The position numbers were made by a program, and so were the translations under genes. The notes beneath the pieces were generated by a model. It ran no database searches. It worked only from the letters and a program-made list of their open reading frames with translations, and was not told the origin of the DNA. DNA of 37,100 nucleotides, from the NCBI GenBank assembly GCA_023301565.1, contig JALZUO010000082.1:1-37100 (forward strand). The letters are read 5' to 3'. Numbering within the stretch: the stretch's first letter is position 1; each line of letters starts with the position of its first letter. Positions 1 to 37,100 of the stretch are shown piece after piece. Source of the stretch: Oligoflexales bacterium (GTDB lineage Bacteria > Bdellovibrionota_B > Oligoflexia > Oligoflexales > JALZUQ01).

Positions 1-114
1 CTTGAGCTTCTACGCTCTCAGCTTGGCAGCGTAAAGCTAGACGAAAAGTCTAAGCCCGGCGAAATCTACGCACTTACAAAAGAAGCCGCAGAGCAGATTG
101 TCGGCCCCCAATAA
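1..114 (+). CDS. C-terminal fragment of an unidentified protein
   Basis: An open frame enters from the left edge and ends at TAA (112-114). It gives 37 residues ending ...EAAEQIVGPQ. The fragment is hydrophilic, with no membrane segment or motif I recognise. It is called coding because the frame is open to the edge and an 8-bp hairpin follows its stop. The family cannot be named from this piece. Confidence 0.6.
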   Translation, partial: LELLRSQLGSVKLDEKSKPGEIYALTKEAAEQIVGPQ

Positions 115-120
115 AGCCGC

Positions 121-144
121 CAAGGCCCCCTTTGTAGGGCCTTG
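121..144 (+). terminator. Hairpin after the leftmost gene
   Basis: CAAGGCCC (121-128) pairs perfectly with GGGCCTTG (137-144) around an 8-nt loop, 6 nt after the upstream stop. No U-tract follows, so it may be an inefficient terminator or only an mRNA-end stabilising hairpin. Confidence 0.45.
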
Positions 145-345
145 CTCATGCCGCCTAAAAAGAGCTGCTCCTATTCTTCTGGCTGCATCCGGTGCTAGCT
201 AAACCACTAATAATATTGAATATATTTGGTGCATTCTAGAGCCCCCAGTTTTTTTGTTTTCCGATCCTTTAAACGTGCCGATAAACACACTGTGGCTTTT
301 TGTTGTTTGGTCCCTTTAGTTTTGGGCCTTTAAAAAGAGGTAGTT

Positions 346-699
346 GTGTTCGGCGCACTCAAAAAAATGATGGTTCGAAAAGTTGGCGAGTTAGAAGCTA
401 AGCTAACTCTGTATTCGCAGCCCTTTCAAGAAGCAGGTGTGGTTGGGTTTATTGTTTTTAGCGATGGCACGGTCACTGCAGACGCTAAGCTAGGATATTT
501 AGGTGAGGCTAAAACCAAAAGGGTTGTTGTGCGTGTAGATAACACTTCTCTTTTTCCTGTCACTGGCACTCTCGGTTTTGTCGGTTGTAAAGATGTTGAA
601 ATCCACAAGTCATTTGCTGGAATCATCAAGGCTGGCTCAAGGGTGATGGTTACGGTCGATGATAAGCCGTATGCGGCTGGATTGCTTAAGGTAGATTAG
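346..699 (+). CDS. Small hypothetical protein, 117 aa
   Basis: I do not recognise the family. The GTG start at 346 is supported by AAAGAGG at 334-340, 5 nt upstream. The first ~20 residues are basic and amphipathic (GALKKMMVRKVGELEAKL). The rest alternates hydrophobic and polar residues, suggesting an all-beta domain. There is no signal peptide, membrane span or Cys motif, and only one Cys (in GFVGCKD). It stands alone, with ~230 nt upstream and ~340 nt downstream free of genes. It is probably a small cytoplasmic protein; no function is proposed. Confidence 0.65.
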   Translation: MFGALKKMMVRKVGELEAKLTLYSQPFQEAGVVGFIVFSDGTVTADAKLGYLGEAKTKRVVVRVDNTSLFPVTGTLGFVGCKDVEIHKSFAGIIKAGSRVMVTVDDKPYAAGLLKVD

Positions 700-1041
700 A
701 TCTGTTTGGTTTGAGTCTGTTTGGTGTTTTCTAAACTCCCAATTTAGATTAGTCACTGTAGCCTTCTTACAGAATATGGCCTCAAAGGTATTCGCCAGCC
801 AAGGCATTTCATAGGGCTTCTAGATTTTAATACTGCCATTTACTAGAAGTTAGTGCTGAAAACTTCTAGATTTTAATGTCGTTTGCTAGGTTAAATAGTT
901 GATATTAAAAGATTTTTGATTCTTGATTTACTGTCGATTAACCATCGAAATGACAAAAAGAAGGGGTGCTTTCTCCGTCAAGCTCGACAATTTGTAAAAT
1001 ACATTTTACAAAACGTTAATAACCTGTTTTAATTAACTATT
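700..1041. other. Gene-free stretch with a short direct repeat and a palindrome
   Basis: This AT-rich 342-bp interval has no credible gene. It holds two copies of CTTCTAGATTTTAAT (817-831 and 863-877) and a perfect inverted repeat at 991-1012 just before the ATPase gene. No clear terminator follows the upstream gene. Confidence 0.6.
991..1012. promoter_or_regulatory. Palindromic operator candidate upstream of the ATPase gene
   Basis: TTTGTAAAA (991-999) and its exact reverse complement TTTTACAAA (1004-1012) are separated by TACA. The repeat ends 29 bp before the ATG at 1042. That position suits a repressor site overlapping a promoter. It lacks the GC-rich stem and U-run of a terminator. The factor that binds is unknown. 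Confidence 0.5.
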
Positions 1042-2199
1042 ATGATGAAAAAAGATCGCAAACTAGCCCGAATTTTACAAAAACGAGTTATTGAACCTAG
1101 TCCGTTGATACAGGTGGTTATTGGGCCGCGGCAGGTAGGTAAAACAACAGCTGTTAAGTCTGTTATCTCAAAACTTGGCGGTGTTTACGAGACAGCTGAC
1201 TCACCAGTTCCAATCTCATACGAGGTTATTTCAGAGTGGTGGCAGCAAGCAGAAAAATCTAAAGAAAAAATATTAGCAATTGATGAAATTCAAAAGATCC
1301 CTGATTGGTCGGAAGCTGTAAAAAAACTGTGGGATCAAAGACCGTTGAAGCTGATTGTGACAGGTTCATCAGCCCTACTTGTAGAAAAAGGGCTAAAAGA
1401 AACTCTAGCGGGTCGATTTGAGCTGATTCGCGCAGAACATTGGAACTTTGAAGAAGCTAGTTCTATCTTTGGTATTTCTTTAGATAAATATGTTGAGTTT
1501 GGCTGCTATCCAGGAAGCACAAGTTTTCTGGATGATGTTCCAAGATGGGCAGCCTATATTCGAGACTCTATTGTTGAACCTGCTCTTGGCAGAGATCTTT
1601 TGCAGCTTCACCCTGTAGATCAGCCGGCACTATTAAGGCAGGTTTTTGGCGTGGCAGTTTCCCTGCCAGCTCAAGTTGTTTCTTTACAAAAGATGTACGG
1701 ACAGCTCCAGAATAAAAGCAGTATCCCAACGATTGGCCAATACCTAACCCTCCTTTCACAGGCTTTTCTGGTAACAGGTATTCAGAAGTATAGCAGCTCT
1801 GCTTTTCGCCGTAGAAAAAGTAGTCCTAAGTTAATTGTGCATGACAATGCGCTGCTTCGGTCATTTTTAAAGCCAATTGACCAAACTATTGACTCTGAGC
1901 TTAAAGGTAGGTTTTTTGAGAATCTTATCGGCGCCCGCTTTGTTGAGGCTGGGTGGGAAACATATTACTGGAACGACCGATCAAAAGAAGTTGACTACAT
2001 TGTCTTGGGCCCAAACGGTGAAAAGTGGGCTGTAGAGGTGAAATCCACAAAATGTTCATATGCTGATATGGGGTATGTTCTAGATTTCTGCAAGAAGAAC
2101 CCGGAGTTTGAGCCACGCCTAGTTAGTTTGATAGATCAAGAAATCAAAAATATTGAGACAGTTCCGGTGCGTGATTTACTGTCTTATAGCCGGATATAA
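1042..2199 (+). CDS. AAA-type ATPase with C-terminal DUF4143 / PD-(D/E)XK-like domain
   Basis: This belongs to the widespread AAA_14 plus DUF4143 family of prokaryotic ATPases, whose role is poorly known. Walker A is GPRQVGKTT (residues 28-36) and Walker B is ILAIDE (77-82). A sensor-like TGSSALL stretch and an AGRFELI segment follow. The C-terminal part carries EVDYIV...WAVEVKST, the D-x(n)-E-x-K pattern of the restriction-endonuclease-like fold. The 385-aa length is normal for the family. Two adjacent ATG codons (1042, 1045) could start it, and no strong ribosome site is visible. Such genes are often stand-alone accessory genes, and the AT-rich surroundings fit acquisition by transfer. Its tail meets the convergent SDR gene 22 bp away. 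Confidence 0.88.
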   Translation: MMKKDRKLARILQKRVIEPSPLIQVVIGPRQVGKTTAVKSVISKLGGVYETADSPVPISYEVISEWWQQAEKSKEKILAIDEIQKIPDWSEAVKKLWDQRPLKLIVTGSSALLVEKGLKETLAGRFELIRAEHWNFEEASSIFGISLDKYVEFGCYPGSTSFLDDVPRWAAYIRDSIVEPALGRDLLQLHPVDQPALLRQVFGVAVSLPAQVVSLQKMYGQLQNKSSIPTIGQYLTLLSQAFLVTGIQKYSSSAFRRRKSSPKLIVHDNALLRSFLKPIDQTIDSELKGRFFENLIGARFVEAGWETYYWNDRSKEVDYIVLGPNGEKWAVEVKSTKCSYADMGYVLDFCKKNPEFEPRLVSLIDQEIKNIETVPVRDLLSYSRI

Positions 2200-2221
2200 G
2201 CTCAGGCTTTATCTTATCGAG

Positions 2222-2989
2222 CTATTTCTTGCGATTAACCAGATAACAACTAGCCTGATCCGTAGGTGTAACAAGAATCTCGTCAATGTTGACATGGGCC
2301 GGCTGCGAGGCTGCAAACCACACACATTCAGCAATGTTTTCTGGCGTAAGCGGGGTCATGCCGGCATAAACCTTGTTGTTGGCGTTCTCGTCTCTAAGGC
2401 GCACTTTAGAAAACTCTGTTTCTACCAGGCCCGGGCTAATGTTTGATATGCGGGTTTGCGTGCCGTTTACCTCATGCTTGAGAGCAGAGGCAATCGCTTG
2501 TACTCCGTGCTTTGTAGCGCAGTAGGTCGCTCCGCCGGCATAAGATTGGTGGCCTGCAATAGAGCTTAGGTTGATGATGTGACCGCCAACCTTGCTGTTC
2601 AACTCGTTGTTTAGTTGTTTGTTTAGCTGCAGGTAGCTTCGGGTAACCCGAAGAAGTCCTGAAATATTTACGTCGACCATCTCTTGGATATCTGCATCCG
2701 TCGTATCGATCACGTGCGCTGTACCGCGAGCTAGCCCTGCATTGTTAAGTAAAGCGTCTGCTGTGTTTGAAGAGCTTTGGGCGAAATCAAAAAACTCTTT
2801 TACAGAAGATGGGTCTGTTACGTCCAGGCTTTTATATAAAAATGAACCTGGGCTGAGCGTTTCAGAAATTGCTTTTAGCTTTTCTTCGCGCCGAGCTCCG
2901 CCGATGACCTTCCAGCCTCGGCTAGCAAAAAGCCTGGCAGAGGCCTCGCCTATGCCAGCACTTGCCCCGGTTATGATGATTGTTTTCAA
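2222..2989 (-). CDS. Short-chain dehydrogenase/reductase (YdfG-like)
   Basis: A classical SDR that uses NAD(P)H to oxidise or reduce a small alcohol or carbonyl; the substrate is unknown. TGASAGIG (7-14) is the nucleotide-binding loop. LDVTD (55-59), NNAG (82-85), the Asn of VNIS, Ser143 (LSSIAG) and Y156-CAT-K160 complete the fold and catalytic set. GARR at 31-34 suggests NADP preference. The length (255 aa) is typical and it resembles serine/3-hydroxy acid dehydrogenases of the YdfG group. The start is TTG at 2989, 16 nt after the R3H gene stop, so it is probably the last gene of a four-gene operon. Confidence 0.9.
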   Translation of the reverse strand: MKTIIITGASAGIGEASARLFASRGWKVIGGARREEKLKAISETLSPGSFLYKSLDVTDPSSVKEFFDFAQSSSNTADALLNNAGLARGTAHVIDTTDADIQEMVDVNISGLLRVTRSYLQLNKQLNNELNSKVGGHIINLSSIAGHQSYAGGATYCATKHGVQAIASALKHEVNGTQTRISNISPGLVETEFSKVRLRDENANNKVYAGMTPLTPENIAECVWFAASQPAHVNIDEILVTPTDQASCYLVNRKK

Positions 2990-3005
2990 GGTGCCCGAGA
3001 TAACT

Positions 3006-3860
3006 CTAAGTCTCTACGTTTGTTTCAGCTTCGCTAGGTTCAGACGTGGTCGCTTCAGGTGCTGGGTTAGCCTCTGATTTTTTGCTTTCATCTCTTGTGA
3101 TCACAACCGCTCGTGAGCGGCCTTCTCCGGCAGAAAAGGAAAACAAGCCAGCGTCGGAAATAAGCTGATGTTGCAGACGGCGATGGTAGCTGTTTGCAGA
3201 GCGTAGTTTGAATTCTCCGCGTTCTTCTTCTGTTTGCATGGTCGAGATTCCATCGTCGACGTTTTTCATGGCGCGCTTTTCCATTTCCGCGCGGAACTCT
3301 TCTGGGCTTAGCCTTGGGCGTCTTTTTCCGCCACCGCCGCCACGGTTGTCGCGTCGGCCTCTGCCGCCGTCACGGCCTCCATCACGGCGGTTGCCTCCAC
3401 GGTTGCCGCTGTTGCGGTCGTAGCTGTTTCCTGCCTGGGGCTGGTCAGCAACAACCTGTTGTCCGAAATACCATTTAAGAAAAGATAGATAGTATTTGCC
3501 GATTCCTGCAAATTCGCCGTCAAAGGCAGTAACCATAACTGACCAGTAGCTGTCGTGGTCTCCGTCTACAAACGGCGCAACAGCGTCGTCTTTGGCTTCG
3601 AAGATTTTTTGTAAATCCTGTGAGAAGCCTACGATAGGCGGAACAATCTCTGGCAAATCATCTGCTGAAATAGCTTCTTTTGCTCTGATTTCAGCGGTGT
3701 TTGTTTTGTAGTGTTCTAAAAGGTTTTTGAGTTCTTCTTCTAGCTTAGACGCATGGTCCGATTCAAAGCCGGGCGTGAAACAAGCCCTGTTTAGTGCAGA
3801 GCATGTTTTTTCGTGCTCAAGGCATGCAAATAAAAATTTATCCTGGTTGATTTGTTCCAT
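3006..3860 (-). CDS. R3H-domain RNA/ssDNA-binding protein with an RGG-like region
   Basis: 284 aa from the ATG at 3860, which has GGAG 8-10 nt upstream; a longer frame exists but lacks a ribosome site. Residues 1-135 are a helical acidic domain. Residues 152-182 are a Gly/Arg-rich linker with repeated GGR/GGN units, like RGG boxes. Residues ~205-257 match an R3H domain: R227-x3-H231 (RRLQH), ISDAGLFSFSAGEGRSR and AVVIT, much as at the end of Jag/KhpB. A disordered acidic tail follows. R3H domains bind single-stranded nucleic acid, so a post-transcriptional role is inferred. It lies between the rhodanese and SDR genes in a minus-strand operon. Part of its N-terminal domain resembles the small protein at 4261-4587. 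Confidence 0.85.
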   Translation of the reverse strand: MEQINQDKFLFACLEHEKTCSALNRACFTPGFESDHASKLEEELKNLLEHYKTNTAEIRAKEAISADDLPEIVPPIVGFSQDLQKIFEAKDDAVAPFVDGDHDSYWSVMVTAFDGEFAGIGKYYLSFLKWYFGQQVVADQPQAGNSYDRNSGNRGGNRRDGGRDGGRGRRDNRGGGGGKRRPRLSPEEFRAEMEKRAMKNVDDGISTMQTEEERGEFKLRSANSYHRRLQHQLISDAGLFSFSAGEGRSRAVVITRDESKKSEANPAPEATTSEPSEAETNVET

Positions 3861-3933
3861 ATTTTCGACTCCTTTCGCTGCAAAGCACAGCGATATTCGC
3901 AAAGGTAAGGTGTTAGCTTCGAGTTTCTGCTCT

Positions 3934-4239
3934 TCAAGACTCTGTGGAGTAAGCTACGTAGCCGCCAGATAAACTTACGATTGTTTGTTCAGTCCAGTGA
4001 GAGGCTATGTGTGCGGCCTTTAAGCTGCGCTTTCCACTCCTGCAATAAAAAACAATCTCTTTATCTTTTGGCATCCTCTCTTCGAATTCCGGAAACTGTG
4101 AGAGGGCCTGATGAATGGCGCCGGGAATCATCCCCTCTTCCACTTCATCAGCTTCACGAACATCAACAATCAGGGCGCCGCGCTCTTTCCACGACTCCAG
4201 ATCTTTGAGGTCAATCTCTTGAATATGTTCAAAACTCAT
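3934..4239 (-). CDS. Single-domain rhodanese-like sulfurtransferase
   Basis: 101 aa from the ATG at 4239; a TTG 15 nt upstream is an alternative start. The fold markers are LIVDVREADEVEEGMIPGA (CH2A motif region) and the active loop CRSGKRS with catalytic Cys66, followed by SLSGGYVAY. The loop has the six-residue size of small GlpE/PspE-type rhodaneses, which move sulfur from a persulfide to thiol acceptors. There is no signal peptide, so it should be cytoplasmic. It follows the small hypothetical gene by ~21 nt and precedes the R3H gene by ~73 nt, consistent with co-transcription. The physiological sulfur acceptor is unknown. Confidence 0.9.
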   Translation of the reverse strand: MSFEHIQEIDLKDLESWKERGALIVDVREADEVEEGMIPGAIHQALSQFPEFEERMPKDKEIVFYCRSGKRSLKAAHIASHWTEQTIVSLSGGYVAYSTES

Positions 4240-4260
4240 AACGTTATTAACCAACGAAAG

Positions 4261-4587
4261 TTATTTATCTTTCAATCTATTGGCTAGGTTCAAGACCCTG
4301 CTGCTAAGATTGAGTAGATGGTCCGCTCTAGTCCACTCGCCGTCACCTTTGCTCTTATACAGAGTGTAGGCCACTAGCTCGTGGTCACCGTCGAATGCTT
4401 CAAATAATCTATTCAACTGAGGCTGGATATCCGCATCAGTTGCCTGAAGATCAATACAAATACTTTTTAGTTCAGCGATGGCTTCTTTTTCGCCTTTTTC
4501 GCCTTCCAGAAGAGAACAGAACTCTGGAATTGCTTGAAGCAACTCAGAAAGGTGGTTACCACTGGTTTTTTTTATCGTTTCGGTCAC
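4261..4587 (-). CDS. Small hypothetical helical protein
   Basis: No family is recognised. The start is uncertain. The GTG at 4587 gives 108 aa with GAGGAG ~11 nt upstream. A GTG at 4599, an ATG at 4608 and a longer frame to 4650 are alternatives. The sequence is predicted mainly helical, acidic, without signal or membrane segment. The segment LFEAFDGDHELVAYTL...DGEW..ADHLLNLSSRV resembles the R3H protein downstream (VDGDHDSYWSV...DGEF...YYLSFLKW), suggesting a shared domain. It is the first gene of the likely operon running down to 2222. Confidence 0.65.
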   Translation of the reverse strand: MTETIKKTSGNHLSELLQAIPEFCSLLEGEKGEKEAIAELKSICIDLQATDADIQPQLNRLFEAFDGDHELVAYTLYKSKGDGEWTRADHLLNLSSRVLNLANRLKDK

Positions 4588-4698
4588 TTTGGTCGACACT
4601 CCTCGCATACACAGGGGACTAAAATAGCCCCTTTCCCCGAACCCTACCACAATATTTCACAAAATTTGCTCAAAATTTATTGCTTTATGCAATTTTAG

Positions 4699-4727
4699 TT
4701 GACCAAGTAAAAAGAAGTGGTTAAAAA
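4699..4727 (+). promoter_or_regulatory. Sigma70-type promoter of the tRNA-Lys/tRNA-Glu unit
   Basis: TTGACC (-35, 4699-4704) and TAAAAA (-10, 4722-4727) are separated by exactly 17 bp. Transcription would start near 4734, about 8 nt before the tRNA-Lys 5' end. Confidence 0.75.
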
Positions 4728-4741
4728 ATGTTCCTGAGTTT

Positions 4742-4817
4742 GGGCTCTTAGCTCAGCTGGTAGAGCAGCACACTTTTAATGTGCGGGTCGCTGGTTCGAA
4801 CCCAGCAGGGCTCACCA
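4742..4817 (+). tRNA. tRNA-Lys (anticodon TTT)
   Basis: A full 76-nt cloverleaf with encoded CCA. Acceptor GGGCTCT/AGGGCTC pairs with two G-U wobbles. The D arm is GCTC...GAGC, the anticodon stem GCACA/TGTGC holds loop CTTTTAA (anticodon TTT), and the T arm is GCTGG-TTCGAAC-CCAGC. It is followed 78 nt later by tRNA-Glu, probably in one transcript. Confidence 0.97.
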
Positions 4818-4895
4818 TTCTCTCTTGGTTGAAAAAACCTTGGTTTATCCATGGTTTATATGATTCCGGAGGTTTGGAATAACTCAGAATTTGGG

Positions 4896-4973
4896 GTCCC
4901 CATCGTCTAGCCTGGCCCAGGACACCGCCCTTTCACGGCGGCGACGCGGGTTCAAATCCCGCTGGGGACGCCA
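4896..4973 (+). tRNA. tRNA-Glu (anticodon TTC)
   Basis: 78 nt with encoded CCA. The acceptor GTCCCCA pairs perfectly with TGGGGAC. The anticodon stem CCGCC/GGCGG holds loop CTTTCAC (anticodon TTC), and the T arm is GCGGG-TTCAAAT-CCCGC. It lies downstream of tRNA-Lys with no promoter of its own visible. Confidence 0.97.
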
Positions 4974-4982
4974 TTTTTATTT

Positions 4983-5000
4983 CGCCGCGAAGCAGCGGCG
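4983..5000 (+). terminator. GC-rich hairpin after tRNA-Glu
   Basis: CGCCGC (4983-4988) and GCGGCG (4995-5000) form a perfect 6-bp stem with loop GAAGCA, 9 nt beyond the tRNA. There is no U-run after it. It may be a processing or pausing hairpin, or lead to read-through into the SRPBCC gene. Confidence 0.4.
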
Positions 5001-5045
5001 GCCATTAGCTGCTAAAAAAATATTCTAAATTTGTAGGTAATCCGT

Positions 5046-5573
5046 ATGAAAAAGCTTCTTTTAGTTTTTGTGGTTGGTTCTTGCTTGGTCTTTTATGGCA
5101 TTTCCACCTTTTTTCTTCCCGAGCAGATGTCGATCAGCCAAGGCATAGAGATAAATGCGTCTTCAGCCAAGGTCTTTGAGCTCGTAAATAACCTGCACTT
5201 ACAAGATTCATGGTCGCCTTGGAAAGAGCTAGACCCAACCATTAAAAATGAGTTTTCCGGACCAGAGCGCGGCGTTGGCGCAAAGCTTCAGTGGCAAAGC
5301 GACAACAGTGGCAGCGGCAGCATGGAGATCATTGAGGTCGTGCCAGGGCACATTGTGCAGATGGCCTTAGACTTTGGGTCTATGGGCAAAGCTAACTCGT
5401 CTTGGACCTTTGTCCCTGGCTCTAAGGGCTCCACAAAGGTTAGTTGGAGCTTTGTTTCTGCATCAACCAAGAACCCGTTTGCACGGGTTGCTAATTTGTT
5501 AATTAAGCCTTCGTTGGAAGAAACCTACGTAAAAGGTTTACAAAACCTTAAAGCTGCTGCAGAGAATTTTTAG
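5046..5573 (+). CDS. SRPBCC (START/Bet v1-like) family protein, membrane-anchored
   Basis: 175 aa. Residues 1-23 form a hydrophobic signal anchor (LLLVFVVGSCLVFYGIST). The remainder is a polyketide-cyclase/dehydrase type SRPBCC domain. It starts with IEINASSAKVFELVNNL, continues with the typical W-S-P-W-x-E motif (SWSPWKELDP) and GVGAKLQWQSD, and ends with a long C-terminal helix (FARVANLLIKPSLEETYVKGLQ). These helix-grip domains bind hydrophobic ligands; the ligand here is unknown. It follows the tRNA pair by ~70 nt. Its stop overlaps the convergent LysR gene by 4 bp (5570-5573). Confidence 0.88.
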   Translation: MKKLLLVFVVGSCLVFYGISTFFLPEQMSISQGIEINASSAKVFELVNNLHLQDSWSPWKELDPTIKNEFSGPERGVGAKLQWQSDNSGSGSMEIIEVVPGHIVQMALDFGSMGKANSSWTFVPGSKGSTKVSWSFVSASTKNPFARVANLLIKPSLEETYVKGLQNLKAAAENF

Positions 5574-6427
5574 TCTTTTGCTAAAACCTCTTTGAATTTT
5601 TTTTTCAATTCAAAAAGCGTGGCCTTTAAAATACTTGCATAGAACGGCTGCGAGTAGTGCTGCAGGTAAACCGGAATTTTAAGAGTTTTATAGCGCTCGA
5701 TTATTTTTAGTTCCGGGTGTTTTTTTACAATATGTTTTGGCACGATGCTGCGGCCAAACCCAAGCTTGATGCCATCGATAAGCGCATAGACCTCGTCTAA
5801 AAATCTTCTTTTAATTCTGGAGTGGTCAAGCTTGTTCAAGTTGCAAAAAGCCAGGGTCGTAGGGTCGTCTGCATCGTGATCTAAAAAAACATGTTCAGGG
5901 CATTTTTTGGTTTTTGACACAGCCAACACATTTTCTTCAAACCCAAGCAGCTCAGTAACTAGCCCGCTTTTTTTCGATGGCTCTGACGTCAAAATTATAT
6001 CCACTTCAGCCTTGTCTAGGCTAGCGATCATGTCTCGCATTTCATAGGTCAGAAGCTCGACACTGACAAACGGGTCTGTTCCTAAAAGAGGGTGAATGGC
6101 CGGCATTACAATCGAACGCATCACAGAAGAAAACGCGCCGATGCGAATAGTGCCACCCTTGTCTTTATGCGCTGAGATAATATCTTGAAGCAGCTCATGT
6201 TCGATTTGCTCTCGGGCCAGGCAGTAACGCAAAAGCTTATCGCCTGCGTTTGTAATTCTAAGCCCTGCAGGGTCGCGGATGATAAGTCCCGTCTGCAGGT
6301 CAAGTTCTAGGTTTTTAATCCGGTGAGACAAAGCAGGTTGAGAAATTTTTAAAGACTTTGCAGCCTTTGAAAAATTTCTTTGTTTTGCAACTTGGTAAAA
6401 CGCTTCCAACTGTAAAGAAGAGATCAC
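5570..6427 (-). CDS. LysR-family transcriptional regulator
   Basis: 285 aa, slightly short for LysR. The N-terminal winged HTH (residues 3-62) has the classic FYQVAKQRNFSKAAKSLKIS followed by QPALSHRIKNLE. A linker helix follows, then an effector domain with GGTIRIGAFSSVMRSIVMP and DIILTSEP. The effector domain is clipped near its C-terminus and ends in a Lys-rich helix. It diverges from the secreted-protein gene at 6627. The shared 199-bp gap contains two inverted repeats with LysR-like spacing, so it probably controls that gene pair and itself. The inducer is unknown. Confidence 0.93.
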   Translation of the reverse strand: MISSLQLEAFYQVAKQRNFSKAAKSLKISQPALSHRIKNLELDLQTGLIIRDPAGLRITNAGDKLLRYCLAREQIEHELLQDIISAHKDKGGTIRIGAFSSVMRSIVMPAIHPLLGTDPFVSVELLTYEMRDMIASLDKAEVDIILTSEPSKKSGLVTELLGFEENVLAVSKTKKCPEHVFLDHDADDPTTLAFCNLNKLDHSRIKRRFLDEVYALIDGIKLGFGRSIVPKHIVKKHPELKIIERYKTLKIPVYLQHYSQPFYASILKATLFELKKKFKEVLAKD

Positions 6428-6496
6428 TGTAGGCGCTCCTGTCTGGCTTCTTGCCGCAGTTTAAGGTTGGGTGGAAGTTTTTATGTTTTAATCATT

Positions 6497-6531
6497 ATTC
6501 AAAAAATGAATCAATAGATAAATATAATCTA
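6497..6531 (+). promoter_or_regulatory. Divergent control region: two LysR-like boxes and a TATAAT -10
   Basis: ATTCA-N5-TGAAT (6497-6511) fits the LysR T-N11-A form. TAGAT-N7-ATCTA (6515-6531) is a second dyad. A perfect TATAAT at 6523-6528 on the plus strand lies inside the second dyad, but no good -35 sits 17 bp before it. That is what an activator-dependent promoter for the gene at 6627 would look like. Confidence 0.6.
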
Positions 6532-6626
6532 TTTTATTTATTACTGAGGATTTCCTACAGTTTTATCTATGGACTCGAGCGGCCAACTGGAACGGGCGTT
6601 TTTTAGAAAACAAGAAAGGGATTTTT

Positions 6627-7550
6627 ATGAAATTTTTCAACAAGTTAAAAAGTTTAGTCGTGGTGATGTTATTGGGGCTGATGACTACCCAGGCCATCTC
6701 GCAGCAATCACAGCCTCAGCAGGGACCCCAGCAGGGACCCCAGCAGCAGGGCCAGGACGACTCCTTTGGGTTTCACGGCATGATGCTTTTTGGTCAATCT
6801 AAGAGCTATGTTTCGCACCTGCCAATGTTTCACGCGCCCCACAACTTTCAGGCGGTCTTCGAGGTTGAAGTGGATTCTAGCTCTGAGGGCGGAGCAGCCT
6901 ATAAAAAACTAAAACTATCTTCTGGCCCAGATCAGTTTAGCCTCGCACCGTCAGAGAACTTTCATTTAAAAAAGATGATCGACGGAGAGATCCAAGAGTT
7001 TGAGGCAGATGTGTACAAAGGGCATTTTGAAAAACAGGGCGCAGTCAATTTAGGCACGGCAAAAATCAAAGTGATAAAAAAGATTTTTAGCAAAGACATT
7101 AGCGGAGAATCGCATGGCGCGAAAAGATGGATTGCGCAAAAGTACTTTATCTTTGGAGAGATGGGCTCAAAAACTCCGGAGCTTTATGCCATACACGAAG
7201 TGACTTCTAAGCCTTCTTATGACGCTATTTTTGAGGTTGGGCTATTTGCTAAGGCTGCAGAAAAGCCGCTAATTCTACCAAAGCCAGGCTGCACCAAAAG
7301 GGTTTGCCCACCAAAGTCTATACCCACGCCTGTTTGCTCTGTTAGATGGTGCCCAGACAACGTTTCTCCTGCAGCACCTATCAAAAAGATACCAACAGGG
7401 TTTACGGATACGGTAACTTTTGGGACTACATCTGAGCTTGAAGTTCCAGAAGCTTTAAAAGGAAACTCCGGCGGAAATCACTATAAAATACTCGAAACAA
7501 TTCACCTAGACTTCAATGATCTAAAGTTCGATCACGCGATGGGTATGTAA
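6627..7550 (+). CDS. Secreted hypothetical protein with Gln/Pro-rich N-terminus and paired CX4C motifs
   Basis: 307 aa with a good signal peptide (KFFNKLKSLVVVMLLGLM, cleavage near residue 25). AAAGGGA lies 5 nt before the ATG. After cleavage comes a Gln-Gly-Pro stretch encoded by a tandem 12-bp DNA repeat (QQGP units), then a beta-rich body rich in Lys and Phe. Two similar Cys pairs, CTKRVC and CSVRWC, sit at about residues 219-236 and could form disulfides or bind metal. No enzyme motif is recognised. It is followed 35 nt later by the diheme cytochrome gene, so a shared periplasmic function, perhaps with redox or metal involvement, is inferred. Control by the divergent LysR regulator is likely. 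Confidence 0.8.
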   Translation: MKFFNKLKSLVVVMLLGLMTTQAISQQSQPQQGPQQGPQQQGQDDSFGFHGMMLFGQSKSYVSHLPMFHAPHNFQAVFEVEVDSSSEGGAAYKKLKLSSGPDQFSLAPSENFHLKKMIDGEIQEFEADVYKGHFEKQGAVNLGTAKIKVIKKIFSKDISGESHGAKRWIAQKYFIFGEMGSKTPELYAIHEVTSKPSYDAIFEVGLFAKAAEKPLILPKPGCTKRVCPPKSIPTPVCSVRWCPDNVSPAAPIKKIPTGFTDTVTFGTTSELEVPEALKGNSGGNHYKILETIHLDFNDLKFDHAMGM

Positions 7551-7585
7551 GAACTTGCAATAAACTTCAATGGAGCTTGGTTGCT

Positions 7586-8356
7586 ATGAAAAAAATATTA
7601 AACATTTCCTCTCTAGCCGCCCCAAAATCTGGGGCGGCCCTTCTTGCCACGCTGCTGCTAGCGGTAGGATTTATAGCCTTAGGTTTTACTGTCCCAGCCC
7701 TATTGCAGCGACTAGTGCGGCCAATAGAGTTCATCTCTTTAGAGTCTAAAGATCCGAGAGATGTTCACATGAAAAACAAAGTCTTGTTTAAGCCGGGGTT
7801 CAAAAGAGATGTCTGGTACATGTGGCAAGGCCTACAAGATGACTCTTCGCCTTTAGACCTTTTGGCGATTGTAGTCGAAAACAAAACGGCCACCTTTTTT
7901 CAGCTAGACCCAAACAAATCTAACGTGAACACGGGCAAACTGGTGCCGGTCCCCTACAGAGCATCTTGCATGTCTTGTCACAGCAATGGGCCCCGGGCAA
8001 TGCGGCCCAAAAAAGTCGTGGCACGAGGCATGCAGGCCACATTTTATAGGTTAACAGTGGCTCTGCTAAATATTCGAATAAAGCTCTATGGCTCCTTAGA
8101 AAACAAACCATATGCCAAAGACAAAAAGACGATCGCCTCGTTTCATCCACTCAAGCCCTCACAGGTTTACGCTTTGGACTTAGAAAGCTGCATCAAGTGC
8201 CATGCAAAAGGCGGCATAAGAGCGCCTCTTACAAACGAGCAGTGGTGGACTGCGCGTCACCTCGTGTCAACAGGGTCAATGCCTCCGTGGCCTTACCAGA
8301 TCAGCAGCGGCGATAAGGCAGCTCTTTTGGGAAGTGGCCGGGTGACGGCAAACTGA
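7586..8356 (+). CDS. Membrane-anchored diheme c-type cytochrome
   Basis: 256 aa from the ATG at 7586, which has GGAG 10 nt upstream; an upstream in-frame TTG is less likely. Residues 18-41 form a membrane anchor (AALLATLLLAVGFIALGF). Two heme-c motifs are present, CMSCH (128-132) and CIKCH (202-206). SMPPW (231-235) carries a Met placed like the distal heme ligand of cytochrome c. Between the hemes lies an Arg/Lys-rich segment. It should transfer electrons on the periplasmic side. The protein does not match a named oxidase or peroxidase that I can recall. It forms a probable operon with the secreted protein upstream. Confidence 0.85.
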   Translation: MKKILNISSLAAPKSGAALLATLLLAVGFIALGFTVPALLQRLVRPIEFISLESKDPRDVHMKNKVLFKPGFKRDVWYMWQGLQDDSSPLDLLAIVVENKTATFFQLDPNKSNVNTGKLVPVPYRASCMSCHSNGPRAMRPKKVVARGMQATFYRLTVALLNIRIKLYGSLENKPYAKDKKTIASFHPLKPSQVYALDLESCIKCHAKGGIRAPLTNEQWWTARHLVSTGSMPPWPYQISSGDKAALLGSGRVTAN

Positions 8357-8390
8357 ATGAGCGGCTACTTAGGCTGCTAACTAATAGAAG

Positions 8391-8411
8391 AGCTTGTCTT
8401 AAGCTTTTTTT
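8391..8411 (+). terminator. Weak intrinsic terminator after the cytochrome gene
   Basis: AGCTT (8391-8395), a 5-nt spacer and AAGCT (8401-8405) are followed by a run of T (8405-8411). The stem is only 5-6 bp, and it overlaps the end of the convergent gene. Confidence 0.45.
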
Positions 8412-9073
8412 GCAAAGAGGCGTTTGTTCCAGGGGTTTAAAAAAATAAGGACAAAGAGAATAGGCAGAGCAAACTCAAACAGCTCTCCTTTTTTAGACGA
8501 CCCCGATATTTCGATCAATAAAACCCAGGCGATTGCCACGACTGTGTGGCTAATTTTTGGAAGAGGCAAATAGAAAAAATCTACCAGCTTACGGATCGAC
8601 TCATTGCGGCTATGTAAAAGCCTTAAAAATAAGAAGTATACAGCTAAGAAAACAGCCATAATCTTGCCAAAAATAAGTTTGTTGATTGATATGCCGCCGA
8701 TCTTCAGGTTGTGAAAATTCAGTTCATTTTGAACGTTGTTCTCGCTAAAATAACCTGGAATTTCCTCGATTCCAAAAAGCCTTTGGCCCCAGGAGATTTC
8801 TTCTCCGGCACCAAACAAAAACACGAGGGCATATCCACACAAAACAATAAAACCAGCTTTGTTTATATTGAAACGTGTAAATGCTCTTTTTAGGGTCAGC
8901 CCGCATAGAAACAAAAGAGAAACAACCGTGGACCACTCCAGCCAGCCGTCTTCTTGGACAATGGCCGACTTAAATAAACTAGGGTTTAAGCGTGCAATAA
9001 TTATGGCCGCTAAAAGCATAAAGCTTATCACTCCAACAACATACTTTTCTAGGCTACTTAGTTTTTCATTCAC
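8399..9073 (-). CDS. Conserved integral membrane protein with a GEEISWGQ motif
   Basis: 224 aa with about six membrane segments (for example VVGVISFMLLAAIIIARL, AGFIVLCGYALVFLFG and IMAVFLAVYFLFLRLL). The loop GAGEEISWGQRLFGIEEIP followed by NVQNELNFHNL is a pattern I recall from conserved uncharacterised membrane proteins (GEEISWGQR...NxQxExNxHNL). It has clustered acidic and His residues that could be catalytic or metal-binding. No function is established. The start is GTG at 9073, 3 nt after the stop of the phosphatase gene, so the two are very likely co-translated. Confidence 0.8.
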   Translation of the reverse strand: MNEKLSSLEKYVVGVISFMLLAAIIIARLNPSLFKSAIVQEDGWLEWSTVVSLLFLCGLTLKRAFTRFNINKAGFIVLCGYALVFLFGAGEEISWGQRLFGIEEIPGYFSENNVQNELNFHNLKIGGISINKLIFGKIMAVFLAVYFLFLRLLHSRNESIRKLVDFFYLPLPKISHTVVAIAWVLLIEISGSSKKGELFEFALPILFVLIFLNPWNKRLFAKKA

Positions 9074-9076
9074 GAT

Positions 9077-9847
9077 TTAATCTCTCTTTGCAAAAATTCT
9101 TCGAAACTGCTGGATGTCACTACTGGCAATGGTTGGGCAATAGGCTTCTAAAAAAGTTTTTATAGAAGCATTTTCTTTGTAAACCTCTTTGAGGAAGTTT
9201 CTGATTCTAGGTTTGTATGATGAGGTGAGGTTCTGGGATTTTTGGTAGTCGCAGTCTAGAGCCTCAACAACCTTTGCTCTTTCAGCGGTTTCTTCTAGCA
9301 CAAGCCCCCCCAATAGAGCTGCTACCGCCCCAGTGCGGTCTCTGCCAGCATCGCAGTGAAATAAAACATGGTTGCTTTTATTCACTCCTTCTATGATTGC
9401 TGCAATAGACCGGCAGGCTTCCTCGGCCATAACCGCGTCGTTTTTCCACGTAGCTAAAAACTCTAAGTCGTGAAGAGTTTTGTGTTGGTTGAAGTGCTTT
9501 CCAACCTTTAAGTCTAGAGGTAGGTTGCGGCAGTAGTAGGCTTTTTTAGACCCTATCCTGTGGTTAAGCGATACAATCATGTCGGGGGATCCAACTAGGC
9601 TGCAAGGCATTCCAGAGAACTGTCTTTTTGCCCGCCCTAAAACCCCTTCGTTGTACTCGACCAAGCCCTGGCATTCGTTCAAGCTTTTACCTAAGTCTCG
9701 GTAGTTGGTTCTGTTGCCAAAACCTTCGATATGAAAAACTAGGTTTTGTGGTTCAAAAAAATTTTGACCATAGTGCAGAAGAATCAAAGAGATTGGACCT
9801 AGCAATAGCAAGAAAAAAAGTAATAAGAATTTCCGAAAAATTTTCAT
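9077..9847 (-). CDS. Membrane-anchored Cys-based (tyrosine/dual-specificity type) phosphatase
   Basis: 256 aa from the ATG at 9847. Residues 7-26 form a hydrophobic anchor (FLLLFFLLLLGPISLILL). The signature HCDAGRDRTG contains nucleophile Cys165 and Arg171 (H-C-x5-R-T/S), as in the Y_phosphatase3/DSP group. NRTNYRDLGKSL upstream resembles the substrate-loop region of that group. It would hydrolyse a phosphate monoester, and the orientation of the anchor suggests the periplasmic face. The substrate could be phosphotyrosine, phosphoinositide or a lipid-linked phosphate. Its partner is the downstream membrane protein 3 nt away, which suggests a shared lipid or envelope task. Confidence 0.85.
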   Translation of the reverse strand: MKIFRKFLLLFFLLLLGPISLILLHYGQNFFEPQNLVFHIEGFGNRTNYRDLGKSLNECQGLVEYNEGVLGRAKRQFSGMPCSLVGSPDMIVSLNHRIGSKKAYYCRNLPLDLKVGKHFNQHKTLHDLEFLATWKNDAVMAEEACRSIAAIIEGVNKSNHVLFHCDAGRDRTGAVAALLGGLVLEETAERAKVVEALDCDYQKSQNLTSSYKPRIRNFLKEVYKENASIKTFLEAYCPTIASSDIQQFRRIFAKRD

Positions 9848-10191
9848 AAAAATAACTTTCAAACTCTAATAAGCAAAATAAAGGTCGCTAGGGTTTCAAA
9901 ACGAGCTATTAGGTAGCTGCGCAAGTCACTATGCCCCATTAAAGCGATGCGGCTCCACTAGGCAAACAATAGCTGAAAGCCCAGAGGCATGTCACTGGTT
10001 GTTTCGTCAAAAAAAAAGGCCTCATGCGTTGAACCAAAGAGCCTATGATGGCCTTTGCGCGTTTGCTCAAAGCAGCGTGGTATTTGGAAGAAAGCATTCT
10101 GCAATTTCAGTAGAGAGTTTTAACAGAGACAACCCTGTGAACTTACTTGTAGTTAGTTTGCTGGCAATTATTTGTAGGTGTGGGGGTAAGG
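9848..10191. other. Gene-free interval between the phosphatase gene and tRNA-Asn
   Basis: No protein gene is credible in these 344 bp; an open frame that runs into the tRNA on the opposite strand is a shadow. The interval holds the tRNA-Asn terminator (10006-10056). The remaining sequence shows nothing I can assign, though it should contain the promoter of the phosphatase operon. Confidence 0.55.
10006..10056 (-). terminator. Strong intrinsic terminator for tRNA-Asn
   Basis: Read on the minus strand, AAAGGCC (10056-10050) pairs with GGCCTTT (10021-10015). The stem is extended by TCAT/ATGA with one bulge, and a run of about nine T follows. It lies ~135 nt beyond the tRNA 3' end. Confidence 0.8.
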
Positions 10192-10267
10192 TGGCTCCCG
10201 AGGACGGACTCGAACCGCCGACAAGGTGGTTAACAGCCACCTGCTCTACCAACTGAGCTACTCGGGA
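10192..10267 (-). tRNA. tRNA-Asn (anticodon GTT)
   Basis: 76 nt with encoded CCA (minus strand). The acceptor TCCCGAG/CTCGGGA is perfect. The anticodon stem GGTGG/CCACC holds loop CTGTTAA (anticodon GTT), and the T arm is GGCGG-TTCGAGT-CCGTC. It forms a single-gene unit with its own promoter and terminator. Confidence 0.97.
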
Positions 10268-10284
10268 TCAGAAACAGACTAAGA

Positions 10285-10313
10285 TTTTTACTGGTTCGCT
10301 ATCGGATTGGCAA
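10285..10313 (-). promoter_or_regulatory. Sigma70-type promoter of tRNA-Asn
   Basis: On the minus strand, TTGCCA (-35, 10313-10308) and TAAAAA (-10, 10290-10285) are separated by 17 bp. Transcription would start near 10278, about 11 nt before the tRNA. The -10 is identical to that of the tRNA-Lys/Glu promoter. Confidence 0.75.
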
Positions 10314-10410
10314 GCTCTTCAGGGGCTGAATGCAAGTAGCGGTGGCATTTGCTACAAAATTAATCAGTAATTATCACAATGAAGCGCCAAATGTGGCCTA
10401 AAATCTCTTT

Positions 10411-10920
10411 TTAAGAAGACTTCAAAAGAGTATTGCGGACCATTCCAAGGATGTATTCAACATCAAAGGGTTTGGTGATGTATTCGTCACAGCCGGCCTT
10501 GTAGCCTTTTTCTATGTCTTCATCTGTATCTCTAGCTGAAACAAAGAACAGCGGCACGTCGCGGTGCTTAGGGTGCTGTTTTACCAGCTTGCATATTTCA
10601 TATCCATTTACCCACGGCATGTTCACGTCGAGTAAAATCAAATCTAGTCTCGTCGACTCGATGACCTTGCTGAACTCGGTGCCGTCTTGAGCTGTTAAGA
10701 CCCGGTATCCGTCTTTACTGAGCATGCGGTACATAGCACTTACCATGATGTCTTCATCATCTACGACCAGCACGGTTTTTGCTTTGATTGATTTATTTAG
10801 CTCGCGATAGGTAGAAAGGTTTACGACCTTTTGGTCGCTTAGCTTTTTGAGTTTGATGTCTTTGACCTTACGGGTGATAGAGCGGTCGCGGAATACTTTT
10901 TTCTTAAAATCGTCGCTCAT
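10411..10920 (-). CDS. Response regulator, receiver domain with basic N-terminal extension
   Basis: 169 aa from the ATG at 10920. The promoter-like TATAAT at 10959-10964 excludes most of a longer reading frame. Residues 1-46 are a Lys/Arg-rich extension (KKKVFRDRS, RKVKDIKLKK). Residues 47-169 are a complete receiver domain: acidic pair D54/D55, phospho-acceptor D98 (LILLDVNMP), S128 (FFVSARD) and K150 (YITKPF). There is no output domain, so it probably acts by protein contact, as in CheY or SpoF-type carriers. The basic arm might bind nucleic acid or a partner. It lies alone after icmF and no kinase is adjacent. Confidence 0.92.
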   Translation of the reverse strand: MSDDFKKKVFRDRSITRKVKDIKLKKLSDQKVVNLSTYRELNKSIKAKTVLVVDDEDIMVSAMYRMLSKDGYRVLTAQDGTEFSKVIESTRLDLILLDVNMPWVNGYEICKLVKQHPKHRDVPLFFVSARDTDEDIEKGYKAGCDEYITKPFDVEYILGMVRNTLLKSS

Positions 10921-10958
10921 AATGTCCCCAACTGTAAATAGAATATTAAACTCCATCT

Positions 10959-10964
10959 ATTATA
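10959..10964 (-). promoter_or_regulatory. -10 element before the response regulator
   Basis: A perfect TATAAT on the minus strand lies 38 bp upstream of the ATG at 10920. No matching consensus -35 is visible 16-18 bp further up (the best is TTCTTG at spacing 17). Confidence 0.45.
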
Positions 10965-11047
10965 CGTTGGGAACATTTATCCAAGAATCTGGGGTGGGCA
11001 GCTTGTGCCGTGCGTCAACCCTTTGAATCACAGCACTAACACTGAAT

Positions 11048-14000
11048 CTACATGTTGCGGCGGTACTTTCCACCAAGCTTGTACATGGTTTCTGTTATCT
11101 GACCCAAAGAGGCGTAGCGAACAGTGTGCATAAGCTCTGCAAAGATATTGCCACCGCTTAGGATTACGCTTTTAAGCTTAGCGATCGCAGCTTTGCTTTT
11201 ATCTGGGTCTTGACCTTGAAAGCTTCTTAGCCTTTTAATCTGATCATCTTTTTCTGCATAGTCCGCTCGGATAAGTTCAATCTCAGGGGCAGCATAATCT
11301 TCTTTAAGGGTCTCGGGGTTTTTAAACGTATTGACACCGATAATCGGAAGGTCACCTGTATCTTTAAGCGTCTCGTAGTAAAGGCTCTCTTCTTGAATCT
11401 TACTGCGTTGATACTGGCTTTCCATGGCACCTAACACTCCACCCCTGCTGGAGATGCTTCTAAATTCTTTTAGAACCGCTGCTTCGACAATGTCCGTGAG
11501 CTGATCTAAAAAGTAGGAGCCCTGGTTTATGTTTTCACACTGGTTTGGGCCAAACTCTTTGTCGATGATCATTTGAATGGCAATTGCTTGCCTTACACTG
11601 GCTTCAGTTGGTGTGGTGATGGCTTCATCAAAAGCGTTGGTGTGCAGCGAGTTGCAGTTGTCATAAAAGGCAATAAGTGCCTGTAGCGTGGTCCGGATAT
11701 CGTTGAACGTCATCTCTTGTGCGTGCAGCGATCGCCCGCTTGTCTGGATGTGATATTTAAGCTTTTGGCTGCGAGCATCTCCTTTGTAAAGGTCGCGGAT
11801 AGCGACGGCCCAAATGCGCCTGGCTACCCTGCCAAGTACGGCGTATTCGGCGTCTAGTCCGTTGCTAAAGAAGAAACTTAGATTGGGTGCGAAGTCTTCG
11901 ATCTTCATCCCACGGCTACGGTAGTACTCCACAAAGGTAAAACCATTTGCCAGAGTTAGTGCTAGCTGCGTGATCGGGTTCGCGCCGGCTTCTGCAATGT
12001 GATAGCCGCTAATTGAAACACTGTAATAGTTGCGGACGTTCTCTTCGATAAAATACTCTTGCACATCACCCATAAGCTTTAGGGCAAACTCGGTGCTAAA
12101 AATACAGGTGTTTTGCGCCTGGTCTTCTTTGAGGATATCTGCTTGGACGGTTCCGCGCACAGATTGTAGCGCCTGACTGTGGATGGCGTCTAGCTCTTCT
12201 GGGTTTGGCGCTTTTCCAGACTCTTTGGTGTGTTTGTCCACGAGCTGATCTATAGCGGTATTCATGAATAGAGCTAGAATGATCGGTGCAGGTCCGTTGA
12301 TGGTCATGCTCACGCTTGTCGACGGCGAACACAAATCAAAGCCTTTGTATAAAAGCTTCATATCCTCAAGCGTTGCGATGGAAACGCCGCTTTCTCCGAC
12401 TTTACCATAAATATCAAGGCGTTCATGCGGGTCCGCTCCATAAAGCGTGACGCTATCAAATGCTGTACTTAGCCTTTTTGCTTTGTCAGATTTTGTTAAA
12501 AAATGAAAGCGTTTGTTGGTACGCGCCGGCCCGCCCTCTCCCGCAAACATGCGCCTAGGACTTTCTCCGCGCCGCTTAAATGGAAACACGCCGGAGGTGT
12601 AAGGAAAACTTCCTGGGAAGTTTTCTTTGTAATAGTATTTTGCAATCTCCCCCCAGTCGCTGCTGAGAGGAAGCGCCACTCTTGGAAGCTTGCTCCCTGA
12701 GATGGTTTCAAACTGCGTCGAGACCTTTACGGTTTTGTCGCGTACCTTATAGCTGTAGCTTTCGCCCGCATATTTTTCTTGGGCTTCATTCCATGCGGTT
12801 AAAAAGGCGTGAAGATCTGGGTCTAAATCATCTAGCTTTTCACTTAATTTTGCATCTAGCTGATTGCCTAGATCCTTGCTTTTTAAATCAGCAATCACTT
12901 TTTTAAACGACATGGCAAGGCCAGCGGTCTTTGCCTGCTCTTCACCTTTCTGGTGATACTCTTCAATGCAATTTGCAATTTCACTGAGGTACTGGCTGCG
13001 GTGCCCGGGGATCACTGAGTCTCGGTAGGTAGACTCTTTTGCTAGTTTGCGCTCTGTGTCAGGCTTAAATCTTTCACTTTTATAAAAGCTGTTCAGTCTT
13101 TCGGATAGGGCTGCATACAAGCCGTTGACGCCATCATCGTCAAAGCGGCTAGCAATGGTTCCGTAGACTGGGTAGCTGTCTTCTGAGCCTCGTTCGCCCT
13201 TAAACCGGCTTCTTCGGATCACGGTTTGCACGTCACGTAGGGCGTCAGGCGAGCGCTGTCGTTCGTACTTATTGATAGCAATCAAATCTGCAAAATCAAG
13301 CATGTCAATTTTTTCAAGCTGCGACGGAGCACCAAATTCGGCTGTCATCACATACAAGCTGATGTTTGACACGTCGAGAATTCCCGTGTCACCTTGACCG
13401 ATACCGCTTGTTTCAAAAATCAGAAAGTCAAAATCGTATTCTTGCATAATAGCAAGTGCGTCTAGACCAATGTTGTTCAGCTCTTTTCCAGAGCCTCTAG
13501 TCGCAAAACTTCGGATAAAAATTTGTTTGTCGTTTGCAGCACTATTCATGCGGATACGATCGCCCAAAAGCGCCCCGCCAGATTTTTTCTTGGACGGGTC
13601 GACACATATTACGCCGATCTGCGCGTCTGGATGGTCCATTGCAAAACGCATGAGGATTTCATCGGTCAGACTACTTTTACCTGCTCCACCCGTGCCGGTG
13701 ATTCCTACGACAGGGATTTTAAAGCTTTCCTTGTCTTTGAATTTAGTGCTTTTTTCTTCTTTGCCAAGTTCTAACAGGCTGAGCCGGCGAGCCAGGCTAC
13801 GTTTCCAGTCTTTTGCATCTAGACCGGTTTCATGAATAAAGTCGGACTCTTTTAAGATCGTACCTATGATCCCAGGCAGACCCAGGCGCTGGCCATCTTC
13901 AGGGCTAAATATACGGGTGATGCCCCTGCCATGCAGAAGCTCAATCTCCTTGGCGACAATGACTCCGCCGCCACCGCCAAATATTTTAATGTGCTCTCCA

Positions 14001-14311
14001 TGGTTTTGATCAAGAAGCTCACGGATATAAGAGAAGTACTCTACATGGCCACCTTGGTAGCTAGAGATGCAAATAGCCTGCACGTCTTCTTGTAGAGCCG
14101 CAGAAACTACCTCAGCCGCTGTTCTGTTGTGGCCAAGATGAATGACTTCGGCGCCTCTGTCCTGGAGTAGGCGGCGCATAATGTTGATACTTACATCGTG
14201 ACCGTCAAAAAGAGCTGCGGCCGTTACAAAGCGAATTTTATTTTTAGGTAGATAATTTTGGAGAGCTTCAATCTCTGAGGCCTCCGGTTTGCTTTTAGGA
14301 ATGCCCGGCAT
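11048..14311 (-). CDS. icmF: Fused isobutyryl-CoA mutase (IcmF)
   Basis: 1087 aa. IcmF interconverts isobutyryl-CoA and n-butyryl-CoA with adenosylcobalamin; some members act on isovaleryl/pivalyl-CoA. Domain order is diagnostic. An N-terminal B12-binding domain (about 25-150) has axial-ligand His38 in DGHDVSINIMRR and GGGGGVI. A MeaB-like G-protein chaperone domain (about 200-440) has P-loop GTGGAGKSS (206-214) and INKYERQRSPDA. The C-terminal mutase barrel has YSVSISGYHIAEAGANP. AAAGGG lies 6 nt before the ATG. The full length and all motifs are present, so it should be functional. It follows murJ by 36 nt. Together with etfBA in this window it points to branched or short-chain acyl-CoA metabolism and a need for B12. 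Confidence 0.96.
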   Translation of the reverse strand: MPGIPKSKPEASEIEALQNYLPKNKIRFVTAAALFDGHDVSINIMRRLLQDRGAEVIHLGHNRTAAEVVSAALQEDVQAICISSYQGGHVEYFSYIRELLDQNHGEHIKIFGGGGGVIVAKEIELLHGRGITRIFSPEDGQRLGLPGIIGTILKESDFIHETGLDAKDWKRSLARRLSLLELGKEEKSTKFKDKESFKIPVVGITGTGGAGKSSLTDEILMRFAMDHPDAQIGVICVDPSKKKSGGALLGDRIRMNSAANDKQIFIRSFATRGSGKELNNIGLDALAIMQEYDFDFLIFETSGIGQGDTGILDVSNISLYVMTAEFGAPSQLEKIDMLDFADLIAINKYERQRSPDALRDVQTVIRRSRFKGERGSEDSYPVYGTIASRFDDDGVNGLYAALSERLNSFYKSERFKPDTERKLAKESTYRDSVIPGHRSQYLSEIANCIEEYHQKGEEQAKTAGLAMSFKKVIADLKSKDLGNQLDAKLSEKLDDLDPDLHAFLTAWNEAQEKYAGESYSYKVRDKTVKVSTQFETISGSKLPRVALPLSSDWGEIAKYYYKENFPGSFPYTSGVFPFKRRGESPRRMFAGEGGPARTNKRFHFLTKSDKAKRLSTAFDSVTLYGADPHERLDIYGKVGESGVSIATLEDMKLLYKGFDLCSPSTSVSMTINGPAPIILALFMNTAIDQLVDKHTKESGKAPNPEELDAIHSQALQSVRGTVQADILKEDQAQNTCIFSTEFALKLMGDVQEYFIEENVRNYYSVSISGYHIAEAGANPITQLALTLANGFTFVEYYRSRGMKIEDFAPNLSFFFSNGLDAEYAVLGRVARRIWAVAIRDLYKGDARSQKLKYHIQTSGRSLHAQEMTFNDIRTTLQALIAFYDNCNSLHTNAFDEAITTPTEASVRQAIAIQMIIDKEFGPNQCENINQGSYFLDQLTDIVEAAVLKEFRSISSRGGVLGAMESQYQRSKIQEESLYYETLKDTGDLPIIGVNTFKNPETLKEDYAAPEIELIRADYAEKDDQIKRLRSFQGQDPDKSKAAIAKLKSVILSGGNIFAELMHTVRYASLGQITETMYKLGGKYRRNM

Positions 14312-14347
14312 TTAGATCCCTTTCTTTGAATAGGTTTTTATCTCAGA

Positions 14348-15916
14348 TTAGAGCTGGCGTTTTAGGGCTGCCATTACATAGTGGCCCCAGAACAAAACCA
14401 CGCAGAAAATACCACAGATAAGGGCGCGAATCAGCGAGGTAGAAAACGAGTGGTCGCCAAAGCTAGATGCGAGCACAAAAAAACAAAAACAGCCTGCAGC
14501 TTTTAATAAAAGCCAAACCAAGCTCGATTCGTAGCGAAGTGAGCTTAGGATTCCAGTGGAGTATAGCCCCAAGCCAAGAAGGCCTGCTTGAATGCTCAGG
14601 ACTATGCTCGAGGTCACAGCCAAACCTTGATGCCCAAAGGTTTCAACCAAATGATAATTTGCAACCGCATTAAGCAGCACGCAAACAGAGGCGGCAACTA
14701 AAGTAAACCGTGTGCGGCCAATGGCGTAATAAATACTCATAAGAACTTTTATAAGGCCGTAACCAAACAGGCCGATTGCATAAGCTTTTAGAGCGACGGC
14801 CGTTTGAACTACGTCTGTATCTTCGAACCGTCCCCACCCATATAGAACCCTGCAGATATCCTCGCCCAAAACAAACAGCATAAGGAAGCATGGCGTCAAA
14901 AGCTGAAGCAAAAGAACTATGCTTTCACTGGCAATCTTTTGGGAGCCTTTACCCACCTTGCTGCCTTCGCTGTGGATGCTTTTTGTCAGCTGGGGAAGCA
15001 TCACGACCCCGACGCTAACTCCAAACAACCCGATAGGCAGCTGAAACAGCCGAAACGCACTATCAAGCCACGTGATAGCCCCCTCTTCGAGGCCTGTAGC
15101 GAAGTTTGTATTTACAAGCTGGTTGATGGGGCCAGCGACCGAGGCAAGGGCAACGGGGATCCCAATCCAAACAGCGCTTTTGATTTCTTGCGTCAGTTTC
15201 GGCATTTTAAATACTAGAGACGAGCGAATGTGGGACTTCCAGATTTTATATCCATAGACAACGGTTTGGATTAGCCCGCCCAAAAGAACACCTAAGGCTA
15301 GTCCTACGATGCCAGCGTCTAGCCCAAAAAGCTTTTCTACGAGTCCATTATTTTGCTGGTCTAATACAGCAGTAAGAATTGGAGCCAAAGTGACAGCTCC
15401 TAAGATATAACCAAAGTTAAAACCTAAAGGTGCTACTGAGCTTAAAAAGAAACGACCTTTATGGTGAAGCGTCCCTGCAAACACAGAGCCGAGCATCATA
15501 AGGTACAAAAATGGAAAAAGAATCCGGGTTAAAAGAGTCGCTGTACTTACGAATTCATCTCCGGGGTTTCCGTACATGGTCATAAGTTTAACTAAAAACG
15601 GTGCGGCTATAACCCCAGCTAAAGCAATGCAAAACCCTGCAAGTAGAACCCATTTAAGGGCATCGCTAAAAAAGTTTTTTGCTTTTTGTTCGGACTGCTC
15701 AAAACAGTCCGAATATACTTTTGTGAAGGCATTGCTAAGAGCGCCTTCAGCCAGCATGTCACGAAACAGGTTTGGTATCCGGAAGGCAACAAAAAAAGCA
15801 TCTAGCGAGCGAGAAGCACCGAAGATACTAAGCACGAGCGAAACTCGCACAAGACCGCTCACCCTGCTAAGCAGAGTCCCGAGTGCAAACCAAACTGTAG
15901 ATTTTTTTAGCGACAT
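14348..15916 (-). CDS. murJ: Lipid II flippase MurJ
   Basis: 522 aa, the usual size, with about 13-14 membrane segments. MurJ flips lipid-linked peptidoglycan precursor across the inner membrane. Diagnostic features are the start KKSTVWFALGTLLSRVSGLVR, then RIPNLFRDMLAEGALSNAF, GGLIQ and the R/P-rich loop VSVGVVMLPQLTK. AAAGAG immediately precedes the ATG at 15916. It sits 41 nt after bamD and 36 nt before icmF in the same direction, so co-transcription with the outer-membrane assembly gene is likely. It is expected to be essential. Confidence 0.96.
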   Translation of the reverse strand: MSLKKSTVWFALGTLLSRVSGLVRVSLVLSIFGASRSLDAFFVAFRIPNLFRDMLAEGALSNAFTKVYSDCFEQSEQKAKNFFSDALKWVLLAGFCIALAGVIAAPFLVKLMTMYGNPGDEFVSTATLLTRILFPFLYLMMLGSVFAGTLHHKGRFFLSSVAPLGFNFGYILGAVTLAPILTAVLDQQNNGLVEKLFGLDAGIVGLALGVLLGGLIQTVVYGYKIWKSHIRSSLVFKMPKLTQEIKSAVWIGIPVALASVAGPINQLVNTNFATGLEEGAITWLDSAFRLFQLPIGLFGVSVGVVMLPQLTKSIHSEGSKVGKGSQKIASESIVLLLQLLTPCFLMLFVLGEDICRVLYGWGRFEDTDVVQTAVALKAYAIGLFGYGLIKVLMSIYYAIGRTRFTLVAASVCVLLNAVANYHLVETFGHQGLAVTSSIVLSIQAGLLGLGLYSTGILSSLRYESSLVWLLLKAAGCFCFFVLASSFGDHSFSTSLIRALICGIFCVVLFWGHYVMAALKRQL

Positions 15917-15957
15917 TCTCTTTGCTAACTATACTATGGATACAACTACGGATACCA

Positions 15958-16713
15958 CTATGGAGCCCCGAAGCTTTGCGCCTTTTGGCTAAGCTGCTCT
16001 GCGGTAAAAGACTTTAGATAAATATTATCTTCATTCTCTGGGTTTTCTCGTTTTTGCTCAGCTAAAGCATTGTAGGCGAGCGCAAGGCGTTTTTTTGCTA
16101 GCACGCCAAATTCTTGGTTTTTTGGATATCTCTCCAGGATTTGCTCGCTTCTAAATACGCAGGCGTGAAACTGTTTTTTTCGGCAGTAAAAGCGAGCAAT
16201 AAAGTCTTCATGCGCCACAAGTCTTTTGAAGCCTTCTTTTAGGTTTTCTTGTGCGGGCTTTGTCCATTCACTTTTTGGGTACTCTCGGATAAGTCTGTTC
16301 CACTCTCGCATGGCTTGGCGAGTAAATAGCTGCTCTCTGTCAACTTTACCTGGAGCCTCTTCCCAGTAGGATTCTCCGACACGAAACTGAGCGTAGGCCG
16401 CTTTCGGGTGGTCGGGCCTTAGCTTTACGAAGCGCTCGTAGTCGAAAATAGCTTCTTCAAAATTACCGAGGTTAAACCTAGAGTCAGCTATCAGCAGCTC
16501 GGCTTCCGGGATCCGCTTGCTATCGGGGAATTTAGTTTTATATTCACCGAGTTTTTGGATAGCTATCTCATAATGTTTTTTAGAAGCGTGCTTTGCAGCA
16601 TCTTCAAAAGCTGGTTCAGCTTGTTTCTTTGATTTTGTACTCATACACGAGGCGAAAACCAGAAGAGAGACAAAGCAAAACAAGGGTTTTAGGTGGCGTT
16701 GATTGTTCAGCAT
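15958..16713 (-). CDS. bamD: Outer-membrane assembly lipoprotein BamD
   Basis: 251 aa, matching BamD length. It has a lipoprotein signal (LFCFVSLLVFASC) with lipidated Cys23. TPR-type helical pairs follow: AFEDAAKHASKKHYEIAIQK, LLIADSRFNLGNFEEAIFDY, RPDHPKAAYAQFRVGESY and a C-terminal FYCRKKQFHACVFRSEQIL. BamD is the essential TPR scaffold of the BAM complex, which inserts beta-barrel proteins. Gene length, lipobox and the conserved YAQFRVGESYW region support the call over a generic TPR lipoprotein. It is first in the bamD-murJ-icmF run. An inverted repeat lies 29-53 bp upstream. Confidence 0.92.
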   Translation of the reverse strand: MLNNQRHLKPLFCFVSLLVFASCMSTKSKKQAEPAFEDAAKHASKKHYEIAIQKLGEYKTKFPDSKRIPEAELLIADSRFNLGNFEEAIFDYERFVKLRPDHPKAAYAQFRVGESYWEEAPGKVDREQLFTRQAMREWNRLIREYPKSEWTKPAQENLKEGFKRLVAHEDFIARFYCRKKQFHACVFRSEQILERYPKNQEFGVLAKKRLALAYNALAEQKRENPENEDNIYLKSFTAEQLSQKAQSFGAP

Positions 16714-17003
16714 GTCGAAATACCTTATTCTTTTCTTAATGGTACCTATGTTTTATATAAAGGTACGTGAGAGAGTTTCTAGCAGAGGCAGAGCTAGGCA
16801 GCTTTCCTCTACCTCGCCTTGGTAGGCAAGAGTTTAGAATACTCTGAGCTATAAGTCTAAGGGTCTGTATTTATTAAAGTAATAATCCTTTTCCTTGTGT
16901 TTTGCCAAAATCTTCCGAATCTTAAATGATAGGTATTTAGAGGGTGTTTATATAGAGCACCAGCTAGGCTCTTGTAGGTTTCAACAGCTTAAAAAGGTGC
17001 AGC
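16714..17003. other. Divergent intergenic region bamD / TonB-like gene
   Basis: 290 bp that must hold two divergent promoters. The only clear structure is GTACCT (16742-16747) and AGGTAC (16761-16766), 13 bp apart and enclosing an AT-rich TTTTATATAA core that could serve as -10 for bamD. Nothing else is assignable. Confidence 0.45.
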
Positions 17004-17900
17004 TTGTTTACCAGCCTGAAAAAACTTTGTGAATTCATGTATGTTTCCTCGCGGCGGATTCCAGGCGGGGTTTTTGCTGTATGCGTATTTCTCTCTTTGT
17101 TTTTTCACTTTGCCTCTTTTTCGCCAGCCATATTTAAGTCATTGTTTGAGAGCCATGAGCAGCCAAAAAAACACGATCCAGTTCAAATTAAAATTGTACA
17201 AAAACCTGCATCTAAAAAAGATTCAGCCTTGTTGGAGCAAGACCTTAAAAAAGAAATCGTAGAGGTCCCTTTAGAGCCTACCGAAGCTCCAGAGACTTCT
17301 AAGTTTGCTGGCCTGCAAGATCACAAAGCCAAAAAACAGACGAGATTAGCTGAAAGGCTTGCACGTCCAAAGGCGGCTAATGCCGGCAGGCGAGGCGAGC
17401 AGGTGACAGAGAAGCCTTCTGCTCCAAAGGCTGAAAAAAAAGAATTATCGCTTGCAGACTTTGCAAAAAATCCTTCTAAGCGAAGTTTAGATAATTTAAT
17501 TCCTACGATGAACAGCGGCAATCCGAACGCCGGTTACTTTGACTTTATTGCAGATACAGATATTAAAATCGGAGACATCTTAGATCTCAATACAACAAGA
17601 ACAGAATTTGTTGGTTTTTTTACACACTTTCGTAAGGCCCTGCAGCTTGTTTGGACCTACCCCTCTGATGCTGCAAAAAAAGGTTTAGAGGGCGTGGTTG
17701 GTTTGAACATCATATTTAAAAAAGATGGAACGCCAAAGTCGGTTAATTTGCGCAAGTCTTCTGGCAGTAAAATTTTAGATGATTCCATTGTCGAAGCCAT
17801 CTGGCTTGCGCAGCCGTACGGAGCTTTACCTTCGACCTATGAAAAGGAAACACTGACGGTAACAGCAAACTTTCACTACCATCTTCGGGCAGCTCATTAG
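17004..17900 (+). CDS. TonB-family energy transducer-like protein
   Basis: 298 aa. The TTG start at 17004 is preferred because AAAAAGGTG lies just upstream; an ATG at 17037 is the alternative. Residues ~21-44 form a single membrane anchor (FAVCVFLSLFFHFASFSPAIF). A long Lys/Pro/Glu-rich periplasmic linker (about 50-150) follows. The C-terminal domain has WTYPSDAAKKGLEGVVGLNIIF..DGTPKSVNLRKSSGSKILDDSIVEAI, the TonB C-terminal fold. TonB passes inner-membrane energy to outer-membrane receptors. Without exbBD nearby, a variant role such as gliding- or envelope-associated force transfer cannot be excluded. The transglycosylase gene follows after 138 nt. Confidence 0.87.
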   Translation: MFTSLKKLCEFMYVSSRRIPGGVFAVCVFLSLFFHFASFSPAIFKSLFESHEQPKKHDPVQIKIVQKPASKKDSALLEQDLKKEIVEVPLEPTEAPETSKFAGLQDHKAKKQTRLAERLARPKAANAGRRGEQVTEKPSAPKAEKKELSLADFAKNPSKRSLDNLIPTMNSGNPNAGYFDFIADTDIKIGDILDLNTTRTEFVGFFTHFRKALQLVWTYPSDAAKKGLEGVVGLNIIFKKDGTPKSVNLRKSSGSKILDDSIVEAIWLAQPYGALPSTYEKETLTVTANFHYHLRAAH

Positions 17901-18038
17901 CTAGGCAGCTCAATGAAAACGCACTCAGAGTTGATCATTTGCCTTGAAAGCAAGTTCTGGTGCGGTAGTCATAGCTGGACACCAATACAGCTCGCTGCAA
18001 TGTTAAAATATTCCCTCGGTTAGGTTTAAGAGGGTGAG

Positions 18039-19343
18039 ATGTCAAAAAATCAGGGTAAGCAATCTTTGGGGCTTTATAAAGTTGCTGGGTTTACCATGGT
18101 TTTTTCTTTTGCAGCCTTTGCCGTCCTTCCAATTAGCTCGTCGCTGGCGGCCAACAAAAGTGAGTTTACTCGTTGGAGTCACTTGTTAGAGTCAGCTCAA
18201 AAAGATCGTTTGTGCAGAGACGGGCTGTATTTCAAAAACCTTAAAGACGCTCACAAGAAAAAACATCCTTCAAAAAAACGGGGTTTAGATCGATACCGAC
18301 CATACCTCTTGCGTTGGATTCCAGAAGATGCAGAAGGACTTTCCGTAGATGTGCAAACGGATATGCCAGTGCGTTTCCATCCCGCCGTCAGCAAGTGGCT
18401 TGACTACTACTCAAACGGCCGTGGAAGAGAGAATATGCTCAAGTGGTTGGTGCGGGCATCTGGCGTGCAGCATCAAATCGAGCTCGAGCTACAGAAGCAT
18501 GGTATGCCCCAAGATCTTTTCTATCTAGCTATGATTGAATCTGGGTTAAGCCATAAAGCTAGAAGTAGGGCAAAGGCGAAAGGCTTGTGGCAGTTCATGT
18601 TGCCGACAGCTAGGGCTTTTGGCCTTCGTGTAGACTCGTGGACGGACGAGCGCCGGTCGGCTGTTGCCTCTACTGCAGCAGCTTCGAGGTATCTAAAAAA
18701 ACTTTATGGCCGATTTGGTTCATGGGACTTAGCTATGGCCGCCTATAACGCCGGCCCTGGAAAAGTTAGAAGTGCCATCAGGCGCGCAGGAACAAAAGAT
18801 TACTACAAGCTCAGAAAAACCAGGTTTCTTCGCCCGGAAACCAAAGAGTATGTGCCAAAGTTTACCGCCGCGCTATTGATTGGGAAAAATCCAGAGCGAT
18901 ACGGGTTTTCTGTAGAACGATCTACGGGAAACAAACTTGCGACGAAAAAAATTGGATTGAAAAATGCGTATCGGGTCAGAGACTTAGCTAAGCACTACGG
19001 TGCATCTGTTTCTCAGTTTAAACGGTGGAACCCACATCTTTTGCGTTCGGCAACCCCTCCATTTCAAAAAAAACAGGGTGAATTTTATGTTTACGTGCCG
19101 AAAACAAAGCTTGCGGTCAGCAGGCGATTTCCTCGCTCTGTTGAGGCTGTAAAAGTAGCAACCAAGGCTACAAAAAAGGTGGCAAGGAACAAAAGAGCCC
19201 TTGTGCACAGAGTATCCAAAGGAGACACCTTGTCTGCGATTTCAAGGCGTTACGGCGTGAGTCAGCGAAAAATCAAGGGGCTGAACCCAGGTCTGCGGGC
19301 TCGCTATCTTCGGCCCGGCAAAAAAATCAAGATTCGAATATAG
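18039..19343 (+). CDS. MltD-like membrane-bound lytic transglycosylase with LysM domains
   Basis: 434 aa, with GAGGGTGAG just before the ATG. A signal peptide (about 14-38) ends near SSLAA. The SLT domain (about 150-260) has catalytic Glu167 in FYLAMIESGLSHKA, then KGLWQFMLPTARAFGL and AMAAYNAGPGKV, all standard for family 1 transglycosylases. One clear LysM closes the protein (VHRVSKGDTLSAISRRYG...NPGL), and a weaker LysM-like unit (YRVRDLAKHYGASVSQFKRWNP) precedes it. It cleaves the glycan strand of peptidoglycan to 1,6-anhydro products and binds it through LysM. It lies downstream of the TonB-like gene. Confidence 0.94.
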   Translation: MSKNQGKQSLGLYKVAGFTMVFSFAAFAVLPISSSLAANKSEFTRWSHLLESAQKDRLCRDGLYFKNLKDAHKKKHPSKKRGLDRYRPYLLRWIPEDAEGLSVDVQTDMPVRFHPAVSKWLDYYSNGRGRENMLKWLVRASGVQHQIELELQKHGMPQDLFYLAMIESGLSHKARSRAKAKGLWQFMLPTARAFGLRVDSWTDERRSAVASTAAASRYLKKLYGRFGSWDLAMAAYNAGPGKVRSAIRRAGTKDYYKLRKTRFLRPETKEYVPKFTAALLIGKNPERYGFSVERSTGNKLATKKIGLKNAYRVRDLAKHYGASVSQFKRWNPHLLRSATPPFQKKQGEFYVYVPKTKLAVSRRFPRSVEAVKVATKATKKVARNKRALVHRVSKGDTLSAISRRYGVSQRKIKGLNPGLRARYLRPGKKIKIRI

Positions 19344-19446
19344 ATACACAAGACTTGCTGGATAATTCCTAATCATTAGAGCCGCGGTGAAGTGCTTGTT
19401 CTGTAGGCTTTTGCTATAAAGGACTCATTCAAAAGGAGGCACTTTC

Positions 19447-20226
19447 ATGTCTAAAAAAGCCTTGGTATTGGTAAAGCCAACACCGGATACAGAAGCGCAA
19501 ATAGCACCGGGTTCTGACGGAGCATCGGTAGATACGGCATCTCTTACGCACGTAATCAACCCGTATGATGAGTTTGCAATCGAAGAAGCACTTCTCCTCA
19601 AAGAAAAAGGAGAGTTTGAAGAAGTAGTTGTAGCAAGTTTTTGTGAACCGTCGCGCAAAGATGTGGTTGTTAAGGCGTTGGCTATGGGCGCCGACCGCGG
19701 GGTGATCATTGATAGCACGGGTACAAACTGTGATTCACTTTCTATAGCTAGGGTATTTGCAAAATTAGTAGCAAAAGAATCACCGTCGGTTGTGTTTGGC
19801 GGCAAGCAAGCTATTGACGATGACAACATGCATGTTTTGACTATGCTTGGTGAAATCGCAAACCTTCCAACTATTAATGTAGTGAGCAAGGTGGAGCCTG
19901 GCGAAGGTAGCTGGAAGATTCACCGTGAAGTTGAAAATGGGCAAAAAGAAATTTACGAAGTGACTCTGCCGTGTGTGATTGGGGCTCACAAGTCTTTGAA
20001 TACACCTCGCTATACGAACCTTCGTGGCATCATGCAAGCTAAAAAGAAGCCCTTTGAAGTCATAGCTGCAGCAGAGCTTGGTCTTGAAAACACTAGTCAG
20101 GTAAAACTACTAAAAGTTAGTATGCCTCCTGAAAAACCGCCTGGAAAGCTTTTCAAGGATGAGCCCATCGAAGAGATGGTTAGCAAGGTTGTGGAGCTGC
20201 TTCGCAGTGAAGCTAAAGTGATTTAA
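19447..20226 (+). CDS. etfB: Electron transfer flavoprotein beta subunit
   Basis: 259 aa, with a strong AAAGGAGG site ~7 nt before the ATG. EtfB with EtfA accepts electrons from acyl-CoA dehydrogenases and passes them to ETF-quinone oxidoreductase. It shows KALVLVKPTPDTE, HVINPYDEFAIEEAL, GKQAIDDDN (adenine-nucleotide binding region) and LPCVIGAHKSLNTPRYTNLRGI, which includes the dehydrogenase recognition-loop region. TATAAA at 19415-19420 may be its -10. etfA follows after 70 nt. Confidence 0.97.
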   Translation: MSKKALVLVKPTPDTEAQIAPGSDGASVDTASLTHVINPYDEFAIEEALLLKEKGEFEEVVVASFCEPSRKDVVVKALAMGADRGVIIDSTGTNCDSLSIARVFAKLVAKESPSVVFGGKQAIDDDNMHVLTMLGEIANLPTINVVSKVEPGEGSWKIHREVENGQKEIYEVTLPCVIGAHKSLNTPRYTNLRGIMQAKKKPFEVIAAAELGLENTSQVKLLKVSMPPEKPPGKLFKDEPIEEMVSKVVELLRSEAKVI

Positions 20227-20296
20227 TGGGTTTTAGTACAGTGGTTATTTAAAATTTTCGGGCTCCCAGTAGATGGGGCCGTTGATGAGGGAATAA

Positions 20297-21271
20297 ATGA
20301 AAGTATTAGTATTTCTAGAGCAGCGTGAAGGCAAGTTTAGGTCCATTTGCAACGAAACCCTAACGATTGCTAAAAGCTTGGCTGGCGATGGCGGCTCGGT
20401 TGCAGGTGTAGCGGTTGGTTCTGGTTTGGAATCAGCAGATAGTCTTTCGAGTTTTGGCCTGCAGACGCTGCTTAAAGCAGAAGGCGACTCTTGCAGCAGC
20501 TACAATGTAATAACCTACGCAAAAGCAGTTGCCGCTGCAGCTAGCTCTTGGGGAGCAGACTGCATTCTTGGTGGGGCTACGCCCATGGGTAAAGATGTTC
20601 TTCCGCGGGTTGCAGCAAAGCTTGGAAGCGCTATAGCTTCGGATGTTACAAGTGTTACGGCGGGTTCTGGCGGCGGCACTAACCTAGAGGTTACAAAACC
20701 TCTTTTTGCCGGAAAAGTTGTTGGTACCTACGAACTTTCGGGCAGTGCCCCAAAGGTCGTAAGTGTGCGGCCAAACTCTATGCCTGCTGTAGCTGGCGGC
20801 GCTGGCAGTATTGATGTTCAGGCTGTAGAGGCGCCTGCTGCAGACGACCGGTTAAAACTAGTAGAGATGGTTAAAAGCGACTCTGAGAAGGCTGACCTTA
20901 CAGAGGCTTCTATTATTATCTCTGGTGGCCGCTCACTAGGTTCAGAAGAGAACTTTAAGATCCTTGAAGATTGCGCCGATGTTTTGGGTGCAACCGTCGG
21001 TGCTTCGCGAGCAGCAGTGGATTCCGGGTACGCTCCGCACAGCATGCAAGTCGGTCAAACCGGTAAAACAGTAAACCCAAATTTATATATTGCCTGCGGA
21101 ATTAGTGGTGCTATTCAGCATCTAGCTGGAATGCGTACATCGAAGTTTATTGTAGCGATTAACAAAGATGAGAACGCGCCTATATTTAAAATTGCAGATT
21201 ACGGCATCGTGGCCGATCTTTTTGAGGTCGTCCCAGCTTTGCAAACAAAGCTACAAGCTTTGAAAGGGTAG
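20297..21271 (+). CDS. etfA: Electron transfer flavoprotein alpha subunit
   Basis: 324 aa, usual length, with GAGGG 5 nt before the ATG. The C-terminal FAD domain is unmistakable: IISGGRSLGSEENF, GATVGASRAAVDSGY, QVGQTGKTVNPNLYIACGISGAIQH and AINKDENAPIFKIADYGIVAD. The N-terminal domain is Gly/Ala/Ser rich and shorter in motifs. It pairs with etfB upstream to form the soluble FAD/AMP heterodimer of fatty-acid and amino-acid oxidation. msrB follows after 6 nt, suggesting read-through. Confidence 0.97.
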   Translation: MKVLVFLEQREGKFRSICNETLTIAKSLAGDGGSVAGVAVGSGLESADSLSSFGLQTLLKAEGDSCSSYNVITYAKAVAAAASSWGADCILGGATPMGKDVLPRVAAKLGSAIASDVTSVTAGSGGGTNLEVTKPLFAGKVVGTYELSGSAPKVVSVRPNSMPAVAGGAGSIDVQAVEAPAADDRLKLVEMVKSDSEKADLTEASIIISGGRSLGSEENFKILEDCADVLGATVGASRAAVDSGYAPHSMQVGQTGKTVNPNLYIACGISGAIQHLAGMRTSKFIVAINKDENAPIFKIADYGIVADLFEVVPALQTKLQALKG

Positions 21272-21277
21272 CAAGTT

Positions 21278-21685
21278 ATGGTCGATAAGCTAGAAAAGCC
21301 CGAGAGTTACTGGCAAGAAAAGCTAACGCCGGAAGCCTTTAAAGTTACGCGTAAAAAAGGCACCGAACGCGCAGGCTCCGGACCGTTAAACAAAGAGGAG
21401 CGAAGCGGCATCTATAGCTGCGTTTGCTGCGATCACCCTTTGTTTAAAAGCAGCGATAAGTTTGACTCTGGCACTGGCTGGCCTAGCTTTTTCGAGGTCT
21501 TTGACGAAGATAGCATCGAAACTCGGCCTGATAGGTCCCTTCTCTTTAGAGTACGTACAGAAGTTGTTTGCGCAAAGTGTGATGCACATATTGGCCATGT
21601 TTTTGATGATGGCCCTAAGCCTTCTGGAAAACGCTACTGCATGAACTCTGTTGCGATGAAGTTCGCGCCTCAAGAAGTTAAGTGA
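21278..21685 (+). CDS. msrB: Peptide-methionine (R)-S-oxide reductase MsrB
   Basis: 135 aa. It reduces the R-epimer of methionine sulfoxide in proteins. Zinc Cys pairs are CVCC (48, 51) and CAKC (98, 101). The core has DSGTGWPSF, HIGHVFDDGPKPSGKRYCMNS with catalytic Cys121, and a typical C-terminus VAMKF. There is no signal peptide, so it is the cytoplasmic single-domain form. Its closeness to etfA (6 nt) links it to a flavoprotein operon where oxidative by-products are expected. Confidence 0.97.
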   Translation: MVDKLEKPESYWQEKLTPEAFKVTRKKGTERAGSGPLNKEERSGIYSCVCCDHPLFKSSDKFDSGTGWPSFFEVFDEDSIETRPDRSLLFRVRTEVVCAKCDAHIGHVFDDGPKPSGKRYCMNSVAMKFAPQEVK

Positions 21686-21695
21686 GACGCTCGGT

Positions 21696-22583
21696 TTGAG
21701 TGACTCTCTCAATCAGGTTCAAAGGCCGGGGCTTTCTGCTAAGTGCAAGGTAGGAAACGTTCCATTCTTCGAGCGCGATTTTAAAGTATTTCGTTTGCAA
21801 GGATTTTCCATCGGTGGCGTGCAGACAAGCTGGCGAATACCCTCTTTAAAAGCCATCTTTGATATTGGCGCCCACCCTTTTGAGTTTCATAACAGCAGCC
21901 ACCTTTTTTTGTCTCATAGGCATTTAGATCACGTGCAGGGTATTATCCCTCTTGCGTCGACCCGGAGGCTTCAAAACCAAGGGCCTCTTGTGGTTTACGG
22001 TCTACCCCCTGTTGTCGAAGCCGCAAAGAAGCTTCTTGAAGGCGCTCGCCTTACTGGGAGCGGACTATGCGAAATTGAATGGAACCTCGTGGATATAGGG
22101 AACCAAATTAGCTTAGGCCCAGAGTTTCAGGTTAGGCCTGTGCAGACTTTTCACTCGGTCCCTTCTTGTGGATATCTAGTGGAAAAAAAATCTAAATCTC
22201 TTAAATCAGAGTACGCAGGTTTGTCTGGCCAAGAGTTAGGGGCTTTGCGTAAAAGTGGCAGGCAGCTAGAAAACCTTGCAACAAAGCCAGTTGTGTTTTT
22301 TACGCTAGACACGAGCATGGAAGTCTTTAAAGAAAACAAGTTTTTAATGACTGTACCTACAGTCGTAACGGAATGTACTTTTTACTGTGCAGGCACCAAA
22401 GACAAAGCCAAAGAGCTCGAACATATTCATGTCGAAGCTCTAGCAGATCACTTTAAAAAGCATTTTCAGGGTGAGACCCTGGTGCTTACTCACCATAGTC
22501 CGCGCTACTCTGTAGAGGAAATGCAAGAAACCGTACAAAAGCTTTTTGCCGATGCGTGGTTTGAAGTGGTTTTGTGGGTGTAA
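21696..22583 (+). CDS. MBL-fold hydrolase resembling short RNase Z
   Basis: 295 aa. The metal motif is SHRHLDH (H74-x-H76-x-D78-H79). Further ligands are likely in TFHSVPSCGYLVE, FTLDTSME and LTHHSPRYS. The plan (FDIGAHPFEF...LFLSHRHLDHVQGI...ASTRR) resembles plant-type short tRNase Z, which trims tRNA 3' ends. All tRNAs in this window encode CCA, so a tRNA role is not implied. The only start in range is TTG at 21696, with a weak ribosome site, 10 nt after msrB. Its last 23 bp are repeated at 23169-23191 beyond the pilin gene. Confidence 0.82.
   Translation: MSDSLNQVQRPGLSAKCKVGNVPFFERDFKVFRLQGFSIGGVQTSWRIPSLKAIFDIGAHPFEFHNSSHLFLSHRHLDHVQGIIPLASTRRLQNQGPLVVYGLPPVVEAAKKLLEGARLTGSGLCEIEWNLVDIGNQISLGPEFQVRPVQTFHSVPSCGYLVEKKSKSLKSEYAGLSGQELGALRKSGRQLENLATKPVVFFTLDTSMEVFKENKFLMTVPTVVTECTFYCAGTKDKAKELEHIHVEALADHFKKHFQGETLVLTHHSPRYSVEEMQETVQKLFADAWFEVVLWV
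22561..22583. repeat. 23-bp direct repeat, copy 1 (end of the RNase Z-like gene)
   Basis: Begins TTGAAGTGGTTTTGTGGG and ends GTAA, encoding the last codons and stop of the hydrolase. It matches 23169-23191 at 22 of 23 positions (T22579 versus C23187). Confidence 0.9.
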
Positions 22584-22602
22584 CTAAAATAAGGGAAGTT
22601 TG

Positions 22603-23076
22603 TTAGTAAGGTGTTTGGTTTGTCGTTCCTTGTAGCTTGAAGAACTGCACTCCAAGTTCATTGCTATTTAGAGATAATGAATCTAGCGAGTTTGAATTGA
22701 TTCCTGCTGGATACCTTCCACCTACGCGAAGGTTGTCAGAATTTGCTGGAACATCGGGGCTAGAGTTTCCTGTGATAAAAAACTCAAAACGAGTTTTTTC
22801 AGGTACTTTGACCAAGAGCCCGAGAGTGTTTATGTTCACCGCTCCTAAAGCTCCGCCGGATGTAAGCGGTGATGCGCTGTTTTCTATCCGAAACAGCGCA
22901 ATGCTTTCTTTTATCGAAGAAACCATTTCGATCCCCTCTGTTAATATTGTTTTTTGTTGAAATTGCTCAAATTTAGGTAGGGCTAGTGTCGCTAGAATAG
23001 AGATAATCGCGACTACGACCATGAGTTCGATAAGGGTAAAGCCAGCCATTGCTTGTTGGTTTTTTTTGACGGTCAT
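22603..23076 (-). CDS. Type IV pilin-like protein
   Basis: 157 aa, with a strong GGGGAGG before the ATG. A short 12-residue leader ends at the prepilin peptidase site G12-F13, followed by TLIELMVVVAIISILATLALP with Glu at mature position 5. It is a class III signal of PilA or a major pseudopilin. The C-terminal body is a small globular domain without a Cys pair. A TATATA-18-TTGAAG promoter lies just upstream. No other pilus gene is nearby. The gene and its promoter are bracketed by a 23-bp direct repeat, implying a cassette. It is inferred to be an orphan pilin used by an assembly system elsewhere. Confidence 0.93.
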   Translation of the reverse strand: MTVKKNQQAMAGFTLIELMVVVAIISILATLALPKFEQFQQKTILTEGIEMVSSIKESIALFRIENSASPLTSGGALGAVNINTLGLLVKVPEKTRFEFFITGNSSPDVPANSDNLRVGGRYPAGINSNSLDSLSLNSNELGVQFFKLQGTTNQTPY

Positions 23077-23097
23077 TAGAGCCTCCCCTTTTTTCTA

Positions 23098-23127
23098 TAT
23101 ATACATCTTATCGGTCTTTTTCTTCAA
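23098..23127 (-). promoter_or_regulatory. Pilin gene promoter
   Basis: On the minus strand, TTGAAG (-35, 23127-23122) and TATATA (-10, 23103-23098) lie 18 bp apart, about 22 bp before the ATG. CCGATAAG lies in the spacer (23114-23107), and the same 8-mer occurs before the lipoprotein gene at 23992. Confidence 0.55.
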
Positions 23128-23168
23128 AAAGCTAAGCTCGTCGATAAAAGCATAATAATACGCAAGGC

Positions 23169-23191
23169 TTGAAGTGGTTTTGTGGGCGTAA
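23169..23191. repeat. 23-bp direct repeat, copy 2
   Basis: Second copy of the 3' end of the RNase Z-like gene, 608 bp from copy 1. The segment between copies (22584-23168) holds the pilin gene and its promoter and nothing else. Confidence 0.9.
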
Positions 23192-23194
23192 AAT

Positions 23195-23992
23195 TTAATA
23201 GTACTCAGGGACGATCACCTGGAATCCGTCGCCGTTGTCTATGGTTTTTATTCCATAGTTTGCAGGGGCTTGAAAGGTAATGGGTTGTTGGGTATGAGCT
23301 TGTGGAGTTAGAGGCTGTTGTGAGGCGTTTGCAAGAAAGTGCTGCCAATCCCCCGTAGAACGATAGTTTGCATCTACGGCTCTTTGCAATGCATCCAGGT
23401 CACCTTGGGTGAGTTGCTGTTTTGAAGCGTCTGTAGCGCCCATGATTTCCCTGTTGTCTTGCCGTGGAGCCCCTGGAGCTCCCACGCAATTAGCACTAGC
23501 TTTATCTGTGTATTGATCACACAAACCAAAACTATGCCCAAGCTCATGAAGGAGCATTGCATCTAAATAGGCCCCTGACACCTGTGAGCTTATTTCAATC
23601 GTGCCATCATCAAATCGGCCATTATCAGGCTCGCCTAGATTGAGTCGATAGATATTGCAGGCTGGCGAGCCTTGGCATCTATTTATTGCGGTTAAATTAA
23701 TTCTTAAGTTAGACCCGGTATTGCAAGGGTTAATGTTTAAATGTCCGTTCCTACCGATGGGGGTAAGCCATTTGGCTACCGCTCGTTCTGCCGCTTGGAT
23801 TTGGTCTTGCCTTTGCCCACAAAACTCTAAGGACTCACCTGGCCTAAGGCTCATAATGTTCGCATGAGTTCCAAAGCCTGTGTGTAGGTCACCCCTTAGC
23901 CCAGATTCACTAGAGCTAATTTTGCAAGAAGAGAGGCTAGCTAAAAATGCTAACAATAGAAAAATATAATTTTTGAGTGACGGGTTTCTCAC
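23195..23992 (-). CDS. Lipoprotein zinc metalloprotease (HExxHxxGxxD type)
   Basis: 265 aa from GTG 23992, with GGAG 6 nt upstream. The lipoprotein signal is NYIFLLLAFLASLSSC with lipidated Cys23. The catalytic motif LLHELGHSFGLCD has the HExxH zinc site, with Gly and a third-ligand Asp as in snapalysin-like metzincins. QVSGAYLDAMLLHELGH before it is typical of the active helix. Two Cys pairs may form disulfides. It would be tethered to the outer or inner membrane and cleave proteins or peptides outside the cytoplasm. The C-terminal tail is Gln/Pro rich. The gene is convergent with copy 2 of the repeat. Confidence 0.87.
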   Translation of the reverse strand: MRNPSLKNYIFLLLAFLASLSSCKISSSESGLRGDLHTGFGTHANIMSLRPGESLEFCGQRQDQIQAAERAVAKWLTPIGRNGHLNINPCNTGSNLRINLTAINRCQGSPACNIYRLNLGEPDNGRFDDGTIEISSQVSGAYLDAMLLHELGHSFGLCDQYTDKASANCVGAPGAPRQDNREIMGATDASKQQLTQGDLDALQRAVDANYRSTGDWQHFLANASQQPLTPQAHTQQPITFQAPANYGIKTIDNGDGFQVIVPEYY

Positions 23993-24064
23993 GAAATCTC
24001 CAATATATATAGGGATACCAAATAGCTTATCGGCAGCCTAAGAAAAGAATTGTACTTTTACTGG

Positions 24065-24101
24065 TTAAGAAAACAAAAACAGGGCCTTAGCAGCCCTGTT
24101 T
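24065..24101 (-). terminator. Intrinsic terminator of the ten-gene run
   Basis: On the minus strand, AAACAGGGC (24101-24093) and GCCCTGTTT (24085-24077) form a perfect 9-bp stem with loop TGCTAAG. It is followed by a T-rich tract (TTGTTTTCTT), 30 nt after the last stop. Confidence 0.85.
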
Positions 24102-24131
24102 AGAAAAATGTGTTAGCTGAAAAATAGGCTT

Positions 24132-24824
24132 TTACCAGGGAATCTGCTTGCCCTCATAGTCAAAGAACAGCCCCGAGTCTTTGCTGCTTAGGCCGCTAAT
24201 GACTTTGTTTATGCCTTTGGCAGACATCTCTGGAGTCACAGGTGCTTTTTCGCCGCCCATTTCTGTTTGTACCCAGCCCGGGTGCATCACAGCACTGGTT
24301 ATCTCTGGGTACTCTAGGCTGATGTTTTTGCTCAGCATGTTTAGAGCTGTTTTAGAAATACGGTAAGCGTAAGCTCCGCCACTTGAGTTGTCGGCGATAG
24401 ATCCGACTTTGCTGCTGACGTGGATTAATTTTGGGTTAGAAGATTTTTTTAAGGCTGGAAGTAGGGCCTGGGTGATTCTAAGCGGTCCATTGACGTTTAT
24501 ATCAAAGATAGAAGAAAGCTCAGCGGGGTCCAAGTCTGCAAGTTTGGTTTGGTAGCCAGACAGCGCGCCCGCGTTGTTGATTACAACATCGATCGCCTCG
24601 TTCGTATTTTGAATATCTTCTCCAAGCGCTTTTACTTCTTCTGGCTTAGTGACGTCTACCTGGTGAACGTGAAGCTTGTCCGGAAAGCCGCTCATTAGGT
24701 TTGTAACCTCGTCGTTTGGCTTGCGAATAGTTCCGTGTACGGTAAAGCCTTGTTTTAGATAGGTCTTAGCAAGTTCTAGTCCAATGCCTCTGCTAATTCC
24801 TGTGATCGCTACTGATTGGGTCAT
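24132..24824 (-). CDS. C-factor (CsgA)-like short-chain dehydrogenase
   Basis: 230 aa from ATG 24824, which has GAGG 8 nt upstream; a GTG 9 nt earlier overlaps that site. SDR marks are TGISRGIG (8-15), VDVTKPEE, NNAG (83-86), Ser137 (HVSSKVG) and Y154-RIS-K158. The DINVNGPLRITQALLP segment and the GKQIPW end resemble the C-factor group of SDRs, known from myxobacterial signalling. Whether this one signals or is a plain oxidoreductase cannot be judged. It is the last gene of the ten-gene run, 27 nt after the HIT gene, just before a strong terminator. Confidence 0.87.
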   Translation of the reverse strand: MTQSVAITGISRGIGLELAKTYLKQGFTVHGTIRKPNDEVTNLMSGFPDKLHVHQVDVTKPEEVKALGEDIQNTNEAIDVVINNAGALSGYQTKLADLDPAELSSIFDINVNGPLRITQALLPALKKSSNPKLIHVSSKVGSIADNSSGGAYAYRISKTALNMLSKNISLEYPEITSAVMHPGWVQTEMGGEKAPVTPEMSAKGINKVISGLSSKDSGLFFDYEGKQIPW

Positions 24825-24851
24825 TTTTTTCACCTCTTTCGATTTTTTTAT

Positions 24852-25199
24852 CTAATTTGTTTTCAAGTCCCACCCTGGCAGCTTTTCTCCACCAAGGATG
24901 TGAGCGTGCAAATAAGGAACCGTTTGCCCGCCGTGCTCACCACAGTTAAAAACAACTCGGTATCCGTCTTCGTTTAGGCCTACTTTCGTTGCCACTTTGC
25001 TTATTGCTTGAAAGTAAGCTCCACTAAATTTAAGGTCCCAGGTTTCAATGTCAACCAGACTCGCAGCTTTTTTCTTTGGAATAACCAGTACGTGGATTTT
25101 TGCTAAAGGTGCAATGTCATGAAATGCCAGGCAAACATCGTCTTCATAAACTTTGCTGCAGGGTATTTCACCTGCTAATATTCGTTCAAATATGCTCAT
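24852..25199 (-). CDS. HIT-family nucleotide-binding hydrolase (HINT-like) with a variant His triad
   Basis: 115 aa from ATG 25199, which overlaps the ABC-transporter stop (ATGA). HIT enzymes hydrolyse nucleoside phosphoramidates and related adenylates. It shows IFERILAGEIPCSKVYEDD, HVLVIPKKK, HGGQTVPYLHAHILGG. The usual H-x-H-x-H is Y96-L-H98-A-H100: the first His is Tyr, while the middle nucleophilic His is kept, so activity is plausible. The length is typical for HINT. Tight coupling to the transporter may be incidental. Confidence 0.92.
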   Translation of the reverse strand: MSIFERILAGEIPCSKVYEDDVCLAFHDIAPLAKIHVLVIPKKKAASLVDIETWDLKFSGAYFQAISKVATKVGLNEDGYRVVFNCGEHGGQTVPYLHAHILGGEKLPGWDLKTN

Positions 25200-26950
25200 G
25201 GTTTCCACAGCGAAAGCTCTCCTTTGTCAAGCATCCAAACGTGGTCAAACACCTCTAGGTTAGCTCTGTTATGCATTGAAAATATGTACACTGATGTAGG
25301 ACAAACGAGTTTTTTCATATGTTCCAATATTCTTCTTTCCTGCTTGGGTGGCAGGGCCGAAAAACCCTCGTCAACTAAAACGAGTGTGTTTTCTAGCATG
25401 CGCATAATCCTTGCTAGAGCAACTCTTTGGTGTTCGCCGCCAGATAAACTTTTTTCCCAGATGTCGACCATGTAGCTTTTGGACTCAAGTGCAACACCTA
25501 TGTTTGGAAGTGAGTCAGCCTCGGCTAGCTTAAGCATGACTTCTATCTCTTCTTTAGAAAGGGTGCTTCGATCACCATCGTTTTTGTCTCCACTTAAAAA
25601 ATCTCGCAGGGTAAGCGGCCCCAAAACAACTTTTTGCGGTAGAAACCGGATCCTTGAAACATTTTCGGGGGCTAGTATGCGCCCCTTCGAGACCCAAGGC
25701 CAAACCTTAGCTAAAGCCCTCATTAAAGTGGACTTGCCAGAGCCACTTACACCAAGGATGGCATGCATGCAGCCTGGAGCAAACTCTGCACTAAGCATTT
25801 CAGCAATGGATGTCCCTGTAGGCGTAGCTAAGCTTAAGTTTTCTATACTAAGGTTTGATGTTTCGCTTTTTGCATAAAATTTCAGAGAGTTTTCTTGCTC
25901 AAAAATATTTTGCGCTTCTTGCAACCGCCTGACCGCGACTTTTGCCCTCAAAAGATGGTTGTACTGACGGGCAATTTTACCGAAAACCTGACCTAGGATC
26001 GCCAGGCAAGCCATGAAGCTAAAAAAAGCTTCTGCATCTATTTGATAGCTAGATTTTAATAGCATTACGACCCCAAGCAGTCCGGCAGAGGCCACCACCG
26101 AGACAAACTCTATGCTCGGGTTTAGCTTTGATTCGGTCCTTGCAAGGCGCACTTCGGCCTTCTCTAGGCTTTCAAGTTTTTGCCCAAAAAGCGTAGACTC
26201 CAAAGCTTCAGTCCTATGGTGCTTGATCGTCGTAATCCCCTGCATGCGTTTTTGCAGCCATCCGAGGGTGTCATTGGCCGATTCAAGGCTAACCTTTTGC
26301 CTGCCAGGAATCTTTTTGCGAAAATAGCGCGTGATCAAAGCCAATAAAGGCGCAACCCCCAGAATGATCAGCAGATACATGGGGCTAATATACACCAGCA
26401 GCAACAGGAGTAAGACGCCTAGAATGATTTGAATGGGCATGCTGATGTATACGTTCATGATCAGGTTCATGACGTCACGAAACTCTCGGCCGAAAAACTG
26501 TAGCACGCCCTGTTGTTTTTCCTGGTAAGAGAGCTCGCTAAAGTTCGCTGATTTTCCAGAAAAAAATGAGCGCAACACATCTTGGCGAACATGGTGGGAA
26601 ACTCGTTCGCCCATATAAAGCGACGTCCAATTGTGAGTCCACTGAAAACAAAACTTTGCAAGTGCTAACCCAAAAAGTGCGAGTGGAAAAAGCCAATAAA
26701 ATTCCTTTTGACTTATGCTGTCGGTTTTAAATCCAGCGAGCAGCAGGTTTGCAATTGGACCAAAATCTGTAGAAAGGCGCACACCTGTTTCGGGTACTCC
26801 GTTTTGGATGATTTTAAATGCTGGGCCTGCGATGCTCGCAAAAACAGTTGTGATGATGGCACTAAGAAACCCAAAAAAATAAGCCGCCCAGACAGCGGGC
26901 GACTTTATAAGACCGAAATACTCAATCTTTTTTAGGAAGTTTTCGTTCAT
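25196..26950 (-). CDS. ABC transporter, fused permease-ATPase (exporter type)
   Basis: 584 aa, one half-transporter. The N-terminal part has about six membrane segments (for example AAYFFGFLSAIITTVFASIAG and SMPIQIILGVLLLLLLVYISP). The ATPase domain has Walker A GVSGSGKST (400-408), Q-loop Gln439 (LPQK), signature SLSGGEHQRVALAR (501-514), Walker B LVLVDE (523-528) and H-loop His560 (FSMH). It forms a homodimer exporting a lipid, peptide or drug. It is not close enough to MsbA to name the substrate. The start ATG overlaps the ClpP stop (ATGA), and the HIT gene overlaps its own stop. Confidence 0.93.
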   Translation of the reverse strand: MNENFLKKIEYFGLIKSPAVWAAYFFGFLSAIITTVFASIAGPAFKIIQNGVPETGVRLSTDFGPIANLLLAGFKTDSISQKEFYWLFPLALFGLALAKFCFQWTHNWTSLYMGERVSHHVRQDVLRSFFSGKSANFSELSYQEKQQGVLQFFGREFRDVMNLIMNVYISMPIQIILGVLLLLLLVYISPMYLLIILGVAPLLALITRYFRKKIPGRQKVSLESANDTLGWLQKRMQGITTIKHHRTEALESTLFGQKLESLEKAEVRLARTESKLNPSIEFVSVVASAGLLGVVMLLKSSYQIDAEAFFSFMACLAILGQVFGKIARQYNHLLRAKVAVRRLQEAQNIFEQENSLKFYAKSETSNLSIENLSLATPTGTSIAEMLSAEFAPGCMHAILGVSGSGKSTLMRALAKVWPWVSKGRILAPENVSRIRFLPQKVVLGPLTLRDFLSGDKNDGDRSTLSKEEIEVMLKLAEADSLPNIGVALESKSYMVDIWEKSLSGGEHQRVALARIMRMLENTLVLVDEGFSALPPKQERRILEHMKKLVCPTSVYIFSMHNRANLEVFDHVWMLDKGELSLWKP

Positions 26951-27522
26951 TTTTTTATTTCAGAGACGCTCTCTATGACAGACCCTACCAAGCCATACTC
27001 CAGAGCTTCTTTGGCACTCATCCAGTAGTCTCTACGGGTATCTTTTTCGACCTTTTCAAGCTTCTGTCCGCATGCTTTGGCAAGCATGCCGTTTAGCTTC
27101 GCTCTGGTTTTTTCGATCTCTATAGCGGTGATTTCTAGGTCGCTTGCCTGTCCGCGGATTTGACCTGCAATCAAAGGTTGGTGAATCATAAACTCACAGT
27201 TAGGTAGAGAGTACCTTCTTTCTTTCGGTACAGCCACATTGATAATGGTCGCTATACTTGCGCAAAGGCCAGTATTGACTACGTTCACAGGTGCTTTGAT
27301 TGCTTTAATCGCGTCATATATCGCAAAGCCAGAATGCACTTCACCACCAGGTGAGTTTTGAAAAAAAGTGATTGGGCTCGAAGAGTCATCTAAATCCATT
27401 GCAAACAAAGAGCCAATGATGGTTTTGGCTTGCTCTGCCGTTACGGCGCTTGATAAAAACAAGGTGCGATTTTCAAATAGTTTTTTCGCAACTCCTGCGG
27501 ACTCTATTGCTTTTTCAATCAT
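26947..27522 (-). CDS. ClpP-family serine protease, divergent paralogue
   Basis: 191 aa, GGAG before the ATG. The catalytic triad is present: Ser89 in GLCASIATI, His114 in EFMIHQPL, Asp161 in EKDTRRDYWMSAKEAL. NSPGGEVHSGFAIYDAI matches the ClpP oxyanion region. It differs from typical housekeeping ClpP in the active-site helix (CASIATIINVAV) and the N-terminal residues. There is no clpX beside it. It is inferred to be a specialised paralogue or a peptidase working with a chaperone elsewhere. It sits 8 nt after the M48 gene and overlaps the ABC gene by 4 bp. Confidence 0.9.
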   Translation of the reverse strand: MIEKAIESAGVAKKLFENRTLFLSSAVTAEQAKTIIGSLFAMDLDDSSSPITFFQNSPGGEVHSGFAIYDAIKAIKAPVNVVNTGLCASIATIINVAVPKERRYSLPNCEFMIHQPLIAGQIRGQASDLEITAIEIEKTRAKLNGMLAKACGQKLEKVEKDTRRDYWMSAKEALEYGLVGSVIESVSEIKK

Positions 27523-27530
27523 GGAATCTC

Positions 27531-28802
27531 CTAAGCGTTATTGTTTTCCAATGCCTTCAGCGCTGCCAGCCTTTCAATGATCGGTGGATGCGAAAAGTAG
27601 AAACTAGAATACCATGGATGGGACAAAGGCACGGCCTTGTTCTCAGAACGCAGTTTCTTCAAGGCGTTGATAAGGTTGTCACTTGTACCAACATGCTCAT
27701 ATGCGAACTTATCCGCCGCAAATTCATTTTTTCTCGACAGCAAGGTAAAGACAGGGGTGAGCAGGAATTGCACAAGTCCCCACCAAAGACTGAAGACGAC
27801 CAGTGCTCCGTAATTGCTGACAGCGTCAAAACCAAAGGCTTTATAGAAAACTTCTAAGGGCAAACACTTACTCATGATAAACAACATAAGGCCTGTCATC
27901 ACAAACGACTGAATAAGGTTGTTGCGAACATGCTTTAGTTTAAAATGTCCGAGCTCATGTGCCAGTACAGAGACAATTTCTTTGGGAAGTAGGCTGTCTA
28001 CAAGAGTGTCGAATAAAACAATTCTTTTTTTGCCGAATATACCCGTAAAGTATGCGTTTCCGTGAGAGCTTCGCATCGAGGCATTCATGATGGATACTCC
28101 CGAGTTTTCAAACCCAACTTTGCCGCTCAACTCGTCGATGGACTCTTTGAGTTCGCCTTCTGGTAGCGGTTTGAACTTATTAAATAGTGGCGAGATCAAG
28201 GTCGGAAAAAGCCAGGTTGTCAAAACCATAAACCCAAACACAGCGGCCCAAGCATAGGCCCACCAGTTGGTTCCCATCTCTCCCATAATCCACAAAAGAA
28301 CCCCAAAAAATAGGCCTGCAAGCGGAAGTGCAATTAATAGTCCTTTAAGCCGGTCGGTAAAAAATATGGGTAACGTAGATTTGTTGAAGCCATGTTTTTC
28401 TTCTAAAACAAAGGTTTGGTAGTAGTCGAAGGGCAGCTGCATAAGCATTTGACCAAGATATAAAAATAAAAAGAAAAATAGGCCGGTGGCAACCTCACCA
28501 CCAAAACCACCTGCGCTGCTTTTGGCTATGCCCTCTAGCCAGCCAAAGCCACCTATCCAGATAAATACGATTAAAAAAACAAAGGAAAACCAAGAGGAGA
28601 GACGGCCAAAGTTGTATTTATCTTCTGCATAAGCAATCGAGGACTTTAAATCGGCGTGGTTTATGTTGAGGCTTTCGAGTGAGTTTTTTTGGTTGGTGCT
28701 GTCAAGGTAAAAAGACCTGTTGATACTCGCAAGGTAGCGGGTCAGTGCATATTGAAGCGTATAAAGTACAATAAAAATTTTTAAAACGGTCATGGTTTGC
28801 AT
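27531..28802 (-). CDS. M48 family integral-membrane metallopeptidase (Ste24/HtpX-like)
   Basis: 423 aa, the length of Ste24-type CAAX proteases. It has an N-terminal M48_N region with FDYYQTFVLEEKHGFNKST, at least five membrane spans, and the zinc motif VLAHELGHFKLKH (H282, E283, H286). RKNEFAADKFA supplies the third ligand. Such enzymes degrade or process membrane proteins. A SHPWYSSFYFSHPP segment near the end is typical. The start ATG at 28802 is 4 nt after the kinase stop, implying co-translation with the kinase. Confidence 0.93.
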   Translation of the reverse strand: MQTMTVLKIFIVLYTLQYALTRYLASINRSFYLDSTNQKNSLESLNINHADLKSSIAYAEDKYNFGRLSSWFSFVFLIVFIWIGGFGWLEGIAKSSAGGFGGEVATGLFFFLFLYLGQMLMQLPFDYYQTFVLEEKHGFNKSTLPIFFTDRLKGLLIALPLAGLFFGVLLWIMGEMGTNWWAYAWAAVFGFMVLTTWLFPTLISPLFNKFKPLPEGELKESIDELSGKVGFENSGVSIMNASMRSSHGNAYFTGIFGKKRIVLFDTLVDSLLPKEIVSVLAHELGHFKLKHVRNNLIQSFVMTGLMLFIMSKCLPLEVFYKAFGFDAVSNYGALVVFSLWWGLVQFLLTPVFTLLSRKNEFAADKFAYEHVGTSDNLINALKKLRSENKAVPLSHPWYSSFYFSHPPIIERLAALKALENNNA

Positions 28803-28806
28803 TATC

Positions 28807-30399
28807 TCAATCAGCCTTTCTGTTGCTGCTTTCTCTAAGTACTTGATCTAAGGCTTCGAAAAGAGCTTTTTTACCGCAGCCTTTAGTTATTAGTTTGTTT
28901 GCTCCAGCATTCGCAGCTATATCTTTAAACTCTCGCTGTTCATCTGCCGTATAAATAACGATAGGAACAGGCACGTTGTTTTTCGTTTGGATCTTTTTTG
29001 CCCTAATCTCTTCGCAAGTAGCAAAGCCGTCTAACATCGGCATTTGCCTATCCAATACAATGAGATCGTATTGTTTTTTGTCAACCACCTCTAGTGCTGT
29101 TTTTCCACTGGTAACGACGTTTACTTTGTGTCCCTCGTTTTCCAAAATTCTTTGAAATAGCAGGCAGTTAGCCGGGTCATCGTCTGCCATCAATATGTTC
29201 AAAGGGTTTGCAGCTAGCTTAGAGATGTGGGTAGGTATCTGAAATACTTCAGCGCCTTGAGGCTGAGCGTTCTGCTCAGACCCTGCCTTTTCCAGCCTAA
29301 GGCTAAACTTGAATGTAGACCCTATGCCAAGTTTTGACTCTAGGCTCAGTGTGCCTCCCAGAGCTTGCAAGAGGCTCTTTGTGATTGCTAGCCCCAACCC
29401 AACGCCGCGGACATGCTGTACGCTGCTGTTTTGAATTTGATTGAATTGCTCAAAGATCCGGCTTTGGTCCGCTTTTGCAATGCCAATGCCACTGTCAGAA
29501 ACCTCAGCTGCAAACCTACACTGGCCATTTTCAGCGGGGCTCAGCTCAACCGCTATCTTCACGTAGCCTGTTTCCGTAAACTTAATGGCGTTTCCAACTA
29601 GGTTCGTGAAGACTTGATAAAGTTTTAGCTCATCTACAGACACCATTTCAACATCATCAAAAAATGTTTCAAAATGCAGTTTCAGCCCTTTACGTGCAGC
29701 CAAGGGGGCAAGAGCAGCGTGAAGTTTAGAAAAGAACTCTGGCAATAAAACAGGTCTTGGGTGCAGAGTTTGATTTCCGGTTTCCAGCTTTGAAAAGTCC
29801 ATGGTTTGATAGACTATACTCTGCAGGTGTTTCATAGCCCCTTCGCCTATTTTAAGCCAGTCTTTTAGTTTGCTTACTGACTTTTCTGCCTTCATTTCAT
29901 TGAAGGTCTCTTGCATGGCAACAAGTGAGTTTTTGATCTCATGCGAAACACTTGCAAAGCCATCCAAAAAATTTGAGCGTTGCTGGCTTTGTAACTCGAC
30001 CGAGTGCTGCAAGGCTTCTACTAAAAGCTTAAGGTTATTTCTGCTTTGTTGGACATCAAATATTTGGACAGCTTTTTCACTAGAATCTTTTAGAAACACA
30101 ATGTGCTGATTGTTTTCAAATACAATCAAAATATCAGCATAGACTTTTGCGTCAAGCCTAACGTGTTCAAGGAAAAGAGGCTCAGCTTCTACAATGTTTG
30201 CATCTAAAAGACCAAACAGTGCAAGCACGTGCTCTTCAGTGGCCTGTCCTACCTGTGGTTTTTTAACACCAAAGTAGTCAAAGTCGCCGCCCCATTGAAC
30301 AAGCGCTCCTTTTTTGTCTGTGATTAAATAGCAAGCTTTCCATTCAGTGCCAAAAAACTCTAAGAATTTTTCTCGAATCTCAAAAGGAAAATTAAGCAT
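28807..30399 (-). CDS. Soluble hybrid histidine kinase with C-terminal receiver
   Basis: 530 aa. Residues 1-110 are a PAS-like sensor (ACYLITDKKGALVQWGG... YADILIVFENNQHIVFLKD), with no membrane segment. The kinase core has His153 (FASVSHEIKNS), N box NLVGNAIKFTE, G1 DSGIGIA (302-308), F box IFEQF and G2 RGVGLGLAIT. The receiver (about 400-525) has D406-408, phospho-acceptor Asp450 (LIVLDRQMP), T484 and K506. Phosphate would pass His153 to Asp450 and on to an unseen partner. It overlaps the GTPase gene by 8 bp, so the two are probably made together. The sensor may read the GTPase state (inference). Confidence 0.92.
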   Translation of the reverse strand: MLNFPFEIREKFLEFFGTEWKACYLITDKKGALVQWGGDFDYFGVKKPQVGQATEEHVLALFGLLDANIVEAEPLFLEHVRLDAKVYADILIVFENNQHIVFLKDSSEKAVQIFDVQQSRNNLKLLVEALQHSVELQSQQRSNFLDGFASVSHEIKNSLVAMQETFNEMKAEKSVSKLKDWLKIGEGAMKHLQSIVYQTMDFSKLETGNQTLHPRPVLLPEFFSKLHAALAPLAARKGLKLHFETFFDDVEMVSVDELKLYQVFTNLVGNAIKFTETGYVKIAVELSPAENGQCRFAAEVSDSGIGIAKADQSRIFEQFNQIQNSSVQHVRGVGLGLAITKSLLQALGGTLSLESKLGIGSTFKFSLRLEKAGSEQNAQPQGAEVFQIPTHISKLAANPLNILMADDDPANCLLFQRILENEGHKVNVVTSGKTALEVVDKKQYDLIVLDRQMPMLDGFATCEEIRAKKIQTKNNVPVPIVIYTADEQREFKDIAANAGANKLITKGCGKKALFEALDQVLRESSNRKAD

Positions 30400-30883
30400 G
30401 CAAACCCACCATCCTTTTTGTTAGGTCGCTAAAACTGTTTTCGACATTGTTCCCAGTTTTTGCACTCGTCTCTAGAATTGGAATGTTCCAGTCTTTGATC
30501 CGTTTGTAATCAGCTTCTGTTAGCTGCCAAGCATCCTTCAAGTCTGCTTTGTTGATTAAAAGAATCGACGGTTTTGCGTCGTCATTTTTTTTTATTGTTT
30601 CTTCTACAAAATCAATGGTCGAAGGCCTAGTGCCGTCGATAACATACAGAAATCCATGTGAGCCCCTGCTGTAGGTGCCAATCATCCCGCGGCTGTCGCT
30701 ACCACCAGCTATGTCCCAGATCAGTAGGTCCGAAGAAATATCCCCAACGGTCACATTTTTTTTATCTATTTTTACTCCAACTGTTGTAAGGTAGCTTTCC
30801 GAAAACACGCTACTTACGTACTGAGAGACAAGGCTGGTTTTGCCCACAGAAAATTGGCCAACCATACACACTTTAAATTTCAT
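30392..30883 (-). CDS. Ras-like small GTPase (Rab/MglA-type)
   Basis: 163 aa, one G domain with GAGG-type site 4 nt before the ATG. G1 is GQFSVGKTS (9-17), G2 the switch-I TTVGVKI (33-39), G3 WDIAGG (56-61), G4 NKAD (111-114) and G5 ETSAKTG (138-144). The Ras Gln61 position (AGQ) is Gly here, which should slow intrinsic hydrolysis and make the protein depend on a partner. No lipidation site or membrane anchor is present. It lies between the membrane protein gene (13 nt) and the hybrid kinase gene (8-bp overlap), which makes those two its likely regulator and effector. Confidence 0.93.
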   Translation of the reverse strand: MKFKVCMVGQFSVGKTSLVSQYVSSVFSESYLTTVGVKIDKKNVTVGDISSDLLIWDIAGGSDSRGMIGTYSRGSHGFLYVIDGTRPSTIDFVEETIKKNDDAKPSILLINKADLKDAWQLTEADYKRIKDWNIPILETSAKTGNNVENSFSDLTKRMVGLHA

Positions 30884-30896
30884 GAAACCTCTTTTT

Positions 30897-32309
30897 TTAG
30901 TTTGATCGCACTTCAGACATGTTGACTTCGTTTAATCCGGGCACTCCAACGGCAGCAGCCGACGCTGTTTTTTTCCAGTCTCTTGTGGCCTTACCGCTTA
31001 GTTTAAGTACCCCTCGGCCAGAAACAAATACTTTGACGGAGCCAGGAGGGTTTGTTTTTTGGCTGAACCTACGGCGTACAATTTCCATATCAGCTGAAAG
31101 ATAATCTGCAAAGCTCATGTCGACGTGCTCTGTTACGCCACTGCGTTCTGCAAGCTTTAACGCGTTCGCTGCAAGCGGATCTTTTAGCCCTCGAAGGTGG
31201 AGTTTCGGTGGTTTTCCTATGGTCTTAGAACTTGTCAGGGCGATCCCAGGCTCTCTAGCCAGGATTCTTTCAAAGTTTGTTAGCTTTTTTGCTATCTCTT
31301 TGTTTGCCCGAGAACCAGCTATCTGCTGCCAAAAGAAAAATCCCAATGCGCCAATGGCTAGTGCCAGCAGAGCATATTGAACAAGCTTTAGCTTTTTCTT
31401 TTTTGATTCTTGGTCGGTCTTTTCTTCTGTTGAATATTGCTCTTCAAAGCAGTCATCTAAGGTCTCTATGATTTCTTGCTTTTTTCTTTCATCAAGGTCT
31501 CCTTGAAACGAGCGCATGGCGTTGTTTTGTTCTTTGTGCAGCTTCTCCATGAGTAGCTGCATTTTTCCGCGAAGACTCGAAGGAGCCTCTCCACGGATCA
31601 CTGCTGCTAAAAACGCATGTGGCCCTCTTTCGACCCATACAGTGGTCTCGCCGACTGCAAGCGAGCGTATCCCGGCGTGGTTGTCTTCTTGGAATGCATC
31701 TCTAGCAAAATCTTGGATAGCGCTAAACATACTTGATACCATGTCAGAGTCTGAGACAGAATCGCTAGATACGTTTGGATTTACAATGTGTTCAATCAGA
31801 AGGCCCGTATCTTTGTGTACTAAAAAAAGATGCTCCACGCGATATACTAGAGAGTTCAAAAGGACGATCTCTGAATATGATTTTCCGGTTAGAATGGACT
31901 CCGCTCGCCATTTCAGGCCCTTAAAAGACATAGACTCTTCGACGACTCTGTTTGTATTCTGGACCATTTTTCGAAAAGTCTCTGACACTGACCTTCTAAT
32001 CGCCGGGCCTATGATAGGGAAAATGATATCTGTGATGATCCCAGGGTTTTCGCGGACAGATTCTTCCATGGCTAGCTCAATGGTTGGTTTAAGTTTTTTT
32101 CCAAAATATTGAGGGTTTTTCTTTAAGTTTAAATCAAATGCACCCGGAAGCGCATCGGCGATCTTTTCAGGTGTGATCCTACTGGCTTCTTCTTCTGCTT
32201 GGAGGATTTTTTGTTCGATAGCTGCTTGTTGTTTTTTAAACAGTAGCTCTTTTAGTTCGGAAAGATCAGAGGTGAGGCTTGGACTGTCTTTAGTAGTTTT
32301 TCCACTCAT
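30897..32309 (-). CDS. Membrane protein with roadblock/longin-like region and BON-like tail
   Basis: 470 aa. Residues 15-60 are a helical lead. Residues ~75-140 carry PGIITDIIFPIIGPAIRRS. Residues ~150-245 (VYRVEHLFLVHKDTGLLIEHI, DMVSSMFSAIQDFARDAF, VGETTVWVERGPHAFLAAVIRG) have the strand-helix-strand order of roadblock/longin folds that regulate small GTPases. This is a visual match only. Residues 307-330 form the single membrane span. Residues 340-466 include a BON-like end (VKVFVSGRGVLKLSGKA...VPGLNEVNM). It resembles a family I recall as often carrying an OmpA domain, absent here. The N-terminal half should be cytoplasmic, next to the GTPase, and the tail periplasmic. Confidence 0.75.
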   Translation of the reverse strand: MSGKTTKDSPSLTSDLSELKELLFKKQQAAIEQKILQAEEEASRITPEKIADALPGAFDLNLKKNPQYFGKKLKPTIELAMEESVRENPGIITDIIFPIIGPAIRRSVSETFRKMVQNTNRVVEESMSFKGLKWRAESILTGKSYSEIVLLNSLVYRVEHLFLVHKDTGLLIEHIVNPNVSSDSVSDSDMVSSMFSAIQDFARDAFQEDNHAGIRSLAVGETTVWVERGPHAFLAAVIRGEAPSSLRGKMQLLMEKLHKEQNNAMRSFQGDLDERKKQEIIETLDDCFEEQYSTEEKTDQESKKKKLKLVQYALLALAIGALGFFFWQQIAGSRANKEIAKKLTNFERILAREPGIALTSSKTIGKPPKLHLRGLKDPLAANALKLAERSGVTEHVDMSFADYLSADMEIVRRRFSQKTNPPGSVKVFVSGRGVLKLSGKATRDWKKTASAAAVGVPGLNEVNMSEVRSN

Positions 32310-32701
32310 CCGTTGCTAGCAATCATTTCAGCTAGTTTAGAAAACGCATTGGCAATCGAGGTTTTATCGGCCTTGCTTGTGCTAAGAGTTTCAAAACTTG
32401 ATTGGATTGAGTCACGGGCACTCGAAGACTGCGATAGTTTTTCTAAGATAGAAGCTTTGTGTGAGCTCTGCTCAGCTTTTAGTTCAGAAAGAGAGGTTTT
32501 TAGTTGGTTCAAAGCTTCCTTGAGCTCACCGATAGAATTGCTAGATTCTGCTTTTATTTTTTCTAGCTCTGCTCTGTGCTCATTTTTTAACTTTTCTAGG
32601 TTAGTTTGGAAAAGCTCTTCCAAAGATTTCTGCCGAGAATCTTGTTCTTGTTTATAGTGACCTAAGATGATTTCTCGTACCCGAGAGAGTTCGTCGCTCA
32701 A
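32306..32701 (-). CDS. Small coiled-coil protein
   Basis: 131 aa, TTG start at 32701 with AAGGA ~10 nt upstream; no ATG is available in frame. Almost the whole chain is one long charged helix with heptads (LSRVREIIL, LEELFQTNLEKLKNEHRAELEKIKAE and LKEALNQLKTSLSELKAEQ). The last 30 residues (SKADKTSIANAFSKLAEM) form a small helical end. It has no signal or membrane segment. It overlaps the next gene by 4 bp (ATGA), so it is probably made with the membrane protein and may act as its cytoplasmic scaffold. Confidence 0.78.
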   Translation of the reverse strand: MSDELSRVREIILGHYKQEQDSRQKSLEELFQTNLEKLKNEHRAELEKIKAESSNSIGELKEALNQLKTSLSELKAEQSSHKASILEKLSQSSSARDSIQSSFETLSTSKADKTSIANAFSKLAEMIASNG

Positions 32702-32720
32702 TGAAATTCCATCCTTCTTA

Positions 32721-33500
32721 TTATCTAAGATCTAAGTTTTGTAAGCCCGCTAAGTGAAGACTTTCTTTTAGCGCACTCTCGCGTAAAAACTCAAGGTTAT
32801 CGGTGAATAGAACGTTCTCATAATGCCCAATTACATTGCTTTGGCTGTCTAGTGTAGCATCAATTGACGAGGAAACACCTATGACTCTTTTATTTACGAG
32901 CATGGGCCCACCTGAGTCACCAGGTAGGTTGGCTACGTCTTGGCCAGTCCCTTGGCCGTTGTTACCCTGGTTTTTATGGTGTCCACTAAAGTCAAACCTG
33001 CGCCCTACGCTATCAAGAGTGTTTGTCCCCATGCGCTTGTGTCCGTCTGTAGTGGATGCGTAGAAGTTAAACTTGCCATAGCCTACGATTGTGAACTTTT
33101 GACCGGGAACAGGCTCTGTGGCGGCAATAGGGAATATGTCTTTAAAGGTGTTGTTTGGAAACTTAACCAGGGCGATATCGTGAAAGCCAGTACCAGAACC
33201 AAACTCAGGGTGAAGAAAACAGTCAACTGAAACAACCCCTTCGTATTTGCCTTTTACAATTTCAACGGCCTCCGCTTTGGGCCCAAAAAAATCAAGGCAA
33301 TGTGCCGCTGTCAAAAGAGAGTTGTGGCCAACGATGGTAGCAGTACACGCGGCACCTTGGCTTCCGTATGTAGAGTAAATTTTAACCACTTCAGGGAACA
33401 CAGACTCGGCGATGATTTTGCCATTAGCTATATATTTTTCTGCCAGCACGCCCTGGCAAAAAAACAACATGGAACTCAGAAGCCATATCCGTAGCATCAT
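32721..33500 (-). CDS. Secreted S1 (trypsin-like) serine protease
   Basis: 259 aa. A signal peptide (about 1-20, LRIWLLSSMLFFCQGVLA) precedes a chymotrypsin-fold domain without a long pro-region. The triad is His67 (LTAAHC), Asp108 (FHDIALVKF) and Ser196 (LPGDSGGPM). The Asp-loop region before Ser196 (TGQDVANL) differs from trypsin, so a trypsin-type P1 preference is uncertain. Bacterial S1 proteases of this type are often secreted by predatory or soil bacteria. It is the first gene after the operon promoter, 19 nt before the coiled-coil gene. Confidence 0.93.
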   Translation of the reverse strand: MMLRIWLLSSMLFFCQGVLAEKYIANGKIIAESVFPEVVKIYSTYGSQGAACTATIVGHNSLLTAAHCLDFFGPKAEAVEIVKGKYEGVVSVDCFLHPEFGSGTGFHDIALVKFPNNTFKDIFPIAATEPVPGQKFTIVGYGKFNFYASTTDGHKRMGTNTLDSVGRRFDFSGHHKNQGNNGQGTGQDVANLPGDSGGPMLVNKRVIGVSSSIDATLDSQSNVIGHYENVLFTDNLEFLRESALKESLHLAGLQNLDLR

Positions 33501-33523
33501 AGGTCGCCCATTTCATAATCATT

Positions 33524-33554
33524 GGTCAGCTGAATAGTTTTGCTCTAGCTGATC
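33524..33554 (-). promoter_or_regulatory. Inverted repeat in the 5' leader of the ten-gene run
   Basis: GGTCAGCT (33524-33531) and AGCTGATC (33547-33554) can pair over 8 bp (one G-U) with a 15-nt loop, between the inferred start site and the ATG at 33500. It could be an operator or an mRNA hairpin. Confidence 0.4.
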
Positions 33555-33580
33555 GGTGAAATTACTAAGATTATTATTAT

Positions 33581-33610
33581 ATTATACTAATTAACAAGGT
33601 GTGTATGCAA
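33581..33610 (-). promoter_or_regulatory. Promoter of the ten-gene run
   Basis: Minus strand TTGCAT (-35, 33610-33605), 18-bp spacer, perfect TATAAT (-10, 33586-33581). Transcription would start near 33574, about 74 nt before the protease ATG. Confidence 0.6.
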
Positions 33611-33631
33611 TTTGCAAGGCAAGATTAACCT

Positions 33632-33659
33632 AAGAAAACACGGCTTTTCTGTGTTTTTT
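33632..33659 (-). terminator. Terminator-like hairpin after fabD
   Basis: AAAACAC (33635-33641) and GTGTTTT (33651-33657) form a 7-bp stem just after the fabD stop, with a T-rich run on both strands. It is AT-rich and modest. Confidence 0.5.
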
Positions 33660-33663
33660 AGGC

Positions 33664-34569
33664 TTAAGAATCAAGCTCGGAGATGTGCAAGCATTTAGGC
33701 CCCTTGTCTTTGAGCTCTCTTTTTGCCAACCCAGATAAAACCTTTCCGGGCCCTACCTCGACAAACTCCTCGACACCGTATTTTGTCGCACTATGCAGGG
33801 TTTGTACCCAGTTTACCGGGGCTGTTATTTGGTCAACCAAAAAAGAACTCTTATAGGAATTGCAAATTTCTGCACTTACATTAGGAATAAAAGCTGTTTC
33901 CAGCTGTTTCCACGCTAGCCCTTCTATCAGGGGGCGCATCGCTTGTTTTGCCGGCTCCATAAGGTAGGAGTGAAAAGGAGCGCTTACCTTTAGTGGGATG
34001 GTTTTTCCTCCCGCATCCTTTAGAAGTCTACAAGCTTCGGCAACTTTTTTAGCCTCTCCCGAGATGACGGTTTGTCCTGTTGAGTTGTAGTTTGCAGGCT
34101 GCACCTTGTCTTCGCCGCTACTTAAAGAGTCGCAAATACTTTTGATTGTCTCTGGCTCCAGTCTTAGAATAGCAGCCATAGCACCTTTGCCAACTGGGGA
34201 TGCTTTCTGCATTTGTTGGCCGCGGGTCTTTACAAGTTGCACGGCTTCGCCAAACGGTAGCCGCCCTGCTGCGACCAAAGCTGAGATTTCGCCTAGGCTG
34301 TGACCGGCAAACAGTAGTTGTTTGCCACTAAACCTATCTTTGTTTGCTTCCCACATAGCAATGCTGACGGTAAGAAGGGCTGGTTGCGTAAACTCTGTTT
34401 GAATCAGTTTTTCTTCTGGGTCAAGCAAACAGAGCTCTTCCATATCATAGCCAAGTGCTTCAGAAGCAGCCGTAAAAACAGCTTTGGCAGCACTATGCTT
34501 TGCTATTAGCTCTCCACCCATTCCTTTTTTTTGAGAACCTTGGCCTGGCATCATGATAAGAGTTTTCAT
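33664..34569 (-). CDS. fabD: Malonyl-CoA:ACP transacylase FabD
   Basis: 301 aa, usual length. It moves malonyl from CoA to acyl carrier protein for fatty-acid synthesis. It has MMPGQGSQKKGMG, catalytic Ser91 in GHSLGEISALVAAG, the Arg-bearing VKTRGQQMQ, and the C-terminal His in SAPFHSYLMEPA. QTEFTQPALLTVSIA is typical. The ribosome site is weak. rpmF lies just upstream with an intervening terminator, an order found in many bacteria. Other fab genes are not in view. Confidence 0.97.
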   Translation of the reverse strand: MKTLIMMPGQGSQKKGMGGELIAKHSAAKAVFTAASEALGYDMEELCLLDPEEKLIQTEFTQPALLTVSIAMWEANKDRFSGKQLLFAGHSLGEISALVAAGRLPFGEAVQLVKTRGQQMQKASPVGKGAMAAILRLEPETIKSICDSLSSGEDKVQPANYNSTGQTVISGEAKKVAEACRLLKDAGGKTIPLKVSAPFHSYLMEPAKQAMRPLIEGLAWKQLETAFIPNVSAEICNSYKSSFLVDQITAPVNWVQTLHSATKYGVEEFVEVGPGKVLSGLAKRELKDKGPKCLHISELDS

Positions 34570-34626
34570 AGGTTAACCTTCTGTTTAAATATGCATTCAA
34601 TCAATAGACTAGGTAGCTTACAAAGA

Positions 34627-34655
34627 AAAAGGCCCCAAGTGTAAAGGGACCTTTT
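34627..34655. terminator. Bidirectional terminator between rpmF and fabD
   Basis: AAAAGGCCCC (34627-34636) and GGGACCTTTT (34646-34655) pair with one C-A mismatch and a 9-nt loop. T-tracts follow on both strands (CCTTTTTCTTT on the minus strand), 22 nt after the rpmF stop. It may attenuate read-through into fabD. Confidence 0.7.
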
Positions 34656-34676
34656 ATAAACTATTTGATCTAGGTT

Positions 34677-34901
34677 CTATTCAGAACCAAACTTTTCGGA
34701 GCCTTCACCAAAGGACTCTTGGCTTCCAGAAACTTCCATCACTTGCTTGCCTTTGTAAAAGCCGCAACTTGGACATACCTGGTGAGGTCTGTGCATATTC
34801 GCACAGTTATTGCAGGATGATAGGCTGCTGCTTTTTAGCGCGTGATGCGATCTTCTCATGTCTCGCTTGCTAGCAGAGGTTCTAAACTTAGGAACTGGCA
34901 T
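34677..34901 (-). CDS. rpmF: Ribosomal protein L32 (bL32)
   Basis: 74 aa, slightly longer than usual. It begins MPVPKFRTSASKRDMRRSHH, the standard L32 start, and has the zinc-ribbon Cys pairs C30-NN-C33 and C43-PS-C46 (CPSCGFYKGKQV). The last ~17 residues are an acidic, Ser/Gly-rich tail not usual for the core protein. All four Cys are present, so it is the zinc-binding form. It is a subunit of the large ribosomal subunit, upstream of fabD. Confidence 0.97.
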   Translation of the reverse strand: MPVPKFRTSASKRDMRRSHHALKSSSLSSCNNCANMHRPHQVCPSCGFYKGKQVMEVSGSQESFGEGSEKFGSE

Positions 34902-35000
34902 AACCGTTCTCTCTTTCCACTGTATTCGTTTGTCTCACTTACTTTAAGGTTAGCCGCTGAGCCACAAGGCGATTCTAAGCAGAAACCTGTCAAGAAAAGC

Positions 35001-35028
35001 ATCATATTCGTTTTTCAAAAATAAGCAA
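35001..35028 (-). promoter_or_regulatory. Candidate rpmF promoter
   Basis: Minus strand TTGCTT (35028-35023), 16-bp spacer and TATGAT (35006-35001), about 100 bp before the rpmF ATG. Confidence 0.45.
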
Positions 35029-35063
35029 GCAGGCAAGCCATAGATAAATTTGAAAGACTGTCG

Positions 35064-36425
35064 CTAATTAATACCCTGTATTAATAGTGACTTGCCTCCG
35101 ACCATCACTCGCCCTTTGATGCCTGTGGTGCCGCCTTGTTTGAGAAGCGTTCTTCCGTAAGCTGCCTTAAAAAAGATTCCTTTGACCGTCCCGTTTCGAC
35201 CTTTGAAAGAAATCGTACATTTCCCACTGCACTTTTTCACTGCATTGGTGTCGTATCTAAGCGGGCCTATGCTTACCTGGGAGCCAACCTTTGACCTCAG
35301 GCCGGCAACCGAGCCAAGCGTGGTCCTAGGTATAGTCCTTTTTACAACTTTTTTTGCTGGGATTTTTTTGATTTTTTTGCTTGGCGCTTTTTTAACGGCA
35401 GCTTTTACTTTTTTTGGCGTTGCTATTTGTAAGGAGGCGGCAGCTTTTTGTGGCCGAACCACAGGCGGCGTAATAATGGGCCGGCTAAGCGCAGGGCTAA
35501 GTGTTTGCCGCTGCTGAACGATCTGAGGTTTAAACGGGGTGCGCACAGCCGGTTTTTCTACGGAGCGAATGGGCGGAACATTTTGAATCTGCCCGCTACG
35601 CCCAGTCCTTGGTTGCTGCACATTTGGTTTTGCTTTTAAAAAGAAGTCGTAGGCTAAAATAGACATAATCAATGCGCATAGGGCCACAAATGCAATAGCA
35701 AGCCACTGCGAGCTGTCTGGTGATTTTAGTACAAAAATACTTTTGCCGCTGGCCATAGGGTGGATCAGAGATCTTTGTGGTCCTTTTGCGGCTAACCTCT
35801 GTTTGTATTGTGCGACAAACTTTTGAATATGTAGCCGAGCTTTGTAGCCGTTTCTTATCACGTAAGAACGTTTTGATATGTTTCCTCTTTTAAACTCCGC
35901 AATGATTTCTGGTGCATGAAAAGGGCCCCAAAACTTTCCTTTATGCGTGACATAAAACGGCTTCATGTTTTGTCGGAAGTCTTCAGGTGGTTTTGACGAC
36001 GGCGTGTCTCTATGCACCGCAGCGCCACCAAAGTAGCCTTGTGAAACACTGGTGCCGTGCCCTGACATGGAAGATACCTGGATCGAGTGGTTTTCAAACT
36101 CGGCGCTGCTGGCTCTGCTTTGCTCTAAGTCTCTTTTTTCTCGTCTGGCCTCTTGTCTTTTTGTTTGCCTTACCGGCTCGTGGGCTCTTTCTGGCACAGC
36201 TCTTAGGGCTGGATCATGAGCGTTAGTGGTATCTGCCGAGTCAGTGTTGAATATTTCATCTATATCAATCAGGTTTTGCCGGAGGCTAGAAGATGCTTTT
36301 CCAACCTTATCGAACGGGTCAAGTTCGCCTAGCCGCAGAGCAGCACGTAGTTCGCTGGCACTAAAAGGCCCCAGCGTTTCACTGCCCCGGTAGATAAACC
36401 ATGAATTTTGTTCGAAATCAGTCAT
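35064..36425 (-). CDS. GYF_2-domain membrane protein with Lys/Pro-rich tail
   Basis: 453 aa, AGGAG 3 nt before the ATG. Two GYF_2-like units are seen: WFIYRGSETLGPFSASELR (about 9-27) and YVTHKGKFWGPFHAPEIIAEF (about 158-178). Between them lies a charged Arg/Glu-rich linker. Residues ~244-266 form a single membrane span (AIAFVALCALIMSILAYDFFL). A basic Pro/Lys/Val-rich stretch and a C-terminal globular domain (about 380-453, KKCSGKCTISFKGRNG) follow. The GYF_2 units should be cytoplasmic and bind peptides, while the tail lies outside. The function is unknown. An inverted repeat lies just upstream. Confidence 0.82.
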   Translation of the reverse strand: MTDFEQNSWFIYRGSETLGPFSASELRAALRLGELDPFDKVGKASSSLRQNLIDIDEIFNTDSADTTNAHDPALRAVPERAHEPVRQTKRQEARREKRDLEQSRASSAEFENHSIQVSSMSGHGTSVSQGYFGGAAVHRDTPSSKPPEDFRQNMKPFYVTHKGKFWGPFHAPEIIAEFKRGNISKRSYVIRNGYKARLHIQKFVAQYKQRLAAKGPQRSLIHPMASGKSIFVLKSPDSSQWLAIAFVALCALIMSILAYDFFLKAKPNVQQPRTGRSGQIQNVPPIRSVEKPAVRTPFKPQIVQQRQTLSPALSRPIITPPVVRPQKAAASLQIATPKKVKAAVKKAPSKKIKKIPAKKVVKRTIPRTTLGSVAGLRSKVGSQVSIGPLRYDTNAVKKCSGKCTISFKGRNGTVKGIFFKAAYGRTLLKQGGTTGIKGRVMVGGKSLLIQGIN

Positions 36426-36439
36426 AAGCTCCTAATATA

Positions 36440-36459
36440 AGAGAGAATCCGACCTCTCT
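36440..36459 (-). promoter_or_regulatory. Inverted repeat upstream of the GYF gene
   Basis: AGAGAG (36440-36445) and CTCTCT (36454-36459) pair over 6 bp with an 8-nt loop, ending 15 bp before the ATG. It may be an operator or a 5' UTR hairpin. Confidence 0.4.
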
Positions 36460-36620
36460 AGATCGGCGTAGGGCTAAATTTTTCATACCCAGTTTCTTTT
36501 TTCCCCAGTATTTACAACCTGTTGCGTTTTTTTCATGCTGGTAACAGGCTACCTTTTGCTCTGGCAAAACCTTCTAAAAACTGGGCAAAGTTGACCGGGA
36601 GAACAGAGTTGGAATACAGC

Positions 36621-36649
36621 TTGGCATCGAGGCTAAAAACCTATATTTT
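36621..36649 (+). promoter_or_regulatory. Candidate rpsB promoter
   Basis: TTGGCA (36621-36626), 17-bp spacer and TATTTT (36644-36649). This would give a leader of about 290 nt before rpsB. Upstream TTGACC (36591-36596) has no good partner -10. Confidence 0.45.
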
Positions 36650-36740
36650 TCGACTCACTTGGAACTTTGTGTATTTTGCCAGCTATTGGCTAAAGCCACA
36701 TTCTTAGGGGGATAAAAAACCTAAACTCCAAGTACTGCAC

Positions 36741-36798
36741 TTACATGAGCGGCACCGTTGCCGAACATGTAACTAATAAAAGCAGGCCGGAGCCCTGC
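36741..36798 (+). promoter_or_regulatory. Structured rpsB mRNA leader
   Basis: TTACATG (36741-36747) pairs with CATGTAA (36766-36772), with an inner GGCA (36751-36754)/TGCC (36759-36762) stem. A second hairpin GCAGG (36782-36786)/CCTGC (36794-36798) follows. Ribosomal protein S2 represses its own leader in several bacteria; a similar role here is inferred from position and pairing only. Confidence 0.5.
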
Positions 36799-36943
36799 GC
36801 TGATCAAGAAATTTGGTGAGCGTCTCGTAGACCACGAAGGGGCAAGAAAGAGGTGCTTGATGCAAAGGATGCGTCAGGTGAACAATCTGGCTGGTGCGTA
36901 ACTTCTTTTGAATGTCTACGATATTTTTAGAAAGGTAGAAATT

Positions 36944-37100
36944 ATGTCAAAAAGTTTCACAATGAAAGATCTGCTTGAAGCAGGCGTCCATTACGGTCAC
37001 CAGGTGCGTCGTTGGAACCCCAAAATGAAGCCCTACATCTTTGATGCTCGAAACGGCATTCATATCATTGATATCCAAAAAACAGTTCGGCTTTTGAACA
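36944..37100 (+). CDS. rpsB: Ribosomal protein S2 (uS2), N-terminal part
   Basis: The ATG at 36944 has GAAAGG 9 nt upstream; the frame runs off the right edge after 52 codons. The start [20 protein letters not shown], followed by [21 protein letters not shown], is the standard uS2 N-terminus. It is a core subunit of the small ribosomal subunit. Translation-elongation gene tsf usually follows, but lies beyond the window. Confidence 0.97.

Follow-up and report, generated by a model that had tools for sequence, protein, structure and literature searches.

How does a solitary type IV pilin gene come to lie between two direct copies of the 3' end of its neighbor? This question is raised by a locus of an Oligoflexales bacterium (Bdellovibrionota_B; Oligoflexia; Oligoflexales; JALZUQ01) that was studied in a window of 37,100 nt, the whole stretch of DNA analyzed, comprising positions 1 to 37,100 of the forward strand of contig JALZUO010000082.1 (C82) in assembly GCA_023301565.1. 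The source genome (G000) is a fragmented draft of 2,781,038 bases in 184 contigs and is 92% complete.

The pilin gene and its two neighbors

The pilin gene is enclosed by two convergent genes. On the plus strand, positions 21696-22583 encode a metallo-beta-lactamase-fold hydrolase with an SHRHLDH metal-binding motif and a match above cut-off to the Pfam family Lactamase_B_2 (2.2e-8). The protein also matched NCBIfam RNase_Z (2.2e-20), but with 72.9 bits it falls below the curated cut-off of 292.95, and for this reason we limit its name to RNase Z-like. A near relative of this gene was found neither in 58 genomes of the class nor in the GTDB contig collection. On the minus strand, positions 23195-23992 encode a zinc metalloprotease-like lipoprotein, the translation of which contains the lipobox LSSC and the motif HELGHSFGLCD. 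Since Pfam gave no match, the metalloprotease name rests on these motifs. Relatives with 40-46% identity are present in another family of the same order.

The pilin gene itself occupies positions 22603-23076 of the minus strand and encodes a protein of 157 amino acids. Its translation carries the N-terminal signal G-FTLIELMVVVAIISILATLALPKFEQFQQK, which corresponds to a prepilin peptidase signal of the form G-FTLxE, and a hydrophobic helix follows, as in type IV pilins. In agreement, the protein gave matches above cut-off to Pfam N_methyl (1.7e-7) and NCBIfam TIGR02532 (9.8e-8). The GC content of the gene is 42% as compared to 45% for the window. A consensus scan of the region detected no sigma-70 match on the minus strand. 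We found no phage matches for the pilin and no match in a viral contig collection, and matches in a plasmid collection covered the conserved N-terminal part only, so that a phage or plasmid origin was rejected. The variable part of the protein had no relative among the GTDB contigs.

Two further genes of the window deserve mention in their own right. At 11051-14311, a B12-binding domain, a MeaB-type GTPase and methylmalonyl-CoA mutase are fused in one IcmF-like gene, and at 30395-30883 a small Ras-family GTPase gene lies beside a gene for a histidine kinase/response regulator hybrid.

The direct repeat

A preliminary description of this DNA had reported 22 of 23 matching bases between positions 22561-22583 and 23169-23191. 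This was confirmed by sequence comparison of the window, and the match extends three bases further to the left, such that 22558-22583 (copy 1) and 23166-23191 (copy 2), spaced by 608 nt, are identical at 24 of 26 positions. As had likewise been stated, copy 1 is the very end of the RNase Z-like open reading frame: it comprises the last 26 bases including the TAA stop and encodes F-E-V-V-L-W-V-stop. Copy 2 is non-coding. It lies upstream of the pilin gene, about 90 bp from its start, and only 3 bp separate its end from the stop codon of the metalloprotease gene. The 582 bp between the 26-nt copies (22584-23165), presumed to be an inserted segment, have room for the pilin gene only, in line with the earlier statement that the 585 bp between the 23-bp copies hold this single gene, while the promoter that had also been placed there is putative; a recombinase is not encoded there. 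When the segment and one copy of the repeat are removed computationally, the junction reads ...TGGGTGTAA-AAT-TTA... and a compact convergent gene pair results, the stop codons of which are 3 bp apart.

The longest exact run common to both copies is 18 bases. The two differences are both transitions. Were copy 2 translated, each would replace an amino acid (F to L and V to A), which would suit a second copy that is free of constraint. Outside the 26 nt, gapped alignment of the 80-bp flanks was no better than that of shuffled sequences (upstream p=0.73, downstream p=0.60). The edges of the repeat are therefore sharp, and a longer degenerate duplication around it is unsupported. By inspection, the 26-mer has no inverted-repeat core, GTTRRRY box or palindrome, and Rfam gave no match at the repeat.

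A chance match can be ruled out as the origin of the repeat, as the preliminary description had surmised. Allowing up to three mismatches, the 23-mer occurs at exactly two places in the whole assembly, which also excludes a common genomic repeat, a possibility that had been raised before. None of 100 shuffled windows contained a pair matching the repeat, and the expected number of direct pairs with 24 of 26 identities within 1 kb is 3.3e-5 for the window and 0.0024 for the genome. In addition, stretches sampled from the same genome, 324 kb altogether, served as background, with other pairs sorted by inspection. The only isolated direct-repeat pair with a score of at least 19 was the one that flanks the pilin gene; stronger pairs were confined to tandem arrays, repetitive proteins with internal repeats, and gene-family duplications. 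An assembly artefact at the repeat is unlikely because the exact run of 18 bp is presumably shorter than the usual assembly k-mers.

Pilin genes elsewhere in the genome and in the order

The genome contains 12 matches to the window pilin at E <= 0.001, mainly solitary genes that lie on different contigs and have conserved N-termini; about 11 other pilin-like genes are thus scattered over it. Six matches above cut-off to T2SSE-family ATPases, a family that spans type II secretion and type IV pilus systems, were also present. The subfamily of the window pilin has two members in the assembly, the second of which, at 39-497 of contig C119, is the closest paralogue with 65% identity at the amino acid and 68% at the DNA level. 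DNA similarity between the two ends at the open reading frame, the flanks are not shared and the neighboring genes differ. At the DNA level the two paralogues have diverged by 32%, as opposed to 8% for the two copies of the repeat, and hence the present C119 gene is no recent donor of the window pilin. The paralogue directly follows a GAGAA pentanucleotide tract at the start of C119 (L017:1-30), and the same tract is found at the end of contig C137 (L042:1500-1524) next to an Rrf2-like/SufB-like locus. These contigs may join at the tract, the length of which may be variable.

Some repetitive features of other stretches were recorded in passing. On C119, positions L043:6894-7312 form a long array rich in lysine, arginine and threonine (KRKTKRK-like), as in histone H1-like proteins, and L043:17465-19465 contains direct repeats that are about 989 bp apart, extend over up to 225 bp and belong to a tandemly arranged gene family whose 5' ends are conserved. 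An octanucleotide tandem tract (CACTTGCT/CACTAGCT) is located at the end of contig C79 (L059:1-120).

Nine other pilin genes of G000 have both flanks readable, and none of them has flanking direct repeats above background (scores of 7-10 versus 20 for the window pilin). This speaks for one event and not for a mobile pilin-cassette system. The picture was the same when 53 pilin-like genes from this genome and its relatives were tested: besides the window, flanking repeats scoring at least 20 were restricted to pilin clusters of G012, a genome of the same order, and repeat-flanked pilins as a rule are unsupported. In G012, tandem pilin units with similar intergenic parts are separated by conserved direct repeats, mostly of long (26-145 bp) intergenic sequence. 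Its stretches L100-L105 carry some ten genes for type IV pilins, several of which form neighboring units about 0.9 kb apart on short contigs. The N-terminal half of the encoded proteins is nearly constant and the C-terminal half is variable, and the similarity of the upstream regions, which reaches 88%, does not track that of the coding parts. We regard these clusters as candidates for a recombination-driven diversification of pilins.

A second genome of the family, G001, was compared. Its nine pilin genes adjoin other genes: within the sampled G000 stretches, no gene was found that adjoins pilin genes in both genomes, and the few G001 pilin neighbors that recur there lie away from pilin genes. 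As pilin genes of the two genomes have no adjoining gene in common in this sample, we suggest a turnover of lone pilin genes in this lineage.

Origin of the pilin segment

The simplest history of the locus is that a single pilin gene was inserted where the RNase Z-like gene ends, accompanied by a target duplication of about 26 bp, because the repeat greatly exceeds chance expectation and has sharp edges, copy 2 borders on the next stop codon and the two paralogues reside in unrelated neighborhoods. We assign this reading a probability of roughly 0.6. The ancestor would have carried the RNase Z-like gene (plus strand) and the metalloprotease lipoprotein gene (minus strand) as a convergent pair, their stop codons separated by 3 bp. 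A single pilin gene, together with short flanks, would then have landed where the RNase Z-like gene ends, and a target stretch of about 26 bp would have been doubled, so that the gene end was kept intact as copy 1 while a spare copy 2 came to lie on the far side; since then the copies would have diverged at two bases. As to mechanism, an illegitimate event appears most likely, in which a staggered break, or template switching during replication or repair, captured a pilin-bearing fragment, or in which a small circle was reinserted. The preliminary description had spoken of a pilin cassette that was inserted here or arose with a duplication of the gene end. Insertion with gene-end duplication holds up as the simplest history, while the term cassette overstates the case: the segment has no terminal repeats and no recombinase, the site has no further copy, and the other pilin genes are devoid of flanking repeats.

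Some points weigh against the insertion reading. A resident gene can also acquire direct repeats on its two sides, and the nine other readable pilin genes without such repeats give no support to pilins moving in this way as a rule. With the pilin gene already in place, local template switching or slippage could later have copied the RNase Z-like gene end and added it upstream of the pilin as copy 2. A short, sharp-ended repeat with nothing else in common fits a small templated insertion well, but this account leaves unexplained why only 3 bp lie between copy 2 and the stop codon of the metalloprotease gene, the natural convergent partner of copy 1, and we regard it as unlikely. A larger tandem duplication that comprised both gene end and pilin, with the second pilin lost afterwards, finds a parallel in the G012 clusters, where pilin genes likewise have direct repeats between them. 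However, the repeat of the window is the end of a foreign gene and sharing stops at 26 bp, whereas the G012 repeats are mostly long, intergenic and part of the cluster unit. Furthermore, the 3 bp that follow copy 2 up to the next stop codon hold no remnant of a second pilin, so that such a history is improbable.

Integrases often use, and restore, gene 3' ends. The repeat could accordingly be an attachment site at which a recombinase acted in trans, the pilin gene being a minimal non-autonomous passenger, and four Phage_integrase matches above the curated cut-off are indeed present in the genome. The locus resembles integrase-driven elements in having a direct repeat at a gene 3' end and in leaving that gene intact. 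It differs from them in its minimal size, in the absence of an integrase gene inside the segment and of any recombinase beside it, and in the lack of a second use of the site, which occurs nowhere else in the genome. Together with two mismatches in 26 positions and the missing inverted-repeat core noted on inspection, this leaves site-specific recombination with a low probability. Even less probable is that selection maintains both copies as a common regulatory or RNA element. The position of copy 2 relative to the pilin start is one where an activator could bind, but copy 1 belongs to a coding sequence, the genome has no third copy, also not in the surroundings of other pilin genes, and Rfam recognized nothing there.

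Comparison with known systems gave the following picture. A transposon or MITE is not indicated: terminal inverted repeats of the segment were not found, and there are no conserved ends in common with the C119 paralogue, as similarity stops at the open reading frame. An integron gene cassette is not indicated either, since inspection of the 26-mer revealed no GTTRRRY R-box or palindrome of an attC-type site. The closest counterpart is insertion with long target duplication, described for Helicobacter pylori (Nobusato et al. 2000, Gene 259:99; as cited in PMC1643837, PMC3031569, PMC3154945) and, according to these citing accounts, known from strain comparison and mostly from restriction-modification genes. 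As portrayed there, it shares with the pilin locus a gene between direct copies of an apparent host target without transposon ends, and repeats that exceed normal transposon target duplications (26 bp here, 24 of them identical). In contrast to the cases in these accounts, the cargo is a lone pilin gene and the repeat is only 26 bp long. Two features of the class, repeat length and a copy 1 that is the end of a host gene, are found at the pilin locus; the third would be a single-copy empty site in a relative, and the genomes searched yielded no near relative of the RNase Z-like gene that could mark such a site. In Arabidopsis, too, transposed genes lie between direct repeats, which are homologous to genic sequence at the target site, and reinsertion of circles has been proposed for these genes (PMC2869330). 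The resemblance lies in a single gene between direct repeats of genic target sequence; those cases, however, are eukaryotic, numerous and shown against orthologous empty sites, whereas here there is one case. It is plausible that the pilin locus is a small instance of gene movement of an already known type and not a new mobile element. That the lone pilins of the lineage were in general mobilized singly into gene ends by an uncharacterized process duplicating about 26 bp, which would have built the scattered repertoire, with most footprints decayed and that in the window being the latest, strikes us as a very long shot.

The pilin encoded at 22603-23076 probably adds one subunit variant to a scattered pilin repertoire. 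If the insertion is true, the locus would represent a clean single-gene case of how bacteria can spread pilin paralogues without the help of transposons, and its footprint, with two changes in 26 bp, can still be read. The pilin expansions in this order, with 12 pilin-like matches here and up to 21 in another genome, could diversify surface attachment.

What the first reader, a model, noticed from the sequence alone, without database searches (positions are those of the whole stretch)
24065..33610. Ten-gene run built around a Ras-like GTPase, with protease, export and kinase genes
Ten minus-strand genes lie between one promoter (33581-33610) and one terminator (24065-24101). Gaps are 19, -4, 13, -8, 4, 8, -4, -4 and 27 nt, so four of nine junctions overlap. 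The order is S1 protease, coiled coil, membrane/BON-like protein, GTPase, hybrid kinase, M48 protease, ClpP paralogue, ABC exporter, HIT, C-factor-like SDR. The combination of three proteases in different compartments with a GTPase, a kinase and an exporter is not a system I know. It may sense the envelope and control processing and export.
Basis: partly seen in the sequence, partly recalled or inferred. Interest (0 to 1): 0.85.

Follow-up and report, generated by a model that had tools for sequence, protein, structure and literature searches.

The report
Four-gene Rup GTPase signalling module
Inside the ten-gene run is a four-gene signalling module, built around a Rab-like molecular switch, that is conserved across at least a dozen bacterial phyla; the protease, exporter and metabolic genes around it are chance neighbours in this genome, and the module's "unknown" membrane protein is predicted to carry the same fold as known switch regulators.

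Summary
The ten ORFs and all nine gaps are real, but there is no ten-gene system. In the one sampled genome of the same family, the coil/membrane/GTPase genes, M48, and ClpP-ABC-HIT lie on three different contigs. In the order, ClpP-ABC normally follows a priA gene. Around 80 homologues of the membrane protein, no M48, ClpP or HIT gene was found in 1.18 Mb of flank.

The conserved unit is four genes: coiled coil, 470-aa membrane protein, GTPase, hybrid kinase. This is the uncharacterised "Group 1 Rup" neighbourhood of Wuichet & Søgaard-Andersen (2014). In at least 12 phyla the coil precedes the membrane protein in 78/79 loci and the GTPase follows in 65/76; distances of the two proteins correlate (r=0.81).

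New here: AlphaFold/Foldseek gives the membrane protein's unknown domain a roadblock/longin fold (MglB, Ragulator, Mon1-Ccz1), plus BON-like periplasmic domains. The kinase N-terminus is a PAS domain with a Gln conserved in 62/64 outputs, while the GTPases lack the catalytic Gln (1/57 has it). This lineage lacks the usual OmpA domain. Likely working: a membrane-anchored roadblock/longin regulator sets the GTPase state, and the GTPase controls a swappable output through its PAS. That step is inferred.

The parts
32306..32701 (-). Core gene 1: cytoplasmic coiled-coil protein, 131 aa (TTG start); short compared with about 190-260 aa in most relatives
   Evidence: ORF; a homologue directly upstream of the membrane protein in 78 of 79 testable loci
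30897..32309 (-). Core gene 2: 470-aa inner-membrane protein: helical N-terminal region, roadblock/longin-like domain, transmembrane helix, BON-like periplasmic domains; no OmpA domain
   Evidence: AlphaFold model pLDDT 84.9, Foldseek, Pfam scan of 62 homologues
31512..31877 (-). Roadblock/longin-like domain of the membrane protein (residues ~145-266)
   Evidence: Order of secondary-structure elements and Foldseek matches to Asgard Roadblock3, MglB, Ragulator, Mon1-Ccz1, AP sigma and Sec22b; the residue range is inferred from the model, not printed by Foldseek
30900..31244 (-). BON-like periplasmic region (residues ~356-470)
   Evidence: Foldseek matches to OsmY, DolP, BonA and CdsD; PF04972 in 2 of 62 homologues only
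30392..30883 (-). Core gene 3: Ras/Rab-like small GTPase (Rup), 163 aa; intact G1, G4 and G5 motifs; Gly instead of Gln at the Ras Gln61 position; no C-terminal CAAX motif
   Evidence: PF00071 E=4e-28; closest solved structures are Rab35, Rab1 and Rab25; motif counts
28807..30399 (-). Core gene 4 (output): soluble hybrid histidine kinase, PAS - HisKA - HATPase - receiver, 530 aa
   Evidence: Pfam; model of the N-terminus pLDDT 88 with PAS matches
30085..30384 (-). PAS-like adaptor domain of the kinase (residues ~6-105); the conserved Gln118 lies in the helix that follows it (codon 30046-30048)
   Evidence: Gln in 62 of 64 outputs
32721..33500 (-). S1 trypsin-like secreted protease; not part of the conserved unit
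   Evidence: PF00089; homologues in 2 of the 92 loci held at that point
27531..28802 (-). Ste24-type M48 membrane protease; not part of the unit
   Evidence: PF16491/PF01435; in 35 of 38 order-level genomes; the four relatives' sites read in detail have other neighbours
26947..27522 (-). ClpP paralogue; part of a separate ClpP-ABC unit
   Evidence: In 37 of 38 genomes; next to ABC in many, usually behind a priA-like gene
25196..26950 (-). MsbA-like ABC exporter; part of a separate ClpP-ABC unit
24852..25208 (-). HIT protein; follows ClpP-ABC also in the same-family genome
   Evidence: L103
24132..24833 (-). Short-chain dehydrogenase; not part of the unit
24077..24101 (-). Intrinsic terminator after the SDR gene
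26881..26905 (-). Second terminator-like hairpin inside the start of the ABC gene

Best explanation
Genes 2-5 of the run (coiled coil, membrane protein, GTPase, hybrid kinase) form a Group 1 Rup-type signalling module in an OmpA-less variant; the other six genes belong to separate units that became adjacent in this lineage. Shown by computation: the four-gene order is conserved across many phyla, membrane protein and GTPase co-vary, the predicted folds, and the complementary Gln pattern. Inferred mechanism: the membrane protein spans the inner membrane, with BON-like domains (and OmpA in most relatives) on the envelope side and a roadblock/longin-like domain on the cytoplasmic side. With the coiled coil it binds the GTPase and sets its nucleotide state, as MglB does for MglA or Mon1-Ccz1 for Rab7. 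The loaded GTPase binds the PAS/signalling-helix region of the output protein and switches it; here the output is a histidine kinase with its own receiver, elsewhere a sigma-54 activator, nucleotide cyclase, SpoIIE phosphatase or HD-domain protein. The conserved Gln of the output may complete GTP hydrolysis in trans, as Wuichet and Sogaard-Andersen suggested.
For: Four-gene order: coil upstream 78/79, GTPase downstream 65/76, output domain after the GTPase 53/64, in loci of Myxococcota, Acidobacteriota, Gemmatimonadota, Verrucomicrobiota, Planctomycetota, Nitrospirota, Desulfobacterota, Pseudomonadota, Latescibacterota, Coatesbacteria, Calditrichota, Bacteroidota and Cyanobacteriota (record titles). 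Distances of membrane protein and GTPase correlate at r=0.81 (n=67; best of 1000 permutations 0.23). The 2014 paper describes the same four genes. Fold: model, Foldseek (Roadblock3 E=3.8e-4, MglB, Ragulator, Mon1-Ccz1:Ypt7, AP sigma with TM 0.70). PAS. Gln at the Ras-61 position in 1/57 GTPases, Gln118 in 62/64 outputs. Swappable outputs in 51 proteins: HATPase 15, sigma-54 activation 11, cyclase 8, SpoIIE 6, HD 5. PAS-only outputs: 146 aa in the same-family genome, 131 aa followed by a separate kinase in L070.
Against: No interaction or enzymatic test exists. The roadblock/longin assignment rests on a predicted structure: profile-profile comparison with PF03259-type proteins gave no support (hhalign probability 0.5%, no better than the GTPase control), and the weak PF19036 longin hit occurs in 1 of 62 members only. 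Placement of this GTPase in the paper's Group 1 was not tested by a tree. In the same-family genome the GTPase lies about 5 kb downstream of the coil/membrane pair and its output is PAS-only.
Confidence: 0.85

Rival explanations
1. The ten genes are one functional system that senses the envelope and controls protein processing and export.
For: Compact arrangement with short gaps or overlaps and a good terminator at the end.
Against: Order not conserved in the one same-family genome, where the parts lie on three contigs; no M48, ClpP or HIT gene in 1.18 Mb around about 80 related loci; ClpP-ABC has its own conserved neighbours, a priA-like gene and ETF genes; priA of this genome lies on another contig.
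Confidence: 0.04
2. The four core genes are as described, but M48 (4 nt behind the kinase) is a lineage-specific recruit acting on the same pathway, like Ste24 on CAAX GTPases.
For: 4-nt gap between kinase and M48; Ste24-type N-terminal domain.
Against: The GTPase ends ...KRMVGLHA with no C-terminal Cys/CAAX, so it is no Ste24 substrate of that kind; M48 is found in 35 of 38 genomes, 33 of which lack the membrane protein.
Confidence: 0.06
3. The core is right, but the membrane protein's roadblock/longin domain is only a scaffold (as in AP sigma or Ragulator), and the GTPase is controlled by the output protein or by the coil.
For: Foldseek matches include adaptor longins (AP sigma, COPI zeta) as well as GEF/GAP types; the conserved Gln sits in the output.
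Against: Adjacency and co-variation of membrane protein and GTPase fit direct regulation equally well; nothing here separates the two.
Confidence: 0.35

Closest known systems
Group 1 Rup system (Wuichet & Sogaard-Andersen 2014, PMC4316618)
   Same: Same four genes: cytoplasmic coiled coil, conserved unknown domain plus TM helix, Rup GTPase lacking Gln in G3, output kinase or other signalling protein with a conserved N-terminal Gln.
   Different: No C-terminal OmpA domain here (55 of 62 homologues have it at E<=0.01); short coil. The paper lists Rup as never coupled to MglB and the domain as unknown, whereas the model gives it a roadblock/longin fold; the output N-terminus is recognised as PAS; further output types (sigma-54, SpoIIE, cyclase).
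MglA-MglB / actinobacterial conservon (CvnA-D)
   Same: Small GTPase plus roadblock-fold regulator plus histidine kinase, encoded together in the conservon.
   Different: GTPase is Rab-like; the regulator domain shows no sequence-level match to PF03259 and is fused to a TM helix and BON-like domains; the kinase is soluble and carries a receiver; the own genome has no PF03259 protein.
Mon1-Ccz1-Rab7 / Ragulator-Rag (eukaryotes)
   Same: Rab-like or Rag GTPase with membrane-bound longin or roadblock regulator; fold matches.
   Different: No evidence of common descent or of GEF activity; bacterial inner membrane and two-component output.

Membership tests
Group 1 Rup system | Single-domain Ras-superfamily GTPase with canonical G1, G4, G5 but no Gln in G3 | tested here: met
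   PF00071 E=4e-28; WDIAGG, NKAD, SAK; 1/57 aligned relatives has Gln
Group 1 Rup system | Neighbouring coiled-coil cytoplasmic protein | tested here: met
   32306-32701; homologues upstream of the membrane protein in 78/79 loci
Group 1 Rup system | Protein with the conserved unknown domain followed by an inner-membrane helix | tested here: met
   About 30-36% identity to nearly all of 61 homologues; long helix 296-352 with a hydrophobic stretch in the model
Group 1 Rup system | C-terminal OmpA domain ('often', per the paper, so not strictly defining) | tested here: not met
   55/62 homologues match PF00691 at E<=0.01, the window protein does not; it ends after the BON-like region
Group 1 Rup system | Signalling output protein with an invariant Gln in its N-terminal region | tested here: met
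   Hybrid kinase; Gln118, conserved in 62/64 outputs
Group 1 Rup system | Clusters with Group 1 in a phylogenetic tree of Rup GTPases | not tested
   The paper's sequence set was not loaded
Roadblock/LC7 family (PF03259) | Sequence match to the family profile | tested here: not met
   No Pfam hit; none in the genome; hhalign probability 0.5%
Roadblock/longin fold superfamily | Beta-beta-alpha-beta-beta-beta-alpha core matching solved members | tested here: met
   Predicted model only:
Actinobacterial conservon | CvnA kinase, MglB homologue, CvnC, MglA-type GTPase | tested here: not met
   No PF03259 protein in the genome; GTPase is Rab-like by best PDB matches

The most novel reading that the evidence does not exclude
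Rup GTPases, the bacterial GTPases nearest to eukaryotic Rab/Ras, are not regulator-less as tabulated in 2014. They form a widespread bacterial module in which a transmembrane roadblock/longin protein with an envelope-facing part controls a Rab-like GTPase, which in turn drives interchangeable outputs through a PAS adaptor: a prokaryotic counterpart in logic to Mon1-Ccz1-Rab or Ragulator-Rag.
Probability: 0.55. Interest if true: 0.75.

Novelty: new variant of a known kind. Interest (0 to 1): 0.5.

Why it matters
Group 1 Rup GTPases are the prokaryotic GTPases most similar to eukaryotic Rab/Ras/Rho/Ran, and no experimental study of a Rup system was found in the papers searched. A predicted membrane-anchored roadblock/longin regulator and a PAS adaptor with a conserved Gln give concrete, testable partners, and bear on whether control of Rab-type GTPases by longin/roadblock proteins predates eukaryotes. 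It also removes a false lead: the protease and export genes should not be studied as part of this system.

Tried and rejected
Ten-gene system: rejected by synteny. Ste24-type M48 as processing enzyme of the GTPase: rejected, no CAAX motif. ClpP paralogue as partner of a neighbouring ClpA: the about 760-aa gene before ClpP proved to be PriA where checked (L103). Antiphage defence reading: PADLOC hits are weak domain-level matches only. Membership of the unknown domain in PF03259 by sequence: no support. PF19036 longin hit as independent evidence: seen in one member only, so discounted. PDB sequence search with the output PAS profile: nothing useful. Literature searches for a later description of the longin domain or any Rup experiment found nothing beyond the 2014 paper and a mention in PMC4915359. 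The organism's name is not given by the tools; absence of PF03259 in 56 genomes of the class would fit Bdellovibrio-like bacteria, but this was not tested.

Full report
What was claimed and what is there. The ten minus-strand ORFs exist with the stated order, gaps and overlaps, and their families are as guessed. The promoter match is within chance for the region (16 found, 13.8 +/- 3.6 expected). The terminator at 24101-24077 is convincing, but an equally stable hairpin followed by a T-run lies at 26905-26881 in the beginning of the ABC gene. One transcript is therefore possible but not established.

The run is not a conserved unit. Of 38 order-level genomes, only the own genome and the single same-family genome hold the 470-aa membrane protein; one more genome of the class does. 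In the same-family genome the coil and membrane-protein genes and, 4.8 kb on, the GTPase are on contig 13, M48 on contig 1, and ClpP-ABC-HIT on contig 8. In most relatives read, ClpP precedes the ABC gene and follows a gene of about 755-780 aa, which is PriA by Pfam in L103 and has a similar N-terminus in L105, L106 and L110; in several the electron-transfer flavoprotein genes lie on the other side, and homologues of those genes lie at 19447-21271 in the window. In this genome priA is on another contig. The simplest reading (inference) is that the GTPase system and M48 came to lie in front of an older ClpP-ABC-HIT unit.

The conserved core is four genes. A tblastn search of plasmids showed the order coil, membrane protein with OmpA, Rab-family GTPase, cyclase on Mesorhizobium pWSM1497, the same on a Rhizobium replicon, and with a hybrid kinase on a Nostoc plasmid. 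A scan of bacterial genomes with an alignment of the membrane protein gave at least 458 relatives, of which 80 loci were kept. In the testable loci, the coil is upstream in 78/79, the GTPase downstream in 65/76, and a gene with the kinase's N-terminal domain after the GTPase in 53/64; pairwise distances of membrane protein and GTPase correlate at 0.81 against at most 0.23 in 1000 permutations. In about 1.18 Mb of flanking DNA no M48, ClpP or HIT homologue was found; S1, SDR and ABC homologues appear in 2, 2 and 3 loci. The loci kept are the best-scoring ones, so the counts describe closer relatives, not all Rup systems.

What the parts are. The GTPase is closest in sequence to Rab35, Rab1 and Rab25 among solved structures. 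Its nucleotide-binding motifs are intact, but the Ras Gln61 position is Gln in only 1 of 57 aligned GTPases, and the position of Ras Gly12 is Phe in 49 of 57, so hydrolysis by the standard Arg/Gln RasGAP chemistry is unlikely (inference). The membrane protein was modelled from 62 sequences at mean pLDDT 84.9. Foldseek against the PDB returns two main groups of matches: roadblock/longin proteins (Asgard Roadblock3, MglB, Ragulator subunits, Mon1-Ccz1 with Ypt7, AP sigma, Sec22b) and BON-domain proteins (OsmY, DolP, BonA). The first fits residues ~145-266, the second ~356-470, with a long helix that includes the membrane span between them. By sequence the first domain is not a recognisable PF03259 member. 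Most homologues end in OmpA (55/62 at E<=0.01); this one does not. The kinase N-terminus is modelled as a PAS domain followed by a signalling helix (pLDDT 88); Gln118 in that helix is conserved in 62/64 outputs. Outputs vary: histidine kinase, sigma-54 activator, cyclase, SpoIIE, HD. Some are PAS-only, including the one in the same-family genome and one followed by a separate kinase (L070). This makes the PAS region the constant link between GTPase and output (inference).

Comparison with what is known. The four genes are those described for Group 1 Rup GTPases by Wuichet and Sogaard-Andersen: coil, unknown domain with inner-membrane helix and often OmpA, GTPase without the G3 Gln, and an output with an invariant N-terminal Gln. 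They counted no Rup coupled to MglB. The present models suggest that a roadblock/longin-type partner is present but was not recognisable by sequence. No experimental study of a Rup system was found in the papers searched.

Working model and certainty. Shown by computation: the composition, conservation and co-variation of the four-gene core, the exclusion of the other genes on synteny grounds, the predicted folds, and the complementary Gln pattern. Inferred: that the membrane protein regulates the GTPase, that the GTPase acts on the output through the PAS region, that the Gln takes part in hydrolysis, and that the periplasmic part senses the envelope. The identification as a Group 1 Rup-type module is held at about 0.85 to 0.9; the specific regulatory direction at about 0.5.

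Noticed in passing
window 25196-27522; L103, L105-L108, L110-L114, L116: A second ClpP (about 55-60% identical across the order) is repeatedly next to an MsbA-like ABC exporter and often behind a priA-like gene; the same-family genome adds HIT. Why a ClpP and an exporter stay together is unexplained.
   Followed up: partly
window 26881-26905, minus strand: Terminator-like hairpin with T-run inside the first codons of the ABC gene (-15.8 kcal/mol); at relatives' ABC gene starts the best hairpins before a T-run ranged from -3.8 to -15.1 kcal/mol.
   Followed up: partly
L007 6857-9922, L008 6797-9862: In rhizobia the membrane protein is 1021 aa, with what looks like four tandem copies of the BON-like unit before OmpA.
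   Followed up: no
L102 11866-12303: In the same-family genome the GTPase is followed by a 146-aa PAS-only protein instead of a kinase.
   Followed up: partly
L117 2134-3834: In a genome of the same class the C-terminus of the membrane protein looks like a decayed OmpA domain (no Pfam match).
   Followed up: no
window 23195-23992, minus strand: Lipoprotein-like protein with a HELGHSFGLC zinc-protease-like motif and no Pfam match.
   Followed up: no
window 35064-36425, minus strand: GYF_2-domain protein with a long proline/lysine-rich linker, near an acyltransferase gene (fabD-like) and an L32-like ORF.
   Followed up: no
L115 (G021), 242-aa ORF: A more distant Ras-like GTPase (32% identical) without the coil and membrane partners nearby.
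   Followed up: no
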